From Patescibacteria group bacterium (GTDB taxonomy: Bacteria; Patescibacteriota; Microgenomatia; 2-02-FULL-39-11): a stretch of DNA of 44,116 nucleotides. Below the pieces are notes generated by a model. It saw only the letters and a list, made by a program, of their open reading frames with translations, made no database searches and was not told the DNA's origin. The DNA lies in contig JAMCUI010000001.1 of assembly GCA_023379265.1 (NCBI GenBank), positions 1 through 44,116 on the forward strand, in the 5' to 3' direction. How positions within the stretch are numbered: the first letter of the stretch is position 1; every line of letters starts with the position of its first letter. A program made the translations under genes and the position numbers. This document shows positions 1 through 44,116 of the stretch, in pieces.

Positions 1-1
1 T

Positions 2-364
2 GAAAGTCCGAATTACGTAAGTAAAATAAACATAGTTGGGAAAATAAAAGTGTTTTCTCTGGGGAAGAATTTTGATGTGAAAGATATATTAAATCAGGTT
101 GAAAGATACAACACGGATTATATTTTAGTGGATAGGGAAAGACAGGGAGAAGGAGAGCTCTTGAGTTTTAAGAAAGTAAAAGAATTAAAGATTGGTAAAA
201 AGTTATTTCTGGCAGGAGGATTAAATGCGGAAAATGTCAGAATTGGGATTGAAGAGGTGCATCCATATGCTGTGGATGTGGCCGGGGGAGTGGAAACAGA
301 CCGGGTAAAGAATAAAGAGAAAATTTACAGATTTATAAGAGAGGTAAAAAAGTATGATTTTTAA
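2..364 (+). CDS. trpF: Phosphoribosylanthranilate isomerase, 3' part (TrpF)
   Basis: The reading frame is open from the first bases of the window, so the gene enters from outside; 120 C-terminal residues are visible. TrpF isomerises phosphoribosylanthranilate to CdRP in tryptophan synthesis, a cytosolic (beta/alpha)8 barrel. Seen: an ESPNYV segment, ILVDRE at the place of the usual LLLD strand with the catalytic Asp, LAGGLNAENV and VDVAGGVE (the phosphate-binding loops near the C-terminus), and KIYRFIREVKK at the end. The N-terminal catalytic Cys lies outside the window. The stop codon overlaps the trpB start by 11 bp, which implies translational coupling. A GTG at 50 could be mistaken for the start, but the upstream residues match the family, so this is a truncation by the window edge and not a short gene. 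Confidence 0.9.
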   Translation, partial: ESPNYVSKINIVGKIKVFSLGKNFDVKDILNQVERYNTDYILVDRERQGEGELLSFKKVKELKIGKKLFLAGGLNAENVRIGIEEVHPYAVDVAGGVETDRVKNKEKIYRFIREVKKYDF

Positions 365-515
365 TTTCAAAACTTTATACGATGGTGATACATGTGGTCA
401 TTTTGGCCAATATGGCGGACGGTTTGCACCTAAAGGAATTTTTAGTTTTCAAACCTCATATGACGGTGATCGTAATGGTCATTTTGGCCAATATGGCGGA
501 CGGTTTGCACCTGAG
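354..515 (+). repeat. 81-bp in-frame tandem duplication at the 5' end of trpB
   Basis: Two units, about 354-434 and 435-515. The stretch 396-431 is identical to 477-512, while the flanks have diverged (gatggtgat versus gacggtgat). The unit is 27 codons, so the frame is kept. Confidence 0.85.
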
Positions 516-1682
516 ATGCTTATTCCGGCATTGGAGGAATTGGAGAATGTATATATCAGAGCAAAAAAAGATAGGGAATTTGAAAGAGAGTTTATGTCCT
601 ACCTTACAGGTTTTGCCGGTCGGCCGACACCGCTGACTTTTGCCGCTAACCTGACCAGAAGACTAGGGGGAGCAAAGATTTATCTGAAAAATGAGGGTTT
701 GAATCTGAGTGGTGCACACAAGATTACTCATTGTATTGGTCAGGCAATGCTTGCTAAAAGAATGGGTAAGAAAAGACTTATTGCCGAAACGGGAGCAGGA
801 CAGCACGGGAAAGCTGTGGCAACAGTCGCGGCAAAATTCGGTTTTGAGTGTACTGTTTATATGGGCGAGAGGGATATTGAGCGTCAGAGACCAAATGTCT
901 TTTGGATGCAGCGGTTGGGTGCAAAAGTGAAACCGGTCAGTTTTGGCACAAAGACGCTTAAGGATGCGACTAACGCGGCATTGAAGGACTGGATTACAAA
1001 TGTACACGACAGCCATTATCTTTTGGGCTCTACTGTCGGCCCTCATCCGTTTCCATCAATAAACCGCGACTTCCAATCGGTAGTCGGTATGGAAGTTGAA
1101 GAGCAGGTAAAAAAGATTGAAGGAAAACTGCCCAATTATCTTATTGCCTGTGTGGGTGGCGGAAGCAATTCCATGGGTCTTTTTTACCGCTTCTTGGATA
1201 AGAAAAGTGTCAGACTGGTTGGAGTTGAAGCAGGAGGAAGAGGTGTGAGTAAAAAAGGAGGACATGCCGTCAGATTCTCGGGTGGGAAAAAGGGGGTGGT
1301 TGAGGGATACAAATCAGTATTTCTTCAGGATAGATACGGAAATCTATCACCGACCCACAGCGTGTCAGCAGGGCTTGATTATCCAGGAATTGGGCCGCAG
1401 TTGGCACATCTTAAGAATGAGGGTCGGGTACAGTTTACTTATGCTACAGATAGGGAAGTCTTGGCTGCTTTTAGTTTGCTTGCAAAAACAGAAGGGATTA
1501 TTTGTGCTTTAGAGTCTGCCCATGCTGTGGCTTTTGCTCTAAAACTGGCGCCAACGCTTTCCAAAAACAAAATTATTGTGGTTAACCTTTCCGGAGCAGG
1601 GGATAAGGATATTTTTATAATTGCCGAGGCTCTTAAAGATAAAGAGTGGATAGAGTTTCTGAAAGGTAAAAGTCATTTATGA
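354..1682 (+). CDS. trpB: Tryptophan synthase beta chain with duplicated N-terminal motif
   Basis: TrpB condenses indole with serine using PLP, in complex with TrpA. The protein has 442 residues, somewhat long for the family. PLP lysine K123 lies in GAHKITH, the catalytic Glu in AETGAGQHG (E145), the phosphate-binding GGGSN at 268-272 and the HSVSAGLDYPGIGPQ loop further on, so the core looks active. Oddity: the N-terminal motif GHFGQYGGRFAP occurs twice, at residues 15-26 and 42-53. It is encoded by a 36-bp stretch repeated exactly 81 bp apart. Only the second copy continues into the normal PEMLIPALEELE sequence, so the first is an added 27-residue unit. ATG 354 overlaps the trpF stop and an ATGA overlap joins it to trpA, giving a tight trpFBA operon. 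Confidence 0.96.
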   Translation: MIFNFKTLYDGDTCGHFGQYGGRFAPKGIFSFQTSYDGDRNGHFGQYGGRFAPEMLIPALEELENVYIRAKKDREFEREFMSYLTGFAGRPTPLTFAANLTRRLGGAKIYLKNEGLNLSGAHKITHCIGQAMLAKRMGKKRLIAETGAGQHGKAVATVAAKFGFECTVYMGERDIERQRPNVFWMQRLGAKVKPVSFGTKTLKDATNAALKDWITNVHDSHYLLGSTVGPHPFPSINRDFQSVVGMEVEEQVKKIEGKLPNYLIACVGGGSNSMGLFYRFLDKKSVRLVGVEAGGRGVSKKGGHAVRFSGGKKGVVEGYKSVFLQDRYGNLSPTHSVSAGLDYPGIGPQLAHLKNEGRVQFTYATDREVLAAFSLLAKTEGIICALESAHAVAFALKLAPTLSKNKIIVVNLSGAGDKDIFIIAEALKDKEWIEFLKGKSHL

Positions 1683-2467
1683 ATTTAATTGATTTACAAA
1701 TTAAAAAAATAAAAAGAAATAAACAATTAGGTCTTATGGTTCATGCTGTGGTAGGTTACCCGACGCAAGAAAAGAGTGAAATGCTTATAAGATCATTGAT
1801 CAACCGTAAAGTAGATTTTTTGGAATTACAGATTCCGTTTTCCGACCCCATAGCTGACGGTCCAACAATAGTCCGAGCCTCTGAAAAAGCATTAAAACGA
1901 GGAACAAATACAGATAGCGTTTTGGAATTAATTGGAAAACTTAGAGGAGATATTCATATTCCAGTGATAATAATGGCTTATTACAATAGCATATTGTCAT
2001 ACGGACTAGTGAAGTTTTGCAGAAAGGCAAAAAAGCTGAATATTTCGGGATTGATTGTTCCTGATATGCCGCCTGAAGAAGAAGACAGGGAAAGGTTTAT
2101 TCAGACAAGTTTTGAATACGGATTGTATCCGATTAGGGTGGTATCTCCTTCAAGCAGTAAAAAGAGATTGGAGATAAATACCAGATATGCAAAAGGATTT
2201 ATATATAGCGTCAGTCATTTTGGCGTGACAGGATCTGGGGTAAAAATCGGTAATGATCTGGTTGGATATATTAATGAGGTCAAAAAAACTGTCAGGTTGC
2301 CGATTGCGGTAGGTTTTGGTATAGAAAAAAAGGAACAGGTGGAAAAGCTCAATGATATCGCCGATATAGCAGTTGTGGGAAGCGCAATAATCAGAAATTA
2401 TGAAAAGGGAGGTTTAAATAGATTAAAATTGTTTATTAAAGAGTTGAAAGAGGGTACAATATATTAG
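1679..2467 (+). CDS. trpA: Tryptophan synthase alpha chain
   Basis: TrpA cleaves indole-3-glycerol phosphate to indole and G3P, and indole is channelled to TrpB. The protein has 262 residues, normal for the family. The catalytic pair is present at the standard positions: E49 in FLELQIPFSDP and D60 in PIADGPT. The common ELG is here ELQ, so Gln replaces the usual Gly after the catalytic strand. GFGIEKKEQV and VVGSAIIRN near the C-terminus match the phosphate-binding end of the barrel. The start ATG overlaps the trpB stop in ATGA. It is the last gene of the visible trp operon, and a long hairpin follows the stop codon within 4 nt. Confidence 0.95.
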   Translation: MNLIDLQIKKIKRNKQLGLMVHAVVGYPTQEKSEMLIRSLINRKVDFLELQIPFSDPIADGPTIVRASEKALKRGTNTDSVLELIGKLRGDIHIPVIIMAYYNSILSYGLVKFCRKAKKLNISGLIVPDMPPEEEDRERFIQTSFEYGLYPIRVVSPSSSKKRLEINTRYAKGFIYSVSHFGVTGSGVKIGNDLVGYINEVKKTVRLPIAVGFGIEKKEQVEKLNDIADIAVVGSAIIRNYEKGGLNRLKLFIKELKEGTIY

Positions 2468-2470
2468 ACG

Positions 2471-2500
2471 TCCATTTCTTTGGTCGCTCAAAGAAATGGA
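2471..2500 (+). promoter_or_regulatory. Perfect 12-bp hairpin after trpA
   Basis: TCCATTTCTTTG (2471-2482) pairs completely with CAAAGAAATGGA (2489-2500) around a 6-nt loop. No T-run follows (the next bases are attaaagaaa), so it is a poor intrinsic terminator. It may instead protect the 3' end of the trp mRNA or mark an operon boundary before the TrpRS gene. Confidence 0.6.
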
Positions 2501-2643
2501 ATTAAAGAAAAAGCAGACTGTGCAGATTTTCTTGTTTTTCTAAATTCAGGTAGTCGGGTGGAACCTAACTAGAGTATTCGTGGGTGTCCACACCTTTATT
2601 TTTCGTTAATAAAAACTTCGAAAACACTGCAGAGGTAAATATT
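2501..2643 (+). promoter_or_regulatory. Leader of the TrpRS gene with alternative hairpins and a T-box-like motif
   Basis: GGGTGGAACC at 2556-2565 matches the T-box core GGGUGGNACC. A small hairpin, GGTG/CACC, at 2583-2594 is followed by tttattttt. GTGGA (2558-2562) can instead pair with TCCAC (2587-2591), so two structures exclude each other. Against a tryptophan T-box: the variable base is A, whereas tRNA-Trp normally has a G discriminator and would need C. No F-box (CCGTTA) or full Stem I is evident in the short leader. The region is probably regulatory, but its class is uncertain. Confidence 0.35.
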
Positions 2644-4644
2644 ATGGAAGAGAAAGTACAAAAATACAGTGAAAAGTTGAAAAAACTGGGAATAGAACAT
2701 AAGGTCCTGCCGCATCCTCAGCTTGTATCTGTTGCCAAAGTTCAGGAATATTTGGGATACGGGATGGCGGATGCTGGTTCCACCCTTATCATGAAAGTTG
2801 GAGAAAAGTTTGTTGCCGTCATGCGACGGGGAGACACAAAACTCGACAATAATAAAGTCAAAAAGCACCTAAATGTTTCAAGTTTGCGGATGGCAACAGA
2901 GGAAGAATTTGTAAAAATAACCGATTCGCCTTTAGGAGCAGGCCCAGTTTATATGCCCGATATTGACCTTTATATAGATAATAAGATTTTTGGAAAAGAA
3001 TATATAAATGCCGGTTCAGGTTCACTTTTGTATACGATAAGATATAAGACTGCAGATCTGACTAAAATCCCACGCAGTTTTATGGTTGATTTTACATCTG
3101 ATGGATCGCAGGAAATAAAGTACTCGGGTGATAAATTTTTGGAGACGATCAGTGCCCTTAAAGAGACAAAGATTGAATATGAACTTATAAAGCATCCACC
3201 AATAAAAACGGTAGAAGAGGGGTTGGCGTTTCTGAAGATCAAACCTTCACAGGGAGTGTCCACTTTAATTGCGCGTACAGAAAAAGTGTACGTCTCAATT
3301 CTTCGCCGTGATGACCATAGGATAGATTTGGATAAAGTCAAAAGGGTATTGGATTCAGACAAAATAGGATTATGTCCACCTGATGAAGTGTTAAAGGTCA
3401 CAGGGTGTCAGGTAGGATATGTTTCACCATACAATTCTGAAATGACAACTGTTGCTGATGAAACAATTAGAGATAATGATTATATATATTTGGGTACAGG
3501 CAGTCCGGAATATGATTTGAAGATAAAACCTGCAGATCTTTTTCACTTTACCAGAGCAAAAACTGATGATATCAAGTTGGAAGGTATAGGCAGAACAAGA
3601 TCAAGAATTTTATCAGGGATTACTCCTTCAGGTGACGGAACTCTTCATATAGGAAACTATTTGGGTGCAGTAAAACAATTCATTGAGTTTGCCAAAGCCT
3701 ATGACTGTTTCCTGATGGTGGCGGATCTGCATGCTCTAACTACAATACAGGATAAAGTTGTACTCCAGAGAAATATACAGAATCTAATACTAAATGAGCT
3801 GGCACTTCTGGGTGATTTGACCAATATCGTCTTTTTCCGTCAGTCGGATGTGCCCATGCATGCTGAACTTACTTGGATTTTTAGCAACGTGACTCCTCTG
3901 GGTCTTTTGCGCCGCGCCCATGCTTATAAAGATAAACTGGCAAAGGATGTGATGGAGGATGATATCAACCTGGGACTTTTCAACTATCCTATTCTTATGA
4001 CTTCAGACATTCTTCTTTATAAACCTGATTATGTGCCTGTTGGAAAGGATCAAAAACAACATATAGAAATCTGCCGGGACGTTGCCGGACGGTTTAATAA
4101 AACTTTTAAGGCAAAAGTTTTTCCGCTTCCTGCGCCTTATATTCCTGAAGAAGTGGCGGTTATTATGGGTACTGATGGTAAAAGAAAGATGAGCAAGTCA
4201 TTGGGTAACATTATAAGCATTTTTGATGATGAGAAAGTGATAAAAAGGCAGGTGACGGGGACTTATACGGATCCAACTCGCATTCATCCCACCGACCTTG
4301 GACACGTAGAGGGAAATATGGTTTTTGCCTATCTGAAATATTTTGCAGGTCAGACAGGTGGTTATAAAGGAAAGCAGAAAGAGGAGGCTTACGAAGAACT
4401 GGAAAAGGATTATAAAGCCGGAAAAGTGTCGGATGTGACTGTCAAGGAAGAGTTGTTTAAGGCGCTAATGGTAGAATTTGCGCCGGCCAGAGAAAGGTAT
4501 AGAGAATTAAAATCCAATCCGAATAAAGTAAAAAAGATTCTAAGGGATGGGGCGGAAAAAGCACGGGAAGTGGCCGGTCAGACGATGATGGAAGTGAGGG
4601 AAGCTGTTGGCCTGACCAACCAGTATTCTTTTTTCAAATATTAA
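2644..4644 (+). CDS. trpS: Tryptophanyl-tRNA synthetase with two N-terminal YbaK-like domains
   Basis: The protein has 666 residues, about twice the usual TrpRS length. Residues ~320-666 are a complete class I TrpRS: HIGN at 335-338, the tryptophan/ATP pocket GKDQKQH near 468, and KMSKS at 515-519. Residues ~5-150 and ~165-305 are two related domains of the YbaK/ProRS-INS deacylase type (STLIMKVGEKFVAVMRR and STLIARTEKVYVSILRR at equivalent positions; EEEFVKITDSPLGAG and DEVLKVTGCQVGYV further on). In YbaK the catalytic Lys lies in KTL; both domains here have Ser (S46, S206), so classic deacylase chemistry may be changed. ATG 2644 was chosen because AGAGGT lies 7 nt upstream; an in-frame GTG at 2584 falls in the leader and adds sequence unlike the family. 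It follows the trp operon on the same strand. Confidence 0.93.
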   Translation: MEEKVQKYSEKLKKLGIEHKVLPHPQLVSVAKVQEYLGYGMADAGSTLIMKVGEKFVAVMRRGDTKLDNNKVKKHLNVSSLRMATEEEFVKITDSPLGAGPVYMPDIDLYIDNKIFGKEYINAGSGSLLYTIRYKTADLTKIPRSFMVDFTSDGSQEIKYSGDKFLETISALKETKIEYELIKHPPIKTVEEGLAFLKIKPSQGVSTLIARTEKVYVSILRRDDHRIDLDKVKRVLDSDKIGLCPPDEVLKVTGCQVGYVSPYNSEMTTVADETIRDNDYIYLGTGSPEYDLKIKPADLFHFTRAKTDDIKLEGIGRTRSRILSGITPSGDGTLHIGNYLGAVKQFIEFAKAYDCFLMVADLHALTTIQDKVVLQRNIQNLILNELALLGDLTNIVFFRQSDVPMHAELTWIFSNVTPLGLLRRAHAYKDKLAKDVMEDDINLGLFNYPILMTSDILLYKPDYVPVGKDQKQHIEICRDVAGRFNKTFKAKVFPLPAPYIPEEVAVIMGTDGKRKMSKSLGNIISIFDDEKVIKRQVTGTYTDPTRIHPTDLGHVEGNMVFAYLKYFAGQTGGYKGKQKEEAYEELEKDYKAGKVSDVTVKEELFKALMVEFAPARERYRELKSNPNKVKKILRDGAEKAREVAGQTMMEVREAVGLTNQYSFFKY

Positions 4645-4700
4645 CTGAGTTTGGAAAGTTTTTTTAGAGCTCGCAAGTTGTCTGGTATCTTCAATTGAAG

Positions 4701-4706
4701 TATAAT
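4701..4706 (+). promoter_or_regulatory. TATAAT -10 box, leaderless start of the tRNA-binding gene
   Basis: TATAAT ends 9 nt before ATG 4716 and there is no Shine-Dalgarno. The predicted transcription start falls 2-3 nt from the start codon. Confidence 0.6.
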
Positions 4707-4715
4707 GATTTCCTT

Positions 4716-5054
4716 ATGGTGAAAGACGAGATTTCGTATACCGATTTCCAAAAGCTTGACCTTAGAGTAGGAAAAGTGGTTAAAGCGGAAAGCGTCGAGG
4801 GGTCGCAAAATCTTATCAGGGTGGAGGTGGATTTCGGCACTGATATAGGGAAAAGGAAGATATTTTCAGGTGTAGCCAAATGGTATAAACCAAGTCAGCT
4901 GAAAGGCAAGAAGTTCATTTTTCTGGTAAACCTTGCTCCAAAGCAGATGATGCACGAGCTTTCCTCAGGCATGATTCTTTGTGCCGATTTCGACCAAAAA
5001 GCTGTAATTATACCTGTTCCAAAAAGTATTCCAGAGGGTACCATTGTCCGATGA
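4716..5054 (+). CDS. Small tRNA-binding (OB-fold, Trbp111/CsaA-like) protein
   Basis: The protein has 112 residues. DFQKLDLRVGKVVKAESVEG near the N-terminus, KIFSGVAKWY in the middle, and LVNLAPKQMMHELSSGMIL followed by PVPKSIPEGTIVR match the tRNA-binding OB fold found at the C-terminus of bacterial MetRS and in stand-alone Trbp111 and CsaA. It probably binds the elbow of tRNA as a dimer and may act in trans for a synthetase. It could be a detached MetRS C-terminal domain; no MetRS is in the window. ATG 4716 is preferred over the in-frame TTG 4695, because the -10 box lies between them and the family begins near DFQKLDLRVG. It follows the TrpRS gene, so translation genes cluster here. Confidence 0.88.
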   Translation: MVKDEISYTDFQKLDLRVGKVVKAESVEGSQNLIRVEVDFGTDIGKRKIFSGVAKWYKPSQLKGKKFIFLVNLAPKQMMHELSSGMILCADFDQKAVIIPVPKSIPEGTIVR

Positions 5055-5082
5055 ACATTAATTATTAGTAATGTATATATAA

Positions 5083-6984
5083 ATGCCAAATAGCAAACAA
5101 AATTCATCTCATACTTCAGGAAATAAGAAAAATATCAAGAAAATATTTGAGTTTAAGATAAATCTCACTCCTAGAAATATATTTTTATGGGTGATTATCG
5201 CTTCCATCATATTCCTGATGTTTATATCAGCCCGGGACGTCTCAAACCTTTTTCCTCAGGAACCAATTTCCACACTTATTTCCGATGTCAAAAAGGGAGA
5301 CGTCAAAAAGATTGAGGTAGTGGATACTAAACTCTTAGCCACTTACAAAGACGGGAAAATTTATACCTCATACAAAGAAAGCAATGATTCAATCTACAAG
5401 ATTTTCAGTGACGCAGGGGTCAAACCCGGTTCTGTTGAGGTAGATATAAAGGATACAACAAGTGGCGCCATCTGGATAAATATACTGTCCAACGTATTAC
5501 CTATTGTTCTTATGGTAGGCTTTTTTCTATTCCTTATAAAGCAGGCAAGGGGAGCCCAAGACTCCATTTTTTCATTTGGCCAGTCAAGAGCCAAACTTTT
5601 CAGCAAAGATACGCCCAAGGTTACTTTTGCCGACGTAGCCGGAGTGGATGAAGCCAAACAGGAACTATCGGAAGTGGTAGATTTCCTCCGTTTCCCGCAA
5701 AAATATAGGGCTCTGGGAGCAAGGACGCCTAAAGGACTTCTTCTTGTCGGGCCAAGTGGTACTGGGAAAACTCTTCTGGCTCGCGCTCTAGCCGGAGAGG
5801 CAAACGTACCCTTTTTCTCCATGGCAGGCAGCGAGTTTATGGAGATGTTGGTGGGAGTTGGAGCCTCCCGCGTGCGAGATCTTTTTAATACAGCCAAGAA
5901 AAATGCTCCGGCAATCATATTTATTGACGAGATTGATGCCATAGGCAGAATGCGCTCCACCGGGGTTATGGGCGGCCATGATGAAAGAGAACAAACTCTT
6001 AATCAGATTCTTGTGGAGATGGACGGGTTTACTCCAAATGAGAATGTTGTTGTAATAGCTGCTACAAACAGAGGAGACCTTTTGGACCAGGCGCTCTTGC
6101 GGCCGGGCAGGTTTGATAGGAGAGTAGTGCTTGATCTGCCAGATTGGAAAGGCAGGCAGGAGATACTTAAAATTCATATGAAGGGTAAACCCATTGCCAA
6201 AGATGTGGATTGGGAGACTGTAGCCAAAAGGACCGTCGGTTTTTCAGGAGCAGATCTTGAAAATATGCTCAACGAGGCGGCAATTCAGGCCGCCCGGAAG
6301 AATAAAAAAGAGATAGATATGTCGGACGTTGAGGAAGCCGCAACCCGTGTGAAACTGGGTCCTGAGAAAAGAAGACTGCAAAGCGATCTTGACCGGAAAA
6401 TGACAGCGTACCATGAGGCTGGACATGCGATTGTGACATATGTTATGCCACACATGGATCCAGTTCACCGCATATCCATAGTTTCCCGCGGTATGGCTCT
6501 TGGATTTACTCTCATCCCTCCACAAAGAGACAGGATTCATGAGACCAAGACTCATCTTTTGGAGCAAATTGCCTCCATGCTAGGCGGAAGGGCTGCCGAA
6601 GAGCTTATTTTCAACGAAATGACGACAGGCGCCTCAAACGATATTGACAAAGCTACAAGCCTCGCGCGGGATATGGTTGTTGAGTTTGGCATGTCGAAGC
6701 TTGGTCCTATAAATTTTGGCCCTACAGTTGATGTTACGGAATGGGGCGGTAGATATCTCAATGAAACACACATTTCTCCTCAAATGCAAAGTAAAATTGA
6801 CAATGAGGTAAAGTCGATAATGGATGTTGCTTATAAACAGGCTGAAGCAATACTCAAAAAAACAAAAGATAAACTGGATATTGTTGCTGGAGATTTATTG
6901 AAGAAAGAAACTTTGGAAAAAGAAGACTTTGAAAAGATTATGGATGGGACAAAAAAACTGGCTCTTGCATCTTCCTCTATATAA
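5083..6984 (+). CDS. ftsH: ATP-dependent zinc metalloprotease FtsH
   Basis: Membrane-bound AAA+ protease that degrades misfolded membrane proteins and regulators. The protein has 633 residues. Order: TM1 at about 33-50, an extracytoplasmic domain, TM2 at about 131-153, Walker A GPSGTGKT (223-230), Walker B IIFIDEID (278-285), the second region of homology with RPGRFDRR, and zinc motif HEAGH (444-448) with a downstream Asp-containing helix. Oddity: the pore loop usually reads MFVGVGA with an aromatic Phe, and here it is MLVGVGA (L256), a conservative but notable change at the substrate-gripping residue. The gene starts 28 bp after the tRNA-binding gene, with TATATA just before the ATG and no clear Shine-Dalgarno. 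Confidence 0.97.
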
Positions 6985-7041
6985 ATTTCCTTCCACGACT
7001 CTTTAGGACTTTTGAACTCGCATAATTAACCGTAAATGATA

Positions 7042-7047
7042 TACAAT
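7042..7047 (+). promoter_or_regulatory. TACAAT -10 box, probable leaderless start of the exonuclease gene
   Basis: TATACAAT (7040-7047) ends 6 nt before ATG 7054. It overlaps an alternative upstream ATG at 7036, which would then lie in the promoter and outside the mRNA. The same geometry recurs at other genes in this window. Confidence 0.5.
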
Positions 7048-7053
7048 AAGCCC

Positions 7054-8073
7054 ATGTTTGAGACTACAAGTGGTAAAGAAAATGAAGGTGTCAAGCAGGA
7101 AAGAGAAAAGCTTTTGGTAATTATTGACGGACATGCCATACTCCATCGAGCTTTCCATGCCCTGCCGCCTTTGACTAATTCAAAAGGTCAAATAGTAAAT
7201 GCCGTATACGGTTTTATATCAATATTTCTTAAGGTGGTGGAGGATTTACGCCCTACCCATCTGGCGGTAGTTTTTGACAGACCGGCTCCCACTTTCCGCA
7301 AAAAAATGTTTGCCGATTACCAAATACAGAGACCTGAAATGGATAAGGATATGGTACCTCAGATAGAGTTGGTGCATAAGGTGCTTTCAGAAATGGAAAT
7401 TCCTATTTATGAGATGGACGGTTATGAGGCTGATGACCTTATAGGAACAATTGTACAAAGAATAAAGAAAGAACAGGGAACAAATAAACATAACATAAAA
7501 AGCATTATTGTGACTGGGGATCGAGATATTTTACAGTTAGTTGATGAAAATACCAAAGTCTATATGCCACAGAAGGGGTTATCCCAGGCAAAGCTGTATG
7601 GAGAGCAAGAAGTCATCGAAAAATTGGGGATTAAGCCGGGAAAAGTTGTTGAGTATAAAGGTTTAGTGGGGGATGCTAGTGACAATTATCCTGGAGTAGC
7701 GGGGATAGGACCGAAAACTGCGATTAATTTATTGGAGAAGTATGGGACAGTGGAAGGAATATATTCGCATCTGGGACAGATAAAAAGCCAGGCGGTAAAG
7801 GAAAAATTAGAAAAAAACAAAGATGTGGCATTCCTTTCCAAAAAACTGGCGACAATAATGACTGATGTGCCGTTTGAATTTTATGTTGAAAATAACTGCA
7901 TTCCTGATTTTAACAATGCTAAAGTCCGGTGGTTGTTTGAGGAAATGGAGTTTAAGAGCTTGATGTCCCGGTTGGAGGGAAATGGTAGAGAGCAAATAAT
8001 AAATAACAAAGAACAAGGAATAGGGAACAAAAAACAGAAAGACAATGACGTAGGCCAACAGACTCTTTTTTAG
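7054..8073 (+). CDS. Stand-alone 5'-3' exonuclease (DNA polymerase I N-terminal/FEN-like)
   Basis: The protein has 339 residues and contains only the 5' nuclease module of PolA. IDGHAILHRAFHALPP and VFDRPAPTFRK at the N-terminus and the acidic metal-binding segments EMDGYEADDLIGT and VTGDRDILQLVD are visible, as is the helix-hairpin-helix region GDASDNYPGVAGIGPKTA. It should remove RNA primers and repair flaps. After the fold the protein has a low-complexity N/K/Q tail encoded by a 7-bp-period repeat. It ends in QQTLF (335-339), matching the QLxLF-type sliding-clamp binding peptide. ATG 7054 is preferred to ATG 7036 because the latter overlaps the -10 box. No polymerase domain follows, so polA is either split or encoded elsewhere. 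Confidence 0.9.
   Translation: MFETTSGKENEGVKQEREKLLVIIDGHAILHRAFHALPPLTNSKGQIVNAVYGFISIFLKVVEDLRPTHLAVVFDRPAPTFRKKMFADYQIQRPEMDKDMVPQIELVHKVLSEMEIPIYEMDGYEADDLIGTIVQRIKKEQGTNKHNIKSIIVTGDRDILQLVDENTKVYMPQKGLSQAKLYGEQEVIEKLGIKPGKVVEYKGLVGDASDNYPGVAGIGPKTAINLLEKYGTVEGIYSHLGQIKSQAVKEKLEKNKDVAFLSKKLATIMTDVPFEFYVENNCIPDFNNAKVRWLFEEMEFKSLMSRLEGNGREQIINNKEQGIGNKKQKDNDVGQQTLF
7994..8042 (+). repeat. Heptanucleotide-period array in the exonuclease tail
   Basis: Seven consecutive 7-bp units: AAATAAT, AAATAAC, AAAGAAC, AAGGAAT, AGGGAAC, AAAAAAC, AGAAAGA. They encode the NNKEQ-type linker between the nuclease fold and the C-terminal clamp motif. The T-rich stretch just after the stop (8074-8100) looks like the same repeat inverted and could pair with it. 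Confidence 0.75.
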
Positions 8074-8102
8074 TTTTTTATTCTTTGTGATGTTATTTAT
8101 CT

Positions 8103-9230
8103 ATGAAAATTGCTTTAGTGCATGATTATATTAAGGAATATGGGGGTGCTGAGCGTGTACTTGAATCGCTGCATGAGATTTGGCCTGAAGCGCCAGTTTA
8201 CACCACTGTCTATCTGCCTGAATTTCTAGGTCCCCACAGAAAAAGATTTGAAGATTGGAATATTATCCCGTCAAGATTACAAAAGATCCCTTTTATACAT
8301 AAACTGATAAGTCCTGTAAGATTGTTTACTACTGGTGTGTTTAAGGATTGGGACTTTTCAGGATTTGACGTAGTTTTTGTCTCTGCAACTGGTGCATATT
8401 TTCCCAATATGATAGTAACAAAATCTCCAATTTTACATATATGTTACTGTCATACCCCACCGCGCTATCTTTACGGGTATCCTACAGCACGAAACTGGCA
8501 GAAACATGCACTAGGCAGGCTGATGGGTGGGTTTTTCAATCATTCTCTACGTCAGACAGATTTTGTTTCTTACCAGAGGCCTGATTATATTATTGCAAAT
8601 TCGGTTGAAGTGAAAAGCAGGATACAAAAGTTTTATCGAAGAGATTCATCTGTGATTTATCCGCCGGTGGAAATTCCAAAGAACAAAGAACATGTAACAA
8701 ATAACAAAAAAGAAAAGTACTATTTGACAGGAGGCAGGCTGGCGAGGGCCAAGAGAGTTGATCTTATTATTCAGGCATGTAACAGGCTGAGGTTGTCTCT
8801 AAAAGTATATGGACGAGCATTTGCTGATTACGGTGAAGAATTAAAAAGTATTGCTGGTCCGACTATCGAGTTTGTCGGTGAAATAGACGACCAGAAATTA
8901 GCCAAGTTATATCAGAATGCACGGGCCTTTTTGTACTCCTCTGAATATGAGGATTTTGGCATAGTTCCGGTTGAGGCTCAGGGTTTTGGAGTGCCTGTAA
9001 TAGGTTTTGGACAGAGTGGAGTGAAAGAAACGGTAATTGATGGTAAGACCGGTGTCTTATTTGATAAACCGACTGTCGAGAGTCTCATAAAGGCCATAAA
9101 AGGACTTCAGAAATTAAAGATAAAGCCTCAGGATTGTATTACCAACGCACAAAAATATAATAAAGAAAGATTTAAGAGAGAGATTAAAAACTTTGTTGAG
9201 AGCAAATTTAAGGAACAAAAAAACAGGTAA
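8103..9230 (+). CDS. GT4-family glycosyltransferase
   Basis: The protein has 375 residues. VHDYIKEYGGAERVLESL is the N-terminal loop typical of WbaZ/mannosyltransferase-like GT4 enzymes. Further on come YCHTPPRYLYG, the sugar-nucleotide domain with TGGRLARAKRVDLIIQA, and the EX7E motif within EYEDFGIVPVEAQGFGVPV. It should be a cytosolic, membrane-associated retaining GT-B enzyme building a surface polysaccharide or glycolipid; donor and acceptor are not determinable. Residues NKEHVTNNKKEK at the inter-domain linker come from a 7-bp-period repeat, and another array forms the C-terminal tail. The gene lies 29 bp after the exonuclease gene, without a clear Shine-Dalgarno. Confidence 0.9.
   Translation: MKIALVHDYIKEYGGAERVLESLHEIWPEAPVYTTVYLPEFLGPHRKRFEDWNIIPSRLQKIPFIHKLISPVRLFTTGVFKDWDFSGFDVVFVSATGAYFPNMIVTKSPILHICYCHTPPRYLYGYPTARNWQKHALGRLMGGFFNHSLRQTDFVSYQRPDYIIANSVEVKSRIQKFYRRDSSVIYPPVEIPKNKEHVTNNKKEKYYLTGGRLARAKRVDLIIQACNRLRLSLKVYGRAFADYGEELKSIAGPTIEFVGEIDDQKLAKLYQNARAFLYSSEYEDFGIVPVEAQGFGVPVIGFGQSGVKETVIDGKTGVLFDKPTVESLIKAIKGLQKLKIKPQDCITNAQKYNKERFKREIKNFVESKFKEQKNR
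8678..8712 (+). repeat. Heptanucleotide-period array inside the GT4 gene
   Basis: Five units: AAAGAAC, AAAGAAC, ATGTAAC, AAATAAC, AAAAAAG. They lie between the two Rossmann-like domains of the glycosyltransferase. Confidence 0.7.
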
Positions 9231-9242
9231 CAAGTAACAAGA
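9210..9242 (+). repeat. Heptanucleotide-period array across the GT4 stop codon
   Basis: Units AAGGAAC, an 8-nt AAAAAAAC, AGGTAAC, AAGTAAC, then A-rich sequence. The array forms the C-terminal tail and stop region of the glycosyltransferase gene. Confidence 0.65.
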
Positions 9243-9278
9243 AAAAAAGAATACGGACCGATTTTATTTTCTGTATTT

Positions 9279-10160
9279 ATGCCTGAACTTCCAGAAGTCG
9301 AAACGATAAAGCTTCAATTAAACTCCGTTCTTCACGGTTTAATAATTAAAGATGTTCGAATCCTTAAACCAAAATCTTTCATAGGAAGTAAGGAAGATAT
9401 AACTGGTGAGAAGATAATAGGGTTGAGAAGGTTTGCAAAGATATTGGTTTTAGACTTCAAAAATGGATTATCACTGGCAATTCACTTGAAAATGTCAGGA
9501 CAATTAGTGTACAGAGGGAAAAAGCAGCCGAAAAACCTTCATATTGCAGATCCGCTTCTTTTGTCGCTTCCCAACAAACATACCAGAGTGATTGTCGACT
9601 TTTCAAATGGGGATATGCTCTTTTTCAATGATTTAAGGATATTCGGATGGATGAGAATAGTTAAATCTCAAACCTCAAATCTCAAACCTCAAAACTTAGA
9701 AGGTAAATATATATATTTGGACAATTTAGTTAAAAATCTTGGGCCGGAGCCGTTTAAGGATTTAACATTAAATGTTTTCAGAAAGATATTAAAATTATCA
9801 AATAAACCGGTTAAAGCGGTTTTGATGGATCAGGAAAGGATATCTGGGGTAGGTAACATATATGCCAACGACAGTTTATTTTTATCAGGAATTCATCCGA
9901 AAAGAAAAGCAACGGAATTATCCGTATACGAAATTAATAAATTATATGTAAACCTATTAAAGGTTTTGAGAGATGGATTGAAATGGGGAGGAGCATCGGA
10001 AAATAATTTTCGTGACGCCTTCGGAGAGATGGGTAAAGTACAGGAACATTTTTACGTTTACGGCCGAGATAAGGAAAAATGTATCAGATGTGGAGAAACT
10101 ATAAGAAAGATTAAATTGGGTGGAAGAGGAACCTTCTTTTGTCCAGTTTGTCAGCCTTAA
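9279..10160 (+). CDS. mutM: Formamidopyrimidine-DNA glycosylase (MutM/Fpg)
   Basis: Base-excision repair enzyme removing 8-oxoguanine and formamidopyrimidines, with AP lyase activity. The protein has 293 residues. The invariant start MPELPEVET supplies the catalytic P2 and E3. HLKMSGQLVY holds the conserved lysine K71. The H2TH region covers VLMDQERISGVGNIYANDSL (181-200), and the zinc finger has two CxxC pairs (C268/C271 and C288/C291) with the DNA-binding GGRGTFFC loop. All key residues are present. Residues ~129-142 (SQTSNLKPQNLEG) are an insert produced by a 7-bp-period repeat, placed in the linker before the helical domain. Confidence 0.97.
   Translation: MPELPEVETIKLQLNSVLHGLIIKDVRILKPKSFIGSKEDITGEKIIGLRRFAKILVLDFKNGLSLAIHLKMSGQLVYRGKKQPKNLHIADPLLLSLPNKHTRVIVDFSNGDMLFFNDLRIFGWMRIVKSQTSNLKPQNLEGKYIYLDNLVKNLGPEPFKDLTLNVFRKILKLSNKPVKAVLMDQERISGVGNIYANDSLFLSGIHPKRKATELSVYEINKLYVNLLKVLRDGLKWGGASENNFRDAFGEMGKVQEHFYVYGRDKEKCIRCGETIRKIKLGGRGTFFCPVCQP
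9663..9700 (+). repeat. Heptanucleotide-period array inside fpg
   Basis: Units AAATCTC, AAACCTC, AAATCTC, AAACCTC, then AAAACTTAGA. The ending is shared with the array in the NAD(P)HX dehydratase gene (AAAACTTAGAG), which suggests one repeat family. Confidence 0.75.
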
Positions 10161-10186
10161 GATAAGTAATTAGCCGAAATTTTTGT

Positions 10187-10192
10187 TATAAT
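10187..10192 (+). promoter_or_regulatory. TATAAT -10 box, leaderless start of UMP kinase
   Basis: TATAAT ends 10 nt before ATG 10203, with no Shine-Dalgarno in between (acgcattcag). The transcript should start about 3 nt before the codon. Confidence 0.65.
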
Positions 10193-10202
10193 ACGCATTC
10201 AG

Positions 10203-10898
10203 ATGGATAAATCAAAGCCGATTATCATTTCACTGGGAGGATCACTGGTTGTTCCTAATGGAGGAATAGACACCGTCTACCTTTCAGGATTCAATAAATT
10301 TATAAGAAGCAAAATCGCCGAAGGATGGCGATTTTTTATTGTTGTGGGTGGAGGAACACTGGCACGGCATTTTATTGACGCTGGTAAAAAAGTGATAGGG
10401 GAATTGACCGACTGGGATTTGGATTGGTTGGGAATTCACGCGACCCACTTGAATGCGCATCTCATAAGGACAATTTTTCGCGATATAGCCCATCCAAGAA
10501 TTGTGGAGAATTATAAGAAGAAAATTATCAATTTGAAGCAACCGATTGTGGTGGCCGCCGGTTGGGAACCGGGATGTTCTACTGATTATGACGCTGTGGT
10601 ATTGGCCCGGGATTATGGGGCAAGTATAGTAGTAAACATGTCAAATATCACTGCAGTCTATGATAAGGACCCCAAAAAATTTCCAGATGCAAAACCTTTG
10701 AACAATCTGAAGTGGAGTCAATTCCAGGAAATTGTTGGTGACAGTTGGAAACCAGGCAGCAATTACCCTTTTGATCCCATGGCTACGAAATTGGCTAGTG
10801 GATTGAAATTGACTGTTTATGTGATCGGTAAAGATGTCGAGAACATGGGTAAAATTCTTGACGGTAAATCTTTTTCGGGTACCACAATAACTCCATAA
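10203..10898 (+). CDS. UMP kinase-like amino acid kinase family protein (archaeal type)
   Basis: The protein has 231 residues. IIISLGGSLVVP is the N-terminal phosphate-binding strand, FFIVVGGGTLARHFI the second glycine loop, and IVVNMSNITAVYDKDPKKF the nucleotide-binding segment that defines UMP kinases of the amino acid kinase superfamily. It should convert UMP to UDP in the cytosol. The sequence is closer in style to the archaeal PyrH group than to the common bacterial hexamer, as judged from its short length and divergent allosteric regions; this is a judgement by eye. The gene has its own TATAAT box and sits between fpg and recF. A terminator-like hairpin lies inside the coding region about 110 nt from the start. 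Confidence 0.82.
   Translation: MDKSKPIIISLGGSLVVPNGGIDTVYLSGFNKFIRSKIAEGWRFFIVVGGGTLARHFIDAGKKVIGELTDWDLDWLGIHATHLNAHLIRTIFRDIAHPRIVENYKKKIINLKQPIVVAAGWEPGCSTDYDAVVLARDYGASIVVNMSNITAVYDKDPKKFPDAKPLNNLKWSQFQEIVGDSWKPGSNYPFDPMATKLASGLKLTVYVIGKDVENMGKILDGKSFSGTTITP
10312..10340 (+). terminator. Terminator-like hairpin inside the UMP kinase coding sequence
   Basis: AAATCGCC (10312-10319) pairs with GGCGATTT (10327-10334) around a 7-nt loop, and the 3' arm merges into TTTTTTATT. The 8-bp perfect stem and T-run meet the usual intrinsic-terminator criteria, but the sequence encodes conserved protein (KIAEGWRFFIVV). Confidence 0.45.
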
Positions 10899-10932
10899 AC
10901 CTTTATACTGGAAAACGCTTTTTTGAAGTTTC

Positions 10933-12030
10933 ATGATAATAAGAAAAGTAGAACTTTCAAACTTTAGACAATACAAAAAAAAATCCTTTGTTTTTTCTCC
11001 GAAAAGTACTGTTATTCTTGGTGAAAATGCTTCTGGTAAGACAAATCTCCTTGAATCAGTTTTTATTCTGGCTGCCGGAGGTAGCTTCAAAGCCGATCAG
11101 GACAGAGAGACGATTTCTTTTACCAGTGAAGTAGGGAGGATAAAAGGCGATATAATGTCTAGGACTAACGAAAAAACTATTTTGGAAGTGGTGTTATCCC
11201 AAGGAATTGTTTTGGGCCAACCCTCTCCGATGAAAAGATATCTAGTCAATGGAGTAGGAAAGAGAGTAGTGGATTTTGTCGGTAGACTGATAGTTGTCCT
11301 TTTCTGGCCTCAGGATTTGGAGCTTGTTACCGATTCTCCCGGTAAAAGGAGAAGATATTTGGATTTTGTCCTCATGCAAACTGATAGGGAATACAGAAGG
11401 ACACTGCGGTCTTATGAGAAGGGAGTTCGGCAAAGGAATAAGGTCCTTGAAGCGATAAGAGATAGGGGTGCAGAGAGAAAACAGCTTTTATTTTGGGATC
11501 AGCTTCTTATAAAAAGCGGATCATATATTACGAAAAAAAGGGAGGAATATATAAGTTTCATAAACAGACATTCAAACCCGTCAAGCAAAGACGAGGGTAT
11601 TCCAAAATATGAAATTTATTATGATAAAAGCACTATTTCTGAAGTAAGGCTAAATCAGTACTCGGAGGAAGAAATTGCTGCGGCAGTGACATTGGTGGGG
11701 CCGCATAGGGATGATATAAAATTTCAAATAACAAGTAATAAAGAACAAAAAACAGAAGAGACAGGAAGAGATTTGTCGCTTTACGGCAGTCGGGGGGAGC
11801 AGAGACTCGCCATACTTTGGTTGAAGTTAAATGAGCTTGCCTATATTGAAAAGACTGTAGGAGAAAAGCCCGTTCTTCTTCTTGACGATATTTTTTCAGA
11901 GCTTGACGAAAAACACAGAAAGCTTATTTCAAGCGTTACTATTCAACAACAGACTATTATAACTACCACTGACCTTCATCACCTGGAAAAAGAAAGCCTT
12001 AAGGATATTGAGGTTGTCAGAATACCATAG
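10933..12030 (+). CDS. recF: DNA replication and repair protein RecF
   Basis: SMC-like ATPase that loads RecA at gaps with RecO and RecR. The protein has 365 residues. IIRKVELSNFRQY opens the protein, Walker A is GENASGKT (30-37), the QRLAILWLKLNEL region carries the signature helix (SRGEQRL), and Walker B with the D-loop is LLLDDIFSELDEKHR. LVTDSPGKRRRYLDFVLMQ is family-typical. Residues ITSNKEQKTEETG come from a 7-bp-period repeat in the loop before the signature motif. A TATACT box lies at 10904-10909, giving a short untranslated leader. The gene overlaps or abuts the NAD(P)HX dehydratase gene downstream, depending on the start chosen there. Confidence 0.95.
   Translation: MIIRKVELSNFRQYKKKSFVFSPKSTVILGENASGKTNLLESVFILAAGGSFKADQDRETISFTSEVGRIKGDIMSRTNEKTILEVVLSQGIVLGQPSPMKRYLVNGVGKRVVDFVGRLIVVLFWPQDLELVTDSPGKRRRYLDFVLMQTDREYRRTLRSYEKGVRQRNKVLEAIRDRGAERKQLLFWDQLLIKSGSYITKKREEYISFINRHSNPSSKDEGIPKYEIYYDKSTISEVRLNQYSEEEIAAAVTLVGPHRDDIKFQITSNKEQKTEETGRDLSLYGSRGEQRLAILWLKLNELAYIEKTVGEKPVLLLDDIFSELDEKHRKLISSVTIQQQTIITTTDLHHLEKESLKDIEVVRIP
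11726..11760 (+). repeat. Heptanucleotide-period array inside recF
   Basis: Units AAATAAC, AAGTAAT, AAAGAAC, AAAAAAC, AGAAGAG, in a loop ahead of the ABC signature. Confidence 0.7.
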
Positions 12031-12049
12031 TATTATTGTTTCTGTGTTT

Positions 12050-12958
12050 ATGGAAAAGAATAAAAAAATTGATCTGAAAAAACTATATCTGTCGGCTTCA
12101 GGGTCACATAAAGGTCAAAACGGAAGGCTTCTTATTATTGGCGGCAGCAAACTTTTCCACTCAGCCTCGCTTTGGTCGCTGAAAGTTGCTTCCCGTATTG
12201 TTGACTTGGTTCATTTTGCCTCAACAGAAGAGAATAACAAGATTGTGCAGAGACTTAAGCAGGAATTTAGAGACGGGATTGTTATTCCTAGAGTTGAGAT
12301 TGAATCTTATATAGAGGAGGATGATTGTATACTTATCGGACCGGGGATGGTACGAAACGGAATATTTCAATCTCAAAACTCAAAACTCAAAACTCAAAAC
12401 TTAGAGGAAATATTAGAGTTGGAAAATGAAGGACTACAAACTTATTTTCTTTCCAAATATTTATTAAATAAGTATCCGCAAAAGGAGTGGGTGATAGACG
12501 CCGGAGCACTGCAGATGATGGAGCCTGAGTGGATACCAAATTGCGCGATACTAACGCCGCATCTTAAAGAGTTTGCAGGACTGGAATCGAAAATAAGAAA
12601 TAAAGAATTAAGGGAGAAGATGGGTAAAGTGAGAATAGAAGAGAAAATTAAACTATTTGCAAAGGAATTTCACTGCACAATACTATTAAAAGGATCAACA
12701 GATTATGTTGCTTCTGAAGATAAATTTATTGATATAAAGGGTGGGAATGCGGGTATGACCAAAGGTGGAACAGGAGATGTTTTAGCAGGGTTGGTCGCCG
12801 CACTTTACTGTAAAAACGATTCATTTCTGTCGGCAGCAGCAGCTTCCTTTATAAACAAAAAAGCAGGTGAAGATCTATATAGGAAAATGGGGCTATGGTT
12901 TAACGCTTCGGATCTGTCTGATCAGATACCTGCGACAATGAAAGATTTACTATTGTAA
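12050..12958 (+). CDS. nnrD: ADP/ATP-dependent (S)-NAD(P)H-hydrate dehydratase
   Basis: Repairs hydrated NAD(P)H (NAD(P)HX) by nucleotide-dependent dehydration; ribokinase-like fold, cytosolic. The protein has 302 residues. RLLIIGGSKLFHSASLWSLK near the N-terminus, WVIDAGALQMM and AILTPHLKEF in the middle, and GNAGMTKGGTGDVLAGLVAAL with the catalytic GTGD loop near residue 250 identify the family. The epimerase half (NnrE) is absent, so it is a single-domain form. ATG 12050 is preferred over the in-frame TTG 12008, which lies inside recF. Residues SQNSKLKTQNLEE come from a heptanucleotide array and interrupt the region after GPGMVRNG. Confidence 0.9.
   Translation: MEKNKKIDLKKLYLSASGSHKGQNGRLLIIGGSKLFHSASLWSLKVASRIVDLVHFASTEENNKIVQRLKQEFRDGIVIPRVEIESYIEEDDCILIGPGMVRNGIFQSQNSKLKTQNLEEILELENEGLQTYFLSKYLLNKYPQKEWVIDAGALQMMEPEWIPNCAILTPHLKEFAGLESKIRNKELREKMGKVRIEEKIKLFAKEFHCTILLKGSTDYVASEDKFIDIKGGNAGMTKGGTGDVLAGLVAALYCKNDSFLSAAAASFINKKAGEDLYRKMGLWFNASDLSDQIPATMKDLLL
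12369..12404 (+). repeat. Heptanucleotide array inside the NAD(P)HX dehydratase gene
   Basis: Four near-perfect CTCAAAA units flanked by AAT and CTTAGAG. This is the most regular array of the family in this window. Confidence 0.8.
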
Positions 12959-12965
12959 ATAGTAT

Positions 12966-13493
12966 ATGGGTAAGAGGACTCTTATTCTTCACGCTTGGTA
13001 TGAAAATCCTAATAGTCAGTGGTATCGGTGGTTGAAAAAAGAGCTGGAGAAAAAAGGTTATATAGTATATCTTCCTGAGATTCCTACTTTTAATACAGAC
13101 CTTCCGGATTTGAAAAAAGCTATTAAAGCAGTTGAAGGATTTGTTGATGGTTCAACAGTCATTATTGGTCACAGTCTTGGAGGAGTGTTGGCTTTAAGGC
13201 TTGGAGAAAAGCTAAAATTTAAGAAATTAATAACTATAGCCGGGTGGGATTATGACGATCTTTATCCGCAGCATAAATTATTCTGGGAGAATAAAATTAA
13301 CCATTATCTGCTAAAGGAACATGTGGAGGAGAGAATAGTTATACATTCGGATAATGATCCGTATTTGACTGCTCTTCAGGCTGAAAATATGAGTAAAAGA
13401 ATGGAAGGAAAATTCATTCTTGTAAACAACGCTGGACACTTTACTAAAAAGGACGGGATAAAAGAGTTACTACAAATTTTCCAATCTATTTAG
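12966..13493 (+). CDS. RBBP9/YdeN-family serine hydrolase
   Basis: Small single-domain alpha/beta hydrolase of 175 residues. LILHAWYENPNSQWYRWL is the start typical of the RBBP9/YdeN group. The nucleophile elbow is GHSLGG (S70), the acid is in IHSDNDPYL (D129 or D131) and the catalytic His in NAGHFTKKDG (H158), so the triad is complete. The substrate is unknown. The gene is 7 bp after the NAD(P)HX dehydratase and probably cotranscribed. Its end overlaps the convergent transporter gene by 4 bp, with both stop codons in ctatttagaag. Confidence 0.88.
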   Translation: MGKRTLILHAWYENPNSQWYRWLKKELEKKGYIVYLPEIPTFNTDLPDLKKAIKAVEGFVDGSTVIIGHSLGGVLALRLGEKLKFKKLITIAGWDYDDLYPQHKLFWENKINHYLLKEHVEERIVIHSDNDPYLTALQAENMSKRMEGKFILVNNAGHFTKKDGIKELLQIFQSI

Positions 13494-14335
13494 AAGAAAT
13501 TTAGAAGAATAATTCCCACTGTACAAAGGAAAGAACCGGATAATTTTTTTACTATATTCTTCTTTTCCTTCAGGAAAATAATTCCTATAAGGACGGATGA
13601 CAGAAGAAAAAGGGTGTCAACGTTGGTATTGACTATAGAGATGTTGCCTCTTTTGATGCTCCAGAAGTAAATGAAGGCTCCGGCTGTGACTGAAATTCTA
13701 GAGAGAATGATTTTGGCAGTATATTTGTTAAAGATTAATCTTGCCTCTTTTTGAACAAGCGGTATAAATAAATGGATTGCAGCTAGTATACCCATTGTGA
13801 CGGCAGAGTAAGTTACAACATTGAAAGACACAAGAGCTTTTTTGTCAAAAAGGGTCTGAAAACCCCAGAGTATTTTGGCAGCAAGAGTGATTAATAAACC
13901 CTTTGATGCTGTAAGCCTTTTTCCCTCATAAAAAATCATTGTTATACCTACGATGATAAAAATTATTCCTGCCACTTTGGGTAGATTTAGTCTTTCGGAA
14001 AGGACAACTACACCCAGAAGTACGGTTGTAACCAAAGATACAGAGGAGAGAATGGACATGGCGGAGATATCCTCCGTTTTGTAAGCTTTAATAGTCATGG
14101 CGTTGGAGGCAAAAGTGATAATTACACTGATAAGCATGAAGAGATAAGCAATGTTCAAAGGTGAGAGTTGCAGGAAAAATAGGGCGGGAACAAAAAAGAT
14201 CAGAAAATTAAGAAGATATTGTAAAAAAGCGTAAGAGAAAGGTGAATATCTAGTTTCAGTGATATGTTTGTTGATTGATTCGGTGATGCCGTAGAAAAGA
14301 CCTGAGAAAAGTGAGAGGAGGTAAGTGATAAACAT
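13490..14335 (-). CDS. EamA/DMT-family transporter (first of a pair)
   Basis: The protein has 281 residues and about ten hydrophobic helices in two repeats, as in drug/metabolite transporters. The N-terminal YLLSLFSGLFYGITESINK and the repeated segment SAMSILSSVSLVTTVLLGVVVLSERL (acidic residue after the helix) are typical of EamA domains; GIIFLKEKKN is the equivalent in the second half. Located in the cytoplasmic membrane; substrate unknown. It follows the second EamA gene by 4 bp on the minus strand, so the two may form a heteromeric pair or be a recent duplication, though their sequences differ a lot. Confidence 0.85.
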   Translation of the reverse strand: MFITYLLSLFSGLFYGITESINKHITETRYSPFSYAFLQYLLNFLIFFVPALFFLQLSPLNIAYLFMLISVIITFASNAMTIKAYKTEDISAMSILSSVSLVTTVLLGVVVLSERLNLPKVAGIIFIIVGITMIFYEGKRLTASKGLLITLAAKILWGFQTLFDKKALVSFNVVTYSAVTMGILAAIHLFIPLVQKEARLIFNKYTAKIILSRISVTAGAFIYFWSIKRGNISIVNTNVDTLFLLSSVLIGIIFLKEKKNIVKKLSGSFLCTVGIILLNFF

Positions 14336-14339
14336 ATTC

Positions 14340-15203
14340 TTACAGAGTCAATTTGAGAGCTGCGATTATCATAATAGCTGCTGCGGAAAAGCGTACTGCA
14401 TAGACTTTAATTGTATGCTTTTCCAGAAGTTTGGGAGAAAGGATAGAAAAAAGAAAAGCAAGGATCATGGAAATGGGTAGAGAGATGATGACAGATGAAA
14501 TACCCAAATTGACACTGTAGGCTCTATTGGCGGCTAGATCCCCCAGGACGAAGACCAACCCGGTTGTGGCCATTGAGCTAATCTGCAGTTTATTTATTTT
14601 CCGCAAATCCTCAAAAAAAAGAGGAAGTGTGAGAAGCATCATTATCTGAATGAGTAGATACATCCAGAATGTAGCGTTCCAGTAACCCACATCTGCGATA
14701 GCCCTATTTACAAACATTCCAGTCAGTGATAGGGAAATCATGGCTGTTAGAGCAAGAAGGATACCTTTTTGGAAAAAAGAAGATAGTTTCATTTTCTCGT
14801 CCAGACTGACAAAAAATCCTGCAAGAAGAATAATGATAATCAAAAATAGTTTTTGACCCAAAAGTGCTTCATGAAGGAAGATGACGCCAAGAAATACGCT
14901 GAAAGCCGCTCGGAAATTATAAAGCGGAGATAGAGTTGTGACATCCAGCATATATATGGATAAGGTGACGAATATAAAATAAAGAGAATAAAAAAATGCA
15001 GCAAAAAAAATATTTATCCAGACTGATGGTAGAGATATATGGTTAATCAGGGCAACAGGAGTAGTAAATAGTAGAAAGAAGAAAGTATAGAGATAATTCA
15101 TCATCCATGGGTTTTTGATGGAATGTTTACTTGTTAGTTTGAGAAGGATTGTAGTCAGCCCGTATCCAACCGCTCCAATCCAGGCAAAAATAAAGAAAGG
15201 CAT
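14340..15203 (-). CDS. EamA/DMT-family transporter (second of a pair)
   Basis: The protein has 287 residues with about ten hydrophobic helices. FIFAWIGAVGYGLTTILLKL starts the first EamA repeat, LDVTTLSPLYNFRAAFSVFLGVIFLHEALLG closes it, and SVNLGISSVIISLPISMILAFLFS belongs to the second. The start at 15203 (MPFFIFAW) is preferred: an in-frame ATG at 15263 would overlap the upstream gene by 56 bp and add a polar tail. It lies between DUF5654 and the other EamA gene with 4-bp gaps on both sides, so the three genes form one minus-strand operon. Substrate unknown. Confidence 0.85.
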   Translation of the reverse strand: MPFFIFAWIGAVGYGLTTILLKLTSKHSIKNPWMMNYLYTFFFLLFTTPVALINHISLPSVWINIFFAAFFYSLYFIFVTLSIYMLDVTTLSPLYNFRAAFSVFLGVIFLHEALLGQKLFLIIIILLAGFFVSLDEKMKLSSFFQKGILLALTAMISLSLTGMFVNRAIADVGYWNATFWMYLLIQIMMLLTLPLFFEDLRKINKLQISSMATTGLVFVLGDLAANRAYSVNLGISSVIISLPISMILAFLFSILSPKLLEKHTIKVYAVRFSAAAIMIIAALKLTL

Positions 15204-15207
15204 AAGA

Positions 15208-15471
15208 TTATTTCTCAAATTTCTCTTCCAGTTTCCCCAACTGATAAGTGACTGTGACGGCAAGAGCGGTTACGATTATTGCGTAAATAAGAAGTGAAAT
15301 TATGCCGCTGCCAAAGGCCAAATATTTCTTTATATAATTGTTTACAAACTCCTGTATGACGCTGTTCCAGGCAAGAGCGGCAACTAGTCCGAAGCCTGAA
15401 GTGGTAAGAGTCAGCATTTGTTTGATTATCGCTGCTGAAAGCTTTTTATTATCACTCTTTTTTTGCGTCAT
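15208..15471 (-). CDS. DUF5654-like small membrane protein
   Basis: The protein has 87 residues. A lysine-rich start is followed by IIKQMLTLTTSGFGLVAALAWNSVIQEF, characteristic of the DUF5654 family seen in archaea and CPR bacteria, then a second hydrophobic helix SGIISLLIYAIIVTALAVTV and a charged LEEKFEK end. Two membrane helices are predicted. The function is unknown. It is the first gene of the three-gene minus-strand operon with the EamA pair, and a candidate TAACAT box lies about 9 nt before the ATG. The family assignment is from the residue pattern. Confidence 0.7.
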   Translation of the reverse strand: MTQKKSDNKKLSAAIIKQMLTLTTSGFGLVAALAWNSVIQEFVNNYIKKYLAFGSGIISLLIYAIIVTALAVTVTYQLGKLEEKFEK

Positions 15472-15540
15472 AATGTAGCTATGTTACCAGTTAATCATTC
15501 AATATTCAAAAATAAATTTATCGAAAATTAACGTTGTCTC

Positions 15541-17199
15541 TTAATTAAATAATGGGATCTTATTATCGGAGGATATTTGAGTCAATGTTTTTTCGTAATT
15601 ATCAATATTTGACTGAATTTTACTTCCGGTGGAGAGAATAGTATCATTTTGCCAGAAATTTTGAGTCAAAGTATTTTCTTCAGTACTTAGCGATTGAATG
15701 TTTGCAATAAATTCAGCCTCAGACTTCTGTGAATCAATGATCCCTTGAGAAACCGATGATCTGACATTATTCCAGTCACCTTGAGACATTTGTTGGTTGT
15801 CTGTTTTAGCAATAATTGAATTAATGATTGTTGTAAAACCCTGAATAGTATTCAATTGTGACGCAAAGTAATCTGTAATGCTATTAAAAACTTTTATGTT
15901 GTGGGTATGATAATCATTAATACCCATAGGTAGATCATCTTTAGGCATATTCTCTATTCTTTGGGAGTATTTTTTGACATCAGCAAGATCGTTTTTTGCC
16001 TGGTTTAAGAAAGCACCAATCTGAGCAATTCTTCCGTGCATTTCAAAAGAAAGTTCAGCTCCACTTGAAGCTTCAAACGGTTGGTTAAAAAGAGCATCGG
16101 TTGTAGTTATGGTAGTAGCAAAAGAGTTCATTTTTGCGGTCATATTGATGACCGTGTCACTAATTGTGCCGTAATAATTTGAGATTTTTTTAGCCTCTAA
16201 GAAGTAAGGAGAGGCAATCTGATTTATACTCGCACTGTTCATGAACTGAAGTTGTAATTTCTTATCCAGATTTTTAGGTGGCGTGCTGGATCTTGAGATA
16301 AGAGAGATAAGGTCTTTTTGTGCTTTATCTATATATTCACTGGTCTTTTGCGCCTCGCTTTTTAAGGTGCGCATTCTCATTGTTTCAGGATCTCCAACAT
16401 CAGAACTTATTGTGTTTGCTCCTGCGATATTGGAAGCGTGATTTTCCAACAATGCCAAATCGTTGGAGACTTTGGTAATCATCATTTGGGCACTCTTTTC
16501 TATCAGGTTCATATCAGATTGTTCTGCCGAGTTTTTTTGCGAATCTTTTTGTGAGGGAAAAACTGCGGACAGCTGATTGTTAGAGGTATTATTTAACGTA
16601 TTTTTTTCAATCGATATCGTATGAATTTTATCGATTTCCATGATGACGCTTTTTAGGGAAATTTTTATCAAGTTTACATCTGGTTTCAAGTCTTGGGCAA
16701 AACTCCTAGCGGCAATTTTAGGAGCAGCATAAAAATAGTAAATCGTGATAGAAGAAGCAGATAGAAGGATAAAGGCTGAAATAATAAGAGGTATAATTTG
16801 GAATCTGGATTTGTTTCTACCCTGCGTTGTTGGTTGATGGTTACTTACTTTGTCTTGTTTGAGACGATTAATCGTCTTTGGTATTGAGTTGGAAGACATG
16901 TCATTGTTCAAGGTTTTCACTGAGGCAGTTGTTTGGTTATCAGTTTTTATTGAGTCTGGGGGGTGTTTATTTGCTTCTTTTGAAAAGGAGGTTGTGGGAA
17001 TTTTGTTTGCAGATATGGCTACTGATGAAGTAGGAGGCAGTGATGCTAAAATATGAAGTGATGCTTCATCAATAGAGGCAGTAGGTTGGGGGTTAGGACT
17101 AGAGTTGTGTGGAGTAGGTTGGTTTGTTGGCTCAGTCTTTTCTTCGATTTGTCGTTTTGAGTTTATTTCTGAGTCTTGGCTGATTACCGAGTTACTCAT
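15541..17199 (-). CDS. Membrane-anchored hypothetical protein with disordered N-terminus and coiled-coil ectodomain
   Basis: The protein has 552 residues and I do not recognise a family. Residues 1-130 are Ser/Thr/Pro/Gln/Asn-rich and lack hydrophobic runs (probably disordered and cytoplasmic). A single membrane helix lies at about 133-157 (IIPLIISAFILLSASSITIYYF). The remaining ~390 residues are mostly helical, rich in Gln, Ser, Asn, Ile and Lys and without cysteines, suggesting an extracytoplasmic helical bundle similar in layout to chemoreceptor or adhesion ectodomains. No HAMP or signalling domain is visible. It has its own transcription unit, divergent from the Fic gene across a 93-bp gap. 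Confidence 0.75.
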   Translation of the reverse strand: MSNSVISQDSEINSKRQIEEKTEPTNQPTPHNSSPNPQPTASIDEASLHILASLPPTSSVAISANKIPTTSFSKEANKHPPDSIKTDNQTTASVKTLNNDMSSNSIPKTINRLKQDKVSNHQPTTQGRNKSRFQIIPLIISAFILLSASSITIYYFYAAPKIAARSFAQDLKPDVNLIKISLKSVIMEIDKIHTISIEKNTLNNTSNNQLSAVFPSQKDSQKNSAEQSDMNLIEKSAQMMITKVSNDLALLENHASNIAGANTISSDVGDPETMRMRTLKSEAQKTSEYIDKAQKDLISLISRSSTPPKNLDKKLQLQFMNSASINQIASPYFLEAKKISNYYGTISDTVINMTAKMNSFATTITTTDALFNQPFEASSGAELSFEMHGRIAQIGAFLNQAKNDLADVKKYSQRIENMPKDDLPMGINDYHTHNIKVFNSITDYFASQLNTIQGFTTIINSIIAKTDNQQMSQGDWNNVRSSVSQGIIDSQKSEAEFIANIQSLSTEENTLTQNFWQNDTILSTGSKIQSNIDNYEKTLTQISSDNKIPLFN

Positions 17200-17292
17200 A
17201 TTAATATTATTTATTAAAAATTCGGTTGAGTCAAAGAGGTTGTTATAATGTGATGTAATTTATATTAAGATAGTATAAGGTATCAAGACGAT
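17200..17292. promoter_or_regulatory. Divergent promoter region between the membrane protein and Fic genes
   Basis: On the plus strand TATAAT occurs at 17244-17249, and TATAAG at 17274-17279 lies 13 nt before ATG 17293. The reverse strand carries TATAAC and AT-rich sequence ahead of the 17199 start. No operator-like dyad is obvious. Confidence 0.45.
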
Positions 17293-18342
17293 ATGTACTC
17301 ACCCCAGTTCTCAATCAGCAATAAAATATTGAAAAATATAGGTATTATTGAAGCGGCCAGAGAGGTGATAGTAAACGCACCTTTGGTTCCTGCTTATGAG
17401 AAGAAATTCCGCGAAGAGGCAATAATAAGGACGGTTCACCATGGTACTCATATAGAGGGTAATGAGTTAAATTATACAGAGGCGTCTCAGGTCTTGCATG
17501 GTCAGCAGATCGTCGGGCGTGATCGGGATATTCAAGAGGTTATAAACTACCGCAATGTTATCAGGTTTTTGGATTATGTAGCAATAGGTGAGGTATCAAA
17601 AGGAAAAATTACAGAGGAAGTGATAAAAAAAATACACGCTCTGACCGTGGAAAAAATTCTTTCTCCTGAACAGTGTGGAGTATATCGTAAAACCCAAGTG
17701 GTGGTAAAAAATTCAGTGACCGGAGAAGTAACGTTCCGGCCTCCAGCAGCCATAGAGGTGTCTTACCAGATGGGGGATTTTGCTGATTGGATAGGGAATT
17801 TTCCTAAAGATGACATGCACCCCGTAGTAAAAGCAGGTATCACCCATTATGAGTTGGTGCGGATACATCCCTTTTTGGATGGCAACGGTCGAACCGCAAG
17901 AGCTGTAGCTACTCTTGTTCTATTTTTGGAGAATTATGATATAAAAAAATTCTTTTCTCTTGAGGAGTATTATGATAGGGATGCTTTAAGGTATTATGAC
18001 GCGTTGAAATCAGCTGCAGGGGGCAATCTGACGAGCTGGTTGGAGTATTTTACTGAAGGTTTAGCAATTGAGCTGACTAGAATAAAGGAAAAGGTTCAGC
18101 GGCTGTCTACAGATATTAAATTGAAGGAGAAGTTGGGGGGAAAACAAGTGTTTTTATCGGAAAGACAGATAGCGGTTATGGAGTATATACAAAGAGTCGG
18201 TTATTTGAGTAACCAGGGATTTGAAGATCTTTTCCCCAATATTTCTGAGGATACGATATTGCGTGATCTTCATGATTTGATGAAAAAAGGCATAATAAAA
18301 AAGGAGGGAAAGACTAAGGCATCAAGATATATACTGAGATAA
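17293..18342 (+). CDS. Fic-domain AMP-transferase with self-inhibitory motif and winged helix
   Basis: The protein has 349 residues. The Fic active site HPFLDGNGRTAR (192-203) is complete. The N-terminal THIEGN (52-57) matches the (S/T)xxxE(G/N) inhibitory helix, placing it among class II Fic proteins that keep themselves inactive until released. The C-terminal ~70 residues (ERQIAVMEYIQRVGYLSNQ and EDTILRDLHDLMKKG) form a winged helix-turn-helix. It should transfer AMP from ATP to a protein hydroxyl; the target is unknown. No antitoxin gene is next to it, consistent with built-in inhibition. The wHTH could allow autoregulation or target recognition. Confidence 0.92.
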   Translation: MYSPQFSISNKILKNIGIIEAAREVIVNAPLVPAYEKKFREEAIIRTVHHGTHIEGNELNYTEASQVLHGQQIVGRDRDIQEVINYRNVIRFLDYVAIGEVSKGKITEEVIKKIHALTVEKILSPEQCGVYRKTQVVVKNSVTGEVTFRPPAAIEVSYQMGDFADWIGNFPKDDMHPVVKAGITHYELVRIHPFLDGNGRTARAVATLVLFLENYDIKKFFSLEEYYDRDALRYYDALKSAAGGNLTSWLEYFTEGLAIELTRIKEKVQRLSTDIKLKEKLGGKQVFLSERQIAVMEYIQRVGYLSNQGFEDLFPNISEDTILRDLHDLMKKGIIKKEGKTKASRYILR

Positions 18343-18409
18343 TAAATAACGAGTATCAAAAAATAAGAATATTTGCCGGTTGGACGTTATTTTTTTGTTC
18401 TTTTAATAT

Positions 18410-20188
18410 ATGACTTTTAAACATTTATCCGAATACTTTTCCAAATTGGAAAAGACATCTCTGCGTAATCAGATGACGGAGATTTTAGCCTCACTTTTTC
18501 ATGAGGCTGAAAGAGGGGAAATTGGAAAGCTTTGTTATCTTTTGCAGGGTAGGGTAGCGCCTCTTTTTACTGCTGTTGAATTTGGCATGGCTGATAAGAT
18601 GGTAATAAGGGCCATTGTGCAAGGGTTGTTTGTGGATGGGGGAAAAGTTGTGAGTGTTTTTAAAAGTGAAGGGGATTTGGGTAATGCTGTCCAGAAGTTG
18701 AAATTATCGGAAAGCGGAAAGCGGAAAGAAGATAAGGAACTGGGTATTGTTGAGGTTTATGACGTTCTGTATCAGATAGCAACTTCAAACGGAACCGGAT
18801 CGCAGGAGAAGAAAATAAATTTACTTGGTGACCTTCTCAAATATTCTGATCCTCTATCGGCAAAATATATAGTTAGAATGACACTGGCTAAGCTCCGGCT
18901 GGGATTTTCCGATATGACAATTCTAGATGCACTATCTTGGATGCTAACTTCATCAAAAAGTCTACGTGCGGAAATTGAGAAAGCGTATAATGTCCGTCCT
19001 GATTTAGGATATATCGGTAGCACAATAAAAACTAAAGGAATAAAGGGTTTGTCGCATGTTATTCCTATGGTCGGAACTCCGATTATGATGGCAAGAGCAG
19101 AGAGGATGACCACAGGCATTGATATTATTGAAAAGGTAGGAAAATGCGCAGTTGAACCAAAATATGATGGTTTCAGGTTGCAGGTGCATTTTGATGGAAA
19201 AAATGTATCGCTTATTTCCAGGAATCTGGAAAACGTTACCGCCATGTATCCGGATATAGTGGAAGGAGTAAAAAAACAGATAAAAGCAAAAAAAACCATT
19301 TTTGAAGGTGAAGCAATCGGGATAAATGTGGAAACAGGAGAATATCTTCCTTTTCAGGAGACTGTACAGCGTAAGAGAAAATATGACATTGAAGCTAAAG
19401 CAAAAGAAATCCCTTTGAAATTATTTGCCTTTGATTGTCTGTTTGCCGATGGTGAAGAGTATTTATACAAACCTTATTTAATGCGTAGGAAAAAGCTGGA
19501 GCAGTTGGTAGAAAAAGGGGATACCATTTATGTTGCCCATAAGGAGATTGTAGCAGATCCGAAGCGTCTGGAAGAAATATTCCAGGATGCGGTTACACGG
19601 GGATTGGAAGGTGTAATGGCAAAAAAACTTGATGGTACATATAGGGCTGGCGCCCGAGATTTCAACTGGATAAAGTACAAAAGAAGTTATGCAGGTAAGC
19701 TATCAGATACAATTGATGCTGTAGTGATGGGTTATGATTTGGGACAGGGAAAGCGTTCGAGTTTTGGCATTGGAGATTTTCTTATCGGTATTTACGACAA
19801 AAAGAAGGAAAACTATCTGACGGTAGCTAAAATTGGCACAGGACTTACTGATATAGAGTGGCAGGAATTACAGGTAAGGAGTCAGAAATTAAGAACAAAA
19901 GTAAAACCGGAGAATTATGATGTGGACAAAGCAATGTCTTGCGATGTCTGGATGAAGCCTGAGATTGTAGTGGAAATAAGAGCTGATGAAATAACAAGAT
20001 CCCCGGTGCATACTGCCGGGCGGGTGATGGGTCCTTCAAAATCCGGTAGCGCATTAGAGGTGAAAGTGGCAGGGTTTGCCCTCAGATTTCCGAGGCTTGA
20101 AAGATTCAGAGGTGATAAGAAACCAGAGGATGCTACCAATCTTTCTGAATTGGAAACAATGTATGACCTGCAAATAGGAAATAAGTGA
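18410..20188 (+). CDS. lig: ATP-dependent DNA ligase (archaeal LigB-like)
   Basis: The protein has 592 residues. The N-terminal ~200 residues match the DNA-binding domain of archaeal/eukaryotic replicative ligases (LRLGFSDMTILDALSW). The nucleotidyltransferase motif I is EPKYDGFR with adenylated K251, followed by FEGEAIG (motif III), EGVMAKKLDGTYRAG (motif IV) and WIKYKRSY (motif V). The OB domain ends with SLRFPR-like ALRFPRLERFR. It seals nicks using ATP, unlike the usual bacterial NAD-dependent LigA. Residues SESGKRKEDKE in the DNA-binding domain look like a small repeat-derived loop. It lies just upstream of a GT2 gene and the EndoQ-like gene on the same strand. Confidence 0.95.
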   Translation: MTFKHLSEYFSKLEKTSLRNQMTEILASLFHEAERGEIGKLCYLLQGRVAPLFTAVEFGMADKMVIRAIVQGLFVDGGKVVSVFKSEGDLGNAVQKLKLSESGKRKEDKELGIVEVYDVLYQIATSNGTGSQEKKINLLGDLLKYSDPLSAKYIVRMTLAKLRLGFSDMTILDALSWMLTSSKSLRAEIEKAYNVRPDLGYIGSTIKTKGIKGLSHVIPMVGTPIMMARAERMTTGIDIIEKVGKCAVEPKYDGFRLQVHFDGKNVSLISRNLENVTAMYPDIVEGVKKQIKAKKTIFEGEAIGINVETGEYLPFQETVQRKRKYDIEAKAKEIPLKLFAFDCLFADGEEYLYKPYLMRRKKLEQLVEKGDTIYVAHKEIVADPKRLEEIFQDAVTRGLEGVMAKKLDGTYRAGARDFNWIKYKRSYAGKLSDTIDAVVMGYDLGQGKRSSFGIGDFLIGIYDKKKENYLTVAKIGTGLTDIEWQELQVRSQKLRTKVKPENYDVDKAMSCDVWMKPEIVVEIRADEITRSPVHTAGRVMGPSKSGSALEVKVAGFALRFPRLERFRGDKKPEDATNLSELETMYDLQIGNK

Positions 20189-20208
20189 AGGCGTAATTGA
20201 CCGTCTGT

Positions 20209-20214
20209 TATAAT
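20209..20214 (+). promoter_or_regulatory. TATAAT -10 box of the GT2 gene
   Basis: TATAAT ends 14 nt before ATG 20229. The predicted leader is about 7 nt, without a Shine-Dalgarno. Confidence 0.6.
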
Positions 20215-20228
20215 AGGATATTATTTGC

Positions 20229-21080
20229 ATGATAAGACCCTTTTTTTCTGTCATAATCCCGACATTAAACGAAGAAAAATACCTGCCTACAATTCTCAAA
20301 TCGTTAGCAAAACAGACCTTTTGTGACTTTGAACTGGTTCTTGTTGACGCCAGTTCTGATGATAATACACTGGGAATATTCTATGAATTTAAAAAATATT
20401 TTCCCCAGTGCCAGATCCTAATAAGTAAAAAAAGGAATGTTGGATACCAAAGAAATTTAGGAGCAAAACAGGCAAAAGGCAAATATCTGGTATTTTTCGA
20501 TGCCGATGTTGATATACCTTTTACCTTTTTGGAAGAAATACACTTGGCGGCAATTAAGCAAGATTTTCCATTTGCTACAACCTGGATTCAGTCTGATAGT
20601 GAGAATCAGGTTGATTTGCTGTTAGTTCTTTTGGCGAATTTAGGCACGGAACTTATTAAAGGTATAAATAAACCCTTTGCTGGGGGATATAATACCATTA
20701 TTAAACCTGAAATCTTTGCTAAACTTCATGGTTTTGCTGAAAATCTTCATATTGGCGAGGATCACGATCTATCTCTTAGGGCATATAGAAAAAAGATTGA
20801 ATTAACCATTCTTAAGGAACCAAAGCTTACCATGTCACTTCGCAGACTGCGTAAGGAGGGTAAACTGAAGGCTCTATCTAAATATGCCCAGTCACAATTA
20901 CACACTATATTGAAAGGTCCGATGACCGAGGCACTTTTTGACTATCCCATGGGTGGTCATGTCCACAGCATCAGAAAAAGTAAGAAAAGGAGAGTGAAAT
21001 TTAAGCTTCTGGATAAATATTTGGTGGATTTGGAAAAAATGGAGAGTAAGATAGCGAATTATTTATCAGAGAATATATAA
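20229..21080 (+). CDS. GT2-family glycosyltransferase
   Basis: The protein has 283 residues. FSVIIPTLNEEKYLPTILKS is the GT-A nucleotide-binding start, VLVDASSDDNT follows, and FFDADVDIPF holds the metal-binding DxD. AGGYNTIIKPEIF and HIGEDHDLSLR (ED acid) belong to the acceptor-side motifs. No membrane helix is obvious, so it is a cytosolic or peripheral enzyme transferring sugar to an unknown acceptor, perhaps a surface glycan. It sits between the ligase and the EndoQ-like gene (18 bp gap to the latter) but has no evident link to repair. Confidence 0.88.
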   Translation: MIRPFFSVIIPTLNEEKYLPTILKSLAKQTFCDFELVLVDASSDDNTLGIFYEFKKYFPQCQILISKKRNVGYQRNLGAKQAKGKYLVFFDADVDIPFTFLEEIHLAAIKQDFPFATTWIQSDSENQVDLLLVLLANLGTELIKGINKPFAGGYNTIIKPEIFAKLHGFAENLHIGEDHDLSLRAYRKKIELTILKEPKLTMSLRRLRKEGKLKALSKYAQSQLHTILKGPMTEALFDYPMGGHVHSIRKSKKRRVKFKLLDKYLVDLEKMESKIANYLSENI

Positions 21081-21098
21081 TTTCCTGTTGGGTATACT

Positions 21099-22514
21099 AT
21101 GCAATACATTACAGATCTGCAAATTCACTCCAAATACAGCAGGGCTGTTTCAAAAGATATGGTGATTCCCAAGATTTGGGATTGGGCCAAAAGAAAGGGT
21201 ATTGCGGTAATGGCAACTGGTGACTGGACACACCCGTTGTGGATGCGGGAGATAAAGCAAAATCTTGAAGAGATGGGAAACGGTCTTCTCAAGTTGAAGA
21301 GTAATATCGAAGGGGTAAGTTGGGAAGGGGATACCAGTTCAGGCCCTTTTTTTCTTCTTGCTACAGAGGTGTCCAGTATATATTCCCAGGGAGGGAAAGT
21401 TAGAAGGATTCACACCCTTATTTGGTCTCCTACGATTGCCATTGCTGAGAAAATAAACAAGGAACTTTTAGGAAGAGGAGCAAATCTTATATCAGATGGC
21501 CGACCGGTCATAGGTCTAACCAGTATCCAAGTGGCTGAACTTGTTTTTTCGGTTGATAAAAATTGTCTGGTTATTCCAGCACATGCTTGGACACCTTGGT
21601 TTTCTTTGTATGGGTCAGAATCAGGTTTTGATACTATTGATGAATGTTTTGGAAACTATTCTAGGTACATATATGCCATAGAGACTGGTTTATCAAGTGA
21701 TCCGGCAATGAATTGGAGGATAAAGGAGCTTGATAAGAGAAGTTTGGTTTCTTTTTCAGATGCCCATTCTGGCCCCAAACTGGGACGTGAGTCAACGGTA
21801 TTTGACCTTACGGATTTGAGTTATAAAGCGATAAGAGAGGCAATTATACAAAATCAAGAATCAGGAGTTTTGAATAACGGGGAAAACGGTAATTCACAAT
21901 CCACAGTCCATAACCAGCAATCCAACCATATTTCCTATACTCTTGAATTTCATCCAGAGGAGGGTAAATACCATTTTTCTGGTCACAGAAATTGCCAGGT
22001 AAAGCAGGATCCTAGACAGACTAGAGAAAAAGGGACGATCTGTCCTGTGTGTGGAAGAAAATTGACAATAGGGGTGATGCATCGGGTAGAGCAGTTGGCA
22101 GGAAGAAGTGAAGAAGAATTAAGACTGATAAAGAAAAAACTACCCGGCATTGATCTTTCAGGAGTCTATTCGGAACTTTTCCCAAACAGGCCTCCTTATA
22201 TCATGCTAGTGCCTCTTCAGGAAATTTTAGCCGAAGCGATAGGTGGTCTTCCCACAAGCCAAAATATCCAAAATGAGTATAGAAAGTTAACTGATCATTT
22301 TGGAGGTGAGTTTAACATATTGCTTCATGTAAAGACTGATGATATTACCAGAATGTCCGGTTCTAAGGTTGCTGAGGCGTTGCAAAAGGTCAGAACAGGT
22401 GATATTTATGTTGATCCTGGTTACGACGGGGTGTTTGGGGTAGTAAAGATTTGGGGAGAAGAAAAAGAAGCCGCACAAAAGGAAGAAAAAAAAGACCAAC
22501 TCAGCTTATTTTAA
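21099..22514 (+). CDS. Endonuclease Q-like PHP-domain nuclease
   Basis: The protein has 471 residues. It has the EndoQ-family layout: an N-terminal PHP metal domain (ITDLQIHSKYSRAVSKDM, ATGDWTHPLW, VIPAHAWTPWFSLYGSESGF, SFSDAHSGPKLGRE), a zinc-binding segment ending CPVCGRKLTIGVMHRVEQLA, and a C-terminal domain with RMSG-type GDIYVDPGYDGVFGVVKIW. EndoQ nicks DNA 5' of deaminated bases and abasic sites. Oddity: the usual HxH of PHP motif I reads QIH (Q8, H10). The protein ends in QLSLF (467-471), a textbook clamp-binding peptide, after a low-complexity acidic/lysine tail. Database entries often label such proteins UvrD-like helicases, but no helicase motif is present. Confidence 0.88.
   Translation: MQYITDLQIHSKYSRAVSKDMVIPKIWDWAKRKGIAVMATGDWTHPLWMREIKQNLEEMGNGLLKLKSNIEGVSWEGDTSSGPFFLLATEVSSIYSQGGKVRRIHTLIWSPTIAIAEKINKELLGRGANLISDGRPVIGLTSIQVAELVFSVDKNCLVIPAHAWTPWFSLYGSESGFDTIDECFGNYSRYIYAIETGLSSDPAMNWRIKELDKRSLVSFSDAHSGPKLGRESTVFDLTDLSYKAIREAIIQNQESGVLNNGENGNSQSTVHNQQSNHISYTLEFHPEEGKYHFSGHRNCQVKQDPRQTREKGTICPVCGRKLTIGVMHRVEQLAGRSEEELRLIKKKLPGIDLSGVYSELFPNRPPYIMLVPLQEILAEAIGGLPTSQNIQNEYRKLTDHFGGEFNILLHVKTDDITRMSGSKVAEALQKVRTGDIYVDPGYDGVFGVVKIWGEEKEAAQKEEKKDQLSLF
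21891..21925 (+). repeat. Heptanucleotide-period array inside the EndoQ-like gene
   Basis: Units AATTCAC, AATCCAC, AGTCCAT, AACCAGC, AATCCAA, located between the PHP domain and the zinc-binding domain (NSQSTVHNQQSN). Confidence 0.7.
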
Positions 22515-22526
22515 TGGTTACCTACG

Positions 22527-23471
22527 ATGCTTACGTGCAAGAAAATTCCATTTGAGGAGAAAGATTATTGGAAAGAATTGTTTGTTGATAGTGAGACTGC
22601 ATCGTTTTTTCAGAGTTGGGATTGGTTGAATTTATGGTTAAAACATTTTGGAGGTGATGCTGAGGTTATTGGCGTGTGGGAGGGCAGTTCTTTAATAGGT
22701 ATAGGACCGTTTCTAAAAAAGGAGGAGGATATTAGTCTTATAGGGATAGACCCAGTATTGGGAGAAGAGCGTGTAAGCGATTTTGGCGATATCATTGCAA
22801 AAAAAGGAAGAGAAAGAGAAGTTTGGAAGATTGTAGTTGGTTATATTAAAGATAATGGTTGGAAGTTAAATTTGGATTTCATCCGCTCAAATTCTCCAAG
22901 TTATAACATACTTATTGAGTTGGGCGGGCAGTCTGAAGAGGTAGACGTTTCTCCCTTTATTAGTTTACCTGTGAGTTGGGATGAATATTTGGGCATGCTT
23001 GATCGACATGATAGGCACGAGTTGAGAAGAAAGTTAAGAAAATTGGATAATGAGGCAGAATTTATCAATCCTTATAAGATTTCAGACAAAGATATTGTGG
23101 AATTTCTCAGGTTGATGTCTCTCTCCAATGAACAAAAAAGGGATTTCCTTTCCGAAAAAATGAAAGATTTTTTTAGTGATATTTTTTCTATTTTCGGTGG
23201 AAACAAATCAGCCGGATTATATTTTTTGAAAATTAAGAATATAAATGTTTCAGGAATTTTAGCGTTTTACTTCCGAGATGAAATATTGCTTTATAATTCC
23301 GGGTTCGATCCGGAATATGCCAAAAAGTCGGTGGGAATGGTGCTAAAATCACATTTGATAAAACAATCAATTGAGGAAGGCAAAAAGAAATTTGATTTTC
23401 TTAGGGGTAATGAAAGGTATAAATATGATTTTGGTGGGAGAGAGAATAAGTTATACAAAATCATATTGTAG
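22527..23471 (+). CDS. FemAB/GNAT-like acyltransferase (CelD/BcsL type)
   Basis: The protein has 314 residues. FFQSWDWLNLWLKHFGG is the opening of the CelD/BcsL-type acetyltransferases, YLGMLDRHDRHELRRKLRKL is the conserved basic helix of this group, and GILAFYFRDEILLYNSGFDPEYAKKSVGMVLK plus KKFDFLRGNERYKYDFG form the second GNAT fold. A cytosolic acyl or aminoacyl transfer to a cell-envelope precursor or small molecule is likely; the substrate is unknown. It starts 12 bp after the EndoQ-like gene and is probably cotranscribed. It is followed by a 140-bp AT-rich gap holding the next promoter. Confidence 0.82.
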   Translation: MLTCKKIPFEEKDYWKELFVDSETASFFQSWDWLNLWLKHFGGDAEVIGVWEGSSLIGIGPFLKKEEDISLIGIDPVLGEERVSDFGDIIAKKGREREVWKIVVGYIKDNGWKLNLDFIRSNSPSYNILIELGGQSEEVDVSPFISLPVSWDEYLGMLDRHDRHELRRKLRKLDNEAEFINPYKISDKDIVEFLRLMSLSNEQKRDFLSEKMKDFFSDIFSIFGGNKSAGLYFLKIKNINVSGILAFYFRDEILLYNSGFDPEYAKKSVGMVLKSHLIKQSIEEGKKKFDFLRGNERYKYDFGGRENKLYKIIL

Positions 23472-23574
23472 ATATTCATATAATTCTCATAGGAAAAACT
23501 GTATTATAAAATAAATTGGATTTATTAATAATTGTTAATGAGAAAGAAACAATTAGCAGTATTTGTTCACCCGA

Positions 23575-23580
23575 TATAAT
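23575..23580 (+). promoter_or_regulatory. TATAAT -10 box of the PIG-L gene
   Basis: TATAAT with a TTAGCA -35-like hexamer 16 bp upstream (23553-23558). The ATG is 31 nt further on. Confidence 0.45.
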
Positions 23581-23611
23581 TGTTGGTTAATTAAGGTAGC
23601 AGAGTCTGAAT

Positions 23612-24361
23612 ATGCAACGTAAGATACTGGCGATATTTGCTCATCCAGATGACGAAGCTTTCGGGCCGGCCGGTACACTGGCAAAATACGCCGCAGAAGG
23701 AACAGAAATTCATCTTCTTTGCGCCACTAAAGGTGAGGTGGGGCAATGGTATAACAAAGACAAAAGCCTAAAAGACGATGAAAAGAGACAAGATAAAATA
23801 AAATTGGAAAATGTTAGAGAAAAAGAACTTCTTTCCTCAGCCCACGCGTTGGAAATAAAAAAGGTAGAGTTTCTTGGGTTTATTGATGGAGAGCTTCGAA
23901 ATAATATCTATCACAAGGTGGCAGAGAAAATCATTAAAAAAATTGAAGACTTTAAACCTCAGATTGTTGTGACTGTGGAAAGAAGAGGAGTGTCCGGGCA
24001 TCTTGATCACATAGCAATATCAATGATCACAACCTATTCATTCCTTAAGACAAAAATGGCGCAAAAACTTTACTATCATTGTCTACCTAAAAAATACAGA
24101 GATAAGATGATGAATGAATATTTCGTTTATTTTCCTGAGGGTTATAAAGAAAATGAAATCACCACAAGAATAGATTATTCAGAATATTTTGATAAGAAAG
24201 TAGCTTCCATGCAGGCACACCAGAGTCAAATCGCTGATGTAAATAATCTCCTCTCCCGTTTCAAAAAGTGGCCGAAGGTTGACCATTTTATTCTCCAATA
24301 TGTCAATGGTTTAACTCCACAAATACCTGAAACTGATCTTTTTTCAGGCATCAAAGTATAG
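23612..24361 (+). CDS. PIG-L/LmbE-family N-acetylglucosaminyl deacetylase-like protein
   Basis: The protein has 249 residues. AHPDDEAFGPAGTLAKYA (AHPDDE at 10-15) is the zinc-binding and catalytic motif of the family, and GVSGHLDHIAIS carries the third metal-binding His. CATKGEVGQW follows the first motif as usual. It should be a zinc-dependent deacetylase acting on a GlcNAc-containing small molecule or lipid, in the cytosol or at the inner membrane face; the true substrate is not known. Metal residues are intact. It is a single gene with its own promoter. Confidence 0.9.
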   Translation: MQRKILAIFAHPDDEAFGPAGTLAKYAAEGTEIHLLCATKGEVGQWYNKDKSLKDDEKRQDKIKLENVREKELLSSAHALEIKKVEFLGFIDGELRNNIYHKVAEKIIKKIEDFKPQIVVTVERRGVSGHLDHIAISMITTYSFLKTKMAQKLYYHCLPKKYRDKMMNEYFVYFPEGYKENEITTRIDYSEYFDKKVASMQAHQSQIADVNNLLSRFKKWPKVDHFILQYVNGLTPQIPETDLFSGIKV

Positions 24362-24404
24362 ATGCTCACATAATTGATTTAGTAGTTTTTCTCCTTCTTT
24401 ACTC

Positions 24405-24434
24405 TTGACTTGTTTTTTGCAGCAATGTTATGCT
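24405..24434 (+). promoter_or_regulatory. Promoter of the DUF4870-like gene
   Basis: TTGACT (24405-24410) and TATGCT (24429-24434) with an 18-bp spacer. The leader is ~40 nt and ends with a strong Shine-Dalgarno, GGAGGTGAT, at about 24467-24475. Confidence 0.55.
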
Positions 24435-24481
24435 TGAAAAGATACAAATAGTGTTTCTTTTGAAATGGAGGTGATCTTAAA

Positions 24482-24823
24482 ATGGCTGAAAGTGGCGGAA
24501 ATGAAAAAATGATGGGAGCCCTGGCTTATTTTCTGGGACCTGTCACGGGAATTATCATGCTTCTTACAGAGAAGAAAAATGCTTTTATCAGGTTTCATGC
24601 CATGCAATCAACGGTAGTATTTGGGGCGTTTATAGTTCTATACGTTATATTGGGTATCATACCGGTATTAGGATGGATTATAGCTTTGATACTTTCTCCA
24701 ATACTGACTCTAGTATCTTTTATACTCTGGCTTATGCTTATGTGGAAAGCATATAACGGTGAGAAATATAAATTGCCATATTTTGGTGATTTAGCAGAAA
24801 GACAGTTAATAAAGTTAAAATAA
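24482..24823 (+). CDS. DUF4870-like membrane protein
   Basis: The protein has 113 residues. After a polar start it has the helices MGALAYFLGPVTGIIMLLT and FGAFIVLYVILGIIPVLGWIIALILSPILTLVSFILWLMLMWKAY, with VRFHAMQS-like IRFHAMQSTV between them, characteristic of DUF4870/TIC20-like small membrane proteins. The YKLPYFGDLAERQL end is also typical. The function is unknown; located in the cytoplasmic membrane. The perfect Shine-Dalgarno GGAGGTGAT with a good spacer indicates strong translation, which contrasts with the leaderless genes nearby. A terminator follows. Confidence 0.82.
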   Translation: MAESGGNEKMMGALAYFLGPVTGIIMLLTEKKNAFIRFHAMQSTVVFGAFIVLYVILGIIPVLGWIIALILSPILTLVSFILWLMLMWKAYNGEKYKLPYFGDLAERQLIKLK

Positions 24824-24907
24824 ACCTGATAAGTAGAATTATAATAGAGCATTATCCCTCAAAGACTTTATGTCTCAGATGGAAAAATGATCCTTGTATC
24901 TAATCAT

Positions 24908-24940
24908 AAAACCGTTTTCTTTTAAGGGAAGCGGTTTTTT
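24908..24940 (+). terminator. Intrinsic terminator after the DUF4870-like gene
   Basis: AAAACCG (24908-24914) pairs with CGGTTTT (24932-24938), with extra pairing between TTTC and GGAA inside, and the 3' arm runs into TTTTTT. Confidence 0.75.
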
Positions 24941-24947
24941 GGTGGTG

Positions 24948-24953
24948 TATAAT
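24948..24953 (+). promoter_or_regulatory. TATAAT -10 box of the phosphoribosyltransferase gene
   Basis: GTGTATAAT directly follows the terminator T-run. The predicted leader is about 29 nt to the GTG start. Confidence 0.5.
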
Positions 24954-24988
24954 ATGTTGCGGTAGGAAAATATTAAACGTCTTAAAGA

Positions 24989-25648
24989 GTGTTTCAAAAC
25001 AGACAAGAGGCTGGTCGCCTTCTAGCAGATTCTAGCGATTTGAGAAAGTATAAAGGAAGGGGTGACGTGGTTGTTTTGAGTATCCCCAGGGGTGGAGTAG
25101 TGATTGGATCTGAAATAGCCAGAATTCTTAAGGTATCTTTATCCGCAATTGTAGTCAAAAAATTAGGAGCTCCAGGTAATCCTGAATTGGCAATTGGTGC
25201 TGTTGCTCCTGATAATATAAAAGAGATTGATTGGGAATTGACTTTGAGAAAGGGGGTAGAGCAGGACTATTTTGATTGGGAATTGAAAAAAAAGAAGCAG
25301 GAAATAGATCGCAGGGAAAAGATGTATGGATTAAGAGATATTAAATTTCTGATTAAAGATAAAAAAACTGTCATACTTACAGATGATGGCGTAGCGACAG
25401 GAGCTACGGTACTTGCAGCAATAAAATATATTAGAAACTTAAAGAACAAATTAGGCCTGCAAAGTCTGCAAATAATTTTAGCGATTCCGGTTATAGCCAA
25501 GGATACTCTTGAAAGGTTAAAATGCGAAACGGATGGTGTGACAACTCTTGAAGCGCCAAAATCATTTGGCGCCGTAGGTGAATTCTACAGCGAGTTTCCG
25601 CAAGTGAGTGACGCACAGGTGTTAAATATCCTGAAATCTTTTAGGTAA
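24989..25648 (+). CDS. Phosphoribosyltransferase-domain protein
   Basis: The protein has 219 residues. VVVLSIPRGGVVIGSEIARIL and KKLGAPGNPELAIGAV at the N-terminus with TVILTDDGVATGATVLAA (PRPP-binding loop) define a type I phosphoribosyltransferase fold of the group often found next to dienelactone hydrolases or erythromycin esterases. The real substrate is unknown, and some members may not be true transferases. The start is GTG 24989 (MFQNRQEAGRLLAD); no upstream ATG fits. The pth gene begins 2 nt after its stop, so the two are cotranscribed. Confidence 0.85.
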   Translation: MFQNRQEAGRLLADSSDLRKYKGRGDVVVLSIPRGGVVIGSEIARILKVSLSAIVVKKLGAPGNPELAIGAVAPDNIKEIDWELTLRKGVEQDYFDWELKKKKQEIDRREKMYGLRDIKFLIKDKKTVILTDDGVATGATVLAAIKYIRNLKNKLGLQSLQIILAIPVIAKDTLERLKCETDGVTTLEAPKSFGAVGEFYSEFPQVSDAQVLNILKSFR

Positions 25649-25650
25649 AT

Positions 25651-26250
25651 ATGAAACTAATTATTGGGTTGGGAAATCCCGGTGATAAATATCAATATTC
25701 CAGGCATAATATCGGCTTTATGGCTGTGGAAAAATTTATAAAAGATAGATTGCCTTCGGCAGTGACTAAAAACGCCTGGAAGGATGAAACGAAATTTTCG
25801 GGTAAGATATGTAAGTTGGAGGATTGTATTGTAGTTAAACCACAGACATATATGAATAGATCGGGGATAAGCGTTCTATCTCTAGTCAATTTTTACAAAA
25901 TTAATCTTGAAGATATTTGGGTGGTGCATGACGATATAGATTTGCCCCTTGGCAAAATAAGAATAAGGAAAGGTGGAGGAAGCGCAGGTCACAACGGTAT
26001 TGAGTCAATTATGGCTAACCTTCATAGTCCTGATTTTGAACGGTTCAGGCTAGGTATAGGTCGGGGTAAGCTTGATAAGGAACATACAGCAGATCACAAT
26101 TTACACAGGAGGGAAGTGGAGAAATATGTACTCTCACTTTTCCGTGATAGCGAGGCAAGTGATGTAAAACATCTGATAAAAAGCGCTGTTGAAGCCATTG
26201 AAATAGCCTTAAAAGATGGTATTGAGAAGGCGATGAATAGATTTAATTAG
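25651..26250 (+). CDS. pth: Peptidyl-tRNA hydrolase
   Basis: Releases peptides from prematurely dropped peptidyl-tRNA to recycle tRNA; cytosolic. The protein has 199 residues, normal for bacterial Pth. IIGLGNPGDKYQYSRHNIGF contains the conserved N10 and catalytic H19. QTYMNRSG supplies the conserved Asn, WVVHDDIDLPLGKIRIRKGGGSAGHNGIESI holds the catalytic Asp and the GHNG loop, and FERFRLGIGRG follows. All key residues are present. It shares an operon with the phosphoribosyltransferase gene. Confidence 0.96.
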   Translation: MKLIIGLGNPGDKYQYSRHNIGFMAVEKFIKDRLPSAVTKNAWKDETKFSGKICKLEDCIVVKPQTYMNRSGISVLSLVNFYKINLEDIWVVHDDIDLPLGKIRIRKGGGSAGHNGIESIMANLHSPDFERFRLGIGRGKLDKEHTADHNLHRREVEKYVLSLFRDSEASDVKHLIKSAVEAIEIALKDGIEKAMNRFN

Positions 26251-26265
26251 ACTTCTGTTTCTTAA

Positions 26266-26916
26266 TTACCGGCTTTCTGAAAGGGAAAATATAGCAGGAA
26301 TAATTTTTCTGGAAGCGGCCCAATCCATGACTTTACTCAAAATTACATAAGAAGCCATTATACCGGCAGCCATTACAATTCTTTCCATAATTACCTGAGG
26401 TATAAGGGCGAGCCAAATCCCCCGTGAAAGTCCAAAAGCCCAAACCCAGAGGACTCCGCCGACTGCGTGAGCTGTAAATGTGGCGCCGAGGCTGCGGATA
26501 AAAAGATTCTTGTGGAAAAAATGGGCGGCAATCGGAATAAGCCAGAACATGGAGTATTGCCAAGCTGATCTGCCTATTGGGTTGAGATTGAAACCGATTA
26601 TAGCAATGACTGGTATAAGGATGTTAGACGTTCTCTTTTTGGCAAAGTAAGCTACAGCAAAGAGAGTGGGGAAAAGCCTTATGAATCCGGCCAGATCAAT
26701 AGCTTTTCCGCCGTGAATAAGAAGATTTATAAGCTGCATCAGAAATACCGCTATTACACCCGGTACAGTGCCTATAAAAGCCGCTGCTGATGGGGCAAAG
26801 AAATCAAAAAGGGTAAAGTTGGTACCTGAACCTAAAAGCCTAGTAAAGGGTATTTGTAGGGCAATAATTCCCAGCAGAGTGAAAACGGAAATAAAGATGA
26901 GATGGTTTTTTTTCAT
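26266..26916 (-). CDS. ECF-transporter S-component-like membrane protein
   Basis: The protein has 216 residues and about six hydrophobic helices. FTLFDFFAPSAAAFIGTVPGVIAVFLMQLINLLIHGG resembles the substrate-binding S-component fold of energy-coupling factor vitamin transporters, but I cannot name a specific subtype (BioY, ThiT, HmpT and so on), and no EcfA/EcfT genes lie nearby. It would sit in the cytoplasmic membrane and share an energising module encoded elsewhere. GAGAGGAG lies about 7 nt before the ATG, and a good promoter precedes it. It is convergent with pth. Confidence 0.6.
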   Translation of the reverse strand: MKKNHLIFISVFTLLGIIALQIPFTRLLGSGTNFTLFDFFAPSAAAFIGTVPGVIAVFLMQLINLLIHGGKAIDLAGFIRLFPTLFAVAYFAKKRTSNILIPVIAIIGFNLNPIGRSAWQYSMFWLIPIAAHFFHKNLFIRSLGATFTAHAVGGVLWVWAFGLSRGIWLALIPQVIMERIVMAAGIMASYVILSKVMDWAASRKIIPAIFSLSESR

Positions 26917-26944
26917 AAATATTCTCCTCTCTATTATTTGTCAC

Positions 26945-26972
26945 ATTTTAACAAATATTGTACTTGCGTCAA
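26945..26972 (-). promoter_or_regulatory. Promoter of the ECF-like gene
   Basis: On the minus strand TTGACG (26972-26967), a 16-bp spacer, then TAAAAT (26950-26945). The leader is about 22 nt and carries GAGAGGAG. Confidence 0.6.
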
Positions 26973-26991
26973 CTGCCAAAACTTATTAGCT

Positions 26992-27714
26992 TCAAAATCC
27001 CGTTCTCCAACCACCGGAAACTTCAATATTAGCACCGTTTATGTAGCCTGATTCATCTTTTATGAAGAAATTAACTACATTAATAATATCTGAAAATTGG
27101 GCAAAGCGGCCTGACGGTGTTTTAGCTTTGACAATACTGGTGGAAAGGATACCTGGAGAAATGCTGTTAACAGTGATACCGTATTTAGCATATTCATAAG
27201 CTAAGACTTTTGTTAGTGATATTACTCCTGCTTTGGCAATAAAGTAGGGCGTAGTATTTTTCCTGATAACTACATTTTCCGCACCGACATTTCCAAAATT
27301 TATAATCCGTCCCCATTTTTTCTTTATCATGATTGGCAGTGTTTTTTGAGAGCAAAGAAACGTGGAGTAAAGATTGGACTCAATAACATCCCTGAATTTT
27401 TCAAAAGATGTTTTAGTGATAGGTTCGAAAATGAAATTGCCTACTATATTGATAAGTATATCGACAGGTCCTAAATCCGATTTTATTTTAAGGATCATGG
27501 AAGATACATCGGATGGATTAGTTAGATTTGCTTGAATAGCTATACCAGCTGACAGCCTTTTTATTTCTTTAAGAGTCTGATTTGCCTCTTTTTGACTTGA
27601 GTTGTAATGAATTGCGACTTTGGCGCCCTGTCTGGCCAGGTCAAGCGCAATTGCTTTACCAAGGTTTTTGGCTGATCCGGTAACGAGCGCTGTTTTTCCT
27701 TTAAGATTATTCAT
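26992..27714 (-). CDS. Short-chain dehydrogenase/reductase, possibly a pteridine reductase
   Basis: The protein has 240 residues. TGSAKNLGKAIALDLARQGAKV is the NAD(P)-binding loop (TGxxxxxG, 12-19), NIVGNF replaces the usual NNAG region, and the catalytic Y157/K161 lie in TPYFIAKAG. The Ser of the triad is not at the usual place (INFGNVGAENV). SDRs of this type include 3-oxoacyl-ACP reductases (FabG) and pteridine/dihydromonapterin reductases (PTR1/FolM, with loops such as TGAAKRLG). The divergent neighbour is folC, sharing a 27-bp promoter region, which favours a folate or pterin role. That is inference; FabG-like function remains possible. Confidence 0.82.
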   Translation of the reverse strand: MNNLKGKTALVTGSAKNLGKAIALDLARQGAKVAIHYNSSQKEANQTLKEIKRLSAGIAIQANLTNPSDVSSMILKIKSDLGPVDILINIVGNFIFEPITKTSFEKFRDVIESNLYSTFLCSQKTLPIMIKKKWGRIINFGNVGAENVVIRKNTTPYFIAKAGVISLTKVLAYEYAKYGITVNSISPGILSTSIVKAKTPSGRFAQFSDIINVVNFFIKDESGYINGANIEVSGGWRTGF

Positions 27715-27741
27715 GTTTAATTCGGTGTATAATTTACGGCA
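27715..27741. promoter_or_regulatory. 27-bp bidirectional promoter region between the SDR and folC genes
   Basis: GTATAAT with TATAAT at 27728-27733 lies 8 nt before folC ATG 27742. Read on the other strand, the same bases give TTATACA about 11 nt before the SDR ATG at 27714. Both genes would be nearly leaderless and share one symmetric -10 element. Confidence 0.55.
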
Positions 27742-29226
27742 ATGATACGCACATTTGATGAGTCAGTCAAGTTTTTGGAAAAGTATATTCCTACACCTAT
27801 CAAAAAACATCCGGGGAAGCTGGGTCTGGAAAGAATGGAAAAATTGGTGCAACTAATGGGTAATCCGCAATTGGCATATCCAACAATTCATGTAGGCGGT
27901 ACATCGGGAAAAGGTTCAACTTCCACAATAATTGCTTCTATTCTTTCACAAAAATATAAAGTTGGGTTACACACCTCGCCGCATCTGGTAAAAATTACAG
28001 AGAGGATAAAAATTTTTTTCAGGAACAAAAAACAAATAACAAAATACATTTCCGGGGATATTTCCGGATCGGAATTTATAGATTTAGTCAATTATATCAA
28101 GCCGTTTGTGGTGAAACTGGAAAAGAGCGATTTGGGTGCCCCCAGTTATTTTGAGTTGGTGACAGCCATGGCATTTGAATATTTTAAAAGAAAGAAAGTG
28201 GACATAGCAGTGGTTGAGGTAGGTATGGGAGGAACTTATGACGCAACAAATGTCGTCAGGCCACTTGTAGCCGTTTTGACAAATGTAGGTCTTGATCATA
28301 CTGAGATTTTGGGGGATACGGTGAAAAAAATTGCCGGAGATAAAGTGGGTATTATTAAAAAGGGGATAGAGATGGTATCTGGAGTTAGACAAAAATCAGT
28401 AGTCAAAATAGTCGAATCAGGAATCAAAAGTAAAGAATCAAGATTATCACTTCTGGGTAGGGATTTTTCCTATAAGATTAAATCTGTGACGGAAAAGGGG
28501 AGCGTGTTTGACTATTTTGGAGACAATGGCATTAAAAATCTAAAATTGAGTATGTTGGGAGAATTTCAGGTTGTGAATGCGGCATTGGCCATTCGAACGG
28601 TCGAGTTGGTTAATCAATCGTTTATTTTCTCATTACCAAATTTTTCTGACGCTCAGCCTCATTTTGATTTCTGCTGTTCTGGGCCAAGTATTTCAGCTTT
28701 GGGAAAACACAATTTTTCAAGTAAAGGTCGGTCTTTAAAACCTGCCTCACCGGCAGGCCGGTTGGCAATTTCGGATGTTAGAACCGGTTTGAAAAGAGCA
28801 TACATTCCCGGAAGGATGGAAATTGTAGGAAGAAAACCCTTGGTAATATTGGATGGAGCCCATAATCAAGATAAAATAAGAGCACTGGTTCGCTCAATAA
28901 GGACAATTTTTCCTAGTAAAAAGATAACTGCAGTTGTAGCAATAAAAAATGATAAAAATGCCAGAAGTATGTTGGAGATATTGTTAAGTATCTGTAAAAA
29001 AGCTGTTTTTACCAGGTTTAAGATAAATGCGGATACGGGGGTAATAGAGTCTTATAATCATGAGATGCTTTACAGTCAAGTAAAGCAATTAGGTTACACA
29101 ATCAAAACTTCAATAGTTGATGATCCGAGCGAGGCGTTAAAAGTTACAGTTGCGCAGGCTGGAAAAGATGATGTAATAATAGTAACAGGGTCGCTATATT
29201 TGGTGGGACAAGTCAAGAAGCTATGA
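27742..29226 (+). CDS. folC: Folylpolyglutamate synthase/dihydrofolate synthase with inserted segment
   Basis: The protein has 494 residues, longer than the usual ~430. The P-loop is VGGTSGKGSTSTIIASIL (51-68). HTSPHLVKITERI, VEVGMGGTYDATNV, LTNVGLDHTEILGDT and IPGRMEIV with VILDGAHNQDKIRAL are all present, so the Mur-ligase-type core is intact. It adds glutamate to folates using ATP. Oddity: residues ~291-341 (FIFSLPNFSDAQPHFDF through PASPAGRL) replace the short connector expected between AALAIRTVEL and the PGR motif. They look unlike FolC and include a CCTGCC/GGCAGG palindrome. Two other low-complexity stretches come from heptanucleotide arrays. Confidence 0.93.
   Translation: MIRTFDESVKFLEKYIPTPIKKHPGKLGLERMEKLVQLMGNPQLAYPTIHVGGTSGKGSTSTIIASILSQKYKVGLHTSPHLVKITERIKIFFRNKKQITKYISGDISGSEFIDLVNYIKPFVVKLEKSDLGAPSYFELVTAMAFEYFKRKKVDIAVVEVGMGGTYDATNVVRPLVAVLTNVGLDHTEILGDTVKKIAGDKVGIIKKGIEMVSGVRQKSVVKIVESGIKSKESRLSLLGRDFSYKIKSVTEKGSVFDYFGDNGIKNLKLSMLGEFQVVNAALAIRTVELVNQSFIFSLPNFSDAQPHFDFCCSGPSISALGKHNFSSKGRSLKPASPAGRLAISDVRTGLKRAYIPGRMEIVGRKPLVILDGAHNQDKIRALVRSIRTIFPSKKITAVVAIKNDKNARSMLEILLSICKKAVFTRFKINADTGVIESYNHEMLYSQVKQLGYTIKTSIVDDPSEALKVTVAQAGKDDVIIVTGSLYLVGQVKKL
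28020..28047 (+). repeat. Heptanucleotide-period array inside folC (first)
   Basis: Units CAGGAAC, AAAAAAC, AAATAAC, AAAATAC, encoding RNKKQITKY next to ERIKIFF. Confidence 0.65.
28415..28442 (+). repeat. Heptanucleotide-period array inside folC (second)
   Basis: Units AATCAGG, AATCAAA, AGTAAAG, AATCAAG, encoding ESGIKSKESRL; a more degenerate member of the family. Confidence 0.5.
28612..28764 (+). repeat. Candidate inserted element inside folC
   Basis: About 150 bp without FolC similarity interrupt the gene in frame. Near its 3' end CCTGCC and GGCAGG (28741-28757) form a 6-bp stem around TCACC. GC-rich palindromes of this sort also occur in the intergenic element at 35.5 kb. Confidence 0.5.
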
Positions 29227-29561
29227 AAAAGATGTTATCCAGATCACGAAAATCGTCATCAATGCAGAAAGTAAGCGATATTCTGGTGAAGTTTAATCCC
29301 CTGGAAGATAAGTATATTTCTCGTGAGTTTCAGGCGTACGGTTATCATTTGGCTGAGGCTTTAAACGATCCCAAACATAGGGCGCTTTACATGAAGTTGG
29401 CAAAGACATTGCCGCGTGCAGTTCTTGAGAAGGCGCTTTCATATGTTTCTGATGCCAATGTAAAAAGGAAAGGCGCGCTTTTCATGTGGAAGCTAAAGCA
29501 GTTGGGAGCATGGCAAAAAGAAGAAAAAAAGAAAAAAAAGGCAACGGACATACCTTTCTGA
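29223..29561 (+). CDS. Conserved-looking small basic protein, unknown function
   Basis: The protein has 112 residues and no family I can name. It overlaps folC by 4 bp (ATGA), so it is translationally coupled. The N-terminus is Arg/Lys/Ser-rich. The middle (EFQAYGYHLAEALNDPKHRALYMKLAKTLPRAVLEKALSYV) looks like a helical domain with an aromatic/basic character, and the C-terminus is a lysine tract ending ATDIPF. The high positive charge suggests nucleic-acid binding; that is inference. The lysine tract lies in a long A-run, so its length is prone to sequencing error. Confidence 0.7.
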   Translation: MKKMLSRSRKSSSMQKVSDILVKFNPLEDKYISREFQAYGYHLAEALNDPKHRALYMKLAKTLPRAVLEKALSYVSDANVKRKGALFMWKLKQLGAWQKEEKKKKKATDIPF

Positions 29562-29610
29562 GAACTCTAATCACTTGTTCATGCTATGATAGATTTTGAA
29601 GCTATAAAGC

Positions 29611-30174
29611 ATGAGAAAGAAAAAACCTTCCCGAGTAAAATCTTTAGACAAAAATCTATACAGGATAGCAATTTTAGTGACGTCGATAGTCTTTATTTCT
29701 CTTCTGTGGCAATTCAGGACAGATTTGGACCGGTTTGAAAGTTGGGGATACCTGGGTCTTTTTCTAGTAAATGTTTTTGCCAACTCTACTGTCGTATTTC
29801 CTCTTCCGTCCGTAGCGACTGTTTTTATAGGCGGTTCATTATGGAATCCAATTCTTGTTGGAATTATTAGCGGAGTTGGTAGCGCTATAGGGGATTTAGC
29901 CGGCTTTTTTATCGGTTTTGGCAGCCGTGGAGTGCTTAATTATATAAATAATGAAGAAAAGTTTCTTTTGCATAGGTTTGAGAAGTGGTTTAGGAAAAAC
30001 GGTTTTGTTACTGTTGCTTTCCTTGCAGCCTTGCCGGATCCTGTTTTTGACCTTATAGGTATTATGGCCGGAACTTTTAATTACCCTCTCTGGAAGTTTT
30101 TCCTAGCTACGGCTTTGGGAAGGATATTCCGAAACATTTTGGTTGCGTGGACCGGTTCCAAAATGATTTCTTAG
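29611..30174 (+). CDS. VTT/DedA-family membrane protein
   Basis: The protein has 187 residues. A basic N-terminus is followed by a helix IAILVTSIVFISLLW and the VTT (SNARE-associated) core: VFANSTVVFPLPSVATVFIGG, SGVGSAIGDLAGFFIGFGSRG, FLAALPDPVFDLIGIMAGTF and FFLATALGRIFRN. The VTT domain forms re-entrant helices, and relatives (DedA, YdjX, TMEM41) act in lipid flipping or proton-dependent membrane homeostasis. The exact role here is unknown. A 10-bp perfect hairpin follows the gene. Confidence 0.85.
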   Translation: MRKKKPSRVKSLDKNLYRIAILVTSIVFISLLWQFRTDLDRFESWGYLGLFLVNVFANSTVVFPLPSVATVFIGGSLWNPILVGIISGVGSAIGDLAGFFIGFGSRGVLNYINNEEKFLLHRFEKWFRKNGFVTVAFLAALPDPVFDLIGIMAGTFNYPLWKFFLATALGRIFRNILVAWTGSKMIS

Positions 30175-30199
30175 ATTTTCCACCTAGATATCTAAGAAA
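30167..30199 (+). terminator. Hairpin after the VTT gene
   Basis: TTTCTTAGAT (30167-30176) pairs perfectly with ATCTAAGAAA (30190-30199) around a 13-nt loop and overlaps the stop codon. No T-run follows, so it would terminate weakly or only stabilise the mRNA end. Confidence 0.4.
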
Positions 30200-30247
30200 A
30201 TAATTCCGACTGGTAGACATGCATATGGACAATATTCTAAGATATAA

Positions 30248-30523
30248 ATGATGGACAAAAGAGCACACGTTTTCATCTATGGAGATGTGGTAGGGGTGGG
30301 ATTTAGATCATGGGCGGTTACAAACGCTCGTGATTTGGGTCTTACTGGCTGGGTAAAAAATCTATCGGGAGATACTGTAGAGGTAGTATTTGAAGGTGAT
30401 AAAGAGAGTATTGATGAGATGATAAAGCGCTGTGAGAAAGGACCTTCTACTTCATCAGTGGATGACGTGGAAGTCAAACTTGAAGATGCGACAGGGGAAT
30501 ACGAAGATTTCACCATAATATAA
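30248..30523 (+). CDS. acyP: Acylphosphatase
   Basis: The protein has 91 residues, normal length. HVFIYGDVVGVGFRSWAV contains the phosphate-binding loop with catalytic R20, and GWVKNLSGDTVEVVFEG holds the catalytic N38. It hydrolyses acyl phosphates such as acetyl or carbamoyl phosphate in the cytosol. The usual GVVQGVGFR loop reads GDVVGVGFR, a mild change. An adjacent second ATG (ATGATG) makes the exact start ambiguous by one codon. Confidence 0.93.
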   Translation: MMDKRAHVFIYGDVVGVGFRSWAVTNARDLGLTGWVKNLSGDTVEVVFEGDKESIDEMIKRCEKGPSTSSVDDVEVKLEDATGEYEDFTII

Positions 30524-30585
30524 TATTTCCGCTGACTTTACTACTTCACTTGCTTAATACAGTTTATTGTGCTTAAAATTAATTA

Positions 30586-31236
30586 ATGAAAAAACATCAA
30601 GTATTTATCGTCTGGTTTATTGTTCTTCTTGTCTGGTCCTTTTACAGGGCCAATTTTTTCCTTCCAGAGTGGTTGGATGAGCTTATTATAAAACCTATAA
30701 TATTCGTACTTCCGGTCGTCATTGTTGTCCTGAAGCGTGAAAAGAAGAATCTTGCAACACTGGGTATGCCCCAAAATGGATCACTTTTCGTGAGAGATCT
30801 CTATATAGGTGTCGTAATAGGAGTATTGTTTGCTTTTGAGGGTTTATTAGCAAATTATGTCAAATACGGCCACTTTTCTTTCGGACCGATTTTAGCTCTG
30901 AAAGCAAGTGGAGGAGTCATTCCTTTCTTTTTTATCAATTTGGCTACAGCTGTATGGGAGGAGATTTTGGGCAGAGGATATATTTTCCAGAGGCTTTTAT
31001 CTGCTTCCTCAAACCAGTGGGGAGCAGCCTTGACTTCCAGTTTTCTCTTTTTACTGCTGCATATTCCCATAATGTTTACGATGCTTCACCTTACCGGTTA
31101 TTCACTTCTGGTATACCCAGTTTCAATTATGATATTGGGGATCACAAACTGCTATATCTTAAAGTGGAGAGGCAATTTAACTCTTCCAGTTCTCATTCAT
31201 GCCTTCTGGAATATGACTGTAGCCTTATATTTATAA
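30586..31236 (+). CDS. CPBP-family intramembrane metalloprotease
   Basis: The protein has 216 residues with about six hydrophobic helices. The motif EEILGRGYIFQRLL (E125, E126, R130) plus LLLHIPI (H159) and LIHAFWN (H205) are the conserved metal and active-site residues of the CAAX protease/bacteriocin-processing (CPBP, Abi) family, so it should be an active intramembrane protease. The substrate is unknown. It ends 2 bp from the convergent Met-rich protein gene, with no room for a separate terminator. Confidence 0.9.
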   Translation: MKKHQVFIVWFIVLLVWSFYRANFFLPEWLDELIIKPIIFVLPVVIVVLKREKKNLATLGMPQNGSLFVRDLYIGVVIGVLFAFEGLLANYVKYGHFSFGPILALKASGGVIPFFFINLATAVWEEILGRGYIFQRLLSASSNQWGAALTSSFLFLLLHIPIMFTMLHLTGYSLLVYPVSIMILGITNCYILKWRGNLTLPVLIHAFWNMTVALYL

Positions 31237-31238
31237 TC

Positions 31239-31877
31239 TTACTTTCTGCCTTTTCCTTTTATTCCCCTGAAGAAATAGATACTCCCAAGTATCAGAAAAA
31301 CCAATGATGCAATCCAGGTTAAAGGTACTAAAATATTTTGTACAGTATTATTTCCGCCCATCATTCCTGATATATAACCCATCATAGAAAAGTTTGTACT
31401 GTTTCTGGTGTTTCCCCAGCCATTACCCATCATTCCTAATCCCATCATTGGTAAAAAGCCTTCTCCCTGAGTTGGGATTGGGAAAGAGGCGTCACAGCCG
31501 CTCAGACGTTTACCGAGAGATATATGCATCTGTCTATTTCCTTCCTCTCCCATCATCTGTGTCATAATGTTATCCATGCTTTCATGTGCGCTGCCCAGTC
31601 TCTGACCCATAAAATAATCTCCGAGTAGATCAAAATCGCCATCGGTCAGGTTTCTGCAAATCGTCTGTTTTGCCTGAAGTTTGTCAAAAATAGCTTTTCC
31701 CTGCGCTTCTTCCTGGTTAGAAGACGAGTTTGAAGAAGCGGTATTTTTCTGGTATTGATTTTGATCCATCATTCCTTGAGCAAGAGAAGTCCCCGGCAAA
31801 AGTGTTATTAAACCAAGGAGAACACATATTAAAAGTCCAGATTTAATGGCTAAATTAAGCCGTAAGTTATTTTTCAT
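31239..31877 (-). CDS. Exported methionine-rich protein of the CsoR operon
   Basis: The protein has 212 residues; no named family recognised. A signal peptide (basic start, hydrophobic 10-28, SLAQ) is followed by a Ser/Asn/Gln linker, a central helical domain with two Cys (C74, C128) and MDNIMTQMMGEEGNRQMH, then a Met/Gly-rich stretch (MMGLGMM 144-150, MMGYISGMM 165-173) and a C-terminal membrane helix (181-204). Repeated MM and MxxM pairs with His are typical of extracytoplasmic Cu(I)/Ag(I) binding, and the gene is last in the operon downstream of a CsoR-type operator, so copper binding is a reasonable inference. GGAGT lies 6 nt before the ATG. Confidence 0.75.
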   Translation of the reverse strand: MKNNLRLNLAIKSGLLICVLLGLITLLPGTSLAQGMMDQNQYQKNTASSNSSSNQEEAQGKAIFDKLQAKQTICRNLTDGDFDLLGDYFMGQRLGSAHESMDNIMTQMMGEEGNRQMHISLGKRLSGCDASFPIPTQGEGFLPMMGLGMMGNGWGNTRNSTNFSMMGYISGMMGGNNTVQNILVPLTWIASLVFLILGSIYFFRGIKGKGRK

Positions 31878-31915
31878 AAATACTCCTTTTATTTGACTTT
31901 AATAATTAACTTAAA

Positions 31916-32863
31916 TTAGCAACTTGATCCACTATTTACCTTTGGTACAATTTCCTTTGATTGCAATTCCTTATCTATTTGGGCAAAACCTGTGCCACTG
32001 GAGTAATTGGCACCCAGGACCACTTTTGGATCAACTTTATCCCAAGAGATGCCTTTTTGGGTCTTAAAATATAAAGCATTTTCGACATATGTTTGAGGGA
32101 ACCAATACGAATTTAAAACAAGAGCTTTTTTATATATTTCATCCTTGGGCATTTCCTGGGATACTGCCAGTTCCAGAAATCCCAGCATTGCCGCACCGTG
32201 GTTACAGTCAGGAAAATAGGTGCTATTGCCGCAGCAGGGTCGGTATATATTTTGGGAAATTTCTGTGATTTCCTGTTCCTGTTGCGGGGTAAGTTGGATA
32301 AGGTTAAATTTATTAAAAAGTTCTTCACCTGGGATTTTTCCCAGAGTCCAACCTCCGGTTGAAGCAAAATTGCCGACATCATTTTTATACTGCGTGCCCA
32401 TAGGGCCTTTTGCTAATACTGCCGTTTTGTTGGAAATTCCCAGAGGCCAGAGAAGATTGAGTATAAAACTGGCATTCTGAGGAGTCACTGTCAATTTCCC
32501 ATTGTCAGGATTATCAAGGAGTTGCTTTTCATTAGTTGTGAGCGAATTGTTTTGTCCGCTGTAAACCTGGAGTAGTTTATCCTTGTCTATTGCTCCATCC
32601 TTTATCATTTTTATGACCGTATCACCGATGGAAACGCCAAGATCAAGCTTGTCCGGTAATACTTCCTTTGTGACGAGAGCTTGTATCTTTGCCGGATCCG
32701 GAGAGGGAGTAGGTTGTGGTTTGGGAAATATACTTATGCCTGCAATTTGAGTGCGGGCAATAAAGGATGGTATAAGAATAGTAATTAGGATAACCGACAG
32801 TGCTCCGGTCAGAATTCCTAGAAAAAAATTATTCTTTTCTTTAATTTTTCTTCCTACTCTCAT
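31916..32863 (-). CDS. Membrane-anchored protein with CCGN...DCNH motif, unknown function
   Basis: The protein has 315 residues. A basic start and one helix (about 13-36) anchor it. A Pro-rich linker (KPQPTPSPDP) leads to a soluble extracytoplasmic domain. The striking segment is IYRPCCGNSTYFPDCNHGAAML (206-227) with C210, C211, C220 and H222 grouped like a metal or thiol site, and the last residue is C315. I do not recognise the family. GGAGG lies 6 nt before ATG, and the gene overlaps the CcdA-like gene by 23 bp, so translation is coupled. Its place between a CcdA-like protein and a Met-rich protein suggests it is a redox or copper-handling partner; this is inference. Confidence 0.75.
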   Translation of the reverse strand: MRVGRKIKEKNNFFLGILTGALSVILITILIPSFIARTQIAGISIFPKPQPTPSPDPAKIQALVTKEVLPDKLDLGVSIGDTVIKMIKDGAIDKDKLLQVYSGQNNSLTTNEKQLLDNPDNGKLTVTPQNASFILNLLWPLGISNKTAVLAKGPMGTQYKNDVGNFASTGGWTLGKIPGEELFNKFNLIQLTPQQEQEITEISQNIYRPCCGNSTYFPDCNHGAAMLGFLELAVSQEMPKDEIYKKALVLNSYWFPQTYVENALYFKTQKGISWDKVDPKVVLGANYSSGTGFAQIDKELQSKEIVPKVNSGSSC

Positions 32864-33671
32864 TTTTTGCCTCCTTTATAATTATTATAAATAATATTGC
32901 GATAATTGTGATGGTTAAAAGGTCAAAAATAGGATTGCGTAGTCTTGTAGAGATATTAAATATAAAAAGTCTTAGAGAGGTCCCATAGGCGCTATTTTCG
33001 GACATCACAATACGTCCGGTAATAGCAAGATAGGCTATAACAAAGCTTGAGGCAATAAATGTGATGGAGGCAGCAATTTTCAGAGGCTTGTCGATATTTT
33101 TCTTTATTTTGTAAAGAAACTGATTGGTCAGTTTGTCATACAAAAGGGAAAGGAAAAAAAGTGGAAAGACAATTCCCAAGACATAAACGATTGAGACTAT
33201 AAGTGCTGAAAAGAGTGTTGGTGAAAGTGATGATAGAGTGATAGCGGCAAATAGAACTGGGGCACAACAGGAGGAGGTGACGCCGGAAAAAAGACCCAGT
33301 ACAAAAGTGGAAAGCACTGTGGTCTTTTGGGGCATGGTATAGTGGGGTAGAGGAAAAGCAGGAAGCTTCATTTCAAAAAGAGTCATCAATCCTAAAATAA
33401 ACATAAAGAATGCTCCAATAAGATATGTAGTAGTATGGAATTGGTCAAAAATGGAGACGATGACGCGCATGCCAAGGGCAACAGGTATCAGAATACTGCC
33501 AAGTCCTGTTGCAAACACAAGTGTTAGAAGAAGTATTTTTTTCCTGTCCCTAAAAACCGTACCCAGGTATGATGGTAGAAGAAAAGTAATGCAGCAGGGG
33601 GCAAAAAGCGCTACCATGCCGCCAAGAAAAGAAGCTGTAATTGATATACCCAAAAAAAGACCTGAATTCAT
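32841..33671 (-). CDS. CcdA/DsbD-like transmembrane thiol transporter
   Basis: The protein has 276 residues and about six to seven hydrophobic helices. FAPCCITFLLPSYLG (C26, C27) and SGVTSSCCAPVLF (C135, C136) occupy the places of the two cysteines that CcdA/DsbD use to carry electrons across the membrane; here each is a CC pair. GLGSILIPVALGM and VYVLGIVFPLFFLSLLYDKL fit the fold. It should pass reducing power from cytosolic thioredoxin to extracytoplasmic partners. No cytochrome c genes are nearby, so the client is likely one of its operon neighbours. The additional C-terminal helix (FDLLTITIIAILFIIIIK) is unusual. The gene lies 2 bp after the DUF1573 gene. Confidence 0.85.
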   Translation of the reverse strand: MNSGLFLGISITASFLGGMVALFAPCCITFLLPSYLGTVFRDRKKILLLTLVFATGLGSILIPVALGMRVIVSIFDQFHTTTYLIGAFFMFILGLMTLFEMKLPAFPLPHYTMPQKTTVLSTFVLGLFSGVTSSCCAPVLFAAITLSSLSPTLFSALIVSIVYVLGIVFPLFFLSLLYDKLTNQFLYKIKKNIDKPLKIAASITFIASSFVIAYLAITGRIVMSENSAYGTSLRLFIFNISTRLRNPIFDLLTITIIAILFIIIIKEAKNESRKKN

Positions 33672-33673
33672 AT

Positions 33674-34198
33674 TTATTCAACGAACGCTTTAACTGTAAA
33701 TGTAAGATTAGAAGAGGAAGGATCATTTGTCTTTACGTATACATCCCGGCTGATGGTGCCTGAAACAGGCATCAGATACGGTTTGTAAATGACTGAAAGC
33801 GTTGCCTTTTTGCCTGGCGCGACTATTCCTATCCAGGGGTTTTCCGAGTGCATGCCAAATTCCGGGCTTTTGACTCCGTCAATAGTGATTTGTCCGAAGG
33901 TGCACATGCAGGATGATTTGATATCATATAGCTGAAGTGGTTTGTTTCCCTGATTTGTGATGGTAAAGGTGGCTGATTTTTCACTATTTAACTTCATATC
34001 GCCCAGATCTGAAAAATTTGATGAGGTTACCGTTTTGGGTTTATCCGTTTCGCTTGCCGAGTAGGTGACAAGTTTAGTATCGCTGTTTGCACTGTTTGTT
34101 GAATCCCGGGAGGCAAATACAGTAACTAGTATGATAAAGATTAATGTTGTGACTCCAACGCTAATAAATATTATTTTTTCGGTTCCGATCGATTTCAT
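33674..34198 (-). CDS. DUF1573-family membrane-anchored protein
   Basis: The protein has 174 residues with an N-terminal membrane helix (8-28), a polar linker, and an Ig-like DUF1573 domain (LNSEKSATFTITNQGNKPLQL, SSCMCTFGQI with C97/C99, IVAPGKKATLSVIYKP, VYVKTNDPSSSNLTFTVKAF). The CxC-type pair in this place is a hallmark of DUF1573. The domain faces outside the cell. It is the first gene of the operon behind the CsoR-type operator. The start is ATG 34198; an in-frame TTG at 34243 would run through the operator and is rejected. Function unknown; redox or copper-related by context. Confidence 0.83.
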   Translation of the reverse strand: MKSIGTEKIIFISVGVTTLIFIILVTVFASRDSTNSANSDTKLVTYSASETDKPKTVTSSNFSDLGDMKLNSEKSATFTITNQGNKPLQLYDIKSSCMCTFGQITIDGVKSPEFGMHSENPWIGIVAPGKKATLSVIYKPYLMPVSGTISRDVYVKTNDPSSSNLTFTVKAFVE

Positions 34199-34210
34199 AA
34201 AGTATAGAAC

Positions 34211-34228
34211 ATCCCCTATGGGGGGTAT
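34211..34228. promoter_or_regulatory. CsoR-type operator of the DUF1573-ccdA operon
   Basis: ATCCCCTATGGGGGGTAT; on the minus strand ATACCCCCCATAGGGGAT. It is a G/C-run dyad flanked by AT, as recognised by CsoR/RcnR-family repressors, and matches the site in front of csoR. It covers the predicted transcription start. Confidence 0.75.
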
Positions 34229-34234
34229 AGGGAT

Positions 34235-34263
34235 ACAATACAATTACACGGGTTAGTTGTCAA
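34235..34263 (-). promoter_or_regulatory. Promoter of the DUF1573-ccdA operon
   Basis: TTGACA (34263-34258), a 17-bp spacer, TATTGT (34240-34235) on the minus strand. The operator begins 6 bp downstream. Confidence 0.65.
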
Positions 34264-34373
34264 GAGTGAACAAAATATATTCTATCTTTTTTTGGCTATA
34301 TTGCATGTATTAAGAGAAAGAAGTATAGGGTTCAAAATGAAAAATGGATATTAAATATAAGGTTTGAATTTGT

Positions 34374-34643
34374 TTATTGATTCTTTTTGAGGATTGCCAT
34401 GATTTCATCAATTACTTCTTTAGAATTGCCCTTTTTTATGGCATCAACGACACAAGTGTTTAGATGATTATTTAACACTAACGTGTCGATTCCCTTTAGT
34501 GCCGCTTCAACTGCCTGAGATTGGTGCAAGACATCAATACAGTAGGTATCGTTTTCCACCATTTTGCGTACCTTTTTAAGATGTCCTTCTGCAATCTTAA
34601 GCCTTCGGACGATTTGATCTTTCTGGGTTTTTTTCTCTACCAT
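34374..34643 (-). CDS. csoR: Copper-sensing repressor, CsoR family
   Basis: The protein has 89 residues. The all-helical fold of the CsoR/RcnR family is evident (RRLKIAEGHLKKVRKMVEND, HQSQAVEAALKGIDTLVLNNHL). The Cu(I) ligand set Cys-His-Cys is present as C35, H60 and C64 in TYCIDVL and NNHLNTCV, the spacing expected for copper sensors and not for nickel (RcnR) or formaldehyde (FrmR) types. Apo-protein should bind the GC-run dyads and release them on copper binding. It has its own promoter and operator, so it is autoregulated, and the target operon lies immediately downstream. Confidence 0.93.
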   Translation of the reverse strand: MVEKKTQKDQIVRRLKIAEGHLKKVRKMVENDTYCIDVLHQSQAVEAALKGIDTLVLNNHLNTCVVDAIKKGNSKEVIDEIMAILKKNQ

Positions 34644-34646
34644 AAT

Positions 34647-34664
34647 ATCCCCCTACCGGGGTAT
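34647..34664. promoter_or_regulatory. CsoR-type operator of csoR
   Basis: ATCCCCCTACCGGGGTAT; on the minus strand ATACCCCGGTAGGGGGAT. It shares ATACCCC...GGGGAT with the second site 430 bp away. It lies between the -10 box and the start codon, at the transcription start. Confidence 0.78.
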
Positions 34665-34668
34665 CAGA

Positions 34669-34697
34669 ATTATAAAGTCTTAATTGGTATAAGTCAA
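34669..34697 (-). promoter_or_regulatory. Promoter of csoR
   Basis: TTGACT (34697-34692), a 17-bp spacer, TATAAT (34674-34669) on the minus strand; the operator begins 4 bp downstream. Confidence 0.75.
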
Positions 34698-34729
34698 ATA
34701 TCAGTAGTTAATTTTTCAGGAGACGGGTT

Positions 34730-34735
34730 TATAAT
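34730..34735 (+). promoter_or_regulatory. TATAAT -10 box, leaderless start of the cyclase-domain genes
   Basis: TATAAT ends 6 nt before ATG 34742. The predicted transcript starts at the A of ATG. Confidence 0.6.
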
Positions 34736-34741
34736 TCTATT

Positions 34742-35047
34742 ATGAGTTATACTATCTGGCTTTCCTTTTTTGTTTTTGTTCCGATTATTATTCTTTGGAT
34801 TTGGCGTTTCAGACTCCTCTGGCATTACCGGAGAACTTTAGCTTATGCAATGTTTTTTGCTCTTGTTGTCTCCATCCCGTGGGATTATTTTGCCATAAAA
34901 AATCATATATGGTATTTCCCAAAAGAAGGGAATTTGGGCATATTAGTTTATGGGCTGCCCTTTGAAGAATTTATATTTATGGCGAGTGTTACTCTGCTTT
35001 TGGGCAGTATTGTAATTATTATGAAATACCGTACGCGGAGAGGCTGA
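34742..35047 (+). CDS. Lycopene cyclase-domain protein, first half (CrtYc-like)
   Basis: The protein has 101 residues and three membrane helices. WRFRLLWHYRRTL, SIPWDYFAIKNHIWYF and GLPFEEFIFMASVTLLLG (PFEE at 73-76) are the hallmarks of the lycopene cyclase domain of heterodimeric CrtYc/CrtYd enzymes in actinobacteria and archaea. The second half starts 1 nt after its stop. Together they could cyclise lycopene or a related polyene, but no phytoene synthase or desaturase is in the window, so the substrate might come from elsewhere or differ. Confidence 0.8.
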   Translation: MSYTIWLSFFVFVPIIILWIWRFRLLWHYRRTLAYAMFFALVVSIPWDYFAIKNHIWYFPKEGNLGILVYGLPFEEFIFMASVTLLLGSIVIIMKYRTRRG

Positions 35048-35048
35048 A

Positions 35049-35462
35049 ATGGGAAATAATTTTGCATATCTAGTCTCAATATTATTATTTGCCGGCATTC
35101 CCGTGACTCTCGAGTTCATACTGGGTTTCCGGCTTTTAAAACCTTTCATGGTAATGTCGGTAAAAATGATTTTCATTTCACTTTTTCTTGTACCCATTTG
35201 GGATGGAGTAGCAATTGCGCTTGGTGCCTGGAAATTTTCGCCGGAAAGAAATTTGAACATTATCATCTTGGGAGACCCGCTTGAAACATATATATGGATG
35301 GTTTTTATTGTTTTAGCAATTGCTTTTTCTATTTACACCTGGACATATTATGAGGATAAGGGATTGCCTATTATAGAAACCAGTTTCTATGACGTACTCC
35401 ACCAGACTTATGCTTTTTGGAAAAAAGAGATAAAACCATCCTTAAAACGGTTAAAGAAGTAA
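35049..35462 (+). CDS. Lycopene cyclase-domain protein, second half (CrtYd-like)
   Basis: The protein has 137 residues and about three to four helices. IPVTLEFILGFRLL, LVPIWDGVAIALGAWKFSPERNLNIIILGDPLETYIWM match the second cyclase domain. The acidic motif reads DPLET instead of PxEE (only one Glu, E79), so this half has a weaker active-site signature than the first half. The C-terminal TFYDVLHQ-like region and basic tail are cytosolic. It forms an operon with the preceding gene. Confidence 0.75.
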   Translation: MGNNFAYLVSILLFAGIPVTLEFILGFRLLKPFMVMSVKMIFISLFLVPIWDGVAIALGAWKFSPERNLNIIILGDPLETYIWMVFIVLAIAFSIYTWTYYEDKGLPIIETSFYDVLHQTYAFWKKEIKPSLKRLKK

Positions 35463-35489
35463 TTTTCGGAGCCTATCCTACTAAAAAGT

Positions 35490-35602
35490 GTTATTCTCGC
35501 GCCCGCCTTGCCGGCGAGGCAGGCAGGCGAGAATCGATTCCAGAACAGGCTCGCCTCGCTGACTCGCCTCGTCTTCGACTAGTCGAAGCGGGTCGAGAAT
35601 GA
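35490..35602. repeat. GC-rich palindromic repeat element
   Basis: About 110 bp, clearly richer in GC than the flanks. ATTCTCGC (35493-35500) pairs with GCGAGAAT (35527-35534), enclosing GCC/GGC and GCCT/AGGC pairs. A perfect 16-bp palindrome CTTCGACTAGTCGAAG lies at 35573-35588. GAGAAT recurs near the right end. It resembles REP/MITE-like dispersed elements. It follows the cyclase operon and may also serve as its terminator. Confidence 0.65.
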
Positions 35603-35705
35603 TATTTACTTGTTTTCAAGGTATAAGTACCTAATTTTCCCCTTAACAGAGTTTGGTATTTTTGATAAAATAGAGATAATTATTTTGATTCGAAAGGAGT
35701 AAAAA

Positions 35706-36029
35706 ATGGCAGAAGTAAAAGTGACCGATGATACCTTTGACAGCGAAGTAGTGAAATCTGACATTCCGGTTCTGGTGGATTTTTGGGCAGTATGGTGCGG
35801 GCCATGTCAGATGCAAAATCCCATTTTGGAGGAAGTGGCAAAAGAGTTTGAAGGAAAAGTAAAAATTGCCAAACTTAATGTGGACGAAAACCCCAAGACA
35901 GCCGCCAAATATGGCATTATGAGCATACCTACTCTTATGCTTTTCAAAGGCGGTACAAGCGTCAAGCAGATGATCGGGGTACAGAGTAAGGAGACGCTTG
36001 CCGGAGAGTTCAAGAAAGTTGTCAATTAG
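35706..36029 (+). CDS. trxA: Thioredoxin
   Basis: The protein has 107 residues. DFWAVWCGPCQMQNPIL contains the redox site WCGPC (C31, C34). YGIMSIPTLMLFKGG holds the cis-Pro. It reduces protein disulfides in the cytosol using electrons from thioredoxin reductase, and is the natural donor for the CcdA-like protein encoded 2 kb away. GAAAGGAG with a 7-nt spacer precedes the ATG, a clear Shine-Dalgarno. A terminator follows before trxB. Confidence 0.97.
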   Translation: MAEVKVTDDTFDSEVVKSDIPVLVDFWAVWCGPCQMQNPILEEVAKEFEGKVKIAKLNVDENPKTAAKYGIMSIPTLMLFKGGTSVKQMIGVQSKETLAGEFKKVVN

Positions 36030-36104
36030 CGTAAAGGGTTAGGAGTGAAGAATTAATTATATTTTATTTCTTTAAGCTTTTCGCTTTACCCTTAACGCTT
36101 TTTT
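36028..36104 (+). terminator. Terminator after trxA built from inverted 7-bp-period sequence
   Basis: AGCGT and AAAGGGT (36028-36040) can pair with ACCCTT and ACGCT (36088-36099), followed by TTTTTT. The arms read in 7-bp steps (CGCTTTA, CCCTTAA, CGCTTTT), like the coding arrays elsewhere. Confidence 0.55.
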
Positions 36105-36109
36105 CCCTT

Positions 36110-36145
36110 ATGTATGATGTAATAATTCTTGGAAGTGGTCCTGTA
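36110..36145 (+). pseudogene. Remnant or duplicate of a thioredoxin reductase start
   Basis: The 12 codons from ATG 36110 encode MYDVIILGSGPV. The first 11 residues equal the start of the real trxB 76 bp downstream, yet the DNA is only about 75% identical with mostly synonymous changes. The frame continues as a 27-codon ORF ending at 36193, overlapping the trxB start. It may be a decayed paralogue or a leader ORF. Confidence 0.65.
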
Positions 36146-36185
36146 CATGAGTTAAAAAGTTTAATCATTTGGAGGCAGTTTTATT

Positions 36186-37133
36186 ATGTATGACGTAATT
36201 ATTCTTGGCTCCGGGCCTGCTGGTCTCACCGCTGGAATTTATTCCGTCCGGGCAGGTTATAAGACTCTCATTGTAGCTGGTACCAAATGGGGTGGACAAC
36301 TGATGTTGACCACGCTTGTGGAGAATTTCCCAGGATTTGTCGAAGGGATACAAGGGCCGGAGTTAATGATGAACATGCGTAAACAGGTAGAAAGGCTTGG
36401 AGTAGAATTTCTGAACACTGATTTTGAACAGGCAGATTTTTCCTCAAGGCCTTTTAAGATAAAAGCCGAAGGAAAAATTCATGAGACAAAATCCGTAATT
36501 GTTGCTACAGGTGCTGATTCCCTATGGCTTAATATTCCAGGAGAAATGCAGCTGCGAGGTAAAGGTGTCTCTACCTGCGCGGTTTGTGACGCATTTTTCT
36601 TCAGGGATAAGAATACTGTAGTAGTCGGGGGAGGAGATAGCGCCATGGAAGAAGCGCTGGTATTGGCAAAAGTGGCAAAAACAGTAACTATAGTGCATAG
36701 AAGAGACGGTTTCCGGGCTTCAGAGGCGATGCAAAAAAGAGTATTTTCTGAACCTAAAATTAAAGTACTTTGGAATAAGGCGGTTACAAAGTATATGGGT
36801 AGTGATCATGTGACTGGAGTGGGATTGAAAGATCTAAAAACCGGTAAGGAAGAGGAATTTGCTACAGACGGTGTATTTATTGCCATAGGGCATAAACCTA
36901 ATACTGATAAATTAAAAGGGATAGAACTGGATGCAAAAGGCTATATAGTGAAAAAGGAAATAAAGGAGAAGGGGCTTATGAAATATCGTAGTGCCACTAG
37001 CGTACCGGGTGTTTTTGTAGGTGGGGATGTACATGATTATCGCTATAAACAGGCAATAACCGCTTCAGCTTTCGGATGTATGGCCGCCTTGGACGTGGAT
37101 AAGTGGATGGAAGAGAATGAGAAGTCCTCATAA
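36186..37133 (+). CDS. trxB: Thioredoxin reductase
   Basis: The protein has 315 residues. FAD-binding LGSGPAGLTAGIYS (8-21), redox pair CAVC (C131, C134; usually CATC, followed here by DAFFFRDK), NADPH-binding VVGGGDSAMEEALVLAK and HRRDGFRASE, and the C-terminal GVFVGGDVHDYRYKQAITASAFG. HRR with the downstream Arg indicates NADPH use. It reduces thioredoxin encoded just upstream. GGAGG lies 10 nt before the ATG. A second, more divergent reductase lies at 43.1 kb. Confidence 0.95.
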   Translation: MYDVIILGSGPAGLTAGIYSVRAGYKTLIVAGTKWGGQLMLTTLVENFPGFVEGIQGPELMMNMRKQVERLGVEFLNTDFEQADFSSRPFKIKAEGKIHETKSVIVATGADSLWLNIPGEMQLRGKGVSTCAVCDAFFFRDKNTVVVGGGDSAMEEALVLAKVAKTVTIVHRRDGFRASEAMQKRVFSEPKIKVLWNKAVTKYMGSDHVTGVGLKDLKTGKEEEFATDGVFIAIGHKPNTDKLKGIELDAKGYIVKKEIKEKGLMKYRSATSVPGVFVGGDVHDYRYKQAITASAFGCMAALDVDKWMEENEKSS

Positions 37134-37135
37134 AC

Positions 37136-37172
37136 AAAGTTATTATCGGTTGAGGCCCAAATAACTTTCTTT
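37136..37172 (+). terminator. Hairpin after trxB
   Basis: AAAGTTATT (37136-37144) pairs with AATAACTTT (37160-37168), followed by ctttc. The stem is 9 bp and the T-tract weak, so it is a likely but imperfect terminator. Confidence 0.5.
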
Positions 37173-37232
37173 CAGATGTGATTTATTTATTTCCAGGATT
37201 GTATTTATTAATTTTCTTTATCCTAAAAAGAA

Positions 37233-38306
37233 GTGTCATTTGTCAAAATTGGAACAAGAAAAAGTAGAAGGCTTCCCTTCAGACTTGATTTGATGTTTTT
37301 GGCGGTTGGAATAATATTTATACTTTCCGGTGTAGGGGTAGGTTTCCATCAAATTCTAAAAGCCTCTAGCGAAGAGACGTCATCAGTATTATCAGCTCAA
37401 GATAGTCTTTCTGACCCGCTGCATGACCCATTTTACCAGAGAATACTTCATACAAAAACGGTAGACAGTTATCCTCCAAACAATTATTTCCCTGAAAGTT
37501 ATATGCAGGCTAATCACAAGCCTATTGACATAACCGCTCGGGCGTATGCTGTATTTGATAGGGATAGTAGGCAACTTCTGTATGGTCGAAATCTGGTGGA
37601 AAGGATGCCAATTGCATCTGTTGTCAAAATCATGACGGCAATTGTTGCTTTGGAAAATGCACCTTTGGATACAATTTATACTGTGCCGTCCCGGGCGGCC
37701 CAAGTCGGTGAAGCCAGTATGGGATTGTCTTTAGGGGAGAGATTGACTGAGGAGGAATTGCTTTACGGTCTTCTTTTGCCATCTGGAAATGATGCTGCAG
37801 AGACTTTAGCTTCCGGAATAGGGAAATATAGATTAGGAAAATTAAATGGTACAGATGTGACAGATGAGAAAGGGAGAAACTGGTTTATACATGCGATGAA
37901 CCAGAAAGCACAAGATCTGGGAATGATGGATACTTATTTTTTCAACCCGACGGGTCTGGATGAGGAAACGCCTGAAATAAGCAGTTTCTCCTCAGCGTTG
38001 GATCTGGTGGCTTTGACAAACTATGCTCTGCAAAATCCCACTTTTGCCAAGGTTGTAGATACCCACAGCATAGACTTGCCTTATAAAGATGGTTTCCATA
38101 AGGAGTTTTATCTGGAAAATATATTACAGCTGTCTGGTAGTTTTGATGGTATAAAAGGTGTTAAACCTGGAAATTCAGTCTTTGCCAGGGAGACACTTGT
38201 ATCTTATGATGAGCTAAATGGAAGAAGAATAATTGTAGTGATTTTGGGTAGCGATCATACCAAAGATGATGCTCTTGAAATATATAAACAGGTTTTCGGA
38301 GAATAA
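37233..38306 (+). CDS. D-alanyl-D-alanine carboxypeptidase (peptidase S11/PBP5-like)
   Basis: The protein has 357 residues. A membrane helix at 18-37 anchors it, with the catalytic domain outside. SxxK is SVVK (S129, K132), and SxN is SGN (184-186). The third motif, normally KTG, reads KPG (311-313) in GIKGVKPGNSVFARE, a departure in a residue that helps bind the substrate carboxylate. It trims the terminal D-Ala of peptidoglycan stems. The start is GTG 37233, with no strong Shine-Dalgarno. Confidence 0.88.
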   Translation: MSFVKIGTRKSRRLPFRLDLMFLAVGIIFILSGVGVGFHQILKASSEETSSVLSAQDSLSDPLHDPFYQRILHTKTVDSYPPNNYFPESYMQANHKPIDITARAYAVFDRDSRQLLYGRNLVERMPIASVVKIMTAIVALENAPLDTIYTVPSRAAQVGEASMGLSLGERLTEEELLYGLLLPSGNDAAETLASGIGKYRLGKLNGTDVTDEKGRNWFIHAMNQKAQDLGMMDTYFFNPTGLDEETPEISSFSSALDLVALTNYALQNPTFAKVVDTHSIDLPYKDGFHKEFYLENILQLSGSFDGIKGVKPGNSVFARETLVSYDELNGRRIIVVILGSDHTKDDALEIYKQVFGE

Positions 38307-38319
38307 ATCCGTATTGGTC

Positions 38320-38347
38320 TTGACAATTGGAGAGATTTTGTTAAACT
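38320..38347 (+). promoter_or_regulatory. Promoter of the T-box leader and serAB
   Basis: TTGACA (38320-38325), a 16-bp spacer, TAAACT (38342-38347). The predicted transcription start is near 38354. Confidence 0.6.
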
Positions 38348-38353
38348 GTATCG

Positions 38354-38582
38354 AAATTGAAAATTAGAAAAGCGCTATTTTACCGGAATTTCCGCCGGTA
38401 AAGTTCCCTAAAGGACGCGCTGTATCTGAAAATGTCAGGTAAAACATAAAGTGAATATGAAGTGACATGTAAGGATAGCCGGGAATTCCCGTTATAGAAT
38501 AGTTGAGTACCGATGCGATCGGGAAAAAGAAAAGTGGCACAGCGAACACCTCGCCTTTTTGAAAAGGAGGAGGTGTTTTTTT
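38354..38582 (+). ncRNA. T-box leader, serine type
   Basis: The F-box CCGTTA (38489-38494) is followed by TTGAGTA. A Stem III hairpin CCGAT/ATCGG lies at 38510-38522. The antiterminator has AAAAG (38530-38534) pairing with CTTTT (38555-38559), a 7-nt bulge TGGCACA (38535-38541; consensus UGGNACC), and GCG/CGC as helix A2. The UGGC reading requires a G discriminator, as in tRNA-Ser. The competing terminator ACACCTC (38546-38552)/GAGGTGT (38570-38576) with TTTTTTT ends at the start codon. Stem I is only partly resolved; an AGU codon at 38461-38463 is a candidate specifier. The leader is ~175 nt before the antiterminator, a normal T-box size. Confidence 0.85.
38546..38582 (+). terminator. T-box terminator whose 3' arm contains the serAB Shine-Dalgarno
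   Basis: The outer stem is 7 bp, with inner CCTTTT/AAAAGG pairing and 7 Ts. GGAGGAGGTG (38566-38575) is both the 3' arm and the ribosome binding site, 7 nt before ATG 38583. Confidence 0.85.
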
Positions 38583-40328
38583 ATGGCAAAAATGAAACTT
38601 TTAATTACTGATAAAATTGATCAAAGCGGTTTATCACCGCTTGCCAAATATTTCCAGATAGATACCGAAATAGGTATAAAGCTTGTACAACTGGAGAAGA
38701 TAATTGGAGATTATGATTGTATAATTACCCGTTCATCCACTCCTGTCCCAGCCCAGTTAACTGCTAAAGCAAAAAAACTGAAGATCATCGGCCGAGCCGG
38801 TATTGGCGTGGACAATATTGATATTTTTGCAGCTACAGCCAAAAGGATAGCGGTAATAAACGCTCCTCAGGGAAATGCTAAGGTGACTGCAGAACATACC
38901 ATAGGTATGATTTTTGCGCTTCTGCGGCATATTCCCCAAGCCGCGGCAGACCTCAAAAAGGGTATTTGGGGGAAACAAAAATATATAGGAACTCAACTTT
39001 TCGGCAAGACTTTGGGAATAGTCGGGTTTGGCAACGTGGGAAAGGAAGTGTTTCGGATTGCCGCCGGAATCGGGATGAAAGTAATCGTATGCGAGCCATA
39101 TATCAAGCTGCCCAAAAAGGTAAAGAAAGTCACATTTGAAGAACTCTTGAGGACAAGCGATATTATTACTCTTCATGTACCCCTGACTTACTTGACTGGG
39201 AAAATGATAAATAAAAACACATTATCTCTATGCAAAGATGGTGTCTATATAGTGAATTGTAGCCGGGGAGGTGTGGTGGAAGAGAAAGCTGTCAAAGACG
39301 CACTGTCAACTGGTAAAGTTGCCGGTTTTGCAGTAGATGTTTATACCAAAGAGCCGCCGGTGGACCATTCCCTTCTGGGTTTTCCAAATGTCATTGCCAC
39401 TCCACATATAGCCGGTTCCACAGTGGAATCACAAAAGCAGAGCGTAATAGAAGTAGCAGAGGGGATAATCCAATATTTAGAAGACAAGATTCCTCAAAAT
39501 CTTCTTAATCCTCAGGTATTTAGAAAAACCGGTAAGAAAAAAACAGTCAGTTTTGGGTTTGATGCTGTCATATTTGATTGTGACAGTACTCTATCGGCGA
39601 TTGAAGGGATAGATGAGCTGGCCGGACTTGTGGGTAAAAAGGAGGAGATTTCTAAATTGACTAGGGAAGCGATGGAAGGATTGAGGGATTTTGAATCAGT
39701 TTTTGAAGAGAGGTTGGAAATTATAAAGCCTACTAGAAGTTATCTTGACGGCGTTGGAGAGTTATATATTAAACATTTAGTTGAAGATGCAAGAGATGTG
39801 GTGGAGGCGCTAAAATTTTTAGGCAAAGAAGTCTATATCATTAGTGGAGGCTATACGCCTGCTTTATTGAAGTTGGGAGAAGAGCTTGGAATCCCTTCTA
39901 AAAATATTTTCGGCAATGATCTTTTATTTGATCGGCAAGGTAATTATGAATCGTTTATTGAAGGACCTTTGAGGCGAAATCACGGTAAACTGCAGATTAT
40001 AAGACAAATTCCCGGAAAGAAGGTGATGATAGGGGATGGGATTACCGATCTTGAAGTGCGTGAGTGTGTTGATCTTTTTATCGGCTACGGAGCTGTAGAG
40101 AAACGGGAAATTGTAGAGAGAGAAAGTCAGGTATATGTCTATACTAAAAGTATGGCGCCTGTTTTGGTAATTGCAGCGGGAATGGACGGTTGTGTCAAAT
40201 TGTTATCTACAAAATTCAGGAGGTTTGTGGGGAAAGGGATGGATTTGCTCTCTCATGCCGGACATGTGAAGAAAGAGAAGGTTATGGTGAGAAAATTGAG
40301 AGAATATATGAGATTGGCATATTATTAA
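38583..40328 (+). CDS. Fused phosphoglycerate dehydrogenase-phosphoserine phosphatase (SerA-SerB)
   Basis: The protein has 581 residues. Residues 1-~310 are 3-phosphoglycerate dehydrogenase: GRAGIGVDNID, LGIVGFGNVGKEVF (NAD loop), NCSRGG (Arg), DVYTKEPP (Glu) and ATPHIAGST (His). The ASB and ACT domains of classic SerA are absent. Residues ~325-540 are a HAD phosphoserine phosphatase: FDCDSTLSAIEG (D332, D334), IISGGYTPAL, and KVMIGDGITDLE. The fusion covers the first and last steps of serine synthesis; SerC is not in the window. ATG 38583 is chosen because the ribosome site and terminator end right before it; an in-frame ATG 38559 lies inside the terminator. The gene is under T-box control and followed by serS. 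Confidence 0.95.
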   Translation: MAKMKLLITDKIDQSGLSPLAKYFQIDTEIGIKLVQLEKIIGDYDCIITRSSTPVPAQLTAKAKKLKIIGRAGIGVDNIDIFAATAKRIAVINAPQGNAKVTAEHTIGMIFALLRHIPQAAADLKKGIWGKQKYIGTQLFGKTLGIVGFGNVGKEVFRIAAGIGMKVIVCEPYIKLPKKVKKVTFEELLRTSDIITLHVPLTYLTGKMINKNTLSLCKDGVYIVNCSRGGVVEEKAVKDALSTGKVAGFAVDVYTKEPPVDHSLLGFPNVIATPHIAGSTVESQKQSVIEVAEGIIQYLEDKIPQNLLNPQVFRKTGKKKTVSFGFDAVIFDCDSTLSAIEGIDELAGLVGKKEEISKLTREAMEGLRDFESVFEERLEIIKPTRSYLDGVGELYIKHLVEDARDVVEALKFLGKEVYIISGGYTPALLKLGEELGIPSKNIFGNDLLFDRQGNYESFIEGPLRRNHGKLQIIRQIPGKKVMIGDGITDLEVRECVDLFIGYGAVEKREIVERESQVYVYTKSMAPVLVIAAGMDGCVKLLSTKFRRFVGKGMDLLSHAGHVKKEKVMVRKLREYMRLAYY

Positions 40329-40469
40329 ATTCCTGCACAAAGGGGGTGTAAAGTCCTTGGCTTTCATAGGCCGTATATTAAAAGGGTTTCTTAAGATAAT
40401 TGTCTGGTTGATATACTAGAATAAATAAATATTTATATATACCTTTATAGAGAGGGTAATTTTTGTTTT

Positions 40470-40475
40470 TATAAT
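40470..40475 (+). promoter_or_regulatory. TATAAT -10 box, near-leaderless start of serS
   Basis: TATAAT ends 13 nt before ATG 40489. The predicted leader is about 6 nt and has no Shine-Dalgarno. The 160-bp gap upstream holds no recognisable T-box. Confidence 0.55.
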
Positions 40476-40488
40476 TTACAAAAATAAT

Positions 40489-41751
40489 ATGTTAGACATA
40501 AAATTTATCAGGGGAAATTTGGAAACGGTTAAAAAAGCAGCGGAGAACAAAAATCGCACGGTGGATTGGGAGAAGCTGATGAAACTTGACGATGACAGGC
40601 GAAGGCTTATCGGGGAAATTGAAAGGTTGAGAGGGGAGAGGAACAAATCAAGCAAACAGACAATAGATACCAGACAACAAATAACAGAAAAACAGATTCA
40701 GGAAGGTAAAAAATTAAAAGAGGATATTAAAAGAAGCGAAGAGGAGTTGAGGAAGGTTGAAAACGAATTTAACCAGTTGATGTTGACCGTGCCCAATGTA
40801 CCTGATAAATCAGTTCCCGTGGGAAAGGATTCAAGCGAAAATGTGGAGCTGCGGAAATGGGGAGAGGTGAAAAAGCTTGATTTTACACCTCTTGATCATA
40901 TTACACTAGCCAAAAAGCATGACTTAGTGGATTTTGAGAGAGGAGTAAAGGTTGGAGGATTCAGGACATATTTTCTCAAAAATGAGGCTGCTATTCTGGA
41001 GATAGCTGTACTTTCTTACACTTTCCAAAAACTCATAAAAAAAGGATATATACCATTAATTGCTCCGAGTCTTGTAAAAGAGTTTACCCTTTTTGGCAAC
41101 GGACAATTTCCCTGGGGCAGGGAAGAGGTCTATACCATGGAAAAGGACAATATGTATCTAGCCGGTACTGCCGAGGTACCGGTAACGGCATATTTCTCAG
41201 ATGAAATTCTGGCGGAAAAAGATCTACCCAAGAAGTTTGTCGCCTTTTCCCCCTGTTTCAGGAGAGAAGCGGGCAGTTATGGTAAAGATACAAAAGGCCT
41301 TTACCGTCTGCACCAATTTAACAAAATTGAACAGGTAATCATAAACAAAGCTTATTACGAAGGTTCTCTGACGCTTCATGAGGAATTATTGCATAATTCA
41401 GAGGAGATACTGCAGGACTTGAAGTTGCCTTATCGGGTGCTTCTCATGTGTACAGGAGACATGGGCGAGCCGCAGGTCAAAAAATATGATATCGAGACCT
41501 GGATGCCGTCCCGGGGCGACTACGGAGAGACAATGTCTGATTCTTTCATGGGTGATTTCCAGACCAGACGCTTAAATATCAGGTATAAGGCTAAGGACGG
41601 AACAACCAAATTTACCCATTCCCTAAATAATACGGCTGTGGCATCGCCGCGGATACTTATTGCCATTCTGGAAAACTACCAGCAGAAAGACGGGACGATT
41701 CTCGTGCCTGAAGTATTAAGGGAGTATATTGGGAAAGATAGAATTGGTTAA
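40489..41751 (+). CDS. serS: Seryl-tRNA synthetase
   Basis: The protein has 420 residues, normal length. The N-terminal ~110 residues form the tRNA-binding antiparallel coiled coil (WEKLMKLDDDRRRLIGEIERL). Class II motif 2 is FSPCFRREAGSYGKDTKGLYRLHQF, with motif 3 in SLNNTAVASPRILIAILENYQ, and the AEVPVTAYF and EIETW segments bind serine-AMP. It charges tRNA-Ser in the cytosol. A heptanucleotide array encodes part of the coiled-coil tip (QTIDTRQQITEKQIQ), where length varies least harmfully. It follows the serAB fusion, so serine supply and use are neighbours. Confidence 0.96.
   Translation: MLDIKFIRGNLETVKKAAENKNRTVDWEKLMKLDDDRRRLIGEIERLRGERNKSSKQTIDTRQQITEKQIQEGKKLKEDIKRSEEELRKVENEFNQLMLTVPNVPDKSVPVGKDSSENVELRKWGEVKKLDFTPLDHITLAKKHDLVDFERGVKVGGFRTYFLKNEAAILEIAVLSYTFQKLIKKGYIPLIAPSLVKEFTLFGNGQFPWGREEVYTMEKDNMYLAGTAEVPVTAYFSDEILAEKDLPKKFVAFSPCFRREAGSYGKDTKGLYRLHQFNKIEQVIINKAYYEGSLTLHEELLHNSEEILQDLKLPYRVLLMCTGDMGEPQVKKYDIETWMPSRGDYGETMSDSFMGDFQTRRLNIRYKAKDGTTKFTHSLNNTAVASPRILIAILENYQQKDGTILVPEVLREYIGKDRIG
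40665..40700 (+). repeat. Heptanucleotide-period array inside serS
   Basis: Units AGATACC, AGACAAC, AAATAAC, an 8-nt AGAAAAAC, AGATTCA, at the tip of the tRNA-binding coiled coil. Confidence 0.65.
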
Positions 41752-41868
41752 ACTATCACCAAAAAGACCGCCACGTCACTTTCAATTCTAAATCATCATT
41801 TTCGCCGGCATTCTTGTGTTTATAAGGTAACTCATAGACAGAAGAATGATAATATATTGATAGATCAT

Positions 41869-42962
41869 ATGAATGATTTTTTGAGAGAAAACGCAGGTCA
41901 CCTCCAGAAATTTGCAGATTGGAAAAGTAGTCCATTCAAGCCAAAATCTCCTGAAGATATAAAAAATTTGACAGGCATCGATCTTTCTGCGCTGCAGAAA
42001 GTGCGGGGATGCAAGCTGCGCTAAAGATTGCCAATGGGAAAGGTCCTTATGTCTTGCATATAGGGCAAACACATGAGCATCCGATGGAAGATGCAATTAC
42101 CTTTTTACGTAGAGACGATATTGTCGGTTCGCAGAAAAGTATAGAGCAATTTTTGCTGGCGCTTCAGAAATCTGATCCAGCCTTGAGGAGAGTCTTTGTC
42201 GAAGGTTATACTGAAAAAGATGTTGAGCATATAGAAAATCTCAAGAAACTTGATACTTTGCTAAAGACTAGACAGGTGTTTCAAACTGCTCATCCTGCCG
42301 TTTTGAGGTATTTAGTCAATTATTATTTCTCCACAAGCGAAAAATTAGCTCGTGCCTATTCTCCTCAAAGTAAAATTGCTTACGGATTTGATTATATCGC
42401 TATGAAAAAGATTAGGCAGGTATTGGACTATTTTGAGTCAAACCCTCCTGCACTTTCCGGTGAGGATGCAGATGATTTTGCGTATGAAGAAGGTAGAGCT
42501 AGAGATTTACTTAGTGGTGCTTATCTTTTTGGCGGTAAACATGCTTTATTGGGTGATGACTCGCCTTATCTAATGGGTGCAGCAGTAAAGATGTATTTAG
42601 ATGAGAATATGGATACAATTAGTCCGACTTCTACTTCATCATCTGTTGAGGCAGCGTTTGCAGAGTTAGATAAGGTGAGAAAACTTCAACAACAAATAAT
42701 AGAGTTAAAAGGTATTGACTTGAAAAAACGTCTTTCTTTGGTGCTTCAACAGATAGCTCTTAATAAAAGTTTTGATGCTAAAGTATTAAAGGAAAGAGAA
42801 AAAACAGCTATTAATTTTATTGCACATGCAGATAATTCGGATCATGCTGGACTAATTCCTTTAGTTTACGGTGATATGCATCACTTTGAATCAGGTTTAA
42901 GAGAGCATAATAGAACTAATTCTGACTCGTCTTTAGGGTTGATAGAAATAAGGCAGATTTAA
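41869..42962 (+). pseudogene. Probably frameshifted TraB/TIKI/EreA-like gene, unknown function
   Basis: ATG 41869 opens 51 codons (MNDFLRENAGHLQKFADWK) that end at a stop at 42022-42024. A second frame from ATG 42009 runs to 42962 (317 residues). Adding one base in the GGGG run at 42005-42008 joins them smoothly (SALQKVRGMQAALKIANG). The larger part has GPYVLHIGQTHEHPME near its start, RVFVEGYTEKD, and LIPLVYGDMHHFESG near its end. Paired His/Glu motifs of this kind recall the TraB/TIKI and EreA/ChaN metal-dependent hydrolase group, but the match is weak. The gene is either decayed, or hit by a homopolymer error, or starts at 42009. No clear ribosome site is present for the second ATG. Confidence 0.55.
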
Positions 42963-43072
42963 TTGATTCTTATTTCCGTATTGAGAGTGGTTGAAAAACT
43001 CATCCGAGTATCTGAAGTAGCCTTTTTTGTAGATAAAGAGATAAATGAGAGATGTGATATAGGAATTTGTTT

Positions 43073-43078
43073 TATAAT
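43073..43078 (+). promoter_or_regulatory. TATAAT -10 box, leaderless start of the second reductase
   Basis: TATAAT ends 6 nt before ATG 43085. An upstream in-frame TTG (43067) lies in the promoter and is rejected as start. Confidence 0.65.
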
Positions 43079-43084
43079 GAGCGT

Positions 43085-44116
43085 ATGGATTTATACGATT
43101 TGGTTATTATTGGTGGAGGACCGGCTGGGCTGACTGCATCTACCTATGCTTCATGTTTTCATTTGAAACACATAGTTATTGCAGCAACTATTGGCGGACA
43201 GCTACTTTTGGCTCCTGATATACTCAATTATCCAGGATTTGATCATGTAAATGGAAAAGAGCTTACTGACAGGATGCTTAATCAGGCAAAATTACGTGGT
43301 GGGGAAGTAGTGGTGGGGAGCGTGACGAAAATTTCAAAGAACAAAGAACCCTTCGCCCAGATACAAGGAGGGGCTCAGGGCAAGCAAGATACAAATGACA
43401 AAGAAAGTGAATTTTTTGAAATTGAGACGATGGACGGGAAAAAATATCAGACAAAATCAATCATTCTGGCTACAGGAACGGAAAGAAGGAAGTTAAATAT
43501 ACCTGGAGAAGTGGAATATACAGCTCGTGGTGTACATTATTGTGCTACGTGTGAAAAACTGGATTATGAAGGGAAAATTTGCGGGGTGGTGGGCGGAGCC
43601 AATAGCGCCGTCCAGGCGGCTTCCGAGCTGGCCCAGGCTGCGGCAAATGTCTACATCATTTACAGAGGAACTCAGCTTCGCGGGGATCCTATATGGCTTG
43701 ATAATATAGGCAAAAACCCTAAAATTGAAGTAATTTATTCTACTATTCCTCTAGAAATTCTCGGTGACGGCCAGAAGATGACAGGTGTTAAATTTCAAAC
43801 AACAGATAACAAAGAACAGATAACAGAGTTAAAGATGGACAAGATATTTATAGAAATAGGGGGCGTGCCGGGGACGGCACTTGTGATTCCACTGGGAGTG
43901 AAGATGGATGCAGGAGGATATATTAGGGTAGATGATAGGCTTGCAACAAATATTCCTGGTATTTTTGCCGCAGGAGATTTAGTTAGTAGTGAACTTTCAA
44001 TTGAGCAGATAGCCTCATCAGTTGGGCTTGGAGCACGTGCTGCAGCCTCAGTGTTTGCCTTTGTGAAACAGGATAAAGCCCCGACCCTCTGGGGTGGCAG
44101 TCAGATAAAGAGATAA
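43085..44116 (+). CDS. Thioredoxin reductase-like flavoprotein (second copy)
   Basis: The protein has 343 residues. VIIGGGPAGLTASTYA (FAD), GVHYCATCEKLDYEGK (C153, C156), VVGGANSAVQAASELAQAA and FAAGDLVSSELSIEQIASSVG. After the second dinucleotide loop it reads IYRGTQLRGD, lacking the HRRDxFR pattern of trxB at 36.2 kb, so NADPH specificity may differ; some such relatives use other donors or partners. About 20 residues near 85-108 (NKEPFAQIQGGAQGKQDTN) and a stretch near 240-250 (TTDNKEQITE) are insertions from repeats. The stop codon is the last three bases of the window. Confidence 0.9.
   Translation: MDLYDLVIIGGGPAGLTASTYASCFHLKHIVIAATIGGQLLLAPDILNYPGFDHVNGKELTDRMLNQAKLRGGEVVVGSVTKISKNKEPFAQIQGGAQGKQDTNDKESEFFEIETMDGKKYQTKSIILATGTERRKLNIPGEVEYTARGVHYCATCEKLDYEGKICGVVGGANSAVQAASELAQAAANVYIIYRGTQLRGDPIWLDNIGKNPKIEVIYSTIPLEILGDGQKMTGVKFQTTDNKEQITELKMDKIFIEIGGVPGTALVIPLGVKMDAGGYIRVDDRLATNIPGIFAAGDLVSSELSIEQIASSVGLGARAAASVFAFVKQDKAPTLWGGSQIKR
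43336..43349 (+). repeat. Heptanucleotide pair inside the second reductase
   Basis: AAAGAAC twice, followed by a GC-richer insert (43350-43385), giving about 20 extra residues compared with the family. Confidence 0.5.
43797..43824 (+). repeat. Heptanucleotide-period array inside the second reductase
   Basis: Units AAACAAC, AGATAAC, AAAGAAC, AGATAAC, in the loop before LKMDKIFIEIGG. Confidence 0.7.

Follow-up and report, generated by a model that had tools for sequence, protein, structure and literature searches.

A predicted CsoR-controlled copper-tolerance regulon with a candidate thiol-recharge arm in a Patescibacteria group bacterium

Background

Among known systems, the locus described here is closest to the CsoR-copZA copper regulons, with CsoR proteins of Streptomyces, Geobacillus and Mycobacterium, and the Streptomyces operator has the consensus ATATACCCCTNAGGGGTATAT (PMC3902906). 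In the Scs system copper tolerance comes from a thiol-electron carrier in the membrane, which maintains a Cu(I)-binding thiol protein outside the cytoplasm in its reduced state (PMC8900818), and CcmH belongs to a thiol pathway that is fed via DsbD/CcdA in known systems (PMC3884852). Concerning copper handling via CsoR in Patescibacteria, we found no paper beyond incidental mentions, and none whose title or abstract ties DUF1573 to copper.

Results and Discussion

To describe the copper locus of a Patescibacteria group bacterium (1.53 Mb genome, assembly 93.7% complete), we analysed a stretch of 44,116 nucleotides, hereafter the window. Its relevant features are as follows.

34669..34697, minus strand: csoR promoter-like site, TTGACT-17-TATAAT
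34647..34664, no strand: predicted CsoR operator 1, ATCCCCCTACCGGGGTAT, upstream of csoR (genome pattern scan; similar operators in relatives)
34374..34643, minus strand: csoR, Cu(I)-type CsoR/DUF156 repressor (PF02583, 5e-26, 91 bits; alignment with 4m1p and 2hh7)
34235..34263, minus strand: operon promoter-like site, TTGACA-17-TATTGT
34211..34228, no strand: predicted CsoR operator 2, ATCCCCTATGGGGGGTAT, upstream of the four-gene operon (genome pattern scan)
33674..34198, minus strand: DUF1573 protein with N-terminal membrane anchor, ATG at 34198 (PF07610, 3e-12; hydrophobic N-terminus)
32841..33671, minus strand: CcdA-like membrane carrier with APCC (C26, C27) and CCAP (C135, C136) pairs (conserved Cys/Pro columns)
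31916..32863, minus strand: CCGN protein, single N-terminal TM anchor and extracytoplasmic helical domain (conserved motif, predicted structure)
31239..31877, minus strand: Met/His-rich exported protein with C-terminal TM (alignments, phylum search)
35706..36029, plus strand: thioredoxin, possible cytosolic electron source (PF00085, 3.7e-32); its linkage to the operon is not conserved
36186..37133, plus strand: thioredoxin reductase-like protein (CAVC), possible electron source (PF07992, 7e-49)

All five genes of the original prediction, csoR and the operon of DUF1573, CcdA-like, CCGN and Met-rich genes, are present in the window. The repressor has the DUF156 (Trns_repr_metal) fold, and its C35, H60 and C64 together with the second-shell residues Y34 and E80 align with the solved CsoR structures, the ligand columns being compared across 19 homologues; the proposed Cu(I) ligand set was thus borne out. 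In fold and ligands it is like the CsoR of the copZA regulons, which the locus also resembles in having G-tract pseudopalindromic operators at promoters and a P1B ATPase in the regulon.

Both 18-bp dyads are present downstream of their promoter-like sites, beginning 6 bp past the -10 element TATTGT and 4 bp past TATAAT. An exact ATCCCCN5GGGGTAT occurs in the 1.53 Mb genome only at these two sites, with about 0.05 matches expected by our own arithmetic. While the Streptomyces consensus resembles the operators of many relatives, the window operators differ from it in combining one ATC arm, in place of TAC, with one GTA-type arm. Similar operators precede csoR in many relatives, and at loci L057 and L072 one is likewise placed before DUF1573. 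The position of an operator directly in front of the operon supports its predicted control by CsoR.

The genome encodes a P1B (CPH) copper-type ATPase on another contig, unlinked to the window, which was found by a PF00122 genome search and matches TIGR01511 and TIGR01525 above cut-off. An exact 17-bp candidate operator, unique in the 1.53 Mb genome, is found at 179362-179378 of that contig, 33 bp before the ATPase start and 6 bp after a TATAAT. Genome-wide there are hence three candidate operators, two in the window and one at the ATPase, each at copper-type genes. The original statement that no copper ATPase is present holds for the window locus but not for the genome; likewise, of the proposal that copper is answered by thiol and Met-based handling, the extracytoplasmic response stands and the absence of an efflux ATPase does not. 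A copper response devoid of such an ATPase was rejected because of this enzyme with its own matching operator and because CopA lies within the operon of relatives. Among the loci examined, none showed a separate CopZ gene.

The regulon differs from CsoR-copZA in adding four exported or membrane proteins. The DUF1573 protein scores 46.8 bits against PF07610 (gathering cut-off 26.1), and C97-x-C99-T and M116 are invariant in its family. A direct Pfam search left the CcdA-like protein without a match; its family HMM matches the genome's own PF02683 (DsbD_TM) protein at 3.9e-13 with a search space of one sequence. It consists of a 276-aa membrane core only, in which a Cys stands next to a Pro in each half (P25-C26-C27 and C135-C136-A-P138), and the conservation of these columns supports the predicted CcdA-type electron carrier with CC pairs. 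The CCGN and Met-rich proteins, originally noted as matching no recognised family, gave nothing above cut-off in Pfam, NCBIfam or PHROGs and no convincing PDB chain by sequence search. Both turned out to be genuine, conserved families with links to copper genes. In the Met-rich family (predicted structure at pLDDT 70) C74, M90, H98, M101, H118 and C128 are conserved in two alignments, and a phylum search found it in 17 of 35 genomes with CCGN vs 17 of 345 genomes. A paralogue of it occurs in the genome of the window with a second DUF156 protein, which lies beside DsrE.

The CCGN family occurs at 571 loci or more, the best 80 being almost all from CPR, with further homologues on Burkholderia plasmids. 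The motif RPCCGNSTxFPDCNHG and a C-terminal Cys are invariant in two alignments of 69 and 28 sequences, while the N-terminal extensions of the long proteins hold no clear domain besides rhodanese and ATPase. Among 75 named loci, the 8 kb around CCGN contain a P1B ATPase in 52, DUF1573 in 55, CcdA in 46 and CsoR in only 28; at others that lack CsoR nearby, two-component or ArsR-like regulators are found. The proposed co-occurrence with csoR was seen at the level of genomes, with CsoR in 31 of the 35 genomes with CCGN and in 197 of the 345 others. In genomes of the same family the module parts form one operon; L183 has the order operator-csoR-copA-DUF1573-ccdA-CCGN, to which L185 adds a cupredoxin. 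Gene fusions join ATPase and CCGN (L065), CcdA and ATPase (L109) and rhodanese and CCGN (L056). The context recurs on Burkholderia plasmids, where the CCGN homologue has cueR, a metal ATPase, ccdA and TlpA as neighbours; the homologue with cueR is that of Burkholderia contaminans. SCO and TlpA genes were noted near a Burkholderia homologue, and one Burkholderia-group homologue has DsrE genes nearby and merA/merB about 8 kb off. That CCGN accompanies copper pumps in numerous related genomes suggests a role in copper defence, and this large, undescribed Cys-rich family may be an unstudied component of it.

The predicted CCGN structure (pLDDT 92) had no Foldseek match at E <= 0.001. Among the matches only the short one to CcmH (2kw0; E 6.9, probability 0.20, TMt 0.58) looked plausible, because the predicted topology agrees: helices 193-203, 221-235 and 240-254 of the model flank the Cys loop, suggesting the helix, Cys-containing loop, helix, helix order of CcmH (PF03918), and RPCCGN..PDCN aligns with the RCPxCQN..ADSN of CcmH. 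The profile similarity is close to the noise limit, as hhalign gave 26.5 for CcmH vs at most 25.0 in 200 shuffles, and 26.9 for the unrelated control DUF1573 (E 0.0017 for CcmH, 0.012 for the control). Membership in CcmH was rejected because the LRCxxC active-site motif is absent (RPCC in 69/69 sequences) and the control family scored comparably. CCGN further differs from CcmH in its CC for CxxC, in a much larger domain with the additional C-terminal Cys, and in that no ccm gene is annotated or seen nearby. Probably CCGN is distantly related to CcmH, a non-thioredoxin thiol reductase, or structurally analogous to it.

Taken together, we consider it fairly probable that the locus belongs to a CsoR-controlled copper-tolerance regulon in which the CcdA-like carrier keeps extracytoplasmic copper-binding thiols reduced. 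Rising Cu(I) would release CsoR from the three operators and de-repress csoR, the DUF1573-ccdA-CCGN-Met-rich operon and the unlinked ATPase. The ATPase would export copper, while the DUF1573, CCGN and Met-rich proteins outside the membrane would bind Cu(I) or mend thiols that copper has damaged. The cytosolic thioredoxin system would supply electrons that reach CCGN or the DUF1573 protein through the CcdA-like protein, so that the cysteines of the exported proteins stay reduced. The best reading by analogy is that the module would work like Scs with different proteins. ScsB carries two periplasmic domains, whereas such a three-domain carrier is absent here and a bare CcdA-like core takes its place; ScsC is a CXXC thioredoxin-fold protein, a type that the domain search found in none of the four operon genes, whereas the candidate partner here is the non-thioredoxin CCGN.

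The module could instead serve soft-metal or thiol stress more broadly (silver, mercury, persulfide), copper being just one inducer, as the CPH type of the ATPases, the rhodanese fusions, the DsrE and merA/merB genes around one Burkholderia-group homologue and the second DUF156 protein beside DsrE with the Met-rich paralogue might indicate. We regard this as unlikely, given the full Cu(I) ligand set of the window CsoR, the match of the ATPase to copper-type models and the cueR found with the B. contaminans homologue. Maturation of cuproproteins appears quite unlikely; here CcdA, DUF1573 and CCGN would resemble the CcdA/TlpA/Sco or Ccm thiol pathways and supply copper to an exported enzyme instead of detoxifying it. 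CcdA is common to cytochrome and oxidase maturation, and the weak CcmH likeness, the L185 cupredoxin and the SCO and TlpA genes near the Burkholderia homologue fit such a role; however, the module goes together with efflux ATPases and a sensor of copper excess, and neither a COX1 nor a Cu-oxidase_3 gene that would require metallation turned up in the 93.7% complete genome. Chance proximity of a general disulfide-repair operon to csoR is very improbable: CcdA-like carriers do feed many reductive pathways, and the genes for thioredoxin and thioredoxin reductase are 2 kb away, but operators directly precede the operon here, in L057 and in L072, ATPase linkage and fusions recur, and CsoR is enriched as given above.

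Implications

The copper-tolerance reading offers a testable function for two uncharacterised families, one of which numbers hundreds of loci, most of them from CPR. More tentatively, CCGN may represent an undescribed extracytoplasmic Cu(I)-handling thiol family with a non-thioredoxin CCGN..DCNH site, recharged by a CcdA-like protein; the family would be a standard partner of copper ATPases throughout the Patescibacteria and have moved to or from proteobacterial plasmids. The findings indicate a thiol-recharge arm beside copper export, for which the culturable Burkholderia-group relatives are suitable for testing, and a dedicated copper response that is retained even in very small genomes.

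Operators and an unlinked ATPase

The features described in the original prediction were all found in the window, which is contig C1 of a 1.53-Mb genome (20 contigs, estimated completeness 93.7%).

Genes of the window and the operator-like site outside it
34374-34643, minus strand: csoR (PF02583 at 5e-26)
33674-34198, minus strand: DUF1573 gene
32841-33671, minus strand: CcdA-like gene
31916-32863, minus strand: gene of the orphan extracytoplasmic CCGN protein
31239-31877, minus strand: gene of the second orphan, the Met-rich protein
C7 (another contig of the genome) 179362-179378: third operator-like site, ATCCCCCCTGGGGGGAT, the sole genomic copy of ATMCCCN5GGGKAT

Residues C35, H60, C64, Y34 and E80 of the window CsoR align to solved CsoRs, and the two dyads begin 4 and 6 bp past the -10 elements of promoter-like sites. 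The pattern ATCCCCN5GGGGTAT occurs exactly twice in the whole genome, both copies being the window dyads (chance expectation about 0.05, by simple arithmetic). The 17-bp form frequent in relatives, ATMCCCN5GGGKAT, occurs exactly once (about 0.4 expected, likewise by simple arithmetic), 6 bp past a TATAAT and 33 bp ahead of the start of a P1B ATPase; with a spacing shorter by one base, this site would escape the operator pattern proposed originally. The ATPase (731 aa, CPH motif, two heavy-metal-binding domains) scores above the cut-offs of TIGR01511 and TIGR01525 and is the only one of the genome's five P-type ATPases with a metal CPx motif. Judged from sequence, the third operator would tie this unlinked ATPase to the window CsoR, a connection new to the present analysis. 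The CsoR-linked thiol response of the original prediction is supported, but not its answer to copper without an ATPase.

Other loci of the genome deserve mention. On C7, separated from the copper-type ATPase by one gene, lies a 594-aa DsbD_TM-redoxin-thioredoxin fusion (stretch L084, 9196-10980), possibly a second extracytoplasmic electron carrier. On contig C9 (104653-106068; stretch L077, 9654-11069), a second DUF156 repressor without the His and second Cys adjoins a DsrE-like gene and a paralogue of the Met-rich protein that carries a SHOCT tail; this may be a CstR-like locus of the sulfur type. Two short membrane ORFs at window 34742-35462 resemble lycopene cyclase halves (PF18916; second match below cut-off), which suggests carotenoid genes.

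Conservation of the locus

Of 380 Patescibacteria genomes searched with the CCGN protein, 35 gave a match, and a genome-contig scan yielded at least 571 loci, the best 80 of these almost all from CPR; Gottesmanbacteria and Roizmanbacteria hold the closest named loci among the matches listed. CsoR was present in 31/35 CCGN genomes versus 197/345 others (Fisher p 1e-4) and the Met-rich protein (matches below 1e-18) in 17/35 versus 17/345 (p 3e-11), as counted by hand from lists and with p values that ignore relatedness. Within 8 kb of CCGN in 75 named loci we found DUF1573 (55), P1B ATPase (52), CcdA (46), CsoR (28), DUF5676 (24) and the Met-rich family (16, some matches being short C-terminal tails only). 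The DUF5676 two-TM protein recurs in 13 CCGN copper loci, e.g. L075 2952-3227.

Loci of the nearest kin read operator-csoR-copA(CPC)-DUF1573-ccdA-CCGN (L183) or have this order plus a cupredoxin (L185); in the latter, from a same-family genome, the cupredoxin-like gene (PF13473, 12481-12840) lies between csoR and copA. The genome studied here has the same parts spread over three units; its ATPase has been either moved or replaced. Relatives' loci contain 81 operator-like sites versus 5.6 in shuffles, a count in which overlapping patterns and some loci, present in two collections, enter twice; many lie immediately ahead of csoR, DUF1573 or the ATPase. Since some loci, inspected by eye, carry a sensor kinase and response regulator or an ArsR-like gene in place of csoR, the regulator is variable and the copper context constant.

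Fusions join P1B ATPase to CCGN (L065), the CcdA-like protein to a CPH ATPase (L109) and rhodanese to CCGN (L050, L056; Pfam match made for L056 only). On plasmids of Burkholderia and Paraburkholderia, metal ATPases, CcdA and a heavy-metal regulator (cueR or a different one) lie close to CCGN homologues of 36-41% identity. The N-termini of these homologues bear a twin-arginine-like RRRF/RRDF motif (L199 8872-9822, L200 8851-9768), hinting at export as a folded, possibly metal-loaded protein.

The orphan proteins and the proposed response

Twelve CCGN residues are invariant in 69 sequences (R208, P209, C210, C211, N213, F217, P218, D219, C220, N221, H222, G223) and the C-terminal Cys nearly so. 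The AlphaFold2 model (pLDDT 92) gave zero matches to PDB structures at E <= 0.001; the sole topologically sensible hit, a weaker one, was the N-terminal domain of the cytochrome c maturation thiol reductase CcmH (2kw0; 63 columns, rmsd 2.7, TM 0.58 by target, probability 0.20). Independently of structure, profile alignment pairs RPCCGN..PDCN with RCPxCQN..ADSN of CcmH, scoring 26.5, above all 200 column shuffles (maximum 25.0); an unrelated DUF1573 control scored 26.9 with a poorer E-value. The resemblance is a lead, not membership. C211 aligns with the second Cys of CcmH, thought to be the nucleophile (PMC3884852). The invariant C-x-C-T and Met of DUF1573 and the conserved His, Met and Cys of the Met-rich protein are plausible Cu(I) ligands. 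The HMM of the CcdA-like family picks up the DsbD_TM protein of this genome.

As no COX1 or Cu-oxidase_3 genes were found in this genome (estimated 93.7% complete), a main role in metallating enzymes is disfavoured. The best reading is a single CsoR regulon comprising an export arm, the ATPase, and an extracytoplasmic thiol arm that would be recharged via CcdA with electrons from thioredoxin; CsoR binding to the operators, copper induction and electron flow are what we infer. In the suppressor of copper sensitivity (Scs) system, ScsB keeps ScsC, which binds Cu(I), in the reduced state (PMC8900818); the proposed module would work alike, but it is not filed as Scs because the proteins differ. 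The comparison of loci newly points to a CCGN family that accompanies copper ATPases as a conserved partner.
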